From Mycobacterium sp. KBS0706 (GTDB taxonomy: Bacteria; Pseudomonadota; Alphaproteobacteria; DSM-16000; Inquilinaceae): 64,000 nt of DNA. Every line of letters starts with the position of its first letter. Position 1 is the first letter of the stretch. A model generated the notes under the pieces. That model worked only from the letters and a program-made list of their open reading frames with translations, was not told the DNA's origin and searched no databases. The position numbers were made by a program, and so were the translations under genes. The DNA is taken from the NCBI RefSeq assembly GCF_005938675.2, contig NZ_VCCH02000010.1, forward strand, positions 62,001-126,000, given 5' to 3'. Positions 1 through 64,000 of the stretch are shown here, piece by piece.

Positions 1-659
1 TCCTCGGCCGGCCCCGTTCCGAGGAGGCCGCCAGGGCGCGGGAGGTCGACCGCTGGTCGCTCGGCGCCATGGCCGGCCTGGCCGGCCTCTGCCTCCTCCT
101 CGGCGTCCTGCCCGGCCTGGCGATCGACGCGCTGGCGCCGGCGGTGCGCGGCCTGGTCGGGGCGGAGATGCCGCGGCAGACCGCGGTCGCCTGGCTGTCG
201 ATCGTCCCGGTCGGCGAAAGCCGCAACTCCTACAACGGCCTTCTCGTCTTCCTCTTCATCGCGGTCTCGGCCTCGCTCGCCGCCTTCGCTATCCACCGGC
301 TGGCCTCCCGCGCCCTGCGCCGGGCGCCGGCCTGGGATTGCGGCTTCCCCGATCCCAGCCCGGCGACGCAATACAGCGCCGGCAGCTTCGCCCAGCCGAT
401 CCGTCGGGTCTTCGGCTCCGTCGTCTTCCGGGCGCGAGACCACGTCGAGATGCCCCCGCCCGGCGACCTGCGGCCAGCCCGGCTGCGGGTGGAGGTGCAT
501 GACGTGATCTGGGATCTGCTCTATGCGCCGGTCGCCGGCGCCGTCGCGCTTCTCGCCGACCGGTTCAACCGCCTGCAGTTCCTGACCATCCGCCGCTATC
601 TCAGCCTGGTCTTCCTCATGCTCGTGGCGCTGCTGCTGGTGCTGTCGATATGGGCGTGA
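1..659 (+). CDS. hyfB: Hydrogenase-4 subunit B-like (HyfB) antiporter-type membrane subunit, 3' part only
   Basis: The reading frame is open from the window edge, so only the C-terminal ~218 residues are seen. They contain the last membrane segments of a NuoL/HyfB-type proton-translocating subunit: a hydrophobic stretch near the first visible Met, a CGFPDPSPATQYSA segment typical of the HyfB C-terminal region, and a final helix ending in LSIWA. HyfB usually has about 670 residues, so roughly two thirds lies upstream. The gene overlaps hyfC by 10 bases and opens a run of hyfC-E-F-G-I, so it is part of a complex I-related membrane complex. Family knowledge assigns it ion translocation. The partner reaction is uncertain because the large subunit in this operon lacks the Ni-Fe ligands. 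Confidence 0.88.
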   Translation, partial: LGRPRSEEAARAREVDRWSLGAMAGLAGLCLLLGVLPGLAIDALAPAVRGLVGAEMPRQTAVAWLSIVPVGESRNSYNGLLVFLFIAVSASLAAFAIHRLASRALRRAPAWDCGFPDPSPATQYSAGSFAQPIRRVFGSVVFRARDHVEMPPPGDLRPARLRVEVHDVIWDLLYAPVAGAVALLADRFNRLQFLTIRRYLSLVFLMLVALLLVLSIWA

Positions 660-1606
660 TCCTCGACCTCGCGGTGCAGGGCCTGCAGATGATGCTGGTG
701 CTGCTGGCGGCGCCGCTCCTGACCGGCTTCGTGCGCAAGGTTAAGGCACGGCTGCTGCGTCGCCGCGGGCCGCCGCTGCTGCAGCCCTATCGCGACCTGA
801 TCCGGCTCTTGCGCAAGGAGGTGGTGCTGGCCGAGCACGCCTCCTGGCTGTTCCGGGTGGCGCCCTACCTGATCGTCGCCGCCACCTGGGTCGCGGCGGC
901 GCTGGTGCCGACCTTCGCCCGCGGGCTGGCGTTCAGCTGGTCGGCCGACCTGATCGCGATCATCGCGCTGCTCGGCAGCGCCCGCTTCTTCCTGGCCCTG
1001 GCCGGCATGGACATCGGCACCAGCTTCGGCGGCATCGGGTCCAGCCGCGAAGCCATGATCGCCACCCTGGCCGAGCCGGCCCTGACCATGATCGTCTTCA
1101 CCCTGGCCCTGGTCGCCGGCTCCACCCAGCTGTCGACGGTCGCCGGCATGATGCTGTCGCCGGAGGTGGGGCTGAGGGTATCGCTCGGGCTCGCGCTCGT
1201 CGCCCTGATCGCGGTCGCGATCGCCGAGAATGCGCGGATCCCGGTCGACAACCCGGCCACCCATCTCGAGCTGACCATGGTGCACGAGGCCATGGTGCTG
1301 GAATATTCCGGCCGGCACCTGGCGGTGATCGAGCTTGCCGCGTCGCTGAAGCTGCTGCTCTACATCTCTCTGATCGCCTGCGTCTTCGCCCCCTGGGGCA
1401 TGGCGCCGTCCGGCGCCGGCCCGGCCGCCTATGCCGTGGGCATCGCCGCCTATGCCGGCAAGCTGGCGGTGGGCGGCTTCGCCCTGGCCGTGTTCGAGAC
1501 GGCGGTCGCCAAGATGCGCGTCTTCCGGGTGCCGAACTTCCTCGGCGCGGCGCTGATGCTCGGTCTGCTCGGCACGCTGCTCCTGTTCGTCTCGCGGAGC
1601 CTCTAG
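650..1606 (+). CDS. hyfC: HyfC/HycD-like NuoH-type membrane subunit
   Basis: 318 residues with about eight hydrophobic segments, belonging to the respiratory complex I subunit 1 (NuoH/HycD/HyfC) family. Recognisable conserved stretches are the RRGPPLLQPYRDLIRLLRKE loop near residue 45 and the acidic IAENARIPVDNPATHLELT loop near residues 185-205, both characteristic of this family. This subunit anchors the peripheral arm and couples redox or catalytic change to ion movement. It overlaps hyfB by 10 bases and hyfE starts directly after its stop, so the genes are co-translated. Length is normal for the family. Confidence 0.92.
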   Translation: MGVILDLAVQGLQMMLVLLAAPLLTGFVRKVKARLLRRRGPPLLQPYRDLIRLLRKEVVLAEHASWLFRVAPYLIVAATWVAAALVPTFARGLAFSWSADLIAIIALLGSARFFLALAGMDIGTSFGGIGSSREAMIATLAEPALTMIVFTLALVAGSTQLSTVAGMMLSPEVGLRVSLGLALVALIAVAIAENARIPVDNPATHLELTMVHEAMVLEYSGRHLAVIELAASLKLLLYISLIACVFAPWGMAPSGAGPAAYAVGIAAYAGKLAVGGFALAVFETAVAKMRVFRVPNFLGAALMLGLLGTLLLFVSRSL

Positions 1607-2269
1607 ATGAACGGCCTGACCTTCGACGTCGCGCATCTTCTCGCCGGCGGCCTGGTTCTGGTCAGCTTCATGCTGCTGTACCAGGACCGGCTCTACGCCC
1701 TGCTGAACGTCTTCGCCATCCATGCCCTGGTGCTCTCGCTCTCGGTCGCGTGGCAGGCCTATATCCAGGACGCACCGCATCTCTATGTCACCGCCGTGAT
1801 CGCGCTCCTGTTCAAGGCGATGATCATCCCGGTGGCACTGCACCGGATCGTCGCCCGGCTCGGCATCCATCGCGAGATCGAGCCGGTCGTCGGCATCGGC
1901 CTGACCATGCTCGCGGGGATCGGGCTCGTGGCCCTCTCGATGGTGATCATGCTCCGGGTCACGGCCAACGCGGATCCGCTGGCCCGACAGGACCTGGCCT
2001 TCGCGCTCTCGGTGCTGCTGCTCGGCCTGCTGATGATGGTCACCCGGCGCAACGCCGTCAGCCAGGTGGTCGGCTTCATGTCGCTGGAGGACGGCCTGGT
2101 CCTCGCCGCCGCCGGCGCCAAGGGCATGCCGCTGGTCGTGGAGATCAGCGTTGCTTTCTCGATCCTGATCGCCTTCATCGTCATCGGCGTCTTCCTGTTC
2201 CGCATCCGCGAGCGCTTCGACACGGTGGACGTGCAGGCGCTCGACCGCTTCCGGGGAGAGCGCCGATGA
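1607..2269 (+). CDS. hyfE: HyfE-like membrane subunit (hydrogenase-4 component E)
   Basis: 220 residues, mostly hydrophobic, with about seven predicted membrane helices. The second half (residues ~125-190, with LMMVTRRNAVSQVVGFMSLE and GMPLVVE) resembles the NuoK-like part of HyfE. HyfE proteins combine NuoK-type helices with an extension and are found only in the hyf/Ehr branch of complex I relatives. The stop overlaps the hyfF start (ATGA at 2266-2269). The context fixes the assignment. There is no separate hyfD-like second antiporter gene between hyfC and hyfE, unlike E. coli hyf. Confidence 0.9.
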   Translation: MNGLTFDVAHLLAGGLVLVSFMLLYQDRLYALLNVFAIHALVLSLSVAWQAYIQDAPHLYVTAVIALLFKAMIIPVALHRIVARLGIHREIEPVVGIGLTMLAGIGLVALSMVIMLRVTANADPLARQDLAFALSVLLLGLLMMVTRRNAVSQVVGFMSLEDGLVLAAAGAKGMPLVVEISVAFSILIAFIVIGVFLFRIRERFDTVDVQALDRFRGERR

Positions 2270-3714
2270 CGACACTCCCGGCCAACCCCGTGCTTCTTGT
2301 CCTGCTGATCCCGATCGGGGCGGCGGCGCTCCTGGCCCTCCTGCCGGGCTACCGGCTGTCCGCCCGGCTGAACGTCCTGGCCAGCTTCCTGACCCTGCTG
2401 TCGGCCCTGCTGCTGTTCCTCGGCAAGCCGCAGCCCGGCGCCTATCTCCTGGTCGATGACCTCAACATCGTGTTCGTCGTGCTGAACACCTTCGTCGGCT
2501 TCACCACCAGCCTGTTCAGCGCCAGCTACATCGCGCATGAACTGGAGACGGGGCGGCTGACGCCCGGCCATCTGCGCTTCTACCACGCCATGTACCAGGC
2601 GATGATGTTCGGGATGAACCTGGCCCTGGTCGCCAACAACATCGGCTTGATGTGGGTGGCGGTCGAGCTGGCGACCCTGACCACCGTGCTGATGGTCGGC
2701 CTGTACCGCACGCCGGAGGCGATCGAGGCGGCCTGGAAGTACTTCATCCTCGGCAGCGTCGGCATCGCCATGGCGCTGTTCGGCACCATCCTGGTCTACA
2801 TGGCGGCGCAGCCGGTCGTCGGCGAAGGCCTGGAGGCCATGGTCTGGACGGTGCTGATCGACCGCGTCGCCGCCTTCGACCCGGCGCTGCTGAACCTCGC
2901 CTTCATCTTCCTGATGCTCGGCTACGGCACCAAGGTCGGCCTCGCGCCGCTGCATGCCTGGCTGCCCGACGCCCATGCCGAAGGCCCGACGCCGATCTCC
3001 GCCGTGCTGTCGGGGCTTCTGCTCAACGTCGCCCTCTACGCCGTGCTGCGCTTCAAGATGCTGCTGGCCGCCCATCCGGCGGCGATCGCGCCGGGGCCGC
3101 TGATGGCGGTGATGGGCCTGGCCTCGCTGCTGTTCGCCGGCCTGATGCTGTACCGGCGGCGCGACATCAAGCGGCTGTTCGCCTACAGCTCGATCGAGCA
3201 TATGGGCATCATCACCTTCGCCTTCGGCATGGGCGGCCCGCTGGCGAACTTCGCCGGCCTGCTGCACATGACGATGCACAGCCTGACCAAGTCGGCGATC
3301 TTCTTCGCCGTCGGCCATATCGCCCAGGTCAAGGGCACGCAGAAGATCGCGGAGATCCGCGGCCTGACGGAAAGCCACCCGGTGCTCGGCTGGGGGCTGG
3401 TGACCGGCGTCGTCGCCATCGCCGGCCTGCCGCCGCTCGGCGTCTTCATGAGCGAATTCCTGGTGGTCAGCTCGACCTTCGCCCGCGAGCCGCTGCTGGC
3501 GGTGCCGCTGGTCCTCGGCCTGCTCATCGCCTTCGGGGCGCTGCTGCTGCGCGTCCAGGGCCTCGCCTTCGGCGAACCGACCGGATCCTCCGCGCCGATC
3601 CAGGCCTCGACCGTGCCGATGCTCGGCCATCTCGGGCTGGTGCTGGCCGCGGGCCTCTACCTGCCGCCGCCGCTGACCGCCTGGTTCCAGCACGTCGCCG
3701 GCCTGCTGGGCTGA
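2266..3714 (+). CDS. hyfF: HyfF-like antiporter-type proton channel subunit
   Basis: 482 residues from the ATG that overlaps the hyfE stop. It is a NuoN/M/L-type (Mrp-like) membrane protein with about 14 helices. Landmarks: VELATLTTVLMVGL (residues ~130-145, containing the conserved Glu of TM5), a KVGLAPLHAWLPDAHAEGPT segment with the Lys and His typical of the channel, YSSIEHMGI, and MHSLTKSAIFF. The longer open frame upstream of 2266 overlaps hyfE in another phase and is not coding. The gene is followed after 14 bases by hyfG. Role: ion translocation in the membrane arm. Confidence 0.93.
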   Translation: MTTLPANPVLLVLLIPIGAAALLALLPGYRLSARLNVLASFLTLLSALLLFLGKPQPGAYLLVDDLNIVFVVLNTFVGFTTSLFSASYIAHELETGRLTPGHLRFYHAMYQAMMFGMNLALVANNIGLMWVAVELATLTTVLMVGLYRTPEAIEAAWKYFILGSVGIAMALFGTILVYMAAQPVVGEGLEAMVWTVLIDRVAAFDPALLNLAFIFLMLGYGTKVGLAPLHAWLPDAHAEGPTPISAVLSGLLLNVALYAVLRFKMLLAAHPAAIAPGPLMAVMGLASLLFAGLMLYRRRDIKRLFAYSSIEHMGIITFAFGMGGPLANFAGLLHMTMHSLTKSAIFFAVGHIAQVKGTQKIAEIRGLTESHPVLGWGLVTGVVAIAGLPPLGVFMSEFLVVSSTFAREPLLAVPLVLGLLIAFGALLLRVQGLAFGEPTGSSAPIQASTVPMLGHLGLVLAAGLYLPPPLTAWFQHVAGLLG

Positions 3715-3728
3715 GGGAGACAAGAAGC

Positions 3729-5234
3729 ATGCCTGCGCTGGCCGACATCATTCTTGCGGGGGACAGAACCGAGACAGATCCGTCGTGGATGCGAGCCGTC
3801 GTCGATACGGAGCTGTGGGAGGCCGTCACAGAGTGTCTGGCGGAGGGGGCATGGACGCTGCTCGGGCTATGGGGCGAGCAGGGCCTCGTCCATATGGCGG
3901 TGCTCGATGAACCGGCTTCCGACCTCGCCGTCATCAGCCTGAAATGCCCGGACGGCCGCTTCCCATCAGTCGGCCGGCGTCACCCGCCGGCGATCCGGCT
4001 GGAGCGAGCGGTCTGGGACCTGTTCGGGCTGGAGCCGGTCGGCATGCCGGACGCCCGGCCGTGGCTCGACCATGGCCGCTGGGGTCTGCACCAGCCGCTC
4101 GGTGGCCGGCGACCGGCCCTCGGTGTCGAACCCTATCCCTTCCTGCCGGTCGAGGGCGAGAGCCTGCATCAGGTCCCGGTCGGCCCGGTGCACGCCGGCA
4201 TCATCGAACCTGGGCATTTCCGGTTCACGGCGAATGGCGAAACCGTGGTCCGGCTCGAAGCCCGCCTCGGCTATGTCCATCGCGGCCTCGAAGGGTTGAT
4301 GGCCGGCGCCGAGATAGACCACGCCGCCCGGCTGGCAGGCCGGGCCTCCGGAGACAGCACCGTCGCCTACGCCAGCGTCTTCGCCCGGGCGGTCGAAGCG
4401 GCTCTCGACGTGAGGATCCCGTTCCGCGCCGCCTGGCTGCGCGCCCTGATGCTCGAGCTGGAACGTCTCGCCAACCATCTCGGCGACATCGGCGCCATCT
4501 GCAACGACGCTGCGTTTGCCTTGATGCATGCGCATTGCGGCGTGTTGCGCGAACGCGTGCTGCGCGCCGCCGGCAAGGCCTTCGGACACCGCCTGATGAT
4601 GGATCGGGTCGTGCCGGGCGGCGTCGGTTTTGACCCCGACAGCGACGGGCTCGAGGCGCTGGCCGCGCTCGTCGACGAAATCCGGCTGCACTTCCCACCG
4701 CTGGTCGAGCTCTACGACAACACCGCCTCGCTGCAGGATCGCACCGTCGCAACCGGCATCGTCGCACCCGCCCTGGCGCGGCGCTTCGGGGCCGGCGGCG
4801 TCGTCGGGCGGGCGTCGGGCCGCCGCTTCGACGCGAGGCAGGCTTTTGGCGATGCGCCTTACCGGATGCTCTCCTTCGATGTTCCCGTACTGAATGAGGG
4901 GGACGTCGACGCCCGTGTCAGGCTCCGGATCCGCGAGGTCGAGCAGAGCCTGTCGCTGATCACCCAGATCCTGGAACGGTTGCCCGCAGGCCCGGTCCGA
5001 TCCGAGATCCCGCGCCGGGCCGGAGAGGGCCTCGCATTGGTCGAAGGCTTCCGCGGCGACGTGTTCGCATGGGTCCGGGTCGATCGCGCCGGGTTGGTCC
5101 TGCGCGGCCATCTGCGCGATCCATCCTGGTTCCAATGGCCGCTGCTGGAGGCCGCGATCGAAGGCAACATCGTCGCCGACTTCCCGCTCTGCAACAAATC
5201 CTTCAACTGCTCCTATGCGGGGCACGACCTTTGA
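3729..5234 (+). CDS. hyfG: HyfG/HycE-like large subunit (NuoC-NuoD fusion) without Ni-Fe ligand motifs
   Basis: 501 residues: an N-terminal NuoC-like domain (about 1-130) fused to a NuoD/hydrogenase-large-subunit domain (about 150-501). In true [NiFe] hydrogenases the metal is held by two CxxC motifs. Here the N-terminal motif is RASGDST (residues 205-211) and the C-terminal motif is ADFPLCNKSFNC, whose cysteines 488 and 494 are spaced C-x5-C rather than DPCxxC. The protein therefore should not carry an Ni-Fe centre. Such complexes are known as energy-converting-hydrogenase-related (Ehr) complexes, of undetermined substrate. The ATG at 3729 was chosen because the longer open frame upstream is the shadow of hyfF. 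The gene is followed immediately by the small subunit. Confidence 0.9.
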   Translation: MPALADIILAGDRTETDPSWMRAVVDTELWEAVTECLAEGAWTLLGLWGEQGLVHMAVLDEPASDLAVISLKCPDGRFPSVGRRHPPAIRLERAVWDLFGLEPVGMPDARPWLDHGRWGLHQPLGGRRPALGVEPYPFLPVEGESLHQVPVGPVHAGIIEPGHFRFTANGETVVRLEARLGYVHRGLEGLMAGAEIDHAARLAGRASGDSTVAYASVFARAVEAALDVRIPFRAAWLRALMLELERLANHLGDIGAICNDAAFALMHAHCGVLRERVLRAAGKAFGHRLMMDRVVPGGVGFDPDSDGLEALAALVDEIRLHFPPLVELYDNTASLQDRTVATGIVAPALARRFGAGGVVGRASGRRFDARQAFGDAPYRMLSFDVPVLNEGDVDARVRLRIREVEQSLSLITQILERLPAGPVRSEIPRRAGEGLALVEGFRGDVFAWVRVDRAGLVLRGHLRDPSWFQWPLLEAAIEGNIVADFPLCNKSFNCSYAGHDL

Positions 5235-5241
5235 GGACGCC

Positions 5242-5775
5242 ATGCGCCGGCACCTCTTTCAGGGCCTCATTCGGCCCCCACTCACCGATCCCCCGCCATC
5301 CTTGGATGATCCGGAGCTCGCGGCTCTGGCCGCGCACCTCGACGTGGCGGCCCGGCGGCGTCTCGGGCGCAGTCTGTCACTTCGCGAGGTCGATGCCGGC
5401 TCCTGCAACGGCTGCGAGCTGGAAATCAACGCCCTGAATAACGCCGTCTACGATCTTGAGCGGCTCGGCCTCCGCTTCGTGGCATCGCCGCGGCATGCGG
5501 ACGTGCTCTTGGTAACCGGCCCGGTCACGCACAACATGCGCGAGGCGCTCGAGCGCACGCATGCGGCCACGCCGGCGCCGAAATGGGTGGTCGCGGTCGG
5601 CGACTGCGCGGCAGGCTGCGGCCTCTTCGCGGAGTCATACGCGACAGTCGGCAGTGTGGCCGCCGTGCTGCCGGTCGATCTCCACATCCGGGGCTGCCCA
5701 CCGGATCCGACGGCCCTGCTCAAGGGGTTGCTCGCGCTGATGGAGGGCGGCGGTTCCCCGGGACCGACGCCGTGA
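5242..5775 (+). CDS. hyfI: HyfI/HycG/NuoB-like small subunit with 4Fe-4S ligands
   Basis: 177 residues. The NuoB/HycG signature is intact: cysteines 55 and 58 (SCNGCE), 122 (GDC) and 152 (GCPP) provide the four ligands of an N2-type [4Fe-4S] cluster next to the large subunit. The start at 5242 is preferred because GAGG at 5233-5236 sits five bases ahead; an ATG at 5215 in the same frame has no ribosome site and would overlap hyfG by 20 bases. The N-terminal ~45 residues are an extension seen in some hyf-type small subunits. The stop overlaps the next start (GTGA). No NuoI/HyfH ferredoxin-like gene follows, so the electron partner is not visible here. Confidence 0.9.
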   Translation: MRRHLFQGLIRPPLTDPPPSLDDPELAALAAHLDVAARRRLGRSLSLREVDAGSCNGCELEINALNNAVYDLERLGLRFVASPRHADVLLVTGPVTHNMREALERTHAATPAPKWVVAVGDCAAGCGLFAESYATVGSVAAVLPVDLHIRGCPPDPTALLKGLLALMEGGGSPGPTP

Positions 5776-6626
5776 GACCGCTGGGCACCATGGCTCTGGC
5801 CGAGGGTTTCCATTACGTCGCGGCGCCGCGCTGGAAAGACGATGCGCTGTGGATGTCCGACACCGTCGGCGGCAAGGTCTACCGGCTCGATCTGGCGGGG
5901 CGGGCGCAAGTGGTGGCGGACGTGCCACAGCGACCGGCTGGCTTGGCGTTCTTGCCGGACCGGAGCCTGCTGATCGCCTCGGTCCGCGACCGTCGCATTC
6001 TTCGACTTCAGGACGGTAGGCTCGAACAGCACGCCGGGCTTGGACCGCTCAGCGGTGAGCCGGGCGACATGGTCGTGGATGAGGCGGGCCGGGTGTACGT
6101 GGCGACGTTCAGCTTCGCCTCCCGATCCGAGGCCGGGTTCGACGAGGCGGCGATTGTTATGGTGCGCCCGGACGGGTCGACGGAGATCGTTGCCCGCGGC
6201 TTCGAGTTCCCGAATGGCTGTGCCATCCTCTCGAGAGAGCAGCGTCTCATCGTCGCCGAGACGTTCGGTCAGCGCCTGACCTCCTTCGCTGTAGCCGCCG
6301 ATGGACGTCTTAATGACCGCCGGACCTTCGCCGAGATCGGAACGGTCGCTCCTGACGGCATCTGCCTAGATCAGGATGGCGCCGCCTGGGTGGCCGCCTC
6401 CGGCCGCGGCGAATTCCTCCGTGTGGTCGAAGGCCGGCGGATCACCCATCGGGTCGAGACGCCGGGCCGCCAGGCCGTCGCCTGCACCCTCGGCGGCCCG
6501 GGCGGGCGGATCTTGTTCTGCCTGACAGTGGCCGAGCAGTTCGAAGACGTTCCGGGATGCCCGGCGACCGCGAGGGTCGACATCGCCAAGGTCGCCATTC
6601 CCGCGCAGGGGACATGGGATGCCTGA
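5772..6626 (+). CDS. SMP-30/gluconolactonase-family (LRE-like) six-bladed propeller protein
   Basis: 284 residues from a GTG that overlaps the hyfI stop; an ATG at 5790 is an alternative. The fold is the SMP-30/gluconolactonase beta-propeller: Glu11 (LAEGF), Asn148 (FPNG) and Asp195 (APDGICLD) occupy the positions of the divalent-metal ligands of human SMP-30, and D99 lies in the GDMVVDEAGRVYV blade. Family members hydrolyse sugar lactones or related esters. Its translational coupling to an Ehr-type complex is unexpected, and a sugar-lactone role there is only a guess. It may be a co-transcribed passenger. No signal peptide is evident, so it is probably cytoplasmic. Confidence 0.82.
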   Translation: MRPLGTMALAEGFHYVAAPRWKDDALWMSDTVGGKVYRLDLAGRAQVVADVPQRPAGLAFLPDRSLLIASVRDRRILRLQDGRLEQHAGLGPLSGEPGDMVVDEAGRVYVATFSFASRSEAGFDEAAIVMVRPDGSTEIVARGFEFPNGCAILSREQRLIVAETFGQRLTSFAVAADGRLNDRRTFAEIGTVAPDGICLDQDGAAWVAASGRGEFLRVVEGRRITHRVETPGRQAVACTLGGPGGRILFCLTVAEQFEDVPGCPATARVDIAKVAIPAQGTWDA

Positions 6627-6684
6627 AACCTTTGCCGATCCTGCGGCCGCTCAATCGGGCCGCTCCCGAAGCTCCAGGACTGAG

Positions 6685-7230
6685 ATGGATATCAGCAAGA
6701 TCCCCGCCGGCCGGAACCCGCCCTATGACGTCAACGTCATCATCGAAAACTCGGTGGGCGGCTCGCCGGTGAAGTACGAATTCGACGAGAGCGCGGGCGT
6801 CATGGTCGTCGACCGCATCATCCACACGGTGATGACCTATCCGGGCAACTACGGCTTCATCCCTCACACCCTTTCGGGCGACGGCGATCCGGTCGACGTC
6901 ATCGTCATCGGACGCCATCCGATCATCCCCGGCGCGGTGCTGCGGGTCCGCCCGATCGGTGTGCTGCTGATGGAAGATGAGAAGGGCGAGGACGAGAAAA
7001 TCCTGGCCGCCCCCGTCAGCAAGCTGAAGCCCGACTACGACGACGTGCACAGCCACGAGGATCTGCCGGGCGACCTGTGGCAGCAGATCGCCCACTTCTT
7101 TGCCCATTACAAGGACCTGGAGGACGGAAAATGGGTACGGATCGCCGGGTGGGAGGGGCCCAGCAAGGCCGCCCAGATGATCCTGGCCGGCATCGAGCGA
7201 GCTACGGCACGGGACCCCGCCGCACCATGA
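6685..7230 (+). CDS. ppa: Inorganic pyrophosphatase, family I
   Basis: 181 residues from ATG 6685, matching the usual family I start (MDISKIPAG). The metal-binding signature DGDPVDV is present, along with the YPGNYGFIPHT segment. It hydrolyses pyrophosphate to two phosphates in the cytoplasm, pulling biosynthetic reactions forward. An in-frame ATG at 6619 overlapping the previous gene by 8 bases would add 22 residues (ETFADPAAAQSGRSRSSRT) not typical of the family, so the shorter form is preferred. It follows the lactonase-like gene with little spacing and probably shares its transcript. The gene is convergent with the truncated chromate transporter. Confidence 0.93.
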   Translation: MDISKIPAGRNPPYDVNVIIENSVGGSPVKYEFDESAGVMVVDRIIHTVMTYPGNYGFIPHTLSGDGDPVDVIVIGRHPIIPGAVLRVRPIGVLLMEDEKGEDEKILAAPVSKLKPDYDDVHSHEDLPGDLWQQIAHFFAHYKDLEDGKWVRIAGWEGPSKAAQMILAGIERATARDPAAP

Positions 7231-7339
7231 CCCCCAGCGCGCGGCGTCGCCGTCCGCCGAGTCTCCCGGTCACCACGCCAGAGCACGGCCACCTTTGGCG
7301 TTCTATCCATTCTCTTTCACCTCTGGAATGGCCGGGCGG

Positions 7340-8398
7340 TCAGGCAACGCCCACGCCGTAGTGGAGCGCGATGCTCGCAGCCGAGCAGGCTGTGAGGGTC
7401 CACATCACGCCGAGCTTGAGCCGGAACAGGCAGAGGCCTGCGACCGCCGCGAGCCCCAGCGCCCACAGATCGAGGCTGCCCGGCACCGGCGCAGCGAAGG
7501 ACAGCCCCAGCCCCTGCACCTGGACGGTCTCGCGGAACAGGACATGCAGCGCGAACCAGACCGCCAGGTTGGCCACCACGCCGACGATGGCCGCCGTGAC
7601 CGCCGACAGGGCGCCGGACAGCTTGCGGTTCTCCTGCAGCCGCTCGATGAGCGGCGCGCCCAGGAAGACGAACATGAAGCACGGCAGGAAGGTCACCCAG
7701 ACGGTCAGCGCCGAGGCGATCACCCCGCCGGGAACGCCCGACAGGCTGCCGGGCGCGCGATAGCCGGCCAGGAAGCCGACGAACTGCAGCACCAGGATCA
7801 GCGGCCCGGGCGTCGTCTCGGCGAGGCCGAGGCCGCTCAGCATCTCCGGCGCGCTCAGCCAGTGATAGCTCTGGACCGCCTGCTGCGCGACATAGGCCAG
7901 CACCGCATAGGCACCGCCGAAGGTCACGACCGCCATCTTCGAGAAGAACAGCGCGACATCGGCATAGGCCCCGCCGACCGGCAGCAGGGCCAGCACCGGC
8001 AGCAGCCAGAGTACAGCGGAGGCGAGGCCCGCAATCCGCGCGCCGCGGGCAAGGCGCCCGGCACGGCCCGGATCGGCGCCAAGCACGGCGTCGAGGAGCG
8101 CCGGCGGCCCGTCCTTGGCCTTTCCATGCGCCCCGCCGGCGAAGTGGCCGGGGACGAGGGTCCCGATCAGCGCGGCGACCAGCACGACGATCGGAAACGG
8201 CACGTTAAACAGGAACAGCGCGGCGAAGGAGACGCCGGCGAGCGTCCATGCCACGCGGCCTCTCAGGGCCCGACGCCCGATCCGGAGAACGGCCTCAATG
8301 ACGAGCAGCAGAACGGCGCTCTTCAGCCCAAAGAACAGCGCGGCGATGACAGGGACCGTGCCGAACACGGCGTAGATCACCGACAGCGCCAGCATCAC
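7340..8398 (-). pseudogene. chrA: Chromate transporter ChrA, 5'-truncated
   Basis: 352 residues remain of a long-chain CHR-family transporter (usually ~400-450 residues). The second CHR domain is complete, with VVTFGGAYAVL and AETTPGPL motifs and about six helices. The first domain begins mid-way, at the helix that should follow the PGA motif: the frame reads GTG-ATG-CTG as VMLALS, which in complete proteins is an internal segment. The N-terminal ~90 residues, including the first FGG and PGP motifs, are missing and the sequence upstream does not match ChrA. Instead, a toxin fragment begins within about 25 bases. No ribosome site precedes the GTG. The gene probably encodes no working chromate exporter. 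Confidence 0.82.
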
Positions 8399-8422
8399 CC
8401 CGGCCCGGAAGGCCCCTCCACC

Positions 8423-8635
8423 CTGTTCGCAGGCCGTGTTCTCCCGTTTGACGAGAAGGCGGGACTCGTTTGGGCGAGACTCATGGCCGAAGGCACGGCG
8501 GCGGGGCGCCCACGCAGCGCGCTGGACACCATCATCGCCGCGGTTGCCGAGGCGAATGGCTGTGTCGTCGTGACGGACAACGACGGGGACTTCGTCGGGG
8601 TCGAGGTTCTGAACCCGTTGCGAAGCACGGGGTAA
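8423..8635 (+). pseudogene. VapC-family PIN-domain toxin, C-terminal fragment
   Basis: The last 70 codons of a VapC-type ribonuclease toxin: GRVLPFDEKAGLVWARLMAE, then RPRSALDTIIAAVAEANGC, VVTDNDGDFVGVEVLNPL and stop. These match the second half of PIN domains, in which the central Asp of SALD and the later TDNDGDF acidic cluster hold the catalytic metal. The N-terminal half with the first Asp, a start codon and a vapB antitoxin gene are all absent. The fragment begins at the point where the opposite-strand chrA loses homology, so both were cut by one event. Expected to be inactive. Confidence 0.8.
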
Positions 8636-8844
8636 CCGCAGGCCGGCTCGATTTCCTCGGGTGCCATCGTGGTGTCAAGCTGAAGCAACAGTTCGCGGCA
8701 TCCATAAGCAGACCGCCTGCGCCAGACTCCTGACGGCCGCTCCGGCGGGCTGCTTACCCACAGCTCCTGCACCACCTGGTGGGACACGACCTCGAGAGCG
8801 GCCATCGAACACCCGCCATCGACCCGATCCGGAGCCGCGCTGCA

Positions 8845-11547
8845 TCAGCGCGTCCTCACCGCGGCCGCCCAATCCAGCACGGTGTCTCGATCCAGGGCGG
8901 TAGGCTGCCGCTCCTGCGGGCTGCCGGCCAGATGGCGGGCGAGGGCATGTCGGAGGGCTGACGCGACCGGCCGCCGGTCGAGATCGCCCGCAAGGTCGAT
9001 GCCGCTGATGACGAGTCGGCCGCGCCCGATCCGGCATTCCGCCAGAAGCGCGAGGTCTCGGTTCGAATTCCAGTCGTCGACGACGCGGACGATCGGCGAC
9101 AGGCCAAGCCCGCCCAGATCGAGCGCCGCGCGGCCATGAACCAGCTCCCACCAATGCCAATCGGACGTGCGGCCGCTCGGGAACGCGCTGAAGATCGGAT
9201 GGTCCCGATCGATCAGGAGGCCGAGTGTGTGCGGCGGCTGGCGCCGGGTCCACAGCGTGTTCCAGAACACGGTCGTGAAGCCGAGGATGCTGTCCTGCCG
9301 GATCGCCTTCGGATCGGGCGACCAGACGATGGTCTCGCCAGCCTCGATCCGGCGGAGGATCGCCTCATCCAGATCCGACACGATGTCGAGCGGGGCCGCA
9401 TGCCCAGCCGTCTCGAAGACCCAATAGCCCCAGCGGTTGCGGTATCCGGTTCCGGCGAGCTCGAGCAGGAGCTCGTAACGGCCCTGGGCGAGAGCGTCGG
9501 TCTCGATCCTGAGATCGCCGAGCCGGTGAAGGTCCCCGGTTGCGAGCCTTGGGGCCTGGATCTCGCCCTGGGCGACGGCCTTGCCATGGTCGTCGGCGAG
9601 GGACCAGCGCAGCACGCCACCCTCGATGTCCGCCGGCCCGAACTGTGCCATCTCGACAGCCGCCAGGATCGGCTCGCCGCGAGTCACGACGAAGCGCCCG
9701 CTCCTGACCAGGGGCACGACGGGGGCGCAGAACTCGCGGAACGCTGCGGGCGAGACATAGGGCTTCTCGTCCCAGAAGGCGTCGACGACGCCGACCAGCG
9801 CCGTGCCCTGGCCCGGGAAATCCTGCAGGCCGAGCAATTGGATGCCGGCGAAATCCTTGGTCCGCAGCGCGCTCTCGATATCTTCCTTGTACAGCTTCGT
9901 CTGCAGGCTGCCGCTCGCCATCATGAAATCCCTGGCGAGGCCCAGCATGTCCTTCCCGGCAAGGCCGTCGCGGACCCGGATGAAGTTCCGCGCCTCGACC
10001 ACGCCTCGATACTTCTCGATCTCATCGAGGTCCGGGAAGACGCACCATTGCCCCATCTCATGCGTCACCAGCGGCATGTCGACCGCATCGCGATAGGCGC
10101 TCCAGTCGGTATTCGTCTCCAGCGCATGCGCGTTGAGCCGCCCGGCGAGGCCCTCGCCCCAGCGCTGCGATCGCGGCTCCGGCTTCGAAACGAAATCGGC
10201 CTCCGCGATCGTCGGCCAGCCGGAGCAGCCCGTGTAGAGCCGGCGCGGATCGGCTTCGCTCCAATGCGCGACCCAGCGCGACAGGAAGGCATGCAGCCCC
10301 GGGCCGTGCGGCTCGTTGCCGACCGCCATCATCACGAAGGAGGGGTGGTTGCCATAGGCGCGGATGATCCGCTCGGATTCCTCATGAATGAAGCGATCGA
10401 GATTGGGGTCGGAGCCGAGCACGGCCCAGACCGGTGTCTCGACATGGAGCAGCACGCCCATCTCGTCGGCCGCGACGAAGGCCGCTTCGGGTGGGCAGTA
10501 GGAATGGAAGCGCACGTGGTTGAGGCCATAGGCCTGCACGGTCGAATAGACCTTGCGCCAGCCGTCGACATCGCAGGGCGGATAGCCGGTGAGCGGGAAG
10601 ATGCAGCAATCGAGCGTGCCGCGCAGGAAGACGGCGCGGCCGTTCAGGCGCAGGCGCCGGCCGTCGCGGGTGAAGGCGCGGATGCCGAAGCTGGCCTCGC
10701 GCCGGTCGACCGGGGCGCCGTTCCGTGACCATTCGACATCGAGCCGGTGCACGGTCGGCGAGAACTCGTCCCAAAGGCCCGCTGCGTCCGGCAGATCGAC
10801 GGACATCGAGATCGGCGTGAAGCCGCTGCGGATCGTGACCGGCTGCTCGACGACCAGCGGCTCGGCGATGCCGGCGAGATGGAACCGCAGGGTCAGCCGG
10901 TCCTCGGCCTCCCCGCTCCAGAAGGTCGGGTGGTGGATGTCGGTGTCGAACGCGTCGAGCTCGATGTCGATCCGCGCCTGGCGCGTCGGGGCATGAATGG
11001 CGACGCGGCCGATCGCGCCGGCCGAGGCCTCGATCCGCAGCGAGCCGACGACGCCGTTCCAGTTGGTCTGGGTGTGGTCGGTGTTGGAATGGGCGACATC
11101 ATCGACGCCCGTATGCCTGATCGCCTCGCCGACGGCCTCGATCCGCGCATTGTCGATCATCAGGACGAGGCGATGCGGGCCGGCCGCGAGCCTGCCGAGC
11201 AGGAAGCGGTGCTCGGTCGAAAGGCTGCGGTCGCGGCCGATCTTCACGCCGTCGAGCCAGGCCGTCACCTCGCCATGCGGCCGCTCCAGCACGAGCTGGT
11301 GATACAGCCCTTCCGTCGCGACCTCGAAGGACCGGCCATACCAGGCGCGGCCGACATAGGGGTGGCGGCGCGAGAGATGCGCCATGGTGGCTTCCGGATT
11401 GGCCGGCGCCTTCCGGGCCTCGTCGACGCTGCCGGGGAGGGCGATCGTGTCGCCGAGATCGCGGTCGAACCACGCCTCCTTCAGGCCGCGATGATCGGGA
11501 TCGAGCGCGAAGGACCAGGTCCCGGCGAGGGATGTTTCGAACAGCAT
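8845..11547 (-). CDS. Glycoside hydrolase family 2 protein (beta-galactosidase/glucuronidase-like)
   Basis: 900 residues. Layout: GH2 N-terminal sugar-binding jelly roll (about 1-180), immunoglobulin-like domain (180-290), TIM barrel (290-590) with acid/base Glu412 in AVGNEPHG and likely nucleophile Glu497 in VTHEMGQ, then a C-terminal extension of ~300 residues. No signal peptide is visible, so it should act on imported oligosaccharides in the cytoplasm. ATG 11547 has GGAG five bases ahead; a GTG two codons upstream lies inside that site. It is the last gene of a minus-strand operon behind a sugar ABC importer, and the divergent genes encode a sugar-acid dehydratase and regulator. A galactoside or uronide substrate is plausible but not proven. 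Confidence 0.87.
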   Translation of the reverse strand: MLFETSLAGTWSFALDPDHRGLKEAWFDRDLGDTIALPGSVDEARKAPANPEATMAHLSRRHPYVGRAWYGRSFEVATEGLYHQLVLERPHGEVTAWLDGVKIGRDRSLSTEHRFLLGRLAAGPHRLVLMIDNARIEAVGEAIRHTGVDDVAHSNTDHTQTNWNGVVGSLRIEASAGAIGRVAIHAPTRQARIDIELDAFDTDIHHPTFWSGEAEDRLTLRFHLAGIAEPLVVEQPVTIRSGFTPISMSVDLPDAAGLWDEFSPTVHRLDVEWSRNGAPVDRREASFGIRAFTRDGRRLRLNGRAVFLRGTLDCCIFPLTGYPPCDVDGWRKVYSTVQAYGLNHVRFHSYCPPEAAFVAADEMGVLLHVETPVWAVLGSDPNLDRFIHEESERIIRAYGNHPSFVMMAVGNEPHGPGLHAFLSRWVAHWSEADPRRLYTGCSGWPTIAEADFVSKPEPRSQRWGEGLAGRLNAHALETNTDWSAYRDAVDMPLVTHEMGQWCVFPDLDEIEKYRGVVEARNFIRVRDGLAGKDMLGLARDFMMASGSLQTKLYKEDIESALRTKDFAGIQLLGLQDFPGQGTALVGVVDAFWDEKPYVSPAAFREFCAPVVPLVRSGRFVVTRGEPILAAVEMAQFGPADIEGGVLRWSLADDHGKAVAQGEIQAPRLATGDLHRLGDLRIETDALAQGRYELLLELAGTGYRNRWGYWVFETAGHAAPLDIVSDLDEAILRRIEAGETIVWSPDPKAIRQDSILGFTTVFWNTLWTRRQPPHTLGLLIDRDHPIFSAFPSGRTSDWHWWELVHGRAALDLGGLGLSPIVRVVDDWNSNRDLALLAECRIGRGRLVISGIDLAGDLDRRPVASALRHALARHLAGSPQERQPTALDRDTVLDWAAAVRTR

Positions 11548-11587
11548 CGTCACTCCGGATGATCAAGAAACAGGAGCCGGGCCGACC

Positions 11588-12874
11588 TCACATTTTTGCC
11601 TTGATCTCGGCCTCGGCCTGCGCGAGGGCCGCGTCGATCGGCTTGCCGCTGGTCACCACGGCATTCACCGCGGTCTCCACCGCCTGGGAGGCGATGGCAT
11701 CGAGCGGGTTGGTGGTCTGCGGCACCATCTCGGCCTGCACCTTGGCGAAGATCTCGTTGGCGTTCTGGCCGTCATAGTAGGGGTCCTGGAAATTGATCCA
11801 GGGTGCCGTCCCAGCCTGCATATAGGCGGGGTAGAGATCGCCCTTCTCATATTGCAGCTTCAGGCTGGTGTCGTTCATGGCGATCCATTTGACCAGCGCC
11901 CAGGCCGCGTCCTTGTTCTTGCTCGTCTCCAGCACGCCCAGGAAGTCGCCGCCCCAGTTGAAGGCCGAGACACCGTTCTCCGCGGCCGGCGCCGGCACGA
12001 CGCCCCATTTGCCGGCATCTCCCGGCGCATAGGCACTCTTCAGCAGCCCGCCGAACCAGTTGCCGACGACAATGGTCGCGATCTGGCCGCGGGCGAAGGC
12101 GCCCTGCCATTCCGGCGTCCACATGGCGAAGGGCGAGATCAGGCCGGCATCGCGGGCTTTCGCAACCAGCTCGAAGGCCTGCCTGAAGACCGGGCCGCCG
12201 ACCTGCAATCCGCCGTCCTTGTCGAAATAGGAGACGCCGTGCTGCGCGATATAGGCGCGGACCAGCTCGTTGCCCGTCCCCACCATCCAGCGCTCGTTCG
12301 GCTTCGCGATCTTCTTGCCGGCCTCGATGAAGGCATCCCAGTCCTTGAGCGTCGCCGCGAGCGCCTGCGGATCGCCGGGGAGGCCGGCCGCCGCGAAGAG
12401 ATCGCGCCGGTAGAAGACCCCGCCCGGACCCGTGTGCTTCGGCAGCGCGAAGATGCGGCCGGTCGCCGGATCCTCGATCTTGGACCAGGCGAAGGGCGCG
12501 AATTCGGCCTTGAGCGCACCGGCGTTGAAGGGCGGCTTCGAGAGATCGGCGAATTGCTGCTTGTCGCTCAGCTGCGCGACATTGTTGATCTCGACCATCG
12601 CGATGTCCGGCCCGGTGCCGGCGAGAAGGGCCGAGAGCAACTTGTTCAGATAGGCGTTGTTGCCGGACGGGAAGCCCTGGATCCGGACCTTGATGTTCGG
12701 ATAGGCCTTGTTGAACTCCGGCAGCAGCGACGTCAGCGTCCGGTCGTTGTGCGGCCAGGTCCACAGGCTGACGGCGCCCGAGATTTCCGTGTTCGGCGCA
12801 TCCTGTGCCGACGCGGCCTGAAGGCTCGCGGCGAGGGCGAGCGCCGCCGCCATGATGGTCCAGCGTCTTGTCAT
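11588..12874 (-). CDS. Sugar ABC transporter substrate-binding protein (family 1)
   Basis: 428 residues with a clear signal peptide (MTRRWTIMAAALALAASLQA, cleavage near AQDA). The mature part is a family 1 extracellular solute-binding protein, as for maltose and other oligosaccharides: VSLWTWPHNDRTL near the start, GPDIAMVEI, and a C-terminal lobe with NWGGDFLGV and AWALVKWIA. It would capture sugar in the periplasm for the two permeases encoded upstream. GGAGG lies about six bases before the ATG. No ATP-binding subunit gene is present here, so a shared MsmK/UgpC-type ATPase elsewhere is likely used. Confidence 0.9.
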   Translation of the reverse strand: MTRRWTIMAAALALAASLQAASAQDAPNTEISGAVSLWTWPHNDRTLTSLLPEFNKAYPNIKVRIQGFPSGNNAYLNKLLSALLAGTGPDIAMVEINNVAQLSDKQQFADLSKPPFNAGALKAEFAPFAWSKIEDPATGRIFALPKHTGPGGVFYRRDLFAAAGLPGDPQALAATLKDWDAFIEAGKKIAKPNERWMVGTGNELVRAYIAQHGVSYFDKDGGLQVGGPVFRQAFELVAKARDAGLISPFAMWTPEWQGAFARGQIATIVVGNWFGGLLKSAYAPGDAGKWGVVPAPAAENGVSAFNWGGDFLGVLETSKNKDAAWALVKWIAMNDTSLKLQYEKGDLYPAYMQAGTAPWINFQDPYYDGQNANEIFAKVQAEMVPQTTNPLDAIASQAVETAVNAVVTSGKPIDAALAQAEAEIKAKM

Positions 12875-12896
12875 TTCGGATCCTCCCTTCGATCGG

Positions 12897-13742
12897 TCAT
12901 GACTTCACGGCGCCCCCGGTCAGGCCGCTGATGAACTGGCGGCTCAGGAAGGCGAAGAGCATGAAGACCGGCACGAGGCCGATCATGGTGGCCAGCATCA
13001 CCGCCGGCAGATCGGCGAAATAGATCGAGTTCAGCGAGGTCAGCGCCAGCGGCACCGTGAACTTCGTCTGGTCGGTCAGGATGACGAGCGGCAGCTGGAA
13101 GTCGTTCCAGGTGCTGATCAGCGTCCAGACGCCGAGTGCCGCGAGGCCGGGCCGGATGATCGGCAGCACGATCCGGAAGAACACCGGGAAGGCGCCGGCG
13201 CCATCGACCTCCGCCGCCTCGTACAGCTCATGCGGCACCGTGCCGGAGATGTAGGTGTACATCCAGATCACGCCGAAGCCCGAGGCCAGTGCCGGCACGA
13301 TCAGCGGCCAGAAGCTGTCGAGCCAGCCGAACCAGTTCATCTCGAGGAAGAACGGGATCAGCGCCAGCGACGGCGGGAAGAACAGCGTCGCGAAGGCGAG
13401 GAGCAGCAGCAGCTGATGGCCCTTCGCCCGGCGATAGCGCGCGAAGCCGTAGCCGGCGAGCGCGCTGACCAGGACCAGGCCGGCCGTCTTCGGCACGGCG
13501 ACGATCAGGCTGTTCACCAGCGGCGCCAGCGGCTCGTAGACCGCCTGGATGCGGGCGAAGTTGTCGAAGACGGCATCGCCGAAAAACACCGGCGGCGGGA
13601 ACTGGAAGACCTCCTCCAGCCGCCGCGTCGCCATCACGGCGGTCCAGTACAGCGGCAGGACGAAGACGAGGGAGAAGATCCCGAGCCCGATGGTGACCAG
13701 GATATTGGCGCGCCGCTCGTGCCGGGCGAGGAAGCCCGCCAT
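12897..13742 (-). CDS. Sugar ABC transporter permease, MalG type
   Basis: 281 residues with six hydrophobic segments. The EAA loop is present (ELYEAAEVDGAGAFPVFFRI, residues ~185-205), the site that contacts the ATPase. The start codon ATG at 13742 overlaps the stop of the upstream permease (TGATG), so the pair is translationally coupled. Members of this family form a heterodimeric channel with a MalF-type partner. The gene precedes the binding-protein gene by 22 bases in the same operon. Confidence 0.92.
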   Translation of the reverse strand: MAGFLARHERRANILVTIGLGIFSLVFVLPLYWTAVMATRRLEEVFQFPPPVFFGDAVFDNFARIQAVYEPLAPLVNSLIVAVPKTAGLVLVSALAGYGFARYRRAKGHQLLLLLAFATLFFPPSLALIPFFLEMNWFGWLDSFWPLIVPALASGFGVIWMYTYISGTVPHELYEAAEVDGAGAFPVFFRIVLPIIRPGLAALGVWTLISTWNDFQLPLVILTDQTKFTVPLALTSLNSIYFADLPAVMLATMIGLVPVFMLFAFLSRQFISGLTGGAVKS

Positions 13743-14668
13743 CACGCGGTCCCCGCCGACATCCGCCCGAGCAGGCGATGATAGAGGATCGTCAGGAGCG
13801 TGATCGCGGTGAAGATGTACCAGGACACCGCCGAGCCGAGGCCGAAGTCGAAATTGGTGAAGGCGGTCGCATAGAGATACATGCCGAGCGTCGTCGTGGC
13901 GTTGTCGGTGCCGCCGGTGCCCGCGGTGAGCACGAAGGGCTCGTCGAAGATCTGCAGCCCGCCGAGCGTCGCGTTCGTGATCGAGAAGGCGAGCGTCGGC
14001 AGCATCAACGGCACGGTCACATGCAGGAAGATCTGCACCCGGCTGGCGCCGTCGATCCGGGCCGCCTCGTGGAGGTCGCGCGAGATCGACTGCAGGCCGG
14101 ACAGGAAGATGATGAAATGCCAGCCGGTCCAGCGCCAGACGACCAGCAGGACGACGAGCGGCTTGATCCACGCTTCCGAGCCGAGCCAGTCGAAGTAGAA
14201 GGGCTCGCCCGCGATCGCGCCGATCACCGTGTTCACGATGCCGCCATTCGACGAGAACATGACCCGGAGAATGACGGCCGAGACCGCCGGCGCGACCAGG
14301 AGCGGAAACAGGAAGACGATCCGGAAATACTGCCGGCCGACCACAACGTACTCGTTGACCAGGACGGCAAGCGCGAAGGCCAGCGCCACGGTGGCCGCCG
14401 CCGAGGCGATCCAGACGACGAAGGTGTTCCAGATCGCCTTGCGGAACACCGGGTCGTCGAGGGCGCGCAGGTAGTTGTCGAGGCCGACGAATTCCGGCCG
14501 GCCGAAGCCGTCCCAGCGATTGAAGCCGAGATAGAGCGAGAACAGGACCGGGAAGAGGCTGAAGACGGCGAAAATGACGAAGAACGGCGCCACGGTCGCA
14601 TAGAAGGCGCGATCCCGCTTGGACCAGCCGCCGGACAACGGAAGCGCTGAGGCGCTGCCAGGCCGCAT
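13742..14668 (-). CDS. Sugar ABC transporter permease, MalF type
   Basis: 308 residues from the ATG at 14668, chosen because AAAGGAGG lies nine bases ahead; an ATG at 14710 would add 14 residues and lacks a site. Six membrane segments and an EAA loop (DLHEAARIDGASRVQIFLHV, ~residues 200-220) identify a MalF/UgpA-like permease. It is the first gene of the minus-strand operon: permease, permease, binding protein, GH2 enzyme. Its promoter lies in the 196-base divergent region shared with the dehydratase gene, which carries repeated ATCGG half-sites. Confidence 0.92.
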   Translation of the reverse strand: MRPGSASALPLSGGWSKRDRAFYATVAPFFVIFAVFSLFPVLFSLYLGFNRWDGFGRPEFVGLDNYLRALDDPVFRKAIWNTFVVWIASAAATVALAFALAVLVNEYVVVGRQYFRIVFLFPLLVAPAVSAVILRVMFSSNGGIVNTVIGAIAGEPFYFDWLGSEAWIKPLVVLLVVWRWTGWHFIIFLSGLQSISRDLHEAARIDGASRVQIFLHVTVPLMLPTLAFSITNATLGGLQIFDEPFVLTAGTGGTDNATTTLGMYLYATAFTNFDFGLGSAVSWYIFTAITLLTILYHRLLGRMSAGTA

Positions 14669-14686
14669 CCTCCCTGTCCTCCTTTT

Positions 14687-14725
14687 ATCGGATCGTTGCC
14701 TATTAAACATCCGATATTTGATCGG
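14687..14725. promoter_or_regulatory. Candidate operator: three ATCGG half-sites in a divergent promoter
   Basis: The 14669-14864 spacer separates the ABC/GH2 operon (-) from the dehydratase and FadR-type regulator (+). It holds a perfect 7-bp inverted repeat, ATCGGAT at 14687-14693 and ATCCGAT at 14709-14715, and a third half-site ATCGG at 14721-14725 that pairs with CCGAT (14711-14715) around the five bases ATTTG. The regulator encoded two genes downstream is the natural candidate to bind it. This is inferred from position and symmetry only. Confidence 0.5.
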
Positions 14726-14864
14726 CGGTCAACCCCTGGATCGATCTCTCAGCGCAGGCTATGATGGGCGATGGACCATTAATCCGGGCTTTCACCACCG
14801 GTTTGACGCTTGCGCATAGAATTTTCATGCCGATAATAAATCAGACAAGAGCGAAGGAGCCTTC

Positions 14865-16037
14865 GTGAAGATCACCGCCATCCGGACGCGCATCGTCAAT
14901 GCCGAGATGCGGAACTGGGTTTTCGTGAAGGTGGAGACCGACCAGCCGGGTCTCCATGGCTGGGGCGAGGCGACGCTCGAATGGAAGACCCGGGCGGTGG
15001 TCGGCGCGATCGAGGATCTGGCGCCGCTGATCGTCGGCCGCGATCCGCGCGACATCGAGCAGGCGGTGCGCGCCATGAAGAAGCAGTCCTTCTGGCGGCT
15101 CGGCGCGGTGGCGATGAGCGCGATCTCGGGGATCGAAATCGCGCTGTGGGACATCCTGGGCAAGGAGCTCGGCGTGCCGGTCTGGCGCCTCCTCGGCGGC
15201 AAGGTGCGCGACAAGGTCGGCGTCTACACCCATCTCGGCCTCGGCGATATGCGCGCCGTCTATGAGACGCTGGAGGTCGATCCGCTGGTCGAGCGCGCCT
15301 GCGCCGTGGTCGAGGGCGGCTATCGGGCCTTCAAGGCGGTCTTCATCCCCTACACGCATTTCCATGCGCCGCTGCCGGAGATCGACAAGGTGGCGCGCCT
15401 GATGGATGCGCTGCGGTCCGCCGTCGGGCCGGAGGTCGAGATCATGGTCGACTTCCACGGCCGCCCGGCCTCGGTCGGCGCGGCGCTCGCCTATGTCGAC
15501 GCGCTCACGCCGGGCCGGCCGATGTTCGTCGAGGAACCCTTGCCGCCCGGCGACACGACCGGCCTCGCGGCCATAGCCGCCCGGACCTCGGTGCCGATCG
15601 CGACCGGCGAGCGCCTGGTCGAGCGCACCGAATTCACCGACCTGGTCACCAGCCGGGCGGTGAGCGTGATCCAGCCGGACATCTGCCATTGCGGCGGCCT
15701 GCTCGAAGGCAAGAAGATCGCGGCGATCGCCGAGACGTTCGGGATCGGCGTCGCGCCGCACAATCCGCTGGGGCCGATCGCCGGCGTCGCGGCGCTGCAT
15801 TTCGCCGTGTCGACGCCGAACCATGTGATCCAGGAGGAGATGGTCGGCGCCGTGCCCTGGTATTTCGATGTCGTGCAGGGCCCGATCCGGATGATCGACG
15901 GGTTCTGGCAGGTGCCGGACGGGCCCGGCCTGGGGATCGAGGTCGATGAAGCCGAATGCGCACGCCATCCCTTCGCGCAGGAGGTGATCCACACGCAGCA
16001 CGCCGTCCTCGGCGACGGCACGATCGTGGATTGGTGA
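14865..16037 (+). CDS. Enolase-superfamily sugar-acid dehydratase (D-galactonate dehydratase-like)
   Basis: 390 residues of the mandelate racemase/muconate lactonising family. Metal ligands are visible as Asp196 (in MVDFHGR), Glu223 (FVEEP) and Glu249 (ATGER); His198 and His299 (APHNP) fit the general acid and base of galactonate dehydratase, whose E. coli counterpart uses the same D-x-H arrangement. It would dehydrate a hexonate to a 2-keto-3-deoxy sugar acid in the cytoplasm. Mannonate dehydratase shares the D-x-H motif, so the exact substrate is open. The start is GTG preceded by GAAGGAG. It is divergent from the ABC operon and one base ahead of its regulator gene. Confidence 0.85.
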   Translation: MKITAIRTRIVNAEMRNWVFVKVETDQPGLHGWGEATLEWKTRAVVGAIEDLAPLIVGRDPRDIEQAVRAMKKQSFWRLGAVAMSAISGIEIALWDILGKELGVPVWRLLGGKVRDKVGVYTHLGLGDMRAVYETLEVDPLVERACAVVEGGYRAFKAVFIPYTHFHAPLPEIDKVARLMDALRSAVGPEVEIMVDFHGRPASVGAALAYVDALTPGRPMFVEEPLPPGDTTGLAAIAARTSVPIATGERLVERTEFTDLVTSRAVSVIQPDICHCGGLLEGKKIAAIAETFGIGVAPHNPLGPIAGVAALHFAVSTPNHVIQEEMVGAVPWYFDVVQGPIRMIDGFWQVPDGPGLGIEVDEAECARHPFAQEVIHTQHAVLGDGTIVDW

Positions 16038-16038
16038 G

Positions 16039-16791
16039 ATGGCGCAACGCCTCGAGGACAGGGTGGCGATCGGCGCCGGAGCGGGAGGGCGGACGCTCTC
16101 GAAGCCCCGCATCCACGGCCAGGTGGTGCGCGCGATCGCGATCCGCATCCTGTCGGGCGAGTTCAAGCCCGGTTCGCTGCTGCCCTCCGAAACCGAGCTC
16201 TGCGAATCCCTGAAGATCAGCCGGAGCGCGCTCCGCGAGGCGATCCGCGTCCTCTCCGCCAAAGGGCTCGTCCGCACGCGTCCCCGGGTGGGCACGCTGG
16301 TGCGCGAGATCGAGGATTGGAGCCTGCTCGACCCGGACATGCTGGAATGGTCGATGGCTTGCCCGCCCAGCCCGGAATTCGTCCGCAGCCTGCTCGAGGC
16401 CCGCCGCGTGATCGAGCCCGCCGCGGCCCGCTTCGCCGCGCTCCGCGCCTCGGCCAGGGATGTCGCGGAGCTGGAAGCCGCCTATGAACGCATGGAACGG
16501 ACGCCCGAGGACCTCGTCGCCTTCAACGAAGCCGATGTCGATTTCCATCGCGGCCTCCTCCGGGCCAGCCACAATCTGATCTTCCAGCAGATGTGGACGA
16601 CGATCAGCGCCGCCCTCGCCTATTCCTTCCGCATCTCGACGGGGCAGGCACGCTCCCCGGCCGACTCGCTGCCGTTTCATCGCGAGGTGGTTGAACGCAT
16701 CCGCCTGCGCGATCCCGAAGGCGCTCATTCCTCGATGTCCCGCCTCCTCGACATCGCCGCCCTCGACCTCGCCCTCTTCATGGACGGTTGA
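16039..16791 (+). CDS. FadR/GntR-family transcriptional regulator (FCD domain)
   Basis: 250 residues. The winged helix occupies about residues 25-95 (LPSETELCESLKISRSALRE is the typical GntR recognition region) and an FCD ligand-binding helical domain follows (residues ~110-245), with metal-ligand-like Asp/His residues in NEADVDFHRGLL and a late HREVVERI. FadR-type regulators of sugar-acid catabolism (DgoR, UxuR, ExuR) are usually repressors released by the sugar acid. It starts one base after the dehydratase stop, so the two are co-expressed, and it most likely controls the divergent 14669-14864 promoter region. Confidence 0.9.
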   Translation: MAQRLEDRVAIGAGAGGRTLSKPRIHGQVVRAIAIRILSGEFKPGSLLPSETELCESLKISRSALREAIRVLSAKGLVRTRPRVGTLVREIEDWSLLDPDMLEWSMACPPSPEFVRSLLEARRVIEPAAARFAALRASARDVAELEAAYERMERTPEDLVAFNEADVDFHRGLLRASHNLIFQQMWTTISAALAYSFRISTGQARSPADSLPFHREVVERIRLRDPEGAHSSMSRLLDIAALDLALFMDG

Positions 16792-16829
16792 GAGAGGCTG
16801 GCAATCGGACCCCGGCTCCGGGCCGGCGG

Positions 16830-19800
16830 TCAGCCGAGCGAGATCACGGCCGTCTCGTCGCCGAGCTCCCGGGCGGCCGCATCCGCCACGTGCTGGTGGT
16901 GGGTGAACACCACCATCTGCACCCGGTCGGCAATCGCCGCCAATGCCTTCAGGCCGTGCGCCGTCCGCGCCTCGTCGAAGCTGGCGAAGATGTCGTCGAC
17001 AACGAACGGCGCCGGCTCCGCCCGGTCGGCATAGGCATCGAGATAGGCCAGGCGCAGCGCGAGGTACAGCTGGTCTCGGGTGCCCTCGCTCATGCCCTCG
17101 ATCGGAATTGTCCGGCCGTCCGGACGGTGTCCGACCAGGCGCGGCGTGTCGCCGTCGTCGAACTCCTGGACCACGCCGTCATAGGCGCCGCCGGTCAGCA
17201 TCGCGAACAGGCCCCCGGCCCGGGCCAGCAGCGGATCCTCCTGGCTGGCCCGATGGCGCTCGACCGCCGCCCCGATCATCAGCGCTCCGATCTTGCGCAC
17301 CGCCCATTCGCGAGCCGTCTCGACCAGCTCGGCTTCCGCATTCCGCCGCTGCTGTGCCGCGACTTCGGCGCCGACACCCTGTTCCAGCTCGGCGCGGCGG
17401 CGCAGGGCCCGGTCCTGCTCGGCGAAGGTCTCCTGGGCGGCATGGTCCAGGCCCTCATCCTCCTGGGCGAGACCCTGCAGGCGGGCCTCGGCGGTATCGG
17501 CGTCGAACGCGGCCAGGGCGGTCCGCAGCGACGCCTCGTCCAACCCATCCGATTGCAGCACCAGCTGCGTCCGCTGATCGGCGATCGCAGCCGCCAGGCC
17601 GTCCCGTTCTGTCCACCGGGCAAGCACGAGGCCGAGATCGAGACCCGGCGGCAGCTCGGCGGCGAGCTCGTCCCGGGTCCGCTCCGCCTCGGCCAGGGCG
17701 CGCCGGGCGTCGACGCCGGCGCGATCCGTCCGCGCCAGGTGCTCGATCGCAGCGGCGCGTCGGCTGGCCGCGTCCCGCGCCGCCGCGACCCGCTCGTGCA
17801 GGATGGTCACCGCGGCATCCGCCGGCAGGGCGGCGAGATCGGGCGCCAGGCGGGAGATCAGGTCGCCGGCGCGCGCTTCGAAGGTTGCGATGTCGCGATG
17901 CAGGCCGGCGACGCGCCGGGCGCGATTGTCGCGTTCCCGCAGGGCTGCGGGCACTTCGCGCCAGACGGCCAGGGCCGCCTCCGCCCCATCGATCGATGTC
18001 GACAGCGCCTGGCCGATGCCCGGCGTCGCCTCGGCCCAGAGGGCGGTCCAGGCCTCGAGGCCGGCGGCGGTCTCGACCTCGGCGGCGCGAAGCGCTTCGA
18101 CGCGGCGCCGGCCGTCATCGATGCGCGCCGCCAGGCCACGGGCCTTGTCCCAGCCATTCGCCAGCTCCGCGAGGTGCTGGCGGAGGCGGTTCGCGACCAG
18201 CCCCGGCTCCAGCGGGTCGAGCGCGGGCAGGCCGGATTCCGCAGCAATCGCCTGCAGGGTGGGGACCACGTCGCGCACCATCCGGTCGATGGCCGCCACC
18301 CGGTCGCGCTGGGCTTCGACGGCGTCGCGGCGCTGCAGCAAGGCCTCCACCGCGGTCAGCCAGCCGGTCATCTCGGCCGGCGTGCCGGGCGTGACCGCAA
18401 GGCCCGTCCACAGGCCCTGCCAGTCCGCCGCCGCCTCGCGCCGGCGCGTCTCCAGGACCGCCAGGCGATCCTGCGCCGCCGCGGCCTGCTGCCGGGCCAG
18501 GACCAGGTTCCGGGTCTCGACCGCGTGCTCGCCGACACGCGCCGCATCGGCCTGCGCCTCATCCGCCAGCTGGTCGGCCTCGGCCGCCAGGCGTTCGAAC
18601 CGGGCGACGGTGCTCGCCAGCGCGCCGCCATGCGGAGCACCGGATTCTCCGAACAGGGTGCCTCGCAATTGCTCCCACTCCCGGTCACGGTCCAGGCGAA
18701 GGGCCGCGATGCGCTCAACCGACGGCACCGGCCGGCTGGTTGAAAGGGCCTCGAGCTTCGTTTCGATGGAGGTGGCGGTGGCCGCCGCCGCGGCGATCTG
18801 ATCCCGTTCGCGCCGCTCCTGCGCGGCCAGCTCGTCCTGGAGGCTGCGATGCCGTCCGATGGCCTCCGCCCCGGGACGGGGCGCGGAGGCGGCGGCATCG
18901 AGATCCGTCACCGGCGGCAGCAGCCGGGCCGCGGCCTCGGCCAGGCTCCGGCGCTCGGTCCGGATCTCCCGGTCGAGCTCGGCCCGGCGGTCGAGCTGCT
19001 GCAGGACGGGCTCGATCGCGCCGAGCCGCTGCTGCAACGGCCGCGGATCGCTGAGGCCGCCCTGCTCGGCCTGCTGGCGCTCGAGCTCGACGAGGGTCGC
19101 CGTCTCGCGCTCGATCGCGGCGTGCTGCCCGCGCCGGGTCTCCGCCAAGGCTCGGCCGTCGGCGATCAGGCGCTGCAGCTGCGCCTGTGCCGCGTCGGTG
19201 GGCTGGACTGTCTCGACCGCCCCGGGCTCCTGGCCGAGCCGGCCGGCCAGGGCGGCCAGGGTCTGCTCCAGATCGTCGAGCTCCGCCTGGATGCGGGGCA
19301 GGTCGCGCCGGCTTGCGGCATGGCCGCCGCTCTCGCCGAAGATCTGCACGACCTGGTCGGCGGCACCGGTCAGCGCCTGATCCACGACGATGCCGTCGAG
19401 GTCCTGTTGCGCCGTGGCCTGGTCCGCCTGCGCCCGCCGCAGCCTGTCCTCGGCCTGGGTGACGGCGTCGAGGCTGTCGCGCAGCGCGTCGGCGGCGCCG
19501 CGAGACAGAAGCGGCAGGTCGGCGAAGGCGTCGAGCCGGAGGAGATGCTCGTCGAGCAGCCGCATCAGCGGGCCGACCCGTTTCAGCCGCAGCAGCTGCG
19601 ATCGCGCCGCGGCGATGTCGGCCCGCTGCGCCTTGATCTCGGCGAGGCGGGCGGCGAGGCCGCCGATCGACTCGTTGAGCGCCTTCCAGTCGCCGGCCCT
19701 CAGCTCGCGCTCGCGGATCGCCTTGCGCGCGTCCTCGAAGCGATCGAGCGCCTGGTAGAAGCGTCGGTCTTTCGACGCGCGGGGGGCGAAGATGCCGTTC

Positions 19801-20303
19801 GCCTCGTCCTCCAGGCTGCGCCGCAGGTCGCTCAAGCCCCGCAGGCCGGAGGCCGCGGCGAACAGGCTGGCGCCGGCCTCGCCGTCGCTGCGGAGCATGT
19901 CCTCGGCGCCACGGCGCAAGGTCTCGGCGTTCAGCCCGAAGGCGCGGCAGAACACGTCGCGCGTCAGGCTGCCGAGATAGGGCAGCAGGGCGTCGTCGGC
20001 GATCGGGCTGTCGTCGGGCCCGAGCAGGGTGTTCTTGTTGCCCTTGCGCCGGCGGAAGGCGAGCCGGCCGCCATCCCGGGCGATGATCTCGGCGCCGATC
20101 CGCAGCTCCTTGCCCTCGTGCAGGAAGTCGTAGCGGGTCGTCCGCTCGATGCCGAACAGCAGGTCGGTGATGGCGGCCAGGGCGCAGCTCTTGCCCGCCT
20201 CGTTCGGCCCGTGCACGACGTGCAGCCTCGCCTCCGGCCGGAAGCTTAGCGTCCGGCCGGTGAAGGGGCCGTAGCGGTCGAGGTCCAGTCGCAGCAGGCG
20301 CAT
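16830..20303 (-). CDS. YhaN-like SMC/Rad50-type ATPase (SbcC-like)
   Basis: 1157 residues. Walker A is GPNEAGKS (32-39), close to the N-terminus. Long Ala/Glu/Arg/Gln-rich coiled-coil regions fill about residues 180-1000. Near the C-terminus are the signature EGMSEGTRDQLYLAL and Walker B FVVDDIFASFD. This arrangement is that of Rad50/SbcC and the Bacillus YhaN family. No CxxC zinc hook was seen in the middle, in contrast to Rad50/SbcC. With the nuclease encoded three bases upstream it probably forms an MR-like DNA end-processing or repair complex. Confidence 0.88.
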   Translation of the reverse strand: MRLLRLDLDRYGPFTGRTLSFRPEARLHVVHGPNEAGKSCALAAITDLLFGIERTTRYDFLHEGKELRIGAEIIARDGGRLAFRRRKGNKNTLLGPDDSPIADDALLPYLGSLTRDVFCRAFGLNAETLRRGAEDMLRSDGEAGASLFAAASGLRGLSDLRRSLEDEANGIFAPRASKDRRFYQALDRFEDARKAIRERELRAGDWKALNESIGGLAARLAEIKAQRADIAAARSQLLRLKRVGPLMRLLDEHLLRLDAFADLPLLSRGAADALRDSLDAVTQAEDRLRRAQADQATAQQDLDGIVVDQALTGAADQVVQIFGESGGHAASRRDLPRIQAELDDLEQTLAALAGRLGQEPGAVETVQPTDAAQAQLQRLIADGRALAETRRGQHAAIERETATLVELERQQAEQGGLSDPRPLQQRLGAIEPVLQQLDRRAELDREIRTERRSLAEAAARLLPPVTDLDAAASAPRPGAEAIGRHRSLQDELAAQERRERDQIAAAAATATSIETKLEALSTSRPVPSVERIAALRLDRDREWEQLRGTLFGESGAPHGGALASTVARFERLAAEADQLADEAQADAARVGEHAVETRNLVLARQQAAAAQDRLAVLETRRREAAADWQGLWTGLAVTPGTPAEMTGWLTAVEALLQRRDAVEAQRDRVAAIDRMVRDVVPTLQAIAAESGLPALDPLEPGLVANRLRQHLAELANGWDKARGLAARIDDGRRRVEALRAAEVETAAGLEAWTALWAEATPGIGQALSTSIDGAEAALAVWREVPAALRERDNRARRVAGLHRDIATFEARAGDLISRLAPDLAALPADAAVTILHERVAAARDAASRRAAAIEHLARTDRAGVDARRALAEAERTRDELAAELPPGLDLGLVLARWTERDGLAAAIADQRTQLVLQSDGLDEASLRTALAAFDADTAEARLQGLAQEDEGLDHAAQETFAEQDRALRRRAELEQGVGAEVAAQQRRNAEAELVETAREWAVRKIGALMIGAAVERHRASQEDPLLARAGGLFAMLTGGAYDGVVQEFDDGDTPRLVGHRPDGRTIPIEGMSEGTRDQLYLALRLAYLDAYADRAEPAPFVVDDIFASFDEARTAHGLKALAAIADRVQMVVFTHHQHVADAAARELGDETAVISLG

Positions 20304-20306
20304 CGG

Positions 20307-21542
20307 TCAGCGCAGGGCTGTCGCGCGGGCGACCAGCATCGCCCGGGCCTCGTCCAGCAACGCGCCCAGATCCGCGGCGAGCGGCGGCCCGTCGCTCGCG
20401 AGTCCGCCCGGCAGCTTGCCGGTGACGGTGGCGACCAGCTCGGCCGCCCGCGCCTGGAACTGCGGATCCTGCTCCAGGCCGTCGAGCAGGGCGGAGAGGT
20501 CGAGCGAGGCCAGGGCGTCGTCGGCCGCGGGGTGGGGATCCGCCGTCCCGATCCGCAGGCGTTCGAGCCAGATGTCCTCATGGATCCGGTTGGCGGCGGC
20601 CTGGACCTCGTCGGCCATCCGCCCCGGATCGGCGGTCAGCTGGCGGTGCAGTGGCGTGCTGCCGGTCAGCCGGACGCGCAGGGCCAGCAGCCGCCCCTTG
20701 GCCGCCGCGGCCTCCGGCGCGATGGCGTCCTCGATGCGTCGCAGGGCGCCGGCCTCATCCTCGATGCCGGTCAGGTCGATGGCGGCGACCGCCCAGCGGG
20801 CCCGGTCGAGGGCAAGGCGCGTGGTCCCGACGACATGGCCGTCGGCGACATCGACCAGGATCGCGCCCTTCGGGCCGCATTCCCGGATGCTGCGCCCCTG
20901 CAGGTTGCCCGGATAGACGATCCAGGGATCCCGCGACAGCTCCTCATATTCATGGACATGGCCCAGCGCCCAGTACTGGTAGCCGCGCGACGCCAGGTCC
21001 GCGACGGTGCAGGGGGCATAGTCCGCATGGCCCGGCCGGCCGTCGCAGGAGGTGTGCAGCACGCCGATATTGACCCAGCCGGGCAGCGGTGCGGGGTAGC
21101 CCAGCGCGTAGTTCTCGGGAACGGCGCGGTCGGGGAAGCCGCGGCCGTGCAGGGCGACCTTCAGGCTCTCGATCCTGAACGTCCCGGGGCGGCCGGTCGG
21201 GAACTCCGAGACGCAGTCGGGGAGCGAGATGGTCTTGGTCACGACGCTCTCGGCGTCGTGGTTGCCTTTCAGCAGGAACAGCGGAATGCCGGCCCGGTCG
21301 AGCCGCGCCACCTCGCGGTTGAAGAACAGGCCGATCGACGTATCGCGCCACTCGCCGTCATAGACGTCGCCAGCGACGACGACGAAGGCGACCTTCGCCT
21401 CGATCGCCCGGGTGACCAGGTCGGAGAACGCCTCGCGGCTGGCCGAGGCGAAGCGCCGGGCCACCTCCGGATCCTTGAGGCCGAGGCCCGTCAGCGGACT
21501 GCCGAGATGCAGGTCGGCTGCATGCAGGAACGTGAATCGCAT
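20307..21542 (-). CDS. YhaO-like DNA repair exonuclease (Mre11/SbcD-type metallophosphoesterase)
   Basis: 411 residues. The calcineurin-like phosphoesterase motifs are present in order: HAADLHLG (Asp10-x-His12), GDVYD (Asp59), GNHD near residue 97, and GHVHEY near residue 190. The C-terminal ~170 residues form a helical region that would contact the ATPase. Family members are Mn-dependent nucleases acting on double-strand ends. It is the first gene of the pair, and the ATPase starts three bases after its stop. The start ATG gives the canonical MRFTFLHAADLHLG. Confidence 0.9.
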   Translation of the reverse strand: MRFTFLHAADLHLGSPLTGLGLKDPEVARRFASASREAFSDLVTRAIEAKVAFVVVAGDVYDGEWRDTSIGLFFNREVARLDRAGIPLFLLKGNHDAESVVTKTISLPDCVSEFPTGRPGTFRIESLKVALHGRGFPDRAVPENYALGYPAPLPGWVNIGVLHTSCDGRPGHADYAPCTVADLASRGYQYWALGHVHEYEELSRDPWIVYPGNLQGRSIRECGPKGAILVDVADGHVVGTTRLALDRARWAVAAIDLTGIEDEAGALRRIEDAIAPEAAAAKGRLLALRVRLTGSTPLHRQLTADPGRMADEVQAAANRIHEDIWLERLRIGTADPHPAADDALASLDLSALLDGLEQDPQFQARAAELVATVTGKLPGGLASDGPPLAADLGALLDEARAMLVARATALR

Positions 21543-21599
21543 TGGTCCACCCTACGGGCCCGCCCGGCCGCCTTCAACGGCATCGCGCCGGCCGCGCCA

Positions 21600-22439
21600 T
21601 CATGCCCAGCCGGCCTCCGCCATCATCGCCACCGGGCCGTTCTCCCGGGCCGTCCACAGGGCCAGCCCGTCGCCGTCTTCCGTGGCGTGCAGGATCATCG
21701 GGTCGCCGTCGAACAGCGGCGACAGGCTGCGGAAGGCGAACCGCGCCGGCGGCGTGCCGCGGATCCCGGCCGCGAAATGGAGCAGCAGCGTTGCCTGCAG
21801 CGGCCCGTGCACGATCAGGCCGGGATAGCCTTCGACTTCGGTGACGTAGCGGCGGTCGTAATGGATGCGGTGGCCGTTGAAGGTCAGGGCGGAGTAGCGG
21901 AACAGCAGGGGCGCGGAGGCATCGATGCGGCGCTGGTGGCGGCCGGATTCGGCCGCGGCGGGGGCCTTCGCCGCGCCGCCGTCGAGACCGCGATAGACGA
22001 TGTCCTGCCGTTCCTGCAGCAGCGGCCGGCCCTTCCCCTCGATGGTGTGGTCGACGGTGACGAAGCACAGCGGCCCGGTGCGGCCCTCCTTGGCCACGAC
22101 ATCGGCGATGCGGGAGACGCGCCGCACGGCATCGCCGACCCGCAGGTCGCCGTGGAAGGTCACGCTGCCGCCGGCCCACATCCGCCGCGGCAGCGGCACC
22201 GGCGGCAGGAAGCCGCCGCGCTGCGGATGGCCGTCCGGGCCGAGCGCCGCCGTCGGCGCGGCCGGCTGGGCCAGGCAGAAGTGGAGCAGGCGCGGCGCGG
22301 CCTCTCCGGCCTGCTGCGGACCGCCGGGGAGATCGAGCGTCGCCTTGAACTTGCGGACGAGATCGGCGGTGACGATGTCCTCCGCCACTTCCTCGCGTCC
22401 GATCCAGGAGCGCAGGTGATCGATGTCGAGGGTGGCCAT
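21600..22439 (-). CDS. MaoC-family hydratase (mesaconyl-C4-CoA hydratase / HTD2-like)
   Basis: 279 residues of a double hot-dog hydratase. The C-terminal half carries the MaoC-type segment FNGHRIHYDRRYVTE followed by YPGLIVHGPL; the N-terminal half has a FAS1-like dehydratase region with RRMWAGGSVTFH. Closest remembered family: 3-methylfumaryl-CoA (mesaconyl-C4-CoA) hydratase and fungal-type HTD2. The ATG at 22439 overlaps the stop of the acyl-CoA dehydrogenase gene (TGATG), so the pair is coupled. It likely hydrates the enoyl-CoA made by that enzyme. The substrate is unknown. Confidence 0.8.
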   Translation of the reverse strand: MATLDIDHLRSWIGREEVAEDIVTADLVRKFKATLDLPGGPQQAGEAAPRLLHFCLAQPAAPTAALGPDGHPQRGGFLPPVPLPRRMWAGGSVTFHGDLRVGDAVRRVSRIADVVAKEGRTGPLCFVTVDHTIEGKGRPLLQERQDIVYRGLDGGAAKAPAAAESGRHQRRIDASAPLLFRYSALTFNGHRIHYDRRYVTEVEGYPGLIVHGPLQATLLLHFAAGIRGTPPARFAFRSLSPLFDGDPMILHATEDGDGLALWTARENGPVAMMAEAGWA

Positions 22440-23602
22440 CAGAACGACCTCGGCAGGCCGAGCACATGCTCGGCGACATAGCTCAGGATCAGGTTGGTCG
22501 AGATCGGCGCCACCTGGTACAGCCGGGTCTCGCGGAACTTGCGCTCGACGTCGTATTCGCAGGCGAAGCCGAAGCCGCCATGGAACTGGATGCAGGCATT
22601 CGCCGCCTCCCAGGACGCCTTGGCCGCCAGATACTTCGCCATGTTTGCCTGGGCGCCGCAGGGCTGCTGGGCGTCGTAGAGGCGGCAGGCCTCGAAGCGC
22701 ATCAGATTGGCCGCCTCGACCTCGATGAAGCTTTCGGCGATCGGGAACTGCACCCCCTGGTTCTGGCCGATCGGCCGGCCGAACACCACGCGCTCCTTGG
22801 CATAGGCGGTGACCTTGTCGATGAACCAGTAGCCGTCGCCGATGCATTCGGCGGCGATCAGCGTGCGTTCGGCGTTCAGTCCGGTGAGAATGTATTTGAA
22901 GCCCTGGCCCTCCTCGCCGATCAGGGTCTCCGCCGGGATCTCCAGCTTGTCGAAGAACAGCTCGTTGGTCTCGTGGTTGACCATGTTGGGGATGGGGCGG
23001 ACGGCCATGCCCTTGCCGACCGCCTCGCGCAGATCGACCAGGAAGATCGACAGCCCCTCGGACTTCGTCTTCACCTGATCCAGCGGCGTGGTGCGGGCCA
23101 GCAGGATCATCAGGTCCGAATGCTGGATGCGCGAGATCCACACCTTCTGGCCGTTGACGACGTAGCGGTCGCCCTGCCGCACCGCCGTGGTCATGATCTT
23201 CGTCGTGTCGGTGCCGGTGGTGGGCTCGGTCACGCCCATCGACTGCAGCCGCAGCTCGCCGCTGGCGATCCTCGGCAGGTAGAGCCGCTTCTGCTCTTCC
23301 GACCCGTGCCGGACCAGCGTGCCCATATTGTACATCTGGCCGTGGCAGGCGCCGGAATTGCCGCCCGCCCGGTTGATCTCCTCCATGATGATCGACGCCT
23401 CGGTCAGGCCGAGGCCGGAGCCGCCATATTCTTCGGGGATCAGTGCCGCCAGCCAGCCGGCCCTGGTCAGAGCGTCGACGAAGGCCTCGGGATAGCCCCG
23501 CGCCTGGTCGACCTCGCGGTGGTATTCGGGTGGGAACTCCGAACAGAGCGCCCTCACGGCGTCGCGGATGTCCTGGTGGTCGCCGCCGGTGGTCGTGTGC
23601 AT
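22439..23602 (-). CDS. Acyl-CoA dehydrogenase
   Basis: 387 residues with the three-domain ACAD layout. FAD/substrate stretches include SMGVTEPTTGTDTT (residues ~121-134) and VNGQKVWIS. The usual C-terminal YEGT catalytic glutamate is replaced (LYQVAPIST), but Glu245 in GLNAERTL aligns with the helix-G glutamate used by isovaleryl-CoA and long-chain dehydrogenases, so it should still be active. The enzyme makes an enoyl-CoA and passes electrons to ETF. It is the first gene of a two-gene operon with the hydratase, which suggests oxidation of a short or branched acyl-CoA. Confidence 0.9.
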   Translation of the reverse strand: MHTTTGGDHQDIRDAVRALCSEFPPEYHREVDQARGYPEAFVDALTRAGWLAALIPEEYGGSGLGLTEASIIMEEINRAGGNSGACHGQMYNMGTLVRHGSEEQKRLYLPRIASGELRLQSMGVTEPTTGTDTTKIMTTAVRQGDRYVVNGQKVWISRIQHSDLMILLARTTPLDQVKTKSEGLSIFLVDLREAVGKGMAVRPIPNMVNHETNELFFDKLEIPAETLIGEEGQGFKYILTGLNAERTLIAAECIGDGYWFIDKVTAYAKERVVFGRPIGQNQGVQFPIAESFIEVEAANLMRFEACRLYDAQQPCGAQANMAKYLAAKASWEAANACIQFHGGFGFACEYDVERKFRETRLYQVAPISTNLILSYVAEHVLGLPRSF

Positions 23603-23721
23603 TCCTGGGATCCTCGGCCTGCGGGGTCCGGCTTGGTCGACGGATGATGCCGCATCGGGTCGCGAAGCAGGAAGCGATCTGCTCGGTCGGTGGAGCGAAG
23701 GACCGGCTCTCCCGGGCCGGG

Positions 23722-24030
23722 CTAGGCGACCGGGGCGATCCGCCGCGCCTCCCAGCGCAGCCGGGCCCAGCGATAGGCGTCGAGCATCGCCAGCGACTGC
23801 ACGAACAGGCCGCCGGCGACGCGCCCGACCGGCGAGGCCGCCGGCGGTGCCAGATGCAGGCTGATCCAGCCGAACACCAGCACGAAGAAGGCGAAAGTCA
23901 GCGCCCGCTGCGGCATCCGCAGCAGCAGATGGCCGACGCCCGGCAGCACGGCGGCGACCGCGAGCACCAGCCAGGGATGCGGCAGCGCCTCGGCGGCAGC
24001 CGGGTCGCGGTATTCGCCTGGCCGCCTCAT
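23722..24030 (-). CDS. Small membrane protein of unknown function
   Basis: 102 residues. Two or three hydrophobic segments (HPWLVLAVAAVLPGVGHLLL, TFAFFVLVFGWISL, and GGLFVQSLAMLDAY) with a PGVGHLLL turn reminiscent of TM2/DUF5683-type small membrane proteins. It overlaps the upstream gene by four bases and is the last member of the permease-centred minus-strand cluster. Function is not recognised. Confidence 0.7.
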   Translation of the reverse strand: MRRPGEYRDPAAAEALPHPWLVLAVAAVLPGVGHLLLRMPQRALTFAFFVLVFGWISLHLAPPAASPVGRVAGGLFVQSLAMLDAYRWARLRWEARRIAPVA

Positions 24031-24710
24031 GCCCGCAGCGCCGCCCGTACCGGCGCCTCCGGCCGTAGCGCCTCGTCCAGCGCGTGCAGCCGGTCCAGCC
24101 AGCCCTCGAGCCGGCGCGGGTCGAGGCGGTCGGCGGCGAAGCGGGCCTGGCGGAACAGCAGATAGCCGCCGCGGTCGCCCTCATCCGCCTGCCACACCAG
24201 GCGCAGGAAGGCCGGGGTGACCAGCACCTCCTTGAGGCGGGGATCGCGCAGCAGGTCCCCGATCGCCTCCAGGGCCGGGCCGTCCGGCAGCGCCTCCGGA
24301 TCGTCGCATTTGACGATGGCGCCGTCGGGCCAGCCCGGCGGCGGGTCGATCCGGTGCGGCAGACCGGCGGAGGGCGAATAGAACTCGACCCCGAGCGGCC
24401 GCATCAGCACGTCGAGCGTGCCACGGGCGCCGGTCGGCCCGTCCAGCCGCATCGCCAGCCACAGCGACGGCAGCTTGCGCGGCGTCAGTGCCTCGACGAA
24501 GGGCAGCAGGGTCACCGTCCGGCCGCGATGCCGGCCCCGCAGCGTCGGATAGGCGGTGCCGCCGCGGGTCAGGGTGCCGCCTTCGAACAGCGGCCGGCAG
24601 CCGTCGAGGAAGCCGTCGCGCCGCCTTCGGGCCGCGATCTGGTCGCGCCGCCAGACCAGCCCGAGCGCCAGCAGCCCGAGGACGACGACGGCAAGGGGGA
24701 TGACGCCCAT
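24027..24710 (-). CDS. Conserved hypothetical protein with N-terminal membrane anchor
   Basis: 227 residues. One N-terminal hydrophobic helix (VIPLAVVVLGLLALGLVW) is followed by an Arg-rich stretch (RRDQIAARRRRD) and a soluble domain of mixed alpha/beta character, so the bulk should face the cytoplasm. No family is recognised. It lies six bases after the permease stop and overlaps the next gene by four bases, so it belongs to the same transcript. It may be an accessory factor of the permease (inference from context only). Confidence 0.68.
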   Translation of the reverse strand: MGVIPLAVVVLGLLALGLVWRRDQIAARRRRDGFLDGCRPLFEGGTLTRGGTAYPTLRGRHRGRTVTLLPFVEALTPRKLPSLWLAMRLDGPTGARGTLDVLMRPLGVEFYSPSAGLPHRIDPPPGWPDGAIVKCDDPEALPDGPALEAIGDLLRDPRLKEVLVTPAFLRLVWQADEGDRGGYLLFRQARFAADRLDPRRLEGWLDRLHALDEALRPEAPVRAALRA

Positions 24711-24716
24711 CGGCCG

Positions 24717-26108
24717 TCAATAGCCCTTCGGCCGCGGCCAGGGCATGGTGAACTGGTCGCCGCGGCGGACAAATTTGTAGCGGTGGAAGGCGAACCAGGC
24801 CGAGGCGACGATGTAGAACACCAGCATCGCCGCCAGCTGCGTGCCGTAGCCGAGGAAGATCGCGACATAGGTCATGGCGCACAGCGCCAGCAGCAGCAGG
24901 GCCGGCAGCGGGTGGAACGGGTGGATGTAGCCGCGGTTGATGCTGCCCAGCGGCCACTTCTTCCGGAACAGGATCATGTTGACCGGCATGAAGGTGTAGC
25001 CGAGCAGCCCGGACAGGATCGAGAAGGTGACGACCTGGTCGAGCGGCACGACATAGGCGAAGGCGACCGCGATCGGCACCAGGAACAGGATCGAGCGATA
25101 GGGCGTGCGGTAGCGCGGATGGACCGCGCCGAACCAGGACGGCAGGTAGCGGTCGCGCCCCATCGAGAACCAGGCGCGCGAAGCGTCGTTGATGCAGCCA
25201 TTGGCCGAGGCGACGGCGGCGAACAGGGTGCCGACGAACAGCATCACCTCGAGCCAGGCGTTGCCGGTGACCAGCGCCGCATCGTACAGCGGCGTGATCG
25301 CCCGGCCGAGATACTCCCAGGGCAGCAGGCCGGTGCAGACATACCAGGTCAGGGTCGCGGCGATCAGCAGCGTGATCATGCCGCTCATCGTGCCGTAGGG
25401 CAGGGACCGGGCGGGCGATCGCACCTCCTCGGCCGCCTGGCAGGTGCCTTCGATGCCAAGATAGAACCAGATGCCGAAATGCATCGCCGCCAGCACCCCG
25501 AGCCAGCCATAGGGCAGGTCGGTCAGCAGGGCCTTGTGCTGCAGCATGCCGCCGGGGGCCCAGGGGGCGGAGGCGAAGAAGAACACCAGGATCGACAGGA
25601 AGGCCTCGGCGGTGATGACGAAGTTCACCGTCAGGGTCATGAACACGCCGCGATAGTTCAGCCAGGCCAGGACGGCGACGGTCAGCAGCACGAAGGGCTC
25701 GCGCTGCAAAGCGTGGCCGGTCTGGGCGGCGACGCTGGCCAGCAGGTCGCCGACCACCAGCGCGTCGCCCGCCTCCAGCATGGTGTAGGCCATCACCAGA
25801 TACAGCCCGACATTGAACGCCATCAGCGGGCCGATGATGTGCTTGGCCTGGGCGTATTGCCCGCCGGCCGCCGCGACGGTCGAGGTGACCTCGGAATCGA
25901 TCATGGCGACGCAGGTGTACAGGATGCCGATCACCCAGCAGGCGATCAGCGCCCCGACCGCGCCGCCCTTGCCGACGGCGAAGTTCCAGCCCATGAACTC
26001 GCCGACCAGCACGATGCCGACGCCCAGCGCCCAGACATGGCCGGGGCCGAGCACGCGCAGCAGGCTGATCGTGCGGGTGTCGGCGGCGATCTCCGGCACG
26101 CTGGTCAT
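24717..26108 (-). CDS. APC-family amino acid/amine permease
   Basis: 463 residues with about 12 membrane segments. The N-terminal VLGPGHVWALGVGIVLVGEF and the helix 6 region GIWFYLGIEGTCQAAEE resemble APC-superfamily transporters of the ethanolamine/basic amino acid branch. The start at 26108 was chosen because GAGGGG lies six bases ahead; an ATG two codons upstream is too close to it. The gene sits in the middle of a cluster in which upstream and downstream genes encode small unknown proteins, most of them membrane proteins. No catabolic gene is nearby to reveal the substrate. Confidence 0.86.
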   Translation of the reverse strand: MTSVPEIAADTRTISLLRVLGPGHVWALGVGIVLVGEFMGWNFAVGKGGAVGALIACWVIGILYTCVAMIDSEVTSTVAAAGGQYAQAKHIIGPLMAFNVGLYLVMAYTMLEAGDALVVGDLLASVAAQTGHALQREPFVLLTVAVLAWLNYRGVFMTLTVNFVITAEAFLSILVFFFASAPWAPGGMLQHKALLTDLPYGWLGVLAAMHFGIWFYLGIEGTCQAAEEVRSPARSLPYGTMSGMITLLIAATLTWYVCTGLLPWEYLGRAITPLYDAALVTGNAWLEVMLFVGTLFAAVASANGCINDASRAWFSMGRDRYLPSWFGAVHPRYRTPYRSILFLVPIAVAFAYVVPLDQVVTFSILSGLLGYTFMPVNMILFRKKWPLGSINRGYIHPFHPLPALLLLALCAMTYVAIFLGYGTQLAAMLVFYIVASAWFAFHRYKFVRRGDQFTMPWPRPKGY

Positions 26109-26133
26109 CGGCATCCCCCTCGGCTGCGGCGGC

Positions 26134-26277
26134 TCATTCCAGCTCGCCTTCGCGGGACGACGTCAGAAGCTCCTCATCATAGTCGCGGTCGACCCGCAGC
26201 ATGTCGGCCAGCATCCACAGCAGGATCGCGGCCGACACCGCCCAGGCGGCGTATTCCGCCAGAATCCACAGGCTCAT
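26134..26277 (-). CDS. 47-residue single-helix membrane protein
   Basis: A short gene encoding MSLWILAEYAAWAVSAAILL followed by WMLADMLRVDRDYDEE and an acidic tail. One transmembrane helix spans about residues 3-25, with an acidic cytoplasmic tail. Its ATG overlaps the stop of the upstream gene (ATGA at 26274-26277) and the permease starts 25 bases after its stop, so it is translated as part of the operon. Small single-helix proteins in this position often act as transporter accessory subunits. No homolog is recognised by eye. Confidence 0.68.
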   Translation of the reverse strand: MSLWILAEYAAWAVSAAILLWMLADMLRVDRDYDEELLTSSREGELE

Positions 26278-26675
26278 CGCCGGGCCTCCCCCTCATCCTC
26301 GCCGAAGCGCTCGGCGATCACTTGACGGTATTCGCGGCCGGAGATGCGGATGACGAAGACGAAATAGGCGACCAGCAGGAACGCAGTCAGGCCGAAGGTC
26401 GTCGGGTCGATCGAATAGTCGAAGCGGGTCAGGATCGCCGGCGCCGCGGTCTCCGGCGTCATGCCCAGCTTTTCCCAGGCCTGCTGCATCTCCGGAGTCT
26501 GGCCCAGGCTCTGCCAGGTCGGGTCCGCCAGCTCCCGGGTCACGGTGCCGGCGCCGGTCATGCCCAGGAAGGCGGGGGCCCAGAGCGCGCCGAACACCAG
26601 CGCCAGGATGACGACGACGTCGATGACCTGGCCGGCCCGGCTCTGCTCAGGCGGTTGGTACGGTCGGCGGGACAT
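26274..26675 (-). CDS. Conserved hypothetical membrane protein, 133 residues
   Basis: 133 residues with two hydrophobic helices: VIDVVVILALVFGALWAPAF near residues 18-38 and FGLTAFLLVAYFVFVIRISG near 95-115. Between them lies a polar loop of about 55 residues (TRELADPTWQSLGQTPEMQQ and onward) that would be periplasmic if both termini are cytoplasmic. It overlaps the upstream gene by 29 bases and the 47-residue gene by four. Longer open frames extending upstream are shadows of the neighbour. Function is not recognised; it is probably an accessory subunit of the adjacent APC permease. Confidence 0.7.
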   Translation of the reverse strand: MSRRPYQPPEQSRAGQVIDVVVILALVFGALWAPAFLGMTGAGTVTRELADPTWQSLGQTPEMQQAWEKLGMTPETAAPAILTRFDYSIDPTTFGLTAFLLVAYFVFVIRISGREYRQVIAERFGEDEGEARR

Positions 26676-26982
26676 GGGCTTCGCTCCCGGAAAAGCGGTC
26701 GGGATCCTGTCCGCGGGCCGCGTCGAGATGGCGGAGGTCGAGGCCGTAGATCGCCTCCTTGTCCTCGGCATAGTGCTTGACCAGCGCCCAGATCGAGGCG
26801 GTGTTGAGGACCAGCACCGCACCGCCGGCCACGGCCAGCAGCAGCCGGACCGGGCCGTCGACCAGCGGCCACATGGCGATGAAGACGAACAGCATGGCGG
26901 CCCAAAGCAGGACCACGAAGCCGGTGGCGCCGCGCCGGTCGGCACGGAACAGCCCTTCGATCCGAGGATCTGGACTCGGCAT
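26647..26982 (-). CDS. Conserved hypothetical membrane protein, 111 residues
   Basis: 111 residues with two closely spaced membrane helices (GFVVLLWAAMLFVFIAMW and LLLAVAGGAVLVLNTASIWA) and a soluble C-terminal tail rich in Asp/Arg (YAEDKEAIYGLDLRHLDAAR). It is the promoter-proximal gene of the permease cluster. The 111-base region upstream (26983-27093) is AT-rich for this genome, with an imperfect dyad around CAGGAAAAATTATTCCCTG, and is the likely promoter. No family is recognised. Confidence 0.68.
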   Translation of the reverse strand: MPSPDPRIEGLFRADRRGATGFVVLLWAAMLFVFIAMWPLVDGPVRLLLAVAGGAVLVLNTASIWALVKHYAEDKEAIYGLDLRHLDAARGQDPDRFSGSEAHVPPTVPTA

Positions 26983-27093
26983 GGGACCTCCCTGTGGCGG
27001 ACCTCCCCCGGTCCGGCGGTTCGGTTTCCGCCTCTTTATTGGCAGGAAAAATTATTCCCTGTCATGAAATGAAGCGCCGGTGGGGGAGCTTTG

Positions 27094-27714
27094 TCAAGAG
27101 GGTCGGGATTCGAGATCCTGCGGCTCCCGGATCATCGGATAGTAGACGGGCGAGTTCCCGACCTGGACCTCGTCCACGACCTTCCACCCCAGGGTCTGGT
27201 ACAGTCGCACTGCCCCCTTTGTCGTTGCCTCCAGGTACGAGACCTTTCCTGCACGATCGGGGTATTGCAGGGCATACCGGAACAGCGCGGCTCCCAGCCC
27301 CTGCCGCTGGAAGTACGGATCGACTGCGATGACGGATGTATAGAAGTGCGGCTCTTTCGGGTGGTATTGATAGAACCGGTCGAACAATCGGCGGACGTCG
27401 TCTCGATTTGCCGGCAATGTGGTCTTGGTGAGGAAATCGACCAGTTGGCCGTGGTCGCCGTGCTCATCCGGTGTCTGCCACAGCGTCGTGCCCTTGACGC
27501 CGTCCGGGAAGTAGGCGCCGCTGCCGTGCTTGTAGGGCTCGCCGCAATACTCCCTGACGAAGCCTTCGAAGTGTTCGAGATAGCGTTCCGGCTCGGGATA
27601 GATGAACCGCAGGAGCGGGCAGCTGGCAAAGCCGACCTTGAGCGCGGCGTTGCATTGGGCTTCGACAGATGTGGAGACAGTCTTGATGACTGGAGTAGCG
27701 GTGAGCGTGTCCAT
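27094..27714 (-). CDS. GNAT-family N-acetyltransferase (copy 1 of two paralogs)
   Basis: 206 residues from the ATG at 27714, which has GGAG seven bases ahead. The acetyl-CoA pyrophosphate loop is QRQGLGAALF near residue 150, followed by a beta-strand and LYQTLGW near the C-terminus, as in GNAT enzymes. It shares long conserved stretches with the + strand gene at 29587 (PLLRxIY, YCGxxxxxxSGA, RLFDRFxxxHPxxPHxY, VQVGxSPxxxPMIR), so the two arose by duplication. The acceptor substrate is unknown. The upstream leader of about 240 bases carries a promoter and stem-loop also found in front of the DDAH gene. Confidence 0.85.
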   Translation of the reverse strand: MDTLTATPVIKTVSTSVEAQCNAALKVGFASCPLLRFIYPEPERYLEHFEGFVREYCGEPYKHGSGAYFPDGVKGTTLWQTPDEHGDHGQLVDFLTKTTLPANRDDVRRLFDRFYQYHPKEPHFYTSVIAVDPYFQRQGLGAALFRYALQYPDRAGKVSYLEATTKGAVRLYQTLGWKVVDEVQVGNSPVYYPMIREPQDLESRPS

Positions 27715-27923
27715 GGTTGGCTCCGTCAATATTTAAACCAATCGCGACGTCGGCCGCTTCGTCGCGTGCGCGTCAGATCACACAGTCGCGGTGACTGGTA
27801 CGGATCCTGGAAATCGAGCAGAAGAGGCCAAAGCACGGCGACCGCCCAAGAAACGGTCGATAGACGCGATGCTCGCTTGCCGTCTGCGGGAGACATTCAC
27901 GACGTCGAGCGCCGTGAGAAGGT

Positions 27924-27983
27924 TTGAAGCGTCGAGCGCTTCAAGACAGCGCAACCTAAGCGCCAGGTAAGACCCTCTGTCAA
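27924..27983 (-). promoter_or_regulatory. Promoter with downstream stem-loop (copy A) ahead of GNAT gene 1
   Basis: Read on the minus strand: TTGACA at 27983-27978, a 19-base spacer, and TAGGTT at 27958-27953. A perfect dyad follows, TTGAAGCG (27944-27937) and CGCTTCAA (27931-27924), around the five-base loop CTCGA. The same arrangement, with the same spacing, precedes the DDAH gene 3.2 kb away. The dyad could be an operator or an RNA hairpin in the leader. Confidence 0.55.
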
Positions 27984-29484
<1,501 letters not shown>

Positions 29485-29586
29485 ACTTCCGCGAGCATTC
29501 CAGCGAAGTGCGGCCAGCCTCTCCGCTTCAGCAACCCTCTCTCACATCTGCACATCTCCGGATGGTCGAGACCATGGAGGTTCCTC

Positions 29587-30174
29587 ATGAATAGTCCGGT
29601 CGTCAGAAACGTAGCGTCCTCGGATCGAGCCAGGGTCAGTGCCCTGATGACGCTGGCTTTTGCCAGGGACCCGCTTCTTCGCTGGATTTACGAGGAGGGA
29701 GATCGCTACCTCCGGTATTTCGACGGCTTCCTCGATGCCTATTGCGGCGACGCATTCGCCAGTCGCAGCGGCGCGTGCTATGCCGACGTCGGAAGTGGTG
29801 CGGTGCTGTGGGTATCTCCCACGCAGGCCCGGAACGACGACCATCTCAGTTCTTTCCTGCAGAGAACGGCCACCGAATCACGGCGCGACGAAGTCCTCCG
29901 GCTATTCGACCGGTTTGGCGAATGCCATCCCCACACCCCCCATTACTACATCACATTGCTGGGCAGGGACCCCTGCACGCGGAACAGGGGCGTCGGCTCG
30001 GAGCTGATGGACTCCATTTTCGAGCGGTGCGATCGCGAGCGGGCGTTCGCCTATGGCGAGGCCACCACGCCCGCGCATGTCAAATTCTATCGTCGGCTTG
30101 GATGCGAGCTTGTCGATGTCGTTCAGGTCGGAACCTCGCCGAGATTCTTCCCGATGATCCGTGCTCCTCGCTGA
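29587..30174 (+). CDS. GNAT-family N-acetyltransferase (copy 2 of two paralogs)
   Basis: 195 residues. The acetyl-CoA loop is RNRGVGSELM (about residues 137-146), and the C-terminal part (KFYRRLGCELVDVVQVGTSP) matches copy 1 at 27094-27714 closely. The sequence MNSPVVRNVASSDRARVSA starts at an ATG with GGAGG about eight bases ahead. The acceptor is unknown. Its 3' end overlaps the convergent DDAH gene by 52 bases, an unusually long coding overlap on opposite strands. Confidence 0.85.
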   Translation: MNSPVVRNVASSDRARVSALMTLAFARDPLLRWIYEEGDRYLRYFDGFLDAYCGDAFASRSGACYADVGSGAVLWVSPTQARNDDHLSSFLQRTATESRRDEVLRLFDRFGECHPHTPHYYITLLGRDPCTRNRGVGSELMDSIFERCDRERAFAYGEATTPAHVKFYRRLGCELVDVVQVGTSPRFFPMIRAPR

Positions 30175-30959
30175 ATAGGCACGCGCCGATTCCAGCGCAG
30201 CGACAGGCAGGTGAGGCCGGCGTCGAGCTTGCCGATCTCCGACACCGCCAGCGGCACGATGCGATAGCCGAGACGGTCGAGCAGCTCCGCCGTCCGTGGA
30301 AATCCGGCGCCGATCAGCACGACGCCGTTGATCCGCAGGACGTTGGCAGCCGCCTCCTCCTCTGGCGGCACCCGGACCACGCGCATCCCGGGAAAGAACC
30401 CGGCCAGGCGATCGGGCGCAAGAATAGTCTCGCCGTCGAGGAGCGAGCACAGGGTCTTGAAATGCAGTGCGCCGGGCGGTGGGGCCACGATTTCGGCTTT
30501 GCGCCCCAGCCCGGTCAGAAGCCTGGCCAGCTCTGCGGCGCCACGGTCATCGGTGCGGCCGGACAGGCCGATCATCACCGCGCGCGGCGTCACCAGCACG
30601 TCGCCGCCTTCGGCGAAGCCGTCCTCCATCGCCAGCACCCGGTCGAACCGGCGCTGCAGCTCGGGCTCGAGCTCGGCCGCCTCGCCCCGTCGTGACGGCG
30701 CGCCGGGCCGCAGCAGGATCGCGGCCTCGGGGAAGGTCAGCGCCGGATCCTCCATGAACACGGAATCCGGGAAGCCGGCCAGCGGCGGCAGCACGTCGAC
30801 AGCCACGCCGGCCGCTTCCAGGGCGCGGATATAGGCCGCATGCTCGGCCCGAAATCGGCCGATGTCCGGCGCTCCGCGGTCGACCGCCCGGAGCCCGCTG
30901 GCGGCGGAGTCGGCAGGTGCGCGCGCCAATGCACGATCGAACCGGAACACATCTCCCAT
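30123..30959 (-). CDS. Dimethylarginine dimethylaminohydrolase-like (DDAH) amidinotransferase-fold enzyme
   Basis: 278 residues of the arginine deiminase/DDAH superfamily. Catalytic residues are visible: Asp71 (VFMEDPAL), Glu117 (FAEGGD), His166 (ALHFKTL) and nucleophile Cys251 (DAGLTCLSL). DDAH converts N-omega-methylated arginines to citrulline and a methylamine; the family also contains arginine deiminases and other hydrolases. The start at 30959 has GGAG seven bases ahead. About 550 bases upstream, and divergent, lies a PRMT-like methyltransferase gene, which would make methylarginine. The leader carries the duplicated promoter and stem-loop. Confidence 0.86.
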   Translation of the reverse strand: MGDVFRFDRALARAPADSAASGLRAVDRGAPDIGRFRAEHAAYIRALEAAGVAVDVLPPLAGFPDSVFMEDPALTFPEAAILLRPGAPSRRGEAAELEPELQRRFDRVLAMEDGFAEGGDVLVTPRAVMIGLSGRTDDRGAAELARLLTGLGRKAEIVAPPPGALHFKTLCSLLDGETILAPDRLAGFFPGMRVVRVPPEEEAAANVLRINGVVLIGAGFPRTAELLDRLGYRIVPLAVSEIGKLDAGLTCLSLRWNRRVPIQRGARIIGKNLGEVPT

Positions 30960-31118
30960 GGTTTTCTCCAATCTTCAGCTGAAGACTTTGCGGCGTCGAA
31001 GACTGCCCACGGCAAGACGAGCCATTTGCGAGCTACGGCGGAGCGCCGCTGCCGGCCCCGAAATGCCTTTGATGGTGATTTTGACCGGTCGTTCGCAGCG
31101 TCTGGCGCCGCGAGACGA

Positions 31119-31179
31119 TTCAAGGCGTCCAGCGCCTCGAGAAGCGATAGCGTAAGGGGCAACTGCCGTCGCTTGTCAA
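31119..31179 (-). promoter_or_regulatory. Promoter with downstream stem-loop (copy B) ahead of the DDAH gene
   Basis: On the minus strand: TTGACA at 31179-31174, a 19-base spacer, TACGCT at 31154-31149, then TCGAGGCG (31140-31133) and CGCCTTGA (31126-31119) around CTGGA. The arms differ from copy A at a position that keeps pairing (A-T in A, G-C in B), with one G-U wobble elsewhere. Conservation continues beyond the hairpin into a GGCGC stretch. This supports a maintained structure or operator rather than chance. Confidence 0.55.
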
Positions 31180-31200
31180 CACCTCTGGCCGCTTTCAGAG

Positions 31201-31512
31201 CGGTCCAACTGAGATGATGCCGTCCAAGATCGCTTCGTTTCGCTGTTTGGACAATATAATGGGTATTTTTATGAAATACTTCGTTAATGAAATGCCCGGA
31301 ATCGTATTCTTATACATATATAATATTTTTATATAATTGCGGTCATTTCAGTTTTCATTTGAGTCTCCGATCTGAATCGGCATATGGTGGTAATGCAGCC
31401 TGTTCTTGACGTATCGGCCGTCAGGCCGGTGGGCGTGCAGCATCTGCGGACGTATTGCGCTCCAGAAGCCGATCTCCGCCTCTGATGATCATCAGTGGGG
31501 AAGGAGATGGCC
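31201..31512. other. AT-rich gene-free spacer between DDAH and the PRMT-like gene
   Basis: No gene recognised. The stretch 31240-31370 is strikingly AT-rich and contains a perfect inverted repeat TATATAA (31317-31323) and TTATATA (31329-31335) around TATTT. A short GC hairpin, CGGCC-GTCA-GGCCG, lies at 31415-31428. The promoter of the + strand methyltransferase gene should be in this stretch. The composition differs sharply from other spacers in the window, as expected for transferred DNA or a silencer-binding region. Confidence 0.55.
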
Positions 31513-32424
31513 ATGCAAGATGGCGTGATGTCCGCAATCGAACTCAGTCTGACCCAGCCGCTCGGAGACCGAACGTTTCCCACATGGCATTTCGCCATGC
31601 TGAACGATGCGATGCGCAACGGCATCATGGAGGCTGCGATCAAGAGCGCGGGGATTGCCGGGCGGACAGTGTTCGAGATCGGAACGGGGGCCGGCCTGAC
31701 GGCGATCATGCTCGCCCGGTGCGGCGCGGATCGCGTCATGACCTGCGAGATGAACCCCCAACTGTTCGAGATCGCGACCGAGATCGTCCGCTCCAGCCCC
31801 TATGAGCAGCAGATCACCCTCATCAACAAGCCGTCATGCGACGCGATCAATGACGGTGACATTCCCTTCGGCCCGGATTTCATTTTTACCGAAACGATCG
31901 ATTGTGGCGTTGTGGATGAAGGCTTCTACAATATTTCTCACGACATCCAGCGAATTTCATCACCCGAAACGCAAATCCTGCCGCAGAATATTCAGCAGTT
32001 CGGCTTTCTGGTCGACAGCGAGCAGATTTTCGGCCTCAACGCGGTGGGGCTCGTGAACGGCATCGATGTCCGACCGCTCAACCGCTACAGCACCAGATAC
32101 TACTTTCCGGTGCGGGCCCCTCTATACCAATACAAGACACTTTCTGCGACGACCCACCTGCGACAGTATATCTACAGACACACGATGCCGGTGCAGAGTC
32201 ACAGCAACTTCTATGTGCATTCCGAAGGCTGGTGCCACGGCATGCTGTCCTACTTCTGCGCGCATTTCGGCCACCATGTCATCAGCAACGACGTGGCCGC
32301 TTCGAGCCATTGGCACCAGGCCTTTCATCCGCTCAGGCACCCGGTCAAGCTGATCGCCGGCGAGACCTATCGGGCGGCGTTCTCTCCGTTCGGGCATCTG
32401 ATGCTGGACCACGCACCGTCTTGA
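31513..32424 (+). CDS. Protein arginine methyltransferase (PRMT)-like methyltransferase
   Basis: 303 residues. Class I SAM motifs: FEIGTGAGLTA (residues 54-64) and an acidic CEM (Glu79). PRMT-specific traits follow: TETIDCGVVDEGF has Glu127 and Glu136 spaced as in the double-E loop of PRMTs (closest to the PRMT7 form), and SHWHQAFHPLRHPVKLIAGE (265-284) matches the THW loop plus barrel strand. The region after residue 140 would form the PRMT beta-barrel. The family N-methylates arginine guanidino groups; SznE-type bacterial members act on free arginine, so substrate is open. The ATG at 31513 has AAGGAG six bases ahead. It neighbours a DDAH-like gene. Confidence 0.82.
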   Translation: MQDGVMSAIELSLTQPLGDRTFPTWHFAMLNDAMRNGIMEAAIKSAGIAGRTVFEIGTGAGLTAIMLARCGADRVMTCEMNPQLFEIATEIVRSSPYEQQITLINKPSCDAINDGDIPFGPDFIFTETIDCGVVDEGFYNISHDIQRISSPETQILPQNIQQFGFLVDSEQIFGLNAVGLVNGIDVRPLNRYSTRYYFPVRAPLYQYKTLSATTHLRQYIYRHTMPVQSHSNFYVHSEGWCHGMLSYFCAHFGHHVISNDVAASSHWHQAFHPLRHPVKLIAGETYRAAFSPFGHLMLDHAPS

Positions 32425-32472
32425 CCGAACGGGATAGCCCGCCGCCTCCGCCAACCCGCTGGAACGGCGGGA

Positions 32473-33363
32473 TCAGAACAGGCTGGTCTCCTTGAGATAG
32501 GCCGTGGCGACCGCCTCGATCGTCTTCTTCTGCACGTCGACCTCGCCGTTCAGGCGCTGCATCGTCGCGTCGTCCAGCCGGGTGGCCAGGGTTTCGAGCA
32601 AGGGCTTGAGGTCGGGGTGGGCGGCGAGCACGTCCTGCCGCACCACCGGCACCAGCGCATAGTTCGGGAAGAAGCCCTTGTCGTCCTTCAGCAAAGTCAG
32701 GTCCATCGCGGCGATGCGGCCGTCGGTCGCCGCCACCACCGAGACGTCGACATCGCCATTGGCCAGGGCCGGGAACACCAGGCCGATCTCCATCGGCCGG
32801 ACATTGGCGCGGCCGGCCTTGAAGTCGTAGGCCTTCTGCAGGCCCAGGAGGCCGTCCTCGCGCTTGGGGAACTCGGCCGTCGTCGCCATCACCGGGTCCT
32901 TGCCGTCCTTGTAGGCGGCGGCCAGGTCGGACAGCGTCGCCATGCCGTCGGTCTTCGGATTGCCCTTGCGGACGGCCAGGGCATAGGTGTTGTTCGCCTT
33001 GGACGGGGCCAGCCAGACCAGCCCCTTGGCGCCGTCCAACTCCTTGACCTTGGCGTAGGTCTCGTCCGGCGTGAGCTTGTCGGTGACCTTGTTGAAGGTG
33101 ACCAGCGAAGTGCCGGTGTATTCCCAGTACAGGTCGACCTCGCCGCTTTCCAGGGCGGCGCGGACGATGTTGGTGCCCATGCCGTCCTTCTTCTCGACGG
33201 TGTAGCCCTTGCTCTCCAGCAGCTGCTTGGTCATCTCGGCCAGCAGGAACTGCTCGGTGAAGTCCTTGCCGCCGACGGTCAGCTCGGCCGCGCCGGCGGC
33301 GCCGCCGAAGGCCAGCAGCGCGATCGCCGACAGGATCGCGCGCTTCAACGTCGTCTTGATCAT
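32473..33363 (-). CDS. Quaternary amine ABC transporter substrate-binding protein (OsmF/OpuCC-like)
   Basis: 296 residues with a signal peptide (cleavage near AGAAEL). The mature part begins TVGGKDFTEQFLLAEM and includes DLYWEYTGTSL and VRKGNPKTDG, features of the OpuAC/YehZ family that binds glycine betaine, choline and related compounds in the periplasm. GGGAG lies seven bases before the ATG. It is the last gene of a run permease-ATPase-permease-binding protein, the OsmU/OpuC arrangement. A short inverted repeat (CCCGCCG/CGGCGGG at 32438-32471) lies at its 3' end. Confidence 0.9.
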   Translation of the reverse strand: MIKTTLKRAILSAIALLAFGGAAGAAELTVGGKDFTEQFLLAEMTKQLLESKGYTVEKKDGMGTNIVRAALESGEVDLYWEYTGTSLVTFNKVTDKLTPDETYAKVKELDGAKGLVWLAPSKANNTYALAVRKGNPKTDGMATLSDLAAAYKDGKDPVMATTAEFPKREDGLLGLQKAYDFKAGRANVRPMEIGLVFPALANGDVDVSVVAATDGRIAAMDLTLLKDDKGFFPNYALVPVVRQDVLAAHPDLKPLLETLATRLDDATMQRLNGEVDVQKKTIEAVATAYLKETSLF

Positions 33364-33389
33364 CGTCTTGCTCCCTGCTTGTTGTGTCT

Positions 33390-34165
33390 TCACCGCAGCG
33401 GATTGATCCCGCGCGGCACGAGATGGATCTGCAGCCGGCCGACGACGAAGTCGGTCAGCACGGCCAGCAGTGCCGTCGGGATCGCGCCGGCCAGCATCAT
33501 CGGCAGGTCGTTCAGGGCGATGCCGGTGAAGATCAGCTCGCCCAGTCCGCCGGCGCCGATCAGGAAGGCCAGCGGCGCGGTGCCGACGCAGATCGAAAGG
33601 GCGGTGCGGATGCCGCCGAAGATGACGAACAGCGCGTTCGGCAGCTCGACCCGCCAGAACACCTGGGCGGGGGTCATGCCCATGCCGCGCGCCGCCTCGA
33701 TCAGCGGCGTCGGTACGTTGCGCAGCCCGGCATAGGTGTTGCGGACGATCGGCAGCAGCGTCGCCGCCCACAGGCCGAACACCGATGGCACCGTGCCGAT
33801 GCCGAGGACGGTCATGCACAAGGCCAGCACCGCCAGCGTCGGAATCGTGGTGCCGAGGTTGAACACCTGCAGAACCAGCTCGGCCGAGCGGCGAAAGGCG
33901 GGGCGGGACAGCACAGCACCTGCCGGCACACCGGCCAGGATGGCGAGGCCGCCGGCCCAGGCCACCAGCTCGACATGCTGGATGCCGAGGAAGACGATGT
34001 CCTCCTGATAGGACAGGATCTCGGCCGGCATGTCGCTCGCCAGTCCCCACAGCACCGCCGCCGCGGCCAGCAGCAGCCACAGCAGCACCGCGATGCCCGG
34101 GACGGGGAGGGGGCGCCCGCCCGTCAGCGGCGCCGCCCGTCCGGTCCAGGCCTTGCCGACATCGC

Positions 34166-34169
<4 letters not shown>
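33390..34169 (-). CDS. Quaternary amine ABC transporter permease (OsmY/W-like)
   Basis: 259 residues with about six membrane segments and the binding-protein-dependent permease loop LIEAARGMGMTPAQVFWRVE near residue 150. Homologous to the YehW/YehY and OpuCB/OpuCD permeases. The start overlaps the ATPase stop by four bases (34166-34169), and the binding-protein gene follows after 26 bases. It forms the channel together with the second permease of the same operon. Confidence 0.9.
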
Positions 34170-35283
<1,114 letters not shown>

Positions 35284-35287
<4 letters not shown>

Positions 35288-35946
35288 GCCAGGGCTCCCC
35301 GGGCCAGACCCTTCGAGGTCAGCCGCCGCTGCGCCAGCGCCAACAGCAGGTCGACCGCGATCGCCAGCAGCGACACCGCGACCGCGCCGGTGATCAGCTG
35401 CCGTGGGTCCGACTGGCTGATGCCGCGGGCGATGAAGGTGCCCAGGCCGCCGGCGCCGATATAGGCGGCGATCGCCGTCACCCCGATATTCATCACCGCG
35501 GCGGTGCGGATGCCGGCCATGATCACCGGGATCGCCAGCGGGATCTCGACCTGGCGCAGCCGCTGCCGCGCGTTCATGCCCATGCCGATGCCGGCCTCGC
35601 GCAGCGCCGGGTCGACATCGACGATGGCGGTGTAGGTGTTGCGGATGATCGGCAACTGCGAATAGAGGATGATCGCGATCACGGCCGGCACGGTGCCGAT
35701 GCCGTGGCCGATCGGCGACAGCAGCGGGATCATCAGCCCAAACAGCGCCACCGACGGCACGGTGATCATCATCGAGGCGAGGTACAGGACCACATCCGCC
35801 GCCCGCTTCGACTGGGTGATGGCGATGCCGATCGGGACGGCGGTGACGATCGCGATCGACACTGCGACAGCGACGATCGACACATGCTCCAGCGCCCGCG
35901 CCGCGATCACGTCCAGGTTGTCATAGGCAAAGGTGAGCGTGTCCAT
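35284..35946 (-). CDS. Quaternary amine ABC transporter permease (second subunit)
   Basis: 220 residues with about six membrane helices. The cytoplasmic loop REAGIGMGMNARQRLRQVEI (residues ~119-138) and GVTAIAAYIGAGGLG identify the OpuCB/ProW-type permease. A longer open frame extending upstream overlaps the isochorismatase gene in another phase; the ATG at 35946 gives the family-typical start. Separated by 29 bases from the upstream hydrolase gene, it is probably in the same operon. Confidence 0.9.
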
Positions 35947-35975
35947 CAGGCCGCGTTCCCGTGATTGCCTCGCCG

Positions 35976-36659
35976 TCAAAGGTCGAGATAGAGCCTCGCC
36001 GCGTTGTCGTAGGTGAAGCGCAGCGGCACCGATCCCTGCACCCGCCAGGCCTCGACCGTCTCGCCGGCCATCAGCCGGCAGGCGCTTGCGGTGTCGACCA
36101 CGGCGCCGCCATAGAGGCGATTGGCGAGGTTGAGGATGGCGGTCTGGTGCATCGCCGCGCTGCCGCTGCCGCAGGAATCCTTCACCAGGGCGACGCGGAA
36201 GCCGAGATCGACCGCGTCCTTCACGGTCTGGGCGATGCAGGCCTCGGTCCACACCCCGGCGACGAACAGCCATTCGGTACCCAGCGGCGCCAGCCTGTCG
36301 GCCAGCCCGCCGCCGGCGAAGGCGCTGGCGTCGGCCTTCACCAGCACCGGCTCGCGGTCGGTCGGTCCGACCTCGGCGCAGATATCCGACATCGGGTCGT
36401 TGGCGTCGCTGAAGGCCGAGCTGCCGTCCGCCATCACCGGGTGGAACGGCTTCGCCCGCTGTGCCGCCAGGTCGACGACATAGGCGGAGTGCAGCACCGG
36501 GATTCCGGCCGCCCGCGCCGCCCGCTGCAGGCGCCGGACGCTGCCGATCAGCGCGTCGAAGCCCTCGACCAGGTAGCGGTGGTCGCGGCGGTGCTCCTCC
36601 TGCAGGTCGACGAACAGCGCCGCCGCCTTGCCCGGGTCGATGGTCAGGGCCGTCCGCAT
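35976..36659 (-). CDS. Isochorismatase-family cysteine hydrolase
   Basis: 227 residues. The catalytic triad of the family is visible: Asp18 (FVDLQ), Lys108 (LVKADASAF) and Cys141 (WTEACI), with the preceding GVWTEAC turn. Such enzymes hydrolyse amides such as N-carbamoyl amines, nicotinamide or biuret-like compounds, or enol ethers. The start ATG overlaps the stop of the M24 gene (TGATG), so both are made together. Its place between a DddP-like M24 enzyme and a betaine-type importer suggests a step in breakdown of an imported quaternary amine or related amide. The substrate is unknown. Confidence 0.85.
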   Translation of the reverse strand: MRTALTIDPGKAAALFVDLQEEHRRDHRYLVEGFDALIGSVRRLQRAARAAGIPVLHSAYVVDLAAQRAKPFHPVMADGSSAFSDANDPMSDICAEVGPTDREPVLVKADASAFAGGGLADRLAPLGTEWLFVAGVWTEACIAQTVKDAVDLGFRVALVKDSCGSGSAAMHQTAILNLANRLYGGAVVDTASACRLMAGETVEAWRVQGSVPLRFTYDNAARLYLDL

Positions 36660-37963
36660 CACACTTCCCCGTCCAGGAACTCGTCCTCATAAGGGAAGCG
36701 CGACAGCACCTCCGTGCCGGTCTCGGTGATCAGGATCTCGTCCTCCAGCTTGACGCCCTCGCGCCCGCCCTTCTCGCCGACATAGCTCTCGACGCTGACC
36801 ACCATGCCGGGCAGCAGGTGGCCCTCGCGGCCGTAGGTCGCGTAGTCCATGGCATGGGCGATGAACGGCGTCTCGCCATGCATGCCGACGCCATGCATGA
36901 CCGAGGTGTAGCGCTGCTCGACGAAGCGGTCGGGGATGGTCCAGGCCTTCTCCGCCACCTCGCGGAAGGCCATGCCCGGCCTGACGATGCCGATATTGTG
37001 CCGGATCTGGTCATGCGCCATCCGGTACAGCATCTTCTGGTAGTCGGACGGCCGGCCCGGCCCGCAGCGGAAGGTGCGCGAGAAGTCGGAATAGTAGCCG
37101 TAGCAGCCGATCGTGTCGGTATCGAGCGCCACCAGCTCGCCCGGCCGGACCTTGCGGCCGCCGGCCTCGCTGAACCAGGGGTTGGTGCGCTGGCCGGAGG
37201 TCAAGAGGCGGGTCTCGATGAACTCGCCGCCCTGGCGGATCACCTCGTGATACATGATGGCGAACAGCTCGTTCTCCGAGATGCCGGGCCTGATCGCCTC
37301 GCGCACCGCGGCGACCGCCGCCTCGGCCCCGGCCATCGAGGCCTGCAGGCACTTGATCTCCTCCGGGGTCTTGACTGCGCGCACGGCCAGGATCTCGCCC
37401 TGGCAGTCGGTGACGGTGCAGCCGCGCTTCTCCAGCGCCAGGGCGTGCAGGTGGTTGCAGCGGTCGAGGCCGATCTTCATCGACCCGCCGCCATGGGCCC
37501 GGAGCAGCTCGGCGATCTCGTCGGCGAAGGGGCCGGCGCTCTCGCCGTCCCGGTTCGACACCGACGACCAGACCAGCTTCGACGGCCGTGCCTCGTCGAC
37601 CGTGTCGAGCACGGTGGAGACGTGGTAGCTCTGCGGATATTCGAACAGCACGATCGGCCCTGCGGCGGGCACGAAGAAGTAGCGGGTCGAGTTGCGCAGG
37701 AAGTAGCCGAACATGTTGCGCGACCCGGTGGCGTAGCGCTGGTTGTACGGGTCGAACAGCACCACCGCGCCATAGCCGGAATCGGCCATCCAGCGGCGCA
37801 GCCGGGCCAGCCGGCCCTGGCGCAGCGCATGGACGTCGACGAAGGACGGCTCGGTGTCCGACAGCCACATGCCGCCGGATTCGTCCGCGGTCGCCGGATG
37901 GCGCATCCGCTCGGCGAAATCGACGTCCTCGACGCTGTCGGGGTTGAACACCACGATGCTCAT
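36659..37963 (-). CDS. M24-family (creatinase-fold) enzyme related to DddP
   Basis: 434 residues: N-terminal creatinase-like domain (about 1-195) and C-terminal pita-bread metal domain. Candidate ligands are Asp281, Asp283, Asp293, His357, Glu392 and Glu407; their spacing (+2, +10, +64, +35, +15) equals that remembered for DMSP lyase DddP (D295, D297, D307, H371, E406, E421). Stretches such as ETRLLTSGQRTNPWF and KLEDEILITETG also resemble DddP. However, the Asp six residues after the ligand His that is reported as catalytic in DddP is Gly363 here (HGVGMHG), so DMSP cleavage is doubtful. It may be a peptidase or act on another betaine-like compound. It is the first gene of the uptake operon. 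Confidence 0.82.
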   Translation of the reverse strand: MSIVVFNPDSVEDVDFAERMRHPATADESGGMWLSDTEPSFVDVHALRQGRLARLRRWMADSGYGAVVLFDPYNQRYATGSRNMFGYFLRNSTRYFFVPAAGPIVLFEYPQSYHVSTVLDTVDEARPSKLVWSSVSNRDGESAGPFADEIAELLRAHGGGSMKIGLDRCNHLHALALEKRGCTVTDCQGEILAVRAVKTPEEIKCLQASMAGAEAAVAAVREAIRPGISENELFAIMYHEVIRQGGEFIETRLLTSGQRTNPWFSEAGGRKVRPGELVALDTDTIGCYGYYSDFSRTFRCGPGRPSDYQKMLYRMAHDQIRHNIGIVRPGMAFREVAEKAWTIPDRFVEQRYTSVMHGVGMHGETPFIAHAMDYATYGREGHLLPGMVVSVESYVGEKGGREGVKLEDEILITETGTEVLSRFPYEDEFLDGEV

Positions 37964-38071
37964 GCGCGTCTCCCTGTTCGTCCCAGGATGCGACGCTCGG
38001 CAGGCACGGTTCGTGCGGACATCCGCGAAAAGCGTGCGGGATTCCGCAACCGCGACAATTGACGAGCGAGG

Positions 38072-39052
38072 TCAGCCGCGACGGGCGGCGCGGGGCGACA
38101 TGCCCTCCTGCTCACGGAACGCCCGGGCGAAGCTCGACATGTCGGAGAAGCCGCAGGCCAGCGCCACGTCGCGCACCGGCAGGGTGGAATGGGCCAGCAG
38201 GTCCGCCGCCCGCCGCAGCCGCAGCCGGCGGTAATAGGCGCCGGGGGAGGTGCCGGCCGCCGCGCGGAAGGCGCGCTCCAGCCGGTCGGCGGAGACGCCG
38301 AGGCGGCCGGCCAGCCCGGTCATGCGCAGCCGGTCCTCCACCGCCTCCTCCATGATCGCGATCGCCGACAGCACCAGCTCGTCCTGGATGCCGGTGCGCA
38401 GCCGCAGCGGCATCAGCTTGCGGTCGACGCTGGACCGCAATGGGCTGTGCACGAACCATTCGGCGACGCCGGCCGCCAGCTCGGCCCCGCAATCCGTGCC
38501 GATGATGTCCAGCATCATGTCCAGGCTGCCGACGCCGCCGGCCGAGGTGAAGCGCTTGCGGTCGATGACATAGAGGTCGCGGCGCAGCTCGATCTCCGGG
38601 AAGGCCTCGGTGAAGGCGGGCTGGCTGGTCCAGTGCAGGGTGCATGCATGGCCGTCCAGGAGCCCGGCCCGGGCCAGGAAGAAGGCGGCGTCGGCGACCG
38701 CGCCGATCCAGGCTCCGGCCCGCAGGTTGCGGCGGATCCAGGCGACCGCGTGCTCGGCCACCACATGGTCGGCGTCGCCGCCGGAGCACGCGACGATGCG
38801 GTCGACCAGCGGCGCCTCGCGCGCGCCCAGCACCGGCTCGATGGCGAAGCCGTTCGATGCCCGGACCTTGCCGCCGGACAGCCCCACGGCGATCCAGCGG
38901 TAGCATTCCCGCCGGGCCAGGATGTTGGCGGCGCGCAGCGGCTCGATCACCGAGCTGAAGGCCATGGTCGGGAAGCCGGGGAAGACCAGGACGGCGAAGG
39001 TGATCGGCGGCGCCGTCCCCGGTTGTGCGCGTCCGCGGGGTGGCTGAATCAC
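38072..39052 (-). CDS. GlxA-type transcriptional regulator (DJ-1/PfpI domain plus AraC HTH)
   Basis: 326 residues. Residues ~15-190 form a DJ-1/PfpI-like glutamine-amidotransferase-fold sensor domain (FAVLVFPGFPTMAF, ACSGGDADHV). Residues ~225-325 are an AraC-type double helix-turn-helix (VRDVALACGFSDMSSFARAF near the end). Regulators of this type (GbdR, CdhR, ArgR of pseudomonads) usually activate betaine, carnitine or arginine catabolism. Positioned 108 bases ahead of the M24-isochorismatase-ABC operon on the same strand, it is the probable activator of that operon. Confidence 0.88.
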   Translation of the reverse strand: MIQPPRGRAQPGTAPPITFAVLVFPGFPTMAFSSVIEPLRAANILARRECYRWIAVGLSGGKVRASNGFAIEPVLGAREAPLVDRIVACSGGDADHVVAEHAVAWIRRNLRAGAWIGAVADAAFFLARAGLLDGHACTLHWTSQPAFTEAFPEIELRRDLYVIDRKRFTSAGGVGSLDMMLDIIGTDCGAELAAGVAEWFVHSPLRSSVDRKLMPLRLRTGIQDELVLSAIAIMEEAVEDRLRMTGLAGRLGVSADRLERAFRAAAGTSPGAYYRRLRLRRAADLLAHSTLPVRDVALACGFSDMSSFARAFREQEGMSPRAARRG

Positions 39053-39141
39053 GTTGCGCTCCCGCCACTGGTCGTTGCATCCCTGTCAGTGTTCCGCCCG
39101 ATGACGGCGCGGTCAACGTCCCCCAGTCCGGATCGCGTCGC

Positions 39142-39990
39142 ATGAGCGTGTCATGGGCCACATCGAGTCCCGCGGAGCTGCGGGCGCATCACGCCCACGA
39201 TGCCGAGGAGCGGGCAGGGCCGCTGCCTGAGGACGTGTCCGAATCGGCGGTGGAGGAGGCTGGCGCCTTCCGCGGCGGCCTGCTGTTCACGCCACCGGAT
39301 CCGGCGCCGGGTGTCGCGATCGTCTATTTCCATGGCGGCGGCTTCGTGGCCGGAAGCCCGGCGACCCATCGCGGCGTCACCGCCTGGCTGGCGAAGCTGA
39401 CCGGGATGCGCGTGCTGTCGGGGCGCTACCGCCTGGCGCCGGAGCATCCGTTCCCGGCCCAGCGCGACGACGCGGTCGCCGCCCTCGCCGCGATCGGCGG
39501 GGACAGGCTGATCCTGGCCGGCGACAGCGCCGGGGCCTGCGTCGCCCTCTGGGGTCTGCGGGGGCTCGATCCCGAAAATCGGGCCCGGGTTGCCGGGCTG
39601 GCCCTGCTGTATGGCGGGTTCGGCGGCATCGAGGGCGGCAGCATCGCGCGTCATGGCACGGCGGAGAACGGGCTGGATGCGGAGACGCTGTCGGTCATGT
39701 ACCGGCGCCTCGGCCCGCCGGCGCCGGACATCTGGCCCCTGGCCTTCGCCGGCGAGGTCGCCGCGCCGGCCTATGTCCTGGCGGCGGAGCTGGACGCGGT
39801 GTTCGACGATTCCGCCTCGCTGTTCCAGCGCCTCGGCTCCCGCGCCGACAGCCGCTTCGTCGTCGCCGCCGGCCAGGACCACGGCTTCCTCAAGGCGGCG
39901 GGCCGGGATCCCGCGGCATTGCGCGAGCTCCAACTTCTCGCTCACTGGGTGAAGAATCGCGCCGGCGCTGCCGGGCAGCTTCCGTCATGA
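39142..39990 (+). CDS. Alpha/beta hydrolase, HSL (GDXG) family esterase
   Basis: 282 residues from the ATG at 39142. Hormone-sensitive-lipase family signatures are present: oxyanion motif HGGGF near residue 65, nucleophile GDSAG near 130, catalytic Asp in LDAVFDD and His in GQDHGF. It should hydrolyse short-chain esters or lactones in the cytoplasm (no signal peptide). Divergent from the GlxA-type regulator with an 89-base spacer, so the regulator may control it as well. The stop overlaps the AT-rich start of the next spacer. Confidence 0.85.
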   Translation: MSVSWATSSPAELRAHHAHDAEERAGPLPEDVSESAVEEAGAFRGGLLFTPPDPAPGVAIVYFHGGGFVAGSPATHRGVTAWLAKLTGMRVLSGRYRLAPEHPFPAQRDDAVAALAAIGGDRLILAGDSAGACVALWGLRGLDPENRARVAGLALLYGGFGGIEGGSIARHGTAENGLDAETLSVMYRRLGPPAPDIWPLAFAGEVAAPAYVLAAELDAVFDDSASLFQRLGSRADSRFVVAAGQDHGFLKAAGRDPAALRELQLLAHWVKNRAGAAGQLPS

Positions 39991-40273
39991 ATTTCATATG
40001 AATTTATTCGCTTTGCGACGATAGGCCTTGCGCAGGGTACAGGAATATGTCGCCGTGAGCCGGCATATAGGAAGTGATTCGCGATAGGGACTCCGGGTCC
40101 CAGGCTCCAGCTGGCCGGATTGGTTTTACGGCGTTGGAGAGATCGTTTCGTGCGGACGGGCGTTGGGGGCTGCGGCGGATCGCGGTGCCTTGCGCATGCT
40201 GGGGCCTGAGGGCAGCTCCGGGAACAGGGGTGCAGCTCAGGTCCCGATCGACAGATAACGGGAGGGGGACCCG
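39991..40273. promoter_or_regulatory. Spacer ahead of the secreted glycan-active genes
   Basis: 283 bases without a gene. ATGAATTT occurs twice with 11-base periodicity (39987-39994 and 39998-40005), overlapping the palindrome TTCATATGAA at 39993-40002, one helical turn apart as for a dimeric regulator. The rest is GC-rich with several short complementary segments (for example GGGACTCCGGGTCCC around 40086-40100). The promoter of the glycan-degradation pair should lie here. A GGGAGGGGGA ribosome site precedes the GTG start. Confidence 0.4.
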
Positions 40274-42463
40274 GTGAACCATCGACTCATGGCCGTCCTG
40301 CTGGCGGCGCTGCTGCTGTTCGTGCCGGGGCTCGGCCACGCGCAGCTGACCTGGAAGCCGGGCAACCCCGGCGGCGGCGGCGCATTCAACTCGCCGGTGG
40401 TGACCAGCGAAGGCTACTGGGCCGTCGGCTCGGACCTCGGCGGCGTCTATCTCAGCATGGATGCCGGCGCCACCTGGACCGCGGTGGGGTCGGCCCAGGG
40501 GCTGACCGTCACCCATATCGCATCGCTGGCGGCCCACCCCTCGGGCAAGCTGCTGGTCGGCACCGATGGCGGGCTGTTCGTCGGCAACAGCAATGGCACC
40601 GGCTTCAGCCGGAAATACGCGACCGGCTACATCGCCGCCATCGCCGTGTCGGCCGATCCGAACATCGTCTACGCCGCGGTGCATCCGCAGTGGGACAGCC
40701 TCAGCCCCTACATCATCCGCTCCAACGACGCCGGCCAGACCTGGGCCGTGACCGGGTCCAACCTGCCGACCAATCTGCGCATCACCGGGCTGCGCACCCA
40801 TCCGGTGGATCCCGACGGCGTCTGGGCGGTCAGCGGCCGGGGACGCTTCCCGGATACCCCGGAAAGCTCGGTGGTCTACCAGGCCCATTTCTCCACCGAC
40901 GGCGGCGCGACCTTCGCCCGGATGGACCCGCAGCAGGGCAAGCTGGTCGACATCGCCTACGGCCTCGACCCGTCGAACCTGAACCTGATGTATGCGACGG
41001 TGGCCGCAACCGGCAACGCGCCGCGGGTCTACAAGTCGGTGGAAACCGGCTTCTCCTGGACGCTGCTTACCTCCGGCACCCAGGCGCCGTCGGGCATCAT
41101 CCTGGCCGACAGCACCAATGCCAGCCATGTCAGGATCGTCGGCCTCGACGACCAGTCCCTGCGCCCGGCCGGGACCTATGGCAGCTTCCTGTGGGAGAGC
41201 AGCAACGCCGGAACGAGCTGGACCAAATACACGCTCAGCGTCAGCGGCGGCTGGTCCCAGGCCGACGAGGACTGGGGCATGGGCTACAGCTACCAGGGGC
41301 TCGGCCAGACCATCGGCGCCCGGCCGTCCAGCCCGAACACCGTGCTGTGGACCAACAACCAGTTCCTCTACTCCAGCAGCAATGGCGGCAAGACCTGGGC
41401 CGACGGCGTCTCCACCGCGGTCAGCGGCAAGTGGCGGTCGCGCGGCATCGACAACGTCGTGCCGATCGTGGTCGAGCAGAGCGCGGCGGACGCCAATGTG
41501 GTCTATGCCGGCTACATGGATCTCGGCCTGTGGCGCTCGGACGACGGCGGCCTCGGCTGGACCAGCCTGAACACCACGGCCTACACCGGCGGGTGGGGCG
41601 GGAAGGGCGGCAACAGCCTGAGCGTGGCCGCGGATCCGGGCCGCGCCAATGTGGTCTGGGCGCAGCTGGGCGGCAATATGGAGAATTGCGGCACGCCCTG
41701 CGCCGAGCCGTTGTACCTGCTGAAGAGCACGGACAAGGGCGCGACCTGGCAGAACATCACCCAGGGCCTGCCCAACCCGATCCGGCGCCTGGAGGGCCTG
41801 ACCGTGGCGCCCGACAGCACCGTCACCTACCGCTGGGTCTACGCCGCCGTGAACGGCGACGTGTATCTCAGCGAGGATGACGGCGTGTCGTGGGCGAAGG
41901 TGCTGGACTGCCCGAACGACGACTGCTTCCGGGTCTATTACACCGACACCAACGGCGTCCTGGCCCTGTCGGCCGGCGCGGTCTACCGCTCCTGGCAGGG
42001 CGGCAGCGCCGGCACCTGGGACCAGCTGACCCTGCCCGCCACCATGACCAGCGGCTGGACCGCGGGGCAGCACTGGCTGCACGACGTCTGGACCTATAGC
42101 GGCCCGATGGATCTGGCCAGCCGCGGCGGCAACATCTGGGTCGCGGTCAAGGGCACCGGCAAGGGCCTGTACCGGTCGGCGGATTACGGCCAGAGCTGGA
42201 CCCGCGTGCGGGCCGACGACCAGGGCCGGACCGTGGCGGTCAATGCCAGCACCGGCCGCGTCTATTTCGGCAGCTCCAGCGCGGTCCATGCCGGCGGCTA
42301 CGCCACCACCAGCCAGGGCGTGGTCACCAGCGCCGACGGCGCCACCGGCTGGACGGCGCAGAACCAGGGCCTGGCGTTCCCGTTCGCGCTCTACGCCAGG
42401 GTCGCGGCCAACGGCGCGCTGTGGCTGGTTTCGCCCGGGCAGGGCGTGATAAAGTGGCGGTGA
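40274..42463 (+). CDS. Secreted Asp-box beta-propeller protein related to GH74 xyloglucanases
   Basis: 729 residues from a GTG start, with a signal peptide ending near GHAQL. About eleven Asp-box (BNR) turns of the form SxDxGxTW are visible (SMDAGATW, SNDAGQTW, STDGGATF, SSNAGTSW, SSNGGKTW, SDDGGLGW, STDKGATW, SEDDGVSW, SADYGQSW and others), enough for two seven-bladed propellers, as in GH74. The N-terminal GSDLGGVYLS corresponds to the TDVGGAYR region holding one catalytic Asp in GH74. Export and pairing with a GH5 enzyme point to cleavage of beta-glucan or xyloglucan, but a non-enzymatic sialidase-like propeller is possible. Confidence 0.75.
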   Translation: MNHRLMAVLLAALLLFVPGLGHAQLTWKPGNPGGGGAFNSPVVTSEGYWAVGSDLGGVYLSMDAGATWTAVGSAQGLTVTHIASLAAHPSGKLLVGTDGGLFVGNSNGTGFSRKYATGYIAAIAVSADPNIVYAAVHPQWDSLSPYIIRSNDAGQTWAVTGSNLPTNLRITGLRTHPVDPDGVWAVSGRGRFPDTPESSVVYQAHFSTDGGATFARMDPQQGKLVDIAYGLDPSNLNLMYATVAATGNAPRVYKSVETGFSWTLLTSGTQAPSGIILADSTNASHVRIVGLDDQSLRPAGTYGSFLWESSNAGTSWTKYTLSVSGGWSQADEDWGMGYSYQGLGQTIGARPSSPNTVLWTNNQFLYSSSNGGKTWADGVSTAVSGKWRSRGIDNVVPIVVEQSAADANVVYAGYMDLGLWRSDDGGLGWTSLNTTAYTGGWGGKGGNSLSVAADPGRANVVWAQLGGNMENCGTPCAEPLYLLKSTDKGATWQNITQGLPNPIRRLEGLTVAPDSTVTYRWVYAAVNGDVYLSEDDGVSWAKVLDCPNDDCFRVYYTDTNGVLALSAGAVYRSWQGGSAGTWDQLTLPATMTSGWTAGQHWLHDVWTYSGPMDLASRGGNIWVAVKGTGKGLYRSADYGQSWTRVRADDQGRTVAVNASTGRVYFGSSSAVHAGGYATTSQGVVTSADGATGWTAQNQGLAFPFALYARVAANGALWLVSPGQGVIKWR

Positions 42464-42467
42464 CGCC

Positions 42468-44510
42468 ATGCGCCCCCGCCTGCTCCAGGGCCTGTTCGCC
42501 CTGCTGGGACTGCTCGGCGCGCTGAGCGCCGGCAGCGCCCGCGCCGCCGACCCGCTGGTGATCTACGGCGATGCGCTGCAGACCGGCTGGCAGGACTGGA
42601 ACTGGTCGTCCGGCCAGAGCCTGACCTACAGCGCCACGGTGCATGGCGGCACCCGCTCGATCCGGCTGGTGCAGGGCGGCTGGGGCGGCCTGTACCTGCA
42701 CACCGCCGCGCTGGACACCACCGGCTATGGCGCCTTCACCTTCTGGGCGCATGGCGGGACGGCCGGCGGCCAGCAGCTGCAACTGCAGGCCCGCGACACC
42801 GCCGGCAATCCGCTGGTCAGCGTGCCGCTGGCGCCGCTGCTGGCCAACCAGTGGCGGCAATACTCGGTCGACCTGTCGGCGCTCGACGCGCAGGACCGGC
42901 AGATCACCGGCTTCGTCATCCAGAACGCCACCGCCGCCACCCTGCCGGCCTACGTCGTCGACGATATCGGGCTCAGCGTCGCCCCGACGCGGCAGGTGCT
43001 CTACGACGACCAGTTCCAGAACGGCTGGACGCCGGGCAGCGGTTGGAACATCAGCAGCAACACCGCCGTCACCAGCCCGGTGCATGCCGGCACCAAGTCG
43101 ATCGGGATCACGCCCACCGGGCCCTGGGGGCAGTTCTATTTCGACAAGGAGGGGTTCAGCACCGCCGGCTTCGACACGCTCGATCTGTGGGCCCATGGCG
43201 GCACCGCGGGCGGCCAGGTGGTGTCGGTCGACGCCTTCCGCGCCGGAACCTTCCTGGGCACCTCGGTGCTGGCGCCGATGACCGCGGGGCAATGGACCAA
43301 ATTCGAGGTGCCGCTGGCCGATCTCGGCATCGCCAACACGACGGTCGACACCCTGGCGATCAAACATTATTCGGATCAGGCCGGCCCCCGCTTCTATCTC
43401 GACGACCTGGCCATGACCGGGCCGGGCACCGGCCCCTCCGACGTGACGATGAGCGGCCTGCATGTGCAGGGCAACAAGCTGCTCAACGGCGATGGCCAGA
43501 CGCTGTTCATCCACGGCGTCAACCGCGGCACCACCGGCTTCGAATGCGTGCAGGGCTACGACGCCACGCCGCGCGACCAAGCCTTCGTCGACGCGGTCAA
43601 GTCCTGGAACGCCAACGCCGTGCGGGTGCCGCTGAACGAGCAATGCTGGCTCGGCATCAACACCACCGGCGCCAACGCCCCCTATATGGGCGCGACCTAC
43701 CGGCAGGCGATCATCGACTACGTCAACCTGATGACCGCGAACAACCTGGCCGTCATCGTCGACCTGCACTATGCGATGCCGGGCACGCTGTCGACCATCG
43801 GCCTGAACTTCCAGCCGATGCCGAACGCGGACCATTCGGTGACGTTCTGGACCGGCGTGGCCAACGCGTTCAAGGGCAACAGCGCGGTGATCTTCGACCT
43901 CTACAACGAGCCCTACCCGCTGAACGACCCGCCCGCGGCCCAGGCCTGGACCTGCTGGCGCGATGGCGGCAGCAGCTGCTCGGTCAAGGTCGCCGAGGGC
44001 TATGTCGAGACCGGCACGGCCTACACCGCGGTCGGCATGCAGACGCTGGTGAACACGGTGCGCGCCACCGGGGCGGAGAACGTGCTGATGGTCGGCGGGC
44101 TCGGGCTCTCCGGCGACCTCAGCCACTGGCTGGCCTACAAGCCGACCGACCCGGAGAACGGCATCGTCGCCTCCTGGCACCAGTACAATTTCGCGACCTG
44201 CACCAGCGAGCAGTGCTGGGAGGACGAGGTCGGGCCGGTGATGGACCAGGTGCCGCTGATCGTCGGCGAGTTCGGCATGGCCGATCACTTCGGCGCCAGC
44301 TGCGACACGAACTACCTGGACCGGCTCTGGGCCTTCGTCGAGAGCAAGCAGCAGGGCTATATGGCCTGGAACTTCAACACCTGGCCGGGCACCTGCGGCA
44401 CCAGCGATTTCAACATCGGCCTGATCACCGACGAAGCCGGCACCCCTTCCGCCTATGGCTCCCAGTACCGCAACCACCTGCAGGGGCTGACGAGCGCCTA
44501 CCCGGATTGA
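42468..44510 (+). CDS. Secreted GH5 glucanase/cellulase with two N-terminal beta-sandwich modules
   Basis: 680 residues. Signal peptide (cleavage near ARAAD), then two tandem carbohydrate-binding-like beta-sandwich modules of ~155 residues each: residues ~28-175 and ~178-325, both with an FxxxLDxWAHGGTAGGQ-type core and ending in a FYLDDLAM/YVVDDIGL strand. A GH5 TIM barrel follows (about 335-680), with acid/base Glu in DLYNEPYPLN and nucleophile Glu in IVGEFGMADH. The enzyme should hydrolyse beta-1,4-glucans outside the cell. It starts four bases after the propeller gene, so the two are co-expressed. Confidence 0.88.
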   Translation: MRPRLLQGLFALLGLLGALSAGSARAADPLVIYGDALQTGWQDWNWSSGQSLTYSATVHGGTRSIRLVQGGWGGLYLHTAALDTTGYGAFTFWAHGGTAGGQQLQLQARDTAGNPLVSVPLAPLLANQWRQYSVDLSALDAQDRQITGFVIQNATAATLPAYVVDDIGLSVAPTRQVLYDDQFQNGWTPGSGWNISSNTAVTSPVHAGTKSIGITPTGPWGQFYFDKEGFSTAGFDTLDLWAHGGTAGGQVVSVDAFRAGTFLGTSVLAPMTAGQWTKFEVPLADLGIANTTVDTLAIKHYSDQAGPRFYLDDLAMTGPGTGPSDVTMSGLHVQGNKLLNGDGQTLFIHGVNRGTTGFECVQGYDATPRDQAFVDAVKSWNANAVRVPLNEQCWLGINTTGANAPYMGATYRQAIIDYVNLMTANNLAVIVDLHYAMPGTLSTIGLNFQPMPNADHSVTFWTGVANAFKGNSAVIFDLYNEPYPLNDPPAAQAWTCWRDGGSSCSVKVAEGYVETGTAYTAVGMQTLVNTVRATGAENVLMVGGLGLSGDLSHWLAYKPTDPENGIVASWHQYNFATCTSEQCWEDEVGPVMDQVPLIVGEFGMADHFGASCDTNYLDRLWAFVESKQQGYMAWNFNTWPGTCGTSDFNIGLITDEAGTPSAYGSQYRNHLQGLTSAYPD

Positions 44511-44517
44511 CGTAGCC

Positions 44518-45153
44518 CTACCAGCGCAGCCAGCGCCTGCCCGCCAGGGTGCCGATCAGCACCACGATCCCGGTCGCCAGCGTGTACCAGGTGGCGACGA
44601 AGAACGGGCTGTCGTCGGGGCAATGCGCGGCATAGAAGGTCGCGGCGATGCCGCTGGCCACCAGCCCGGCCACCGCGCCGGCCAGCCCCGGCCGCCGCGG
44701 CGCGCCCTGGCGCAGGGCCAGCAGCATCAGGGCCAGCGGCCCCAGCGCCATCAGCGGGATCAGGGTCAGGCACCAGGGCGCGTTGGTGCCGATCCACCGC
44801 GTGCCCCAGGTGGACATCGGCATCGCCATCATCTCCAGCGCGACCGAGACGGCCAGCAGGACCGGCGCGGCCAGCAGCGCCCAGCGCCAGGCGCCCAGCG
44901 GCACGCCCGGCCGCGCCAGATGCAGGATCAGCCCGGTGGCGGTGACGGCCAGCGCCAGGGTGACGATGAATTTGAACAAGTAGCGGACGGTCTCGACCGC
45001 CTGCATCACGTCCGGCCGCACGCCGATGCCGGCGAAGAAGATCACCCCGGCCACGACCGCGCCGCCGGCCATGGCGGCCGCCACCGCACGGCCGAGCGGC
45101 CAGCGGATCGGCGCATCCTGCGCCAGGGCGGTGATGAGGTCGTCGGTCTTCAC
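44518..45153 (-). CDS. nrsF: NrsF/DUF1109-type membrane anti-sigma factor
   Basis: 211 residues with six hydrophobic helices and a short cytoplasmic N-terminus (MKTDDLITALAQDA). DUF1109/NrsF proteins hold ECF sigma factors of the SigF type at the membrane and release them on signal (for example metal or oxidative stress, sensed by cysteines). Here Cys residues occur in TNAPWCL and AAHCPDDS, as in NrsF. It overlaps the sigma gene by four bases. Convergent with the GH5 gene after only seven bases. Confidence 0.86.
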   Translation of the reverse strand: MKTDDLITALAQDAPIRWPLGRAVAAAMAGGAVVAGVIFFAGIGVRPDVMQAVETVRYLFKFIVTLALAVTATGLILHLARPGVPLGAWRWALLAAPVLLAVSVALEMMAMPMSTWGTRWIGTNAPWCLTLIPLMALGPLALMLLALRQGAPRRPGLAGAVAGLVASGIAATFYAAHCPDDSPFFVATWYTLATGIVVLIGTLAGRRWLRW

Positions 45154-45707
45154 CCGGGTTCACTCCGATACAAGGCGGCCAAGGCCTTCAGCGCGCGGTG
45201 CAGCGCCACGCGCACGGCGCCTTCGGTCATGCTCAGTCGCGTGGCGGTCTCGCGCACGCTGCCGCCCTCGACCGAGATCGAGCGCACGATGTCGCGCTGC
45301 TGGTCCTTCAGCTGCGACAGCAGGCGCTCGACGTCCCGCTGCTGCAGCCCGTCCGGCGGCGCATCCGCTTCCAGCGTGTCGATCACATCCTCGATCGGCA
45401 CGTCGACATGGCGGCCGCGCCGGCGCAGCGCGTCGATCATCTTGTTGCGCACGATCACCGAGATCCACGGGCCGATCGGCCGCGACTGGTCCCAGGACCC
45501 GCGCTTCAGATGGATCGCCAGCAGCACCTCCTGCACCACGTCCTCGGCATCGTTGGCCGAGGCGCCGAACAGGGGACCGCGTCGCCGCGCCATGGCGCGG
45601 AGATGCGGCGTCACCGCCTGCAGGAACAGGCGATAGGCACCGGCGTCGCCCGAGATCGCGGCCCGCATCCATGTCGCCCACTGGTCCTCCCGCAACGGAT
45701 CATTCAC
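45150..45707 (-). CDS. ECF-family RNA polymerase sigma factor (SigF-like)
   Basis: 185 residues with sigma2 (DAEDVVQEVLLAIH near residue 55, the -10 binding region) and sigma4 (SVRETATRLSMTEGAVRVAL near residue 150, the -35 helix-turn-helix). The proline-containing linker DAPPDG separates them. Paired with a DUF1109 anti-sigma factor it fits the Caulobacter SigF group. A matching -35/-10 pair (45721-45748) lies directly upstream, so it probably drives its own transcription. Confidence 0.9.
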   Translation of the reverse strand: MNDPLREDQWATWMRAAISGDAGAYRLFLQAVTPHLRAMARRRGPLFGASANDAEDVVQEVLLAIHLKRGSWDQSRPIGPWISVIVRNKMIDALRRRGRHVDVPIEDVIDTLEADAPPDGLQQRDVERLLSQLKDQQRDIVRSISVEGGSVRETATRLSMTEGAVRVALHRALKALAALYRSEPG

Positions 45708-45720
45708 GCGTCATCACCTC

Positions 45721-45748
45721 ATACGGCTCCGACTCCGGATTCGTTACA
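45721..45748 (-). promoter_or_regulatory. Candidate ECF (SigF-type) autoregulatory promoter
   Basis: On the minus strand, TGTAACG (45748-45742), a 16-base spacer and CGTAT (45725-45721) lie just ahead of the sigma gene. Caulobacter SigF promoters are remembered as GTAACC, 16 bases, CGAA. The -35 fits well and the -10 partly, at the exact spacing, in the position expected for autoregulation. Confidence 0.5.
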
Positions 45749-45796
45749 GGACCGGGCGCATTGCTCGGCCGGCATCAGAAAAAATTTCACCGGCCG

Positions 45797-45823
45797 TGTA
45801 ATACCAGCCGTCCGGCCATCGAA
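45797..45823 (+). promoter_or_regulatory. Candidate divergent ECF promoter facing the TTC38-like operon
   Basis: TGTAATA (45797-45803), a 16-base spacer and CGAA (45820-45823) on the + strand, 264 bases ahead of the TTC38-like gene. The -10 fits the SigF consensus exactly and the -35 partly. Paired back-to-back with the candidate on the opposite strand it would let one ECF sigma factor drive both its own operon and the run of + strand genes. The rest of the 45708-46086 spacer holds no convincing gene. Confidence 0.4.
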
Positions 45824-46086
45824 GAAGCCGTCACAAGCCCATTGCGGCGTGCCTCTTCCGCGGAACATCCCATGGATCGTCTCCTGCCTCTTCTTGCCCC
45901 GAGGGCCGTTGATCCGGCGACGACGCATCTTGCCGCCCCGGCCGGCCCTTCTGCATTGCGGTCGAGGGTCGCAACCCCGGACGGCTGAGCCTCCGGCAGA
46001 CCTCGCACCGACCATCCCTCTGAACCGATGTGCCGCCGCGTCGCCCGATCGACGCCACGGTCGAGCCTTGCCCAAAGGACCCCGAC

Positions 46087-47418
46087 ATGCCGTTGGACGC
46101 CTTCGACCTTTCGACCAGCTCCGCCAGCGCCGACGCCGCCAGCGCCTTCGAAGAGGCGGTGCGCGGCCTCGCGGCCCACCGGCCGTCGACCGGCATCGCC
46201 CTCGGCCGGGCGCTGGACGCCGACCCGGATCATGTCCCGGCCCTGGCGCTGAAGGGCTTCGCCAACCTGATCCTGGCGCGCCAGGAGCTGGCGGCCCCGG
46301 CGCGTCAGGCGCTGGCGGAGGCCCGGCGGGCGCTGGCGGTGCAGGACGGCGGCACCGCTGACGAGCGAGCCCTGGTCGAGGCGCTGGGCCATGCCACCGA
46401 GGACCGTTTCGCCGACGCCGCCGACTGCCTGGACCTCCGTTTCGCCGACCGGCCGGCCACCTTCCTGCCGTTCAAGATCGCGCATGCGCTGCGCTTCATG
46501 CTCGGCGACGCCGCCGGCATGCTGGCCGCCTCGCAGCGGATGATGACGGTGTGGGCGCCCGACCGTCCGGCCGCCGGCTTCCTGCTCGGCTGCCACGCCT
46601 TCGCCATCGAGGAGCATGGTGCTTACGCCGCCGCCGAGGCCTATGGCCGGCAGGCCGTGGCGATGGAACCGGACGATGCCTGGGGGCTGCACGCCGTCTC
46701 GCATGTCCATGAGATGCGGGGCGAGACCGCCGCCGGCATCGCCTGGCTGGAGGGCAGCCGCGGCAGTTGGTCCCGCTGCAACAATTTCAGCTTCCACATG
46801 GCCTGGCACCTGGCGCTGCTGCATCTCGATCGCGGTGAGAATGAGTGCGTGCTGCGCCTCTACGACCAGGAGGTGCGGCCGACGCCGACCGACGATTTCC
46901 GCGACATGGCCAATGCCGTGTCGCTGCTGTGGCGGCTGGAGCGGCTGGGCGTCGATGTCGGCGGCCGCTGGGCCGATCTGGCGGAGATCGCCCGCAAGCG
47001 CCGCGCCGACACCACCCTGGTCTTCGCGTCGCTGCACAGCCTGATCGCGCTGGTCGCCCTCGGCGACCGGCCGGCGGCGGCGGAGCTGGTGATGGCGCTG
47101 CAGGTCCGCGCCCAGGGCACCGGCGACCAGGCCCGGGTCGCGGCCGATCTCGGCCTGCCCTTGGCCCGTGCGATCACGGGGCTGGGTGGAGAGCGCGGCG
47201 CGCTCGACCGGCTCGCCGCCGCCCTGCCGCAGATCGGCGGCAGCAACGCCCAGCGCGACCTGTTCGTCCTGGCCCTGGCCGAGGCCGCGTCCCGGCGCGG
47301 CGACGCCCCGGCGCTGCGGGCGATCCGCGGCGCCCGAAGCCGCCTGAAGGCCGAGGACCGTCTGATCGCGGCGGTCGACGGCCGCGCCCTGTCCCCACGC
47401 CTCTGCGCCCACCGCTGA
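46087..47418 (+). CDS. TTC38-like tetratricopeptide-repeat protein
   Basis: 443 residues, all-alpha, with repeated TPR-like helix pairs (ALALKGFANLILARQELAAP, AYAAAEAYGRQAVAMEPDDA, WGLHAVSHVHEMRGE). The MAWHLALLHLDRGENECVLRLYD region resembles the TTC38 family. The start at 46087 follows an AAAGGA site. Such proteins act as scaffolds; a catalytic role is not known. It is the first gene of the + strand run 46087-52381, whose downstream genes follow with short gaps or overlaps. Confidence 0.8.
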   Translation: MPLDAFDLSTSSASADAASAFEEAVRGLAAHRPSTGIALGRALDADPDHVPALALKGFANLILARQELAAPARQALAEARRALAVQDGGTADERALVEALGHATEDRFADAADCLDLRFADRPATFLPFKIAHALRFMLGDAAGMLAASQRMMTVWAPDRPAAGFLLGCHAFAIEEHGAYAAAEAYGRQAVAMEPDDAWGLHAVSHVHEMRGETAAGIAWLEGSRGSWSRCNNFSFHMAWHLALLHLDRGENECVLRLYDQEVRPTPTDDFRDMANAVSLLWRLERLGVDVGGRWADLAEIARKRRADTTLVFASLHSLIALVALGDRPAAAELVMALQVRAQGTGDQARVAADLGLPLARAITGLGGERGALDRLAAALPQIGGSNAQRDLFVLALAEAASRRGDAPALRAIRGARSRLKAEDRLIAAVDGRALSPRLCAHR

Positions 47419-47439
47419 ACACCCCTGGAGATCCCCATC

Positions 47440-47943
47440 ATGACCATGACCCAGACATCCGCCACGCCGCTGTTTCCCGCGGTCACCGGCCGCCTCGTCC
47501 CGACCATCCTGCTGGCCGGCATCGCCGCCGACCTGACCTGGGAGGTCTGGGCCCGCGGCATCACGCCCTTCCTGGTCGGCGGTCCGCTGGAGCCCGCGGC
47601 CCTGGTGCAGTCCGTCTTCGGCTTCCAGAGCTGGGTGGCGGGCGAGTTGATCCACGCCATCGTCGGCATCGTCTTCTACCCCATCGGCTACCTGTTTATC
47701 GCCCGGCCGCTGCAGCGCCGGATCCTGCCGCAGCTGCCGCTGGTGCTGACCGGCGCCGGCTTCGGCATCGGGCTGTGGATCTTCGCCCTGTACATCATGG
47801 CGCATCTGATCGCCGGGCTGCCCGCCTTTCTCGGCTTCATCCCGCTGACCTGGGCCTCGCTGGTGGGCCACATCCTGTTCGGCCTGGTCGTCGCCTTCGT
47901 CGTACGCTTCCGCGAGTCGCAACCCGCTGAAAGCGCCCGGTAA
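47440..47943 (+). CDS. Four-helix membrane protein of unknown function
   Basis: 167 residues with about four membrane helices (TILLAGIAADLTWEVW; ELIHAIVGIVFYPIGYLFIA; LVLTGAGFGIGLWIFALYIM; ASLVGHILFGLVVAFVV). Conserved-looking Trp, Glu and His residues lie inside helices (DLTWEVWARG, ELIHAIVG, IMAHLIAG, LVGHILFG), a pattern seen in small cofactor-binding or ion-conducting membrane proteins. No family is recognised. It starts 21 bases after the TTC38-like gene and its stop directly precedes the next ATG. Confidence 0.7.
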   Translation: MTMTQTSATPLFPAVTGRLVPTILLAGIAADLTWEVWARGITPFLVGGPLEPAALVQSVFGFQSWVAGELIHAIVGIVFYPIGYLFIARPLQRRILPQLPLVLTGAGFGIGLWIFALYIMAHLIAGLPAFLGFIPLTWASLVGHILFGLVVAFVVRFRESQPAESAR

Positions 47944-49740
47944 ATGACCCGCATCGCCGACACGATCGCCGCCACCCTGCATGACCATGGCATCCGCCAC
48001 GCCTTCGGCATGCCGGGCGGCGAGGTCGTGACCCTGATCGACGGGCTGGAGGCGGCAGGCATCCGCTTCCACCTGGCCCGGCACGAGACCGCGGCGGCGA
48101 TCATGGCCGCCGGCGCCTCGGTGACCACGGCCACGCCTGGCCTGCTTGTGGCCACCGTCGGTCCGGGGCTGGCGAATGCGGTCAACGGCATCGCCGACGC
48201 GGCGCAGGAGCATGTGCCGCTGGTGGTGATCTCCGGCATCGTCGACCGGCCGACCCGGGCTCGCTACACCCACCAGGTGATCGACCACGCGGCGATGTTG
48301 CGGCCGCTGGTCAAGGCCAGCTTCGAGGTCGAGCCCGAGAGCGCCGGCCAGACCGTGGCGCGGGCCCTGGCCATCGCGCTGGCCGAGCCGATGGGGCCGG
48401 TGCATCTCGATCTGTCGCCGGCGGTGGCGGCGATGCCCGATCCGGCGCCGCGGCCGGTCGCCCCGCCGGCGGTGCTGCGCCCGGCGGTGGCGCCACAGGA
48501 CCCGGCGATCGCGGCGCTGGCCGAGCGGCTGTCCCAGGCCCGCCGGCCGCTGATCCTGGCGGGGCTGGAGGCGGCGCAGGGCGGCGCCGGCCCGGCGTTG
48601 CTGCGCCTGGCCGAACGGCTCGGCGCTCCGGTGGTCACCACCTACAAGGCCAAGGGGCTGGTGCCGGAGGATCATCCCCTGGCGCTGGGCGGCGCCGGGC
48701 TGTCGCCGCTGGCCGACGCGGTGCTGCTGCCGCTGTTCGCCCGGGCCGACCTGCTGCTGTTCGTCGGCTACGACCCGATCGAGATGCGGCTCGGCTGGCT
48801 CGACCCGGTCTCGGATCCCGACCGGATCGTCGAGATCACCGCCGCCCCGGCCGACCACGCCATGCACCACGCCGGTACGCGCCTCCTGGCAGCCCCCGCG
48901 GCGGCGATCGAGGCGCTGGCCGAGGCAATCAGTGCAGACAATTGCCAGGAAGGTGGCGGTGTCTCGAATTGCCTCTCCCGCCTGGCGGGAGAGGTCGGGC
49001 GTCCGCAGGACGACCGGGTGAGGGCTGGCTCCGGCCTCGACAAAATCCCCTCACCCGGAGCCGCTGGCGCGGCTCCGACCTCTCCCGCAAGCGGGAGAGG
49101 CAATTTGGAAGCCGAAAAGGCGACGCAGACCTGGACTGACGGTGAGCCCGCAGTGGCCCGGGCGGCGCTGGTAAAGCGCTTCGCCGCCCCCGCCGAATGG
49201 GGCCCGCACGCCATCGTCGAGGTGCTGAACCGCGCGGTGGGGGAGGGCGACCTGGTCACCGTCGATGCCGGCGCCCACCGCATCCTCCTGTCGCAGAAAT
49301 GGGTGGCGCGGCGGCCGCTGTCGCTGCTGCAATCGACCGGCTTCTGCACCATGGCCGCGGCCCTGCCGCTGGCGATCGGCGCCAAGGTCGCCGACCCGTC
49401 GCGCCGCATCGTCGCCGTGATGGGCGATGGCGGGCTGGAGATGGGGATCGGCGAGCTCGCCACCCTGCGCGACCTCGGCTTGCCCGTTACCATCGTGCTG
49501 TTCCAGGACCAGAGCCTGGCCCTGATCGCCCTGAAGCAGAATTCGGCCGGGCTGGCGCCGCATGGCGTCGGCCTCGGCCTCACCGATTTCGCCGCGGTTG
49601 CCGCCGGCTTCGGCGGCCATGGCCGCACCGTCGCGAGCGGGACGGAGCTGGCAGCCGAGCTGGCCGCCGCCCGGGACCGCGACCGCTTCACCCTGATCGT
49701 CTGCAGGTTCGACGCCGATGCATATCACCAGGCCTTCTGA
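47944..49740 (+). CDS. Acetolactate-synthase-like ThDP-dependent enzyme carrying an inserted repeat
   Basis: 598 residues. ThDP enzyme layout: N-terminal PYR domain with the catalytic Glu in LARHETAAA (about residue 49), middle domain, C-terminal PP domain with GDGGLEMGIGE. The usual Asn of the GDG-Nx motif appears changed (LFQDQS), which is atypical. Compared with ~550-residue relatives it has about 46 extra residues (around 342-387) between the middle and PP domains, exactly where a 139-base palindromic repeat (48967-49105) is read in frame. This is the linker between domains, so activity may survive. Reaction and substrate are unknown. It overlaps the OpgC-like gene by 23 bases. Confidence 0.82.
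   Translation: MTRIADTIAATLHDHGIRHAFGMPGGEVVTLIDGLEAAGIRFHLARHETAAAIMAAGASVTTATPGLLVATVGPGLANAVNGIADAAQEHVPLVVISGIVDRPTRARYTHQVIDHAAMLRPLVKASFEVEPESAGQTVARALAIALAEPMGPVHLDLSPAVAAMPDPAPRPVAPPAVLRPAVAPQDPAIAALAERLSQARRPLILAGLEAAQGGAGPALLRLAERLGAPVVTTYKAKGLVPEDHPLALGGAGLSPLADAVLLPLFARADLLLFVGYDPIEMRLGWLDPVSDPDRIVEITAAPADHAMHHAGTRLLAAPAAAIEALAEAISADNCQEGGGVSNCLSRLAGEVGRPQDDRVRAGSGLDKIPSPGAAGAAPTSPASGRGNLEAEKATQTWTDGEPAVARAALVKRFAAPAEWGPHAIVEVLNRAVGEGDLVTVDAGAHRILLSQKWVARRPLSLLQSTGFCTMAAALPLAIGAKVADPSRRIVAVMGDGGLEMGIGELATLRDLGLPVTIVLFQDQSLALIALKQNSAGLAPHGVGLGLTDFAAVAAGFGGHGRTVASGTELAAELAAARDRDRFTLIVCRFDADAYHQAF
48967..49105. repeat. 139-bp palindromic repeat inserted in frame within a coding gene
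   Basis: Ends are perfect 15-bp inverted repeats: AATTGCCTCTCCCGC (48967-48981) and its complement at 49091-49105. Each end also forms its own hairpin (CTCTCCCGC/GCGGGAGAG), and the middle pairs CGGGTGAGGG with CCCCTCACCCGG. This is the pattern of the GGAGAGG/CTCACCC palindromic elements common between genes in alphaproteobacteria. Here it lies inside the ThDP enzyme gene without breaking the frame, adding about 46 residues to the linker before the PP domain. Confidence 0.85.
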
Positions 49741-50896
49741 GCTGACGCGCGAGGCGCTGTCCAGCGCCATCGCGGCGAAGCCCCGGCGCGACCCGCGGCT
49801 CGATGTCTTCCGCGGCCTCGGGATGCTGATCATCCTGACCGCGCATATCCCGGACAATCAGTGGATCCTGTGGATCCCGGCGCGCTTCGGCTTCTCCGAC
49901 GCCACCGAGATGTTCGTGTTCCTGTCCGGCATGGCCTCGGCCATCGCCTTCGGCCGGGTGTTCGACCGCGACGGCTTCGCCTGCGGCACCGGCCGCGTCG
50001 CCCGCCGGGTCTGGCAGATCTACTGGATCCATGTCGCGGTCTTCGTCGTCATCGCCGCGCTGGTGGCGGCGGCCGGCACCCGGCCGGGCGGCGAGAGCTA
50101 CATCGTCGAGCTGAACCTGCCGCATTTCTTCGCCGATCCGGTCGGCCTGCTGCCGCGGTTCCTGGCCCTGGCCTATGTGCCGAACTACTTCGACATCCTG
50201 CCGATGTACCTGGTGATCCTGGCGCTGATGCCGGCGATGATCCTGGCCGAGCGGCTGCACAAGGCGCTTCCCTTCGTGCTGATGGCCGCGATCTGGGGCC
50301 TGACCCAGGCGCATCTCCTGGACCTGCCGGCCGAACCCTGGTCGGACCGCCCCTGGTTCTTCGATCCGTTCGGCTGGCAGCTGCTGTTCTATCTCGGCTT
50401 CTTCCTGATGCGCCGCACCCTGCCGGCGCCCGGCTTCAGCTGGACCCTGATGGCGCTGGCCGCGCTCTTCGTGCTGGCGACGGTGCCCTTCGCCTATTAC
50501 CGGATCCTCGAGGCATCGCCCTTCTTCGGCGGCTGGGCCCGGGCGCTGGAACCGCTGACCGACAAGACCCATTTCGGCGTCCTTCGCCTGGTGCATTTCC
50601 TGGCGCTGGCCTATCTCGCCGCCCATCTGGTCGGCCCCGGCGGGGCGCGGCTGAAGGGCGCGGCGGTCGCCGTGATCTCCAAGGTCGGGCAGCAGACGCT
50701 GGCCGTCTTCGTCAGCGGCATGGTCACGGCCCAGCTGCTGGGCATGCTGCTGGACCACACCGGCCGCGATGCCTTCACCACCGCCGCCGCCAATCTGGCC
50801 GGCTTCGGTGTGCTGGTCGCGGTCGCCTATGCCGTCGCCTGGTTCAAGGCGATGCCGGCCCGCACCGCCGGCTCGGCGGCGTCGGAGGTGGCGTGA
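49718..50896 (+). CDS. OpgC-like membrane protein (acyltransferase 3 superfamily)
   Basis: 392 residues with about ten membrane helices. The start region PRLDVFRGLGMLIILTAHIP and MFVFLSGMASAIAFG are typical of OpgC proteins, which add succinyl or other acyl groups to periplasmic glucans. The gene begins 23 bases before the ThDP gene stop and its own stop overlaps the hydrolase start (TGATG), so the three are translationally linked. Substrate is unproven; no glucan synthase genes lie in the window. Confidence 0.85.
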   Translation: MHITRPSELTREALSSAIAAKPRRDPRLDVFRGLGMLIILTAHIPDNQWILWIPARFGFSDATEMFVFLSGMASAIAFGRVFDRDGFACGTGRVARRVWQIYWIHVAVFVVIAALVAAAGTRPGGESYIVELNLPHFFADPVGLLPRFLALAYVPNYFDILPMYLVILALMPAMILAERLHKALPFVLMAAIWGLTQAHLLDLPAEPWSDRPWFFDPFGWQLLFYLGFFLMRRTLPAPGFSWTLMALAALFVLATVPFAYYRILEASPFFGGWARALEPLTDKTHFGVLRLVHFLALAYLAAHLVGPGGARLKGAAVAVISKVGQQTLAVFVSGMVTAQLLGMLLDHTGRDAFTTAAANLAGFGVLVAVAYAVAWFKAMPARTAGSAASEVA

Positions 50897-51741
50897 TGGC
50901 CAGTCTCGCGACCCTCCTGGCCGGCGCCGCGCTGATCCTGGCGCTGCAGCCCGCGCTCGCGGCCGGGACCGAGGCCTGCGGCGGCGACGTGCCGTGCCGC
51001 GTCGCCGACGGCGAATACCGCATCGCCCTGCCTCCGGGCGGGGCGCCGGTCGGCGTCTATGTCTTCTTCCATGGCTATGAAAGCTCGGCCGCCGACCAGA
51101 TGCGGGCGACCGAGCTGATCGCCGTGGCCCGCGCCCATGGCCTGGCCTTCGCCGCGCCGGACGGGCTCGACCGCACCTGGTCGTTCGAGACCTCGCCCAG
51201 CCATGACCGCGACGACACCCGCTTCGCCGGCGAGGTGCTGGACGACCTGCAGCGCCGCTTCGGCTTCGGGCCGGACCGGGTGGTGGTCGGCGGCTTCTCG
51301 CAGGGCGCGTCGATGGCCTGGTATGTGGCCTGCCACCTCGGCGGCCGCGTCGCCGGCGCCGTCACCTTCTCCGGCGTGTTCTGGGACCCGCTGCCGCAGC
51401 CCTCGGACTGCCAGGCGGTGCCGCCGCCGCTGGTCCATTTCCACGGCCGGGCCGACCGCACCTTCCCCCTGGCCGGCCGCGCCATCGGCGACCGCTGGCA
51501 CCAGGGCGACACCTTCCTCAGCCTGGCGGTGCTGGAGGCGCGGGCCGGCTGCCGTCTCGGCGCCGACACGCCGGTGACCATCGCCGGCATCGCCTGCGCC
51601 CGGGCGCAAGGCTGCGAGCGCGGCCCGCTCACCCTGTGCCTGCACGATGGCGGGCACGAGGTGCGCGCCGGCTGGCTGGACGGTGGCCTGGCCGCGCTGG
51701 GCCTGCCCGCAACCCCGATCACCAGCGAGGTTCTGCCATGA
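50896..51741 (+). CDS. Secreted alpha/beta hydrolase (LpqC/polyhydroxybutyrate depolymerase-like)
   Basis: 281 residues. Signal peptide (MASLATLLAGAALILALQPA, cleavage near LAAG). Triad: nucleophile Ser in GGFSQGAS (~residue 136), Asp in FHGRADRTFP, and His in HDGGHEVRAG. Six or more cysteines (CGGDVPC, CHLGG, SDCQ, GCR) suggest disulfides in the periplasm. The family contains PHB depolymerases and feruloyl-esterase-like enzymes. The larger open frame upstream is a shadow of the OpgC-like gene. It could remove acyl groups added by the adjacent OpgC-like enzyme (inference). Confidence 0.84.
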   Translation: MASLATLLAGAALILALQPALAAGTEACGGDVPCRVADGEYRIALPPGGAPVGVYVFFHGYESSAADQMRATELIAVARAHGLAFAAPDGLDRTWSFETSPSHDRDDTRFAGEVLDDLQRRFGFGPDRVVVGGFSQGASMAWYVACHLGGRVAGAVTFSGVFWDPLPQPSDCQAVPPPLVHFHGRADRTFPLAGRAIGDRWHQGDTFLSLAVLEARAGCRLGADTPVTIAGIACARAQGCERGPLTLCLHDGGHEVRAGWLDGGLAALGLPATPITSEVLP

Positions 51742-51878
51742 CCCCGAGCACTCGACCCGAGGACCCGAAGCGGTCCGACGAAGCCGTCGCCCGCGAGCTG
51801 GCCCGCAAGGACCGGCGCATCCGCGAGCTGGAGCAGGAGCTGGCCCGGCTGCGCGCTGCCGCGCTGCTGGCCCAGTGA
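51738..51878 (+). CDS. 46-residue coiled-coil protein
   Basis: A short gene starting MTPSTRPEDPKRSDEA and continuing as a highly charged helix (RELARKDRRIRELEQELARL) with heptad Leu/Ile spacing, so a coiled coil is likely. The ATG overlaps the hydrolase stop (ATGA), and the YHS gene follows after 29 bases, so it is almost certainly translated. No family recognised; such short charged helices often mediate dimerisation. Confidence 0.65.
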   Translation: MTPSTRPEDPKRSDEAVARELARKDRRIRELEQELARLRAAALLAQ

Positions 51879-51907
51879 CCCCGCATCCCTGAAGGGAGGA
51901 GCCTGTC

Positions 51908-52381
51908 ATGTTCCGACGCACTTTGCTGGCGCTGGCCGCGCTGGCCTGCATAGCCCCTCTGGCCACTCAGGCGCAGGAGGCGCCCCGCCCCGTCAACACG
52001 CTGGGGGCACCGGCCGACAACGTCGCGATCCGCGGCTACGACCCGGTCGCCTATTTCCGCGAGGGCGGTCCGCGCCAGGGCAAGCCCGAATTCGCCGTGC
52101 AGCACGACGGCGCCACCTGGTGGTTCGCCAGCGCCGAGGACAAGGCGCTGTTCGCGGCCGATCCGGACAAGTACATGCCGGCCTTCGGCGGCTTCTGCGC
52201 CTATGGCACGTCCCGCGGCTACCTGGTGAAGATCGAGCCCGAGGCCTGGTCGATCGTCGACGGCCGGCTGTACCTGAACTACGACCTCGGCGTCCGCGAC
52301 ACCTGGATGAAGGACACCAAGGGCTACATCGACCAGGCCAAGGCGAACTGGCCCAAGCTCGACAAGAGCGACATCAAGTAA
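51908..52381 (+). CDS. Secreted YHS-domain protein
   Basis: 157 residues with a signal peptide (MFRRTLLALAALACIAPLAT, cleavage near TQAQ). The YHS domain spans roughly residues 35-120 (YDPVAYFREGG, WWFASAEDKALFAADPDKYM, FGGFCAYGTSRG). YHS domains bind metals, often Cu or Hg, through Cys/His; here one Cys (FGGFCAYG) is present. GGGAGGAG precedes the ATG. It closes the + strand run begun at 46087, and a palindromic element follows. Confidence 0.85.
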   Translation: MFRRTLLALAALACIAPLATQAQEAPRPVNTLGAPADNVAIRGYDPVAYFREGGPRQGKPEFAVQHDGATWWFASAEDKALFAADPDKYMPAFGGFCAYGTSRGYLVKIEPEAWSIVDGRLYLNYDLGVRDTWMKDTKGYIDQAKANWPKLDKSDIK

Positions 52382-52417
52382 TACCAGCCCTCATTGACCA
52401 TGACCCTTGTTCTTCAC

Positions 52418-52501
52418 CGTCATGGCGAGCCCCGAAGGGGCGTGGCCATCCATGACCGCTCGCACCGGCCCCTGGATGGCCACGCTTCGCTCGCCATGAC
52501 G
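52418..52501. repeat. 84-bp palindromic element between convergent genes, possible terminator
   Basis: Outer arms CGTCATGGCGAGC (52418-52430) and GCTCGCCATGACG (52489-52501) and inner arms GCGTGGCCATCCA (52440-52452) and TGGATGGCCACGC (52473-52485) are perfect complements, so most of the element folds into one long hairpin. It lies between the convergent YHS and dehydroshikimate dehydratase genes, where such elements often end transcription from both sides. Confidence 0.85.
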
Positions 52502-52550
52502 AGGAAGGGCAACGGGGAGTCGGCCTCAAGAGGGGGTGGTGTAAGCCGCC

Positions 52551-54437
52551 TCAAATCCGCGGCATGGTGACGTCCGGCGCCAGGCGGGTCTGCGCCGCCA
52601 GGCGGATCGGGGCGTTGGCGGCGCCGAAGCCGGCATAACCGCAGCGCTGCACGATCTCGAAGAAGAAACGGTCGGCGAAGCTGGTGGTGTAGAGCTGGAA
52701 GAACTCGCCGCCGCCGCCATCGCGGTCGTACAGGATGCCGGCCTCGCGGAGTTGGTCGAGCAGATCGGGCTCCAGCCCGAAGCGGGCCTCGATGTCGTCG
52801 TAATAGTTGGCCGGGATCGGCAGGAACCTGACGCCGGCCTGCCGCATCCGGGCCGCGGCGGCGAAGATGTCGCCGGTCTCCAGCGCAATGTGCTGGATGC
52901 CGGAGCCGAAGAACTCCGACAGGAAGCGCGCCGACAAAGTGCGGTGGCTCTGCGAGGCGTTCAGCACGACGCGCAGCGTGCCCTCGGCGTTCTGCACCAC
53001 CTGGCTGCGCACCAGCCCGGCCGGGTCCGGGATCTCCAGCTCCGGCGTCTTCGCCAGATCGAAGATCGCGCTGTAGAACAGCAGCCAGGACAGCATCTCG
53101 TCATACTGCATCGACTGCGACAGGTGGTCGATCCGCGTCAGCCCGGCTGCCGGCGTCGCGTCCTCGACCGGGACGAAGTCGACCTCGCGCCATCGCGCCA
53201 GCTCGCTCGTGGGGTCGACGAGATAGATCAGGCTGCCGCCGACGCCACGGATCGCCGGGATCTCCAGCTCGCCCGGCTCGACCTCCTGGCGGAAGCCGGT
53301 CGCCAGCAGGGCGCCGGCCCGCGCCATTGCCGCCCGGGCATCGTCGACCCCGAGGCAGATCGCGCAGGCGGCGGGGCCGTGCATGATGTAGGCGGCATGG
53401 GCGTAGCCCTCCTTCTCGCGGTTGACGAGAAGGGCAATGCCGCCCTGCGACCACAGGGTCACGTCCTTCGACCGGTGGCGGCCGCACCGGGCGAAGCCGA
53501 GGCCGGCGAACAGCGCCTCCAGCTCGATCGCGCCGGCCTCGTCGACCGCGAATTCGACGAACTCGACGCCCAGGCACCGGGCGCGCTCCGGCAGCAGCGG
53601 CCGGGTCCGCTCGGCGGCGGGCCTGCGCCGCTCCAGCGTGTCGGCCAGCTGTAGCAGCGACCGCCGGCCGTCGATCGCGACCGACCGGGCCGAGCCGGCG
53701 CGGAAATGGTCGTTGAAGATCTCCAGCGAGTAGACGCCGTCATAGCCGGTCGCGGCCACCGCCTCGGTGAAGGCGGTCACCGGCAGGTCGCCCTGGCCCG
53801 GCAGGTTGCGGAAATGCCGGCTCCAGGACAGGAGGTCCATCTCCAGGCGCGGCGCGTCGGCCAGCTGCACCAGGAAGATCCGATCGGCCGGGATGGCGCG
53901 GATGCTGTCCGGGTCGATGCCGCGCGACAGGGTGTGGAAGCTGTCCAGGATCAGCCCGATGGCCGGATGGCCGGCGCGGCGCACGATCTCCCAGGCGTCG
54001 CGGTGGTCGTTGACGTGGCGGCCCCAGGCCAGCGCCTCGAAGCCGACCTTCAGCCCGCGCTTCGCCGCCCGTTCGCCCAGCTCGCGGAAATCCGCGGCGG
54101 CGCGGTCGATGCCGCCCAGCGCCGCCGGCGAGATGTTGGAGCAGACCAGCAGCAGGCCGGCGCCGAGCTCGGCCATCAGGTCGAATTTGCGCTCGGCCCG
54201 GTCGAACACGCGCATACGCTGCGGCTCGGGCATGCCCTCGAAGTCGCGGAAGGGCTGGAAGGTGGTCACCACCAGCCCGGCGTCGCGCACCATCCGCCCG
54301 ACCTCGCGCGGCGCCGCGTCGAAGGACAGGAAGTCGTTCTCGAAGATCTCGACGCCGTCGAAGCCGGCGGCGGCGATCGCCTCCAGCTTGTCGCGCAGGT
54401 CGCCGCTCAGGGACACGGTGGCGATCGACGTCTTCAT
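52551..54437 (-). CDS. 3-dehydroshikimate dehydratase, QsuB/QuiC two-domain type
   Basis: 628 residues. N-terminal sugar-isomerase-like TIM barrel (about 1-270) with metal ligands Glu134, Asp165, Gln191 and Glu239, the positions used in QsuB/QuiC1. C-terminal VOC domain resembling hydroxyphenylpyruvate dioxygenase (about 285-620). The enzyme converts 3-dehydroshikimate to protocatechuate for ring cleavage. The ATG at 54437 has GGGAGG ahead. It is the last gene of dctQ-dctM-dctP-dehydratase, so the imported substrate is probably a quinate/shikimate-type compound. Confidence 0.92.
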   Translation of the reverse strand: MKTSIATVSLSGDLRDKLEAIAAAGFDGVEIFENDFLSFDAAPREVGRMVRDAGLVVTTFQPFRDFEGMPEPQRMRVFDRAERKFDLMAELGAGLLLVCSNISPAALGGIDRAAADFRELGERAAKRGLKVGFEALAWGRHVNDHRDAWEIVRRAGHPAIGLILDSFHTLSRGIDPDSIRAIPADRIFLVQLADAPRLEMDLLSWSRHFRNLPGQGDLPVTAFTEAVAATGYDGVYSLEIFNDHFRAGSARSVAIDGRRSLLQLADTLERRRPAAERTRPLLPERARCLGVEFVEFAVDEAGAIELEALFAGLGFARCGRHRSKDVTLWSQGGIALLVNREKEGYAHAAYIMHGPAACAICLGVDDARAAMARAGALLATGFRQEVEPGELEIPAIRGVGGSLIYLVDPTSELARWREVDFVPVEDATPAAGLTRIDHLSQSMQYDEMLSWLLFYSAIFDLAKTPELEIPDPAGLVRSQVVQNAEGTLRVVLNASQSHRTLSARFLSEFFGSGIQHIALETGDIFAAAARMRQAGVRFLPIPANYYDDIEARFGLEPDLLDQLREAGILYDRDGGGGEFFQLYTTSFADRFFFEIVQRCGYAGFGAANAPIRLAAQTRLAPDVTMPRI

Positions 54438-54459
54438 CGGCACGACCTCCCGGCGCGCA

Positions 54460-55470
54460 TCACTTCTTGCGCAGCTTGTCCAGCTCGGCCTGCAGCAGCG
54501 CGATGGTGTCGTCGCCGATCTTGGGGCGGAACTCCTCGACCACCGGCGTCGTAGCGGCGCGCAGCTTCGCCACCTCTTCGGGCGGCAGCTCGGTCACCTC
54601 CATGCCGTTGGCGCGGATCTCGTCCAGCGCCTTGGCGTCGGCCTCGCGCGACACCTGGCGCTGATAGTCCCGCGCCTCGGTCGCGGCCGACTGCAGCACC
54701 GCCCGCTCCTCGTCGTTCAGCTTGTCCCAGAACGACTTGCTGACCAGGACGATCTGCGGGTTGTACTGGTGCCGGGTCAGGGTCAGGTACTTCTGCACCT
54801 CGTAGAACTTGGCGTTGATGATGTTGGCCGACGGGTTCTCCTGGCCGTCGACCGTGCCGGTGTCCAGCGCGCCATACAGCTCGGGATAGGGCATCGGCAC
54901 GGCGTTGGCGCCGAGCGCGTTGAACAGCGCGATCGGGATCGGCGACTGGATGGTGCGGATCTTCAGGCCCTTGATGTCGTCGACCTTGGCCACCGGATGG
55001 CGGTTGTTGGTCAGGTTGCGGAACCCGAGCTCCCAATAGGCCAGGCCGACCAGTCCCTTGGCGGGCAGCAGGGTCAGCAGATGGGCGCCGAACGGGCCGT
55101 CCATCACCGCATCGGCCTCCTGGGGCGTGTCGAACAGGAAGGGCAGGTCGACCGCCCCGAAGGCCGGGGCGTTGCCGGACAGGATGCCGGCGTTCATCAC
55201 CGTCATCTCGACGATGCCGCCCTGCAGCCCCGACAGGGTCTGCACGTCGCCGCCCAGCGTGCCGCCCGGGAACAGCTGCACCGTGATCTTGCCGCCGCTC
55301 TTCTCGGCGACGATCGCGGCGAACTTCTCCATGCCCATGACCTGGGGATGGCCCTTGCTGTTCGCCGCCGCGAATTTGATGTGCTGTTCGCGGATCTCGG
55401 CCCGTGCCGCGGGGGCCAGCAGCAGCGCCGCCGATAGTGCTGCGATCAGGCCGGTCAGGGTCCTGGACAT
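54460..55470 (-). CDS. dctP: TRAP transporter substrate-binding protein (DctP family)
   Basis: 336 residues with a signal peptide (cleavage near ARAEI). The mature chain starts EQHIKFAAANSKGHPQVMGM and carries the DctP features: the conserved Arg in IKGLKIRT and WELGFRNLTN. It captures an organic acid in the periplasm for the DctQM membrane unit. Downstream of the permease genes and ahead of the dehydroshikimate dehydratase; quinate, shikimate or dehydroshikimate is the likely ligand, inferred from neighbours. Confidence 0.93.
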   Translation of the reverse strand: MSRTLTGLIAALSAALLLAPAARAEIREQHIKFAAANSKGHPQVMGMEKFAAIVAEKSGGKITVQLFPGGTLGGDVQTLSGLQGGIVEMTVMNAGILSGNAPAFGAVDLPFLFDTPQEADAVMDGPFGAHLLTLLPAKGLVGLAYWELGFRNLTNNRHPVAKVDDIKGLKIRTIQSPIPIALFNALGANAVPMPYPELYGALDTGTVDGQENPSANIINAKFYEVQKYLTLTRHQYNPQIVLVSKSFWDKLNDEERAVLQSAATEARDYQRQVSREADAKALDEIRANGMEVTELPPEEVAKLRAATTPVVEEFRPKIGDDTIALLQAELDKLRKK

Positions 55471-55519
55471 GATGATCCTCCCAAGGATTGTTCGATCTTG
55501 TGGGTGTCGGCCGGCGCGG

Positions 55520-56800
55520 TCATCGGGCCAGCCATTTGGCCGGAACCATGACCAGCTCCGGGAACAGGATCAGCAGGGCCAGCACCGCCAGCTCGGCCAG
55601 GAGGAAGGGCCAGACGCCCTTCATCAGATCCTCCATGGTCAGCTTCGACACGCCGCAGACGACGTTCAGCACGGTGCCGACCGGCGGGGTGATCAGGCCG
55701 ATCGAGTTGTTGATGATGAACAGCACGCCGAAATAGACCGGGTCGATGCCCGCCTGCTTGATCACCGGCATCAAGACCGGCGTCAGGATCAGGATGGTCG
55801 GGGTCATGTCCATGGCGGTGCCGACGGCGACCACCAGCAGCATGATCACTGCCATCAGCAGCATCGGGCTGTCCATGAACGGGTCGAGCATGGCGGCCAG
55901 CTGGCCCGGCAGGTCGGCGACGGTGATCAGCCAGGCGGAGACGCCGGCGGCCGCCACCAGGAACATCACCACGGCGGTGGTCTTGGCGGCGGAGACGAAG
56001 ACCTCGAACAGCTGTCCGGGACTCAGCTCGCGGTACACCACCATGGCCACGAACAGCGAATAGACCGCGGCGACGACGCCGGCCTCGGTCGGGGTGAAGA
56101 CGCCGAATTTCAGCCCGACGACGATGATCACCGGCAGCAGCATCGCCCACAGGCTGTCGACCAGGGCGCGCAGGCGCTCAGCCCCGCTGCGGCGCGGCGG
56201 CAGGTCGATCTGCTCGCGCCGGGCCACCAGCAGCCAGGCGATGCAGAGGGCCAGCGCGATCATCAGGCCGGGCGCGATGCCGGCCAGGAACAGCTTGGTG
56301 ATCGAGACGCCGCCGATCACGCCGAACAGCACGAAGCCGATGCTGGGCGGGATGATCGGCCCGATGATCGAGGCCGAGGCGATCAGCCCGCCGGACCGGG
56401 CGGCGCCATGGCCGGATCTCAGCATCATCGGCAGCAGCAGGGCGCTGAGCGCCGCGGCGTCGGCCAGGGCCGAGCCGGACAGGCTGGAGAGCAGGCAGGC
56501 GGCCAGGATGACGACGAAGCCGAGCCCGCCGCGGATATGGCCGACCAGCGCCATGGCGAGGTCGACGATGCGGCGCGACAGGCCGCCCGTGTTCATCACC
56601 TCGCCGGCCAGCATGAAGAAGGGCACGGCCATCAGCGGGAAGCTGTCGGCGCCGTTGATCACGTTCTGGGCGACGATCTGGGAATCGAACAGGCCGAGAT
56701 GGATCATCAGCGCGACACCGCTGAGGATCAGGGCGAAGGCGATCGGCATGCCGATCGCCATAGTGCCGAGCAGCGACGACAGGAAGACCGCGACGACCAC
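55520..56800 (-). CDS. dctM: TRAP transporter large permease (DctM family)
   Basis: 426 residues with about 12 hydrophobic segments. DctM hallmarks: ALILSGVALMIHLGLFD near the start, AVPFFMLAGEVMNTGGLSRR, the substrate-facing IIGPIIPPSIGFVLFG and a late PPVGTVLNVVCG. It moves the substrate using a sodium or proton gradient. Three bases after dctQ, so co-translated. Confidence 0.94.
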   Translation of the reverse strand: MVVAVFLSSLLGTMAIGMPIAFALILSGVALMIHLGLFDSQIVAQNVINGADSFPLMAVPFFMLAGEVMNTGGLSRRIVDLAMALVGHIRGGLGFVVILAACLLSSLSGSALADAAALSALLLPMMLRSGHGAARSGGLIASASIIGPIIPPSIGFVLFGVIGGVSITKLFLAGIAPGLMIALALCIAWLLVARREQIDLPPRRSGAERLRALVDSLWAMLLPVIIVVGLKFGVFTPTEAGVVAAVYSLFVAMVVYRELSPGQLFEVFVSAAKTTAVVMFLVAAAGVSAWLITVADLPGQLAAMLDPFMDSPMLLMAVIMLLVVAVGTAMDMTPTILILTPVLMPVIKQAGIDPVYFGVLFIINNSIGLITPPVGTVLNVVCGVSKLTMEDLMKGVWPFLLAELAVLALLILFPELVMVPAKWLAR

Positions 56801-56803
56801 GGC

Positions 56804-57340
56804 TCAGCCCTTCCTCGGAGCGTCGAGGCCGGCGAGTTCCTCGGACTCGCGGACCAGGATCAGCTCCTCCGGCCCGGCGCGGCCGAGCAGCAGGCGGGCG
56901 AGGTCGGCCAGGATGATGATCGCGGCCGGCACCGCGAAGGCGATGCCGGCGCCATACAGCAGCGCCATCGGATAGCCGACGGCCGGGGAGGCGACGTCGA
57001 GGTTGATCACGGCCTGCTCGACGCTGCCCTTCAGCAGCAGCCAGATCGCCAGCAGCGCCAGGGCGCCGGACAGGGCCAGACAGGCCTTGGCCGCCGGCCG
57101 GGGCAGGCGGCGCAGCAGCGTGTCGACGCCGATATGGCCGCGCTCACGCAGCGCCACCACGGCGCCGAGGAAGATCAGCCAGACGAAGAACAGTCGCGAC
57201 AGCTCCTCCGACTCGGTCAGCCCCTGGTTGAAGGCGTAGCGCAGCACGACGTTGCCGAAGACCAGCACCACCATCCCGGCCAGCAGCAGGGCTATCAGCA
57301 CCTTCAGCAGCGCGAAATAGGCTTCGACGGCAAGGCGCAT
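56804..57340 (-). CDS. dctQ: TRAP transporter small permease (DctQ family)
   Basis: 178 residues with four helices. DctQ features: VLRYAFNQGLTESEELSRLF near residue 30 and the GHIGVD turn near residue 68. The ATG at 57340 gives the family-typical start; a longer frame upstream would run through the promoter/operator region and is rejected. It is the first gene of the operon, directly downstream of the operator at 57406-57423. Confidence 0.92.
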   Translation of the reverse strand: MRLAVEAYFALLKVLIALLLAGMVVLVFGNVVLRYAFNQGLTESEELSRLFFVWLIFLGAVVALRERGHIGVDTLLRRLPRPAAKACLALSGALALLAIWLLLKGSVEQAVINLDVASPAVGYPMALLYGAGIAFAVPAAIIILADLARLLLGRAGPEELILVRESEELAGLDAPRKG

Positions 57341-57405
57341 CGGGCTCTCCCTGTGGTGGCCGCCGGCCGCGGCTTCGCCGGTTCTGATTTTGTCTTTCTC
57401 ACAAA

Positions 57406-57423
57406 TGTACGAACTGGTACGTA
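57406..57423. promoter_or_regulatory. Operator TGTACGAACTGGTACGTA in the TRAP promoter
   Basis: The sequence TGTACGAACTGGTACGTA is partly palindromic (GTAC, six bases, GTAC). On the minus strand it lies between TTGACT and TACATT, a plausible -35/-10 pair, so binding would block transcription. Nearly the same site occurs at 59136-59153 ahead of the shikimate dehydrogenase gene: the two 20-base windows from AAATGTAC onward differ at two positions. The divergent TetR regulator is the obvious binder. Confidence 0.75.
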
Positions 57424-57555
57424 TAGTCAAGTCTCCGGTGCCGCCCGGCAATGATCGGTCCGAAAACCGCTTGTTCGCCGCTGCGAAGTTCCGGAGAAGT
57501 AGAAGCATGTCCGCCGATCGGGCGGCGGCGTCGGTGCGGGGAGCGGGCCAGGGCG

Positions 57556-58293
57556 ATGGCGGGCAGGACCAAGTCGGGTGCCGAGGAGCGGAAGACCGCC
57601 CGCAAGAACGATCCCGAGCGCACCAAGGAGAACATTCTCGAGGTCGCGACCGAGGAGTTCGCGACCCATGGGCTGAGCGGCGCGCGGGTCGACGCGATCG
57701 CGGAGCGGACCCGCACCTCCAAGCGCATGATCTACTATTATTTCGGCGGCAAGGAGGGGCTGTACCACGCGGTGCTGGAGAAGGCCTATGCCGATATCCG
57801 CACCGCCGAGGCGGCGCTGCATCTGGAGGACTTGGCCCCGGAGGAGGCGATGCGGCGGCTGGCGGAGTTCACCTTCGACTATGACGAGGCGCATCCCGAC
57901 TTCATCCGCCTGGTCAGCATCGAGAACATCCACCGGGCCGAGCATCTGGCGCACACCGCCTCGATCCGCAGCACCAATCTCGGCATCGTCCAGACCATCG
58001 CCGCGATCCTGGAGCGTGGGCAGGCAGCGGGCGTGTTCCGGGCCGGGATCGACCCGATCGACCTGCACATGCTGATCAGCGCCTTCTGCTTCTTCCGCGT
58101 CTCCAACCGCCACACCTTCGGCACCATCTTCCGCCGCGACCTGTCGGAGCCGGGCTTGCGCGAGACGCACCGGCGGATGATCGGCGACGCGGTGATCCGC
58201 CTGCTGCGGGGCGAGGCGGAGGCTCCCGCAAAAGCCGCTACCCCGGCCCGAGCGAGGCGAAGTGCCGGGTCATCCGGTCGGAATCCGGGGTGA
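57556..58293 (+). CDS. TetR-family regulator of the quinate/shikimate genes
   Basis: 245 residues from the ATG at 57556; upstream in-frame starts would add a low-complexity leader (RSSGEVEACPPIGRRRRCGE). The TetR helix-turn-helix is at about residues 20-65 (ILEVATEEFATHGLSGARVD, then RTSKRMIYYYFGGKEGLY). The C-terminal domain would bind the inducer. Located between the dctQMP operon and the dehydrogenase gene, whose promoters share an operator. Its 3' end overlaps the convergent dehydrogenase gene by 56 bases. Confidence 0.9.
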   Translation: MAGRTKSGAEERKTARKNDPERTKENILEVATEEFATHGLSGARVDAIAERTRTSKRMIYYYFGGKEGLYHAVLEKAYADIRTAEAALHLEDLAPEEAMRRLAEFTFDYDEAHPDFIRLVSIENIHRAEHLAHTASIRSTNLGIVQTIAAILERGQAAGVFRAGIDPIDLHMLISAFCFFRVSNRHTFGTIFRRDLSEPGLRETHRRMIGDAVIRLLRGEAEAPAKAATPARARRSAGSSGRNPG

Positions 58294-59101
58294 GGCCGGT
58301 GAACAGCCGGAACGCCTCGACCGCCTGGAACACCGCCATGCCGCCGCCGTCGAGGGTGCGGCAGCCGCGGGCGCGGGCGATGTGCAGCAGCTCGGTCTCC
58401 AGCGGGAAGTAGACGATCTCGGCCACCCAGTGCCGTGGCGCCAGCAGCTCGGCCGGCAGCGGCAGGCCGGGATGCTTCGCCATCCCGGTCGGGGTGGCGT
58501 GGATCAGCCCGTCCGCCGCTGCCATGGCGGCGGCGAGGTCGGTGCCGGCCACCGCGCGCCCCGCCCCGAACCGGGCGGACAGGGCGGCGGCCGCCGTCTC
58601 GGCCCGGTCTTGGTCGACATCGAAGATCGCGAGCGCGCCGATTCCCAGGGTGAGGGCGGCATGCGCCACCGCCGCCCCGGCGCCGCCGGCGCCGAGCTGG
58701 ACCGCGCGGTGCTTGCGCACATCCGGCAGGCTGCGCCGGAAACTCTCGGCGAAGCCCCACCAGTCGGTGTTGTGGCCGGTCCGCCGGCCGCCCTCGAACA
58801 CCACGGTGTTGACGGCGCCCAACGCCCGCGCGTCGTCGGACAGCGCGTGCAGCAGCGGGATCACCGCCTGCTTGCAGGGATGGGTGATGTTGAGCCCGGC
58901 GAAGCCGCGCCGCTCCGCCGCCTCCACCAGTTCGGGCAGCGCCTCGACGCCCCGGCCGAGCGCTTCGAGGTCGATCAGCTCGTAATCGTAGCGCAGCCCC
59001 TGTTCCACCCCCTCGCGCATATGCATCGCCGGCGTCCGCGACGCCTGGATGCCGGCGCCGATCAGGCCGACGCGGAGAGCTGTAGGGCGAATAGGGATCA
59101 T
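58238..59101 (-). CDS. Shikimate/quinate 5-dehydrogenase (NAD-type AroE family)
   Basis: 287 residues. Shikimate dehydrogenase residues: Lys77 in NITHPCKQ and Asp113 in NTDWWGF, both needed for substrate. The Rossmann motif is GAGGAG (137-142). After beta-2 the sequence FDVDQDRAE has Asp161, as in NAD-using quinate/shikimate dehydrogenases, instead of the NRTxxR that selects NADP in biosynthetic AroE. This argues for a catabolic enzyme oxidising quinate or shikimate toward dehydroshikimate. Its promoter carries the shared operator. Confidence 0.88.
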   Translation of the reverse strand: MIPIRPTALRVGLIGAGIQASRTPAMHMREGVEQGLRYDYELIDLEALGRGVEALPELVEAAERRGFAGLNITHPCKQAVIPLLHALSDDARALGAVNTVVFEGGRRTGHNTDWWGFAESFRRSLPDVRKHRAVQLGAGGAGAAVAHAALTLGIGALAIFDVDQDRAETAAAALSARFGAGRAVAGTDLAAAMAAADGLIHATPTGMAKHPGLPLPAELLAPRHWVAEIVYFPLETELLHIARARGCRTLDGGGMAVFQAVEAFRLFTGLTPDSDRMTRHFASLGPG

Positions 59102-59135
59102 GGACGGCCCGCGCCGGTGTGGTTTTCGGCAAAAA

Positions 59136-59153
59136 TGTACTAACCGGTACGTT
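59136..59153. promoter_or_regulatory. Operator TGTACTAACCGGTACGTT ahead of the dehydrogenase gene
   Basis: TGTACTAACCGGTACGTT has the same GTAC-N6-GTAC layout as the TRAP operator. On the minus strand it sits between TTGACA and TACATT (16-base spacer), a strong promoter for the dehydrogenase gene. Start codon at 59101 lies about 30 bases downstream of the -10 element. Repression by the adjacent TetR protein is inferred. Confidence 0.75.
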
Positions 59154-59313
59154 CATGTCAATCGAAGCGAGCGAGCCAGCTTGGGAGCTGCGCGCCTGTC
59201 GAACGCCATGAGGGATCGGGGGTGCGGTATGCTGTCCCATCTTGAATTGTCGCGGCTGAACGGCCAGTTGGACGACGGCGCCGACGACTGTCGGGGCTGA
59301 TGACGAGGGGGCA

Positions 59314-59490
59314 ATGCCATCCGCTGACCTGACGCGCCGGTCGACGATCCCGATCGCCGACGACGAGCCGGCCAGTGCTGCGCCGCGAGAGCGGCCGCCG
59401 AAGCCCGGGGGTTTCTCCCGGCAGCTGACGCTCGAACTCGTCCGGCACGCCTCGGCACGGCCGGAGACCGAGCGGCCGCTGTTGGAGTGA
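59314..59490 (+). CDS. Possible 58-residue protein
   Basis: Open frame beginning [20 protein letters not shown] with GAGGGGG a few bases ahead; ends ETERPLLE. Rich in Pro, Arg and Ala, with no hydrophobic segment and no recognised family. The region is GC-rich, so a chance frame is quite possible. Listed because of the good ribosome site and its position in an otherwise empty spacer. Confidence 0.3.
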
Positions 59491-59548
59491 AGGCCGAAGC
59501 CCCGGCTCCGCCCGACCGCCCATCCCCCACCACTCCGAGGGACCTCCC

Positions 59549-60304
59549 GTGGACTTCTCCTGGATCTCCGATCCGACCGCCCTGATCGCCCTGGCCACCC
59601 TCGTCGTCATGGAGGTCGTGCTCGGCATCGACAACCTGATCTTCATCTCGATCCTGACCAACAAGCTGCCTGAGAGCCAGCGCAGCAAGGCGCGCCGGAT
59701 CGGCATCGGGCTGGCGCTGTTCCTGCGGCTGGCGCTGCTGGGCACGGTCTCGATCATCGTCAAGCTCACCGCGCCGGTGTTCGAGGTCCTCGGCCATCCC
59801 TTCTCCTGGCGCGACCTGATCCTGATCGGCGGCGGCCTGTTCCTGGTGTGGAAGGCGACGAAGGAGATCCACCACAGCGTCGACCCGGCCCCGGCCGACG
59901 ACGTCTTCGGCACCGCCAAGGCGACGCTGGGCTTCGGCGCGGCGATCGGGCAGATCCTGCTGCTCGACCTGGTGTTCTCGCTCGACAGCATCATCACCGC
60001 GGTCGGCATGACCGAGCATGTGGCGATCATGGTGATCGCGGTGATCGTCGCCGTGGCGGTGATGCTGGCCGCCGCCGATCCGCTGTCCCGCTTCATCCAC
60101 GCCAACCCGACCGTGGTGATGCTGGCGCTGGGCTTCCTGATGATGATCGGCATGACGCTGATCGCCGAAGGCTTCGGGGCGCATGTGCCGAAGGGCTACA
60201 TCTACGCCGCGATGGCGTTCTCGGCCCTGGTCGAGGGGCTGAACATGCTGTCCCGCCGGGCCGCGCGCCGCAAGGCGCCGGCGTCGGTCGAGACCAAGCA
60301 CTGA
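59549..60304 (+). CDS. TerC-family membrane protein
   Basis: 251 residues from a GTG with GAGGG seven bases ahead. About seven membrane helices; TerC hallmarks [15 protein letters not shown] (acidic residues in helix 1) and [18 protein letters not shown] (mid-protein) are conserved. TerC proteins export manganese or other metals, often to supply secreted metalloenzymes. No CBS domains follow, so this is the short form. Convergent with a sensor kinase gene, with a hairpin between them. Confidence 0.92.
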
Positions 60305-60313
60305 GCGAGGCCT

Positions 60314-60336
60314 GGGGTAGGGAGTCTCCCTACCCC
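60314..60336. terminator. Hairpin between convergent terC and sensor kinase genes
   Basis: GGGGTAGGG (60314-60322), loop, and CCCTACCCC (60328-60336) form a perfect nine-pair stem. The kinase stop codon (TAG on the minus strand, 60332-60330) lies inside the right arm. It has no strong U run, so termination efficiency is uncertain, but position between convergent genes fits a bidirectional terminator. Confidence 0.65.
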
Positions 60337-61769
60337 ACACGCGGCAGGCTGATGGTGGCGCGCAGGCCCCTGGCCTGGTTGGCCAGGGCGATGTCGCCGC
60401 CATGGTGGCGCACGATGGTGCGGGCGATCGACAGGCCGAGGCCGACGCCGCCGGTCTCCGGGTTGCGCGAGTTCTCGATCCGGAAGAACGGGGCGAAGAC
60501 CTGCTCGGCGGCGCCGTCCGGGATGCCCGGCCCGTCATCCTCGATCACGATCTCGACGCCGTCGCCGCTCCGCGCCACATGGACCCGGGCGCGCTCGCCG
60601 TAGCGGACCGCGTTCTCGACCAGGTTGCGGATGGCGCGGCGCAGCGCATCGGGCCGGCAGCGATAGCTGATCTTCGGCCCCTCCTGGAAGGTGACGTCCC
60701 GGCCCAGCTCGGCCAGGTCGTCGCACAGGCTCTCGACCAGCGCCGGCAGGTCGACGGTGCGGGTGCCCTCGGCCGTCGCCTCCTCGCGGGCGAAGGCGAG
60801 CGTGGCCTCGGTCATCTTCTGGACCTCGGCGATGGTCGCCAGCATCTTCTCCCGCTCCTCTGCATCGGCGACGAACTCGGCGCGCAGGCGCAGGGTGGTC
60901 AGCGGCGTTCGCAAATCGTGGCCGATCGCCGCCAGCATCCGGGTGCGGTCCTCGACGAAGCGCTGCAGCCGCTCCTGCATCCGGTTGAAGGCCTCGGCGG
61001 TGTTGCGGATGTCGTCCGGCCCGGCCTCCGGCAGCGGCGCCACGGATTCGCCCCGGCCCAGCGCCTCGGCGGCGACGGCCAGGCGCCGCATCGGCCGGGC
61101 GATGCCGCGGGCGACGATGATGCCGAACACCGACAGCATGACCGCCGTGACCGCGACCGACACCACCGCCTGGTTGGTCCAGAACGAGTTGCCGGTCGGT
61201 TTGGCATAGGCGCTGTTCAGCCAGCCGCCGCCGTCCAGCTGGGCCGACAGGCCCATGCCGTAGGCCTCATCGAGATACAGGAACTTGGCCGGGCGCGACA
61301 GTGGCCAGGCATGGGCCGGCACGTCCGTCCAGGGCGTGGTGACGGCCGCCGTGGCCGTGCCGATCCCGAGGATCTGGGCCGATTCCTGCCGGGCCCCGGG
61401 CTTGTCCTTGTCCTGCTTCGGAGCTTTCGGCCCCCAGGGCGTCAGGCTCGGCAGCGGCTTCGCCAGCTGGGTCCAGGCCTCGCGCCGCCAGGCCATGGCG
61501 TCCTCCGGGCCGTCGGGCGACACCCAGAAGCGGCTGTAGGAAGTGCCGCTGGCGCTCAGGATGTCGTCCTGCAGCGCCGGCGGCGTCGCTTCCAGGAGCC
61601 GGGCCAGCGACGCGGTGCGGCTGAAGAACTCGCTCTTGGCGGCGGCCTTCAGCGCCTGGCCGCGCTCGTCCCAGGAGATCAGGAAGCCGATGCCCTGCGA
61701 CAAGGCGAGGGCCAGCAGCATCAGCCCGATGAACTGGGCCGCCAGGCTGCGCGTCCACCACCGCCTCAT
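60330..61769 (-). CDS. EnvZ-like sensor histidine kinase
   Basis: 479 residues. N-terminal helix (12-32), periplasmic domain (about 33-198) and second helix (~200-220), then HAMP (220-272), phosphoacceptor His284 in IGHDLRTPL, and ATPase with NLVENAVRYG, DDGPGIP and GVGLGLSIA. This is the EnvZ/OmpR-type class. Its start overlaps the regulator stop (ATGA), so the pair is coupled. Signal unknown. A proline/lysine-rich segment (WGPKAPKQDKDKPGARQE) lies in the periplasmic domain. Confidence 0.92.
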   Translation of the reverse strand: MRRWWTRSLAAQFIGLMLLALALSQGIGFLISWDERGQALKAAAKSEFFSRTASLARLLEATPPALQDDILSASGTSYSRFWVSPDGPEDAMAWRREAWTQLAKPLPSLTPWGPKAPKQDKDKPGARQESAQILGIGTATAAVTTPWTDVPAHAWPLSRPAKFLYLDEAYGMGLSAQLDGGGWLNSAYAKPTGNSFWTNQAVVSVAVTAVMLSVFGIIVARGIARPMRRLAVAAEALGRGESVAPLPEAGPDDIRNTAEAFNRMQERLQRFVEDRTRMLAAIGHDLRTPLTTLRLRAEFVADAEEREKMLATIAEVQKMTEATLAFAREEATAEGTRTVDLPALVESLCDDLAELGRDVTFQEGPKISYRCRPDALRRAIRNLVENAVRYGERARVHVARSGDGVEIVIEDDGPGIPDGAAEQVFAPFFRIENSRNPETGGVGLGLSIARTIVRHHGGDIALANQARGLRATISLPRVG

Positions 61770-62485
61770 GCCGGCTCGACCTCCGCCACGAAGCTGTAGC
61801 CGCCGCCCCAATGGGTCTTGATCAGCGCCGGCACCTTGGGGTCGGCCTCGATCTTCTTGCGCAGGCGGCTGACCTGGTTGTCGATGCTGCGGTCGAAACT
61901 GTCGGCGGCGCGGCCGACGGTCAGGTCCAGCAACTGGTCGCGGCTGAGCACGAGCCCGGCATGGTCGAGGAAGGCGTTCAAGAGCCGGAACTCCGCGGTG
62001 CTCAGCGGCACCGCCACGCCGTCCTCCCCGACCAGCTCGCGCCGGCCGACATCCAAGAGCCAGCGGTCGAAGCGCAGCGCCTTGGCCTTCAGCCGGCCGC
62101 GCTGCGGCGGCAGGCTGTTGACCCGGCGCAGCACCGCCTTGATGCGGGCCAAGAGCTCGCGCGGGTTGAACGGCTTGGTGACGTAGTCGTCGGCGCCGAT
62201 CTCCAGCCCGATGATGCGGTCGGTGTCCTCCGCCATCGCGGTCAGCAGGATCACCGGCACGTCGCCGGTGCCGCGCAGATAGCGGCACAGCGACAGCCCG
62301 TCCTCGCCCGGCATCATGACGTCGAGCACGATCAGGTCGGGCGCGCTGCGGTCGAGCATGCGGCGCAGCGCCGCCGCGCTTTCGGCGACGCTGACCCTGT
62401 AGCCGTGCTGGGACAGGTATTTGCCGACGAGGTCGCGGATGTCGCGGTGGTCGTCGACGACGGCGATGTGCGGTATGGATTCCAT
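61766..62485 (-). CDS. OmpR-family response regulator
   Basis: 239 residues from the ATG at 62485, which has GGAG ahead; a GTG upstream would place that site within the gene. Receiver: Asp11-Asp12, phosphoacceptor Asp55 (LIVLDVMMPGEDG) and Lys104 (YVTKPF). C-terminal winged helix (about 135-235) with SIDNQVSRLRKKI recognition region. It is transcribed with the sensor kinase. GCGACA repeats in its own promoter region and ahead of the cytochrome operon are candidate sites. Confidence 0.93.
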   Translation of the reverse strand: MESIPHIAVVDDHRDIRDLVGKYLSQHGYRVSVAESAAALRRMLDRSAPDLIVLDVMMPGEDGLSLCRYLRGTGDVPVILLTAMAEDTDRIIGLEIGADDYVTKPFNPRELLARIKAVLRRVNSLPPQRGRLKAKALRFDRWLLDVGRRELVGEDGVAVPLSTAEFRLLNAFLDHAGLVLSRDQLLDLTVGRAADSFDRSIDNQVSRLRKKIEADPKVPALIKTHWGGGYSFVAEVEPA

Positions 62486-62569
62486 GCTGCGCTCCACGGT
62501 CGAACATACCGAAAACGGCGCCGGACCCCGCGCAGGAAATTGTATCAGATTGTCTCGAATCGCGGGTTT

Positions 62570-62618
62570 GCGACACTCGGTGACTCAAAACCCGGTCCGA
62601 CGACAGATCCCTGCGACA
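62570..62618. promoter_or_regulatory. GCGACA-type repeats in the divergent regulator/cyclase spacer
   Basis: In the 62486-62654 spacer, GCGACA occurs at 62570-62575 and 62613-62618, and ACGACA at 62600-62605. The same word occurs three times ahead of the small membrane protein gene at 63469. OmpR-type regulators bind tandem direct repeats, so these are candidate sites, though spacing here is irregular. Confidence 0.4.
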
Positions 62619-62654
62619 GTTGCCGCCCATAGTGCCCCGGTCGACGCAACAGCG

Positions 62655-63329
62655 ATGGTCAGGGCGATGTGGGCAATCGGACAGAACCAGAGCAGTCCCG
62701 GGCGCATGCCGGCGCTGCGCAGGGCCAATCTCGGGCCGGGCCGCGCCGAGCAGCCGCGTTCCGCCTGCGCCGCGGTGCTGTTCGCCGACATCGTCGGCTT
62801 CACCCGGCTGTGCGGGACGCTGGAGCCGGCGGGCACCTTCGCCCTCTTGTCCGGCTTCCACCAGCGCATGGCGGCGGCGGCGGCGGAGCACGGCGCCACC
62901 ATCGGCGATCCGATCGGCGACGGCATCATGGCGGTGTGGTGCGGGCCCGCCCCTGCCGCAGCCCGCGCGGCCCTGCGCTGCGGCTTCGCCATGCTGGAGG
63001 CGATCGAGGACTGGAACCGGGCGCGCCGTGACGGCCTGCCGCTGCGCATCGGCGTCGGCCTGCATGCCGGCGCGGTGATGATCGGCCGGGTCGGTGCCGC
63101 CGGCCACGGCAAGCTCGGCGCCTTCGGCGACACGGTGAACGTCGCCCACCGGCTGGAGCGGATGACCCGGACCCACCGCAGCGACATCATCGTCTCGGAC
63201 GAGCTGTTCCGGGCGGTGGCCGACCATGCCCCGTCGGAGCGGCGACTGGCCTGGTTTCCCGTTGCCGGGCGCGCCGACATCCCCGGCCGGGCCGAAGGGG
63301 TGGCGGTCCGTATGGCGGCGCTCGGCTGA
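62655..63329 (+). CDS. Stand-alone class III nucleotide cyclase domain protein
   Basis: 224 residues from ATG 62655 (ATG 62667 is an alternative). Essentially one cyclase homology domain: metal ligands Asp45 (FADIVGFT) and Asp89 (PIGDGIMAVW), and the transition-state motif GDTVNVAHRLE. The Lys that selects adenine one residue before TIGDG in adenylate cyclases is Asp85 here, and the partner position in GKLGAFGD is Gly, so ATP specificity is not assured. No membrane or sensor domain. It is divergent from the response regulator gene, sharing a promoter region. Confidence 0.85.
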   Translation: MVRAMWAIGQNQSSPGRMPALRRANLGPGRAEQPRSACAAVLFADIVGFTRLCGTLEPAGTFALLSGFHQRMAAAAAEHGATIGDPIGDGIMAVWCGPAPAAARAALRCGFAMLEAIEDWNRARRDGLPLRIGVGLHAGAVMIGRVGAAGHGKLGAFGDTVNVAHRLERMTRTHRSDIIVSDELFRAVADHAPSERRLAWFPVAGRADIPGRAEGVAVRMAALG

Positions 63330-63374
63330 GCCGCCGGGGAATATCGTATCGAACTGTACGATCCAGCCTGTGAC

Positions 63375-63423
63375 GCGACATTCCGCGACAAACCCGCCGG
63401 CCGGTCGGCACAGTTCTGCGACA
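63375..63423. promoter_or_regulatory. Tandem GCGACA direct repeats ahead of the cytochrome operon
   Basis: GCGACA at 63375-63380 and 63385-63390 are spaced exactly ten bases, one helical turn, as OmpR-family dimers prefer; a third copy is at 63418-63423. This lies 45-95 bases ahead of the gene at 63469. Confidence 0.45.
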
Positions 63424-63468
63424 AGCGGCCGGCATGGTGCGTGAGCATCAGTGAAAGGGATGACCCCC

Positions 63469-63804
63469 ATGCACGACGCGACACAGATCCGGCCGGCCAT
63501 TGCCATCGAGGGCGGGTCGGCGATCGATCCGGAGCACATCGAGCCCGGCTGGCGCCCGCCGGTCGACCGGCTGGCCCTCAGCTGGAACGAGGTCGCGGCC
63601 GGCTGGCTGGCCGCCTGCGGGCTGCTGGCGATCCTGGGCGTGACCGCGATCATCGGCCATCAGCCGATGGGCGAGCCGGTCTACCGCTCGGTCGGCCTGG
63701 CCGGGCCTGGCCCGGCGGCCGGCACCGAGATCTGCCACGGGGAGACGCCAGCCCAGGTCGCCAACCCCTTCCTCCCGGCTGCGCGGCCGCCGGGCCAGGC
63801 CTGA
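63469..63804 (+). CDS. Small membrane protein, 111 residues
   Basis: 111 residues from ATG 63469; a GTG at 63451 is possible. Basic or polar N-terminus, one membrane helix at about residues 46-66 (WLAACGLLAILGVTAIIG), then a soluble tail with one Cys (EICHGETPAQ) that could face the periplasm. No family recognised. It precedes a cytochrome c gene by 22 bases, so it may be an accessory membrane protein for that cytochrome. Confidence 0.65.
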   Translation: MHDATQIRPAIAIEGGSAIDPEHIEPGWRPPVDRLALSWNEVAAGWLAACGLLAILGVTAIIGHQPMGEPVYRSVGLAGPGPAAGTEICHGETPAQVANPFLPAARPPGQA

Positions 63805-63826
63805 CCGAATGGAGAGCTGCTTCGTG

Positions 63827-64000
63827 ATGACCCGTCCGGCTATGCTGCTGGCCTTTGCGGCGCTGTTCGCCGCCCCCTTGCCCGCTTTCGCGCAGGATGC
63901 CGCGGCCGGCGAGCGCGCCTTCCGCACGCGCTGCGCCTCCTGCCACAGCGTCGAGCCTGGGCAGAACCGGGCCGGGCCCAGCCTGGCCGGCGTGGTCGGC
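63827..64000 (+). CDS. Class I cytochrome c, 5' part only
   Basis: 58 residues before the window ends. Signal peptide (MTRPAMLLAFAALFAAPLPA, cleavage near FAQD), then AAAGERAFRTRCASCHSVEP with the CxxCH haem-binding motif, and AGPSLAGVVG, the strand after the haem that is typical of cytochrome c2-type proteins. GGAGAG is ten bases ahead; a GTG three bases upstream is also possible. A periplasmic electron carrier. Confidence 0.88.
   Translation, partial: MTRPAMLLAFAALFAAPLPAFAQDAAAGERAFRTRCASCHSVEPGQNRAGPSLAGVVG

Follow-up and report, generated by a model that had tools for sequence, protein, structure and literature searches.

A putative SznE-like arginine methyltransferase gene beside a second dimethylargininase gene on an acquired insert in Mycobacterium sp. 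KBS0706

Can one bacterial locus encode both an enzyme that makes methylarginine and an enzyme that destroys it? This question arises from a 64,000-nucleotide stretch of Mycobacterium sp. KBS0706 DNA (hereafter the window), in which a first-pass annotation described a gene resembling protein arginine methyltransferases (PRMTs) with a divergently oriented dimethylargininase (DDAH) gene as its neighbor, and proposed that the pair implies a bacterial methylarginine cycle or a signal or toxin based on methylarginine. Both open reading frames are present where they had been annotated, so that the observation is confirmed, and the interpretation placed on it is partly supported. The relevant features of the window are the following:

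27094 to 27714, minus strand: left-flank GNAT, also found in sister genome G005 (83.5% amino acid identity)
27715 to 32472: insert of ~4.76 kb, with flanks conserved in the genus
28477 to 29484, plus strand: aldo/keto reductase in the insert (PF00248, 1.5e-58)
29587 to 30174, plus strand: puromycin-N-acetyltransferase-like GNAT in the insert, whose 3' end overlaps the 3' end of the DDAH gene by 52 bp
30123 to 30959, minus strand: second DDAH (DDAH2) of the genome, 278 aa, catalytic residues complete
30972 to 31512: A+T-rich region between the two divergent genes (GC about 0.48-0.50 at 31.0-31.6 kb)
31513 to 32424, plus strand: putative SznE-like/PRMT7-9-like arginine N-methyltransferase, 303 aa
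32473 to 33381, minus strand: right-flank OpuAC-type substrate-binding protein of a betaine-type ABC transporter (92-95% in the genus)

The methyltransferase frame is open from 31495, and the Shine-Dalgarno-like sequence GGAAGGAG lies immediately 5' of the ATG at 31513, which argues that this ATG is the correct start. Numbered from it, Glu127 and Glu136 form the double-E pair and Ser265-His266-Trp267 the THW-type loop, which bears out the double-E positions and the SHW motif of the first-pass annotation; an alignment of 28 sequences of bacterial relatives shows no variation at E127 and W267 and almost none at E136 and H266. A phmmer search against solved structures returned PRMT9 first (8e-24), followed by T. 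brucei PRMT7 (7.5e-17), and these sequence matches lie far beyond chance. No Pfam PRMT model was reached by this protein, which gave only weak generic methyltransferase matches.

An AlphaFold2 model, built from an alignment in which plasmid-borne rows were left out, reached a pLDDT of 90.9 and a pTM of 0.85. Foldseek identified T. brucei PRMT7 as its best solved match (3.9e-24), and VIA-align gave Z scores of 28.6 over 291 residues for the same protein and 28.0 over 280 residues for human PRMT9. Since the aligned part takes in nearly the whole modeled chain, the methyltransferase core as well as the barrel, the PRMT barrel, whose absence would have counted against the first-pass annotation, is present in the model. 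The two domains expected of the PRMT superfamily, first a Rossmann-type SAM domain and then a beta-barrel, are both there, as are the double-E and THW-type loops, and the gene encodes a complete PRMT fold. The enzyme has this fold, motif I, the double-E loop, and the SHW loop in common with PRMT7 and PRMT9, but it is only 20-24% identical to them and consists of a single catalytic module with no TPR domain. A role in a defense system was considered and rejected, as the only PADLOC match of the methyltransferase, to mad2, is weak and partial (1.1e-7, residues 33-125) and was taken as a generic SAM-domain match.

The view that such enzymes are rare in bacteria, taken in the first-pass annotation, proved too strong, because 37 of the 385 alphaproteobacterial species sampled have a PRMT relative at E <= 1e-25. 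Most of these relatives are long multidomain proteins encoded in frames of 500-700 residues. About one-tenth of the sampled alphaproteobacterial species have proteins of ~500-700 residues in which the PRMT domain is C-terminal (L006, L007, L008, and L049-L075); in L006, the N-terminal half matches engineered TPR proteins and the rest matches PRMT7 (6.7e-45) and PRMT9 (1.7e-32).

The first-pass annotation also drew a comparison with SznE, and this comparison holds. In streptozotocin biosynthesis, SznF receives N-omega-methyl-L-arginine from SznE/StzE, an arginine guanidino-methyltransferase (PMC11705231). We collected relatives of the window enzyme, 12 of them at 41-47% identity from a species-genome collection and others from plasmids and sampled genomes, and a maximum-likelihood tree placed the window enzyme inside a compact bacterial clade (support 100/100), as sister (92/90) to eight enzymes encoded beside SznF-like genes; a ninth SznF-linked enzyme, L045, falls just outside that sister group. 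One of the SznF-like partners gave a match of 5.5e-113 to the solved structure of SznF, and another has haem-oxygenase-like and cupin domains according to Pfam. The usual neighbors of the SznF-linked relatives encode a Rieske protein, an ATP-grasp protein, Ada, and a DNA-repair oxygenase. The window enzyme thus shares the PRMT fold and the compact size of SznE/StzE, whereas its gene has no adjacent SznF, Rieske protein, or Ada gene and adjoins a DDAH gene instead.

Gene sets of the szn type (SznE-like, SznF-like, and mostly Rieske) were found at L014, L015, L016, L044, L045, L048, and L010-L012, several of them with Ada or a DNA-repair oxygenase, in Halomonadaceae, Xenorhabdus mauleonii, a Methylobacterium indicum plasmid, a Pantoea dispersa plasmid, and a 1.3 Mb alphaproteobacterial genome. 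Other compact PRMT genes (L013, L017, L018, L019, L021, and L084) have a divergently oriented neighbor that encodes a conserved protein of ~250-285 aa, which had no Pfam match in the three tested and whose model (pLDDT 74, pTM 0.51) weakly resembles PAS/LOV domains.

A search for SznF found none in the genome of the window or in its five sampled genus mates, while four control genomes gave hits. An szn-type cluster in this genome was therefore rejected, and methylarginine made here would not be consumed via SznF. The window enzyme is most likely an orphan SznE-type methyltransferase, a placement made through its SznF-linked relatives. The gene context of the relatives at 41-47% identity suggests that free arginine would be its substrate, and we infer that it would be monomethylated.

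A different substrate is conceivable, namely a bacterial protein, in which case the DDAH would clear the methylarginine released by proteolysis, as in eukaryotes. The nearest solved structures, PRMT7 and PRMT9, are consistent with such a true protein arginine methyltransferase, and the alphaproteobacterial TPR-PRMT proteins look protein-modifying. The tree, however, groups the window enzyme with the compact SznF-linked enzymes and not with the long TPR-PRMT type, and its 303 residues include neither a TPR domain nor any other obvious substrate-docking part. We consider protein methylation quite improbable.

The neighboring DDAH matches P. aeruginosa DDAH over its full length (1.4e-47). The NCBIfam dimethylargininase model matched it at 3e-49 with 168 bits against a cut-off of 450, a shortfall that bars the equivalog name but not DDAH homology. 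All four residues noted in the first-pass annotation (the substrate-binding Asp71 and the catalytic Glu117, His166, and Cys251) are in place, and they are common to a DDAH encoded in the genus core. This core DDAH is found in all six genus genomes sampled (on contig C221 in this genome), at a locus that is syntenic with 87-90% DNA identity. Because the core protein begins at the corresponding point, the start of the window DDAH is most likely ATG 30959 and not TTG 30971. The reading frame of the window copy continues past the position of the core stop codon, and the protein carries a 22-aa C-terminal extension that is absent from the core copies; this extension and its being the second copy in the genome also set it apart from P. 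aeruginosa DDAH.

Given that the window DDAH is 77-80% identical to every core copy, either it separated from them earlier than the sampled species separated from one another, or it has an outside origin. With dN/dS at about 0.27-0.32 relative to the core copies, it is not an obvious pseudogene; it is intact and under net purifying selection. DDAH enzymes accept N-omega-methyl-L-arginine (L-NMMA) and convert it to citrulline and methylamine (PMC11659421), and the window DDAH may act on the product of the methyltransferase.

The insert genes have a GC3 of 0.71-0.82, lower than that of the transporter and permease genes in the flanks (0.92-0.97). On the right side, sister genomes align with the window at 92-94% up to 32473, in the gene for the ABC transporter binding protein; on the left side, they align at 92-94% up to 27106 and then at 80% through the GNAT gene to 27714. 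Since the GC3 of this left-flank GNAT gene is low as well (0.77), the gene may have arrived before the insert. G005 carries both flanks in consistent orientation, each close to the end of a different contig, and the distance between them across the contig break appears to be at least 50 kb, compared with 4.76 kb here, which indicates that the insert site (27714-32473) is variable. The insert is acquired DNA in a variable spot between a GNAT gene and an ABC transporter. The assembly has an estimated contamination of 9.8%; the contig itself is not foreign, because both flanks match the genus, but a join error is not fully excluded.

The genes brought in by the insert encode the aldo/keto reductase, one GNAT, the DDAH, and the PRMT relative. 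Of the two GNATs that had been annotated as accompanying the pair, the one at 29587-30174 indeed belongs to the insert, while the one at 27094-27714 lies outside it and is present in a sister genome; the two are 40% identical to each other. At the insert, a scan for flanking repeats and for the ends of insertion sequences found only short chance-like repeats, and no consensus sigma-70 promoter was found in 30972-31512, nor any terminator around the methyltransferase gene. A phage origin was rejected, as no PRMT relative occurred among the phage records or viral contigs. To the right of the insert, the genus-conserved region at 32473-37963 encodes the betaine-type ABC transporter, an isochorismatase-like hydrolase, and an M24/creatinase-fold protein that matches DddP-type models at 1.3e-95, below the cut-off.

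With the two enzymes placed in this way, we tentatively propose, at somewhat less than even confidence, that they act on the same molecule. The methyltransferase would use SAM to methylate free L-arginine on its guanidino group, yielding L-NMMA, and the second DDAH would hydrolyze L-NMMA to citrulline and methylamine, thereby limiting or recycling it. This proposal is based on the PRMT fold with its active-site residues, the intact DDAH, the adjacency of the two genes on an acquired insert, and the position of the methyltransferase beside SznF-linked enzymes. That the two activities are coupled may be surmised from the adjacency in one genome and from the status of the DDAH as a second copy, one that is additional to the genus-core copy, shows no decay, and shares its insert with the methyltransferase. 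On the other hand, a cell that both made and destroyed one molecule would gain nothing from it without regulation.

It is nearly as likely that the two genes are chance neighbors, i.e., that the orphan methyltransferase of SznE-like type and the additional DDAH arrived independently in a gene-collecting spot and serve separate processes, with the DDAH allowing external methylarginine to be used as a nitrogen source. DDAH was found in none of the 34 other genomes with PRMT relatives, several of which are incomplete assemblies (13 with the nearest relatives and 21 further ones, for which controls were positive), and each of the five further genus members sampled has the core DDAH but no PRMT. 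The pairing is therefore not conserved, and only this genome links PRMT and DDAH; the search for such neighborhoods elsewhere, the check named in the first-pass annotation, thus contradicts a conserved methylarginine cycle, and a conserved PRMT-DDAH system was rejected for lack of co-occurrence in more than one lineage, while a local make-and-break pair is plausible but unproven.

Chance neighborhood also agrees with the variability of the site and with the arrangement of the two genes, which are divergent, about 550 bp apart, and do not form an operon. Against it, two adjacent methylarginine-handling genes in a genome with two clear DDAHs would be unlikely a priori, an argument that is weakened by having been chosen after the fact. 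Both enzyme types are known, and the arrangement in this genome was not found described: in agreement with the first-pass annotation, our literature search, with most subscription journals outside its reach, returned no description of a bacterial PRMT-DDAH pairing.

The insert could also be the remnant or a module of a natural-product cluster, in which methylarginine would serve as a small-molecule building block and the GNAT and DDAH would provide self-protection. Relatives of the window enzyme are encoded in szn-type clusters or, in one case (L020), behind an NRPS-like gene, and the insert GNAT resembles puromycin N-acetyltransferase (1.1e-8). Moreover, the saskemycin cluster was located through an SznE relative, and saskemycin contains N-methylagmatine units (PMC12637814). 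The SznE-like enzyme of that cluster, likened here by its description, is a proposed methylarginine maker for a non-streptozotocin product and has acetyltransferase genes nearby, but it sits in a full antibiotic gene cluster, unlike the window enzyme (PMC12637814). No synthetase, oxygenase, or exporter is seen in the insert, and the genome has no SznF. We regard this explanation as unlikely; like protein methylation, it is less likely than either a coupled pair or chance neighbors. The gene in Candidatus Marithrix (L020:3389-8852) is a compact PRMT gene located directly 3' of a gene for a 1544-aa protein that begins, as judged only by visual inspection, with a part similar to an NRPS condensation domain.

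L-NMMA is an inhibitor of nitric oxide synthases. A more elaborate form of the coupled pair, in which free L-NMMA would be released as an inhibitor or signal and the second DDAH would be dedicated to protecting or resetting the producer, is improbable; the targets could be, for example, nitric oxide synthases or the arginine-using enzymes of neighbors.

Whatever the role of the pair, PRMT relatives are widespread in Alphaproteobacteria, comprising the long TPR-PRMT type and a compact SznE-like clade, the genes of which occur in at least two different contexts. If the pair does work as proposed, it would constitute a bacterial free-methylarginine route outside streptozotocin-type pathways, with its product destroyed by a dedicated second DDAH, and a producer of L-NMMA could affect its hosts or neighbors.
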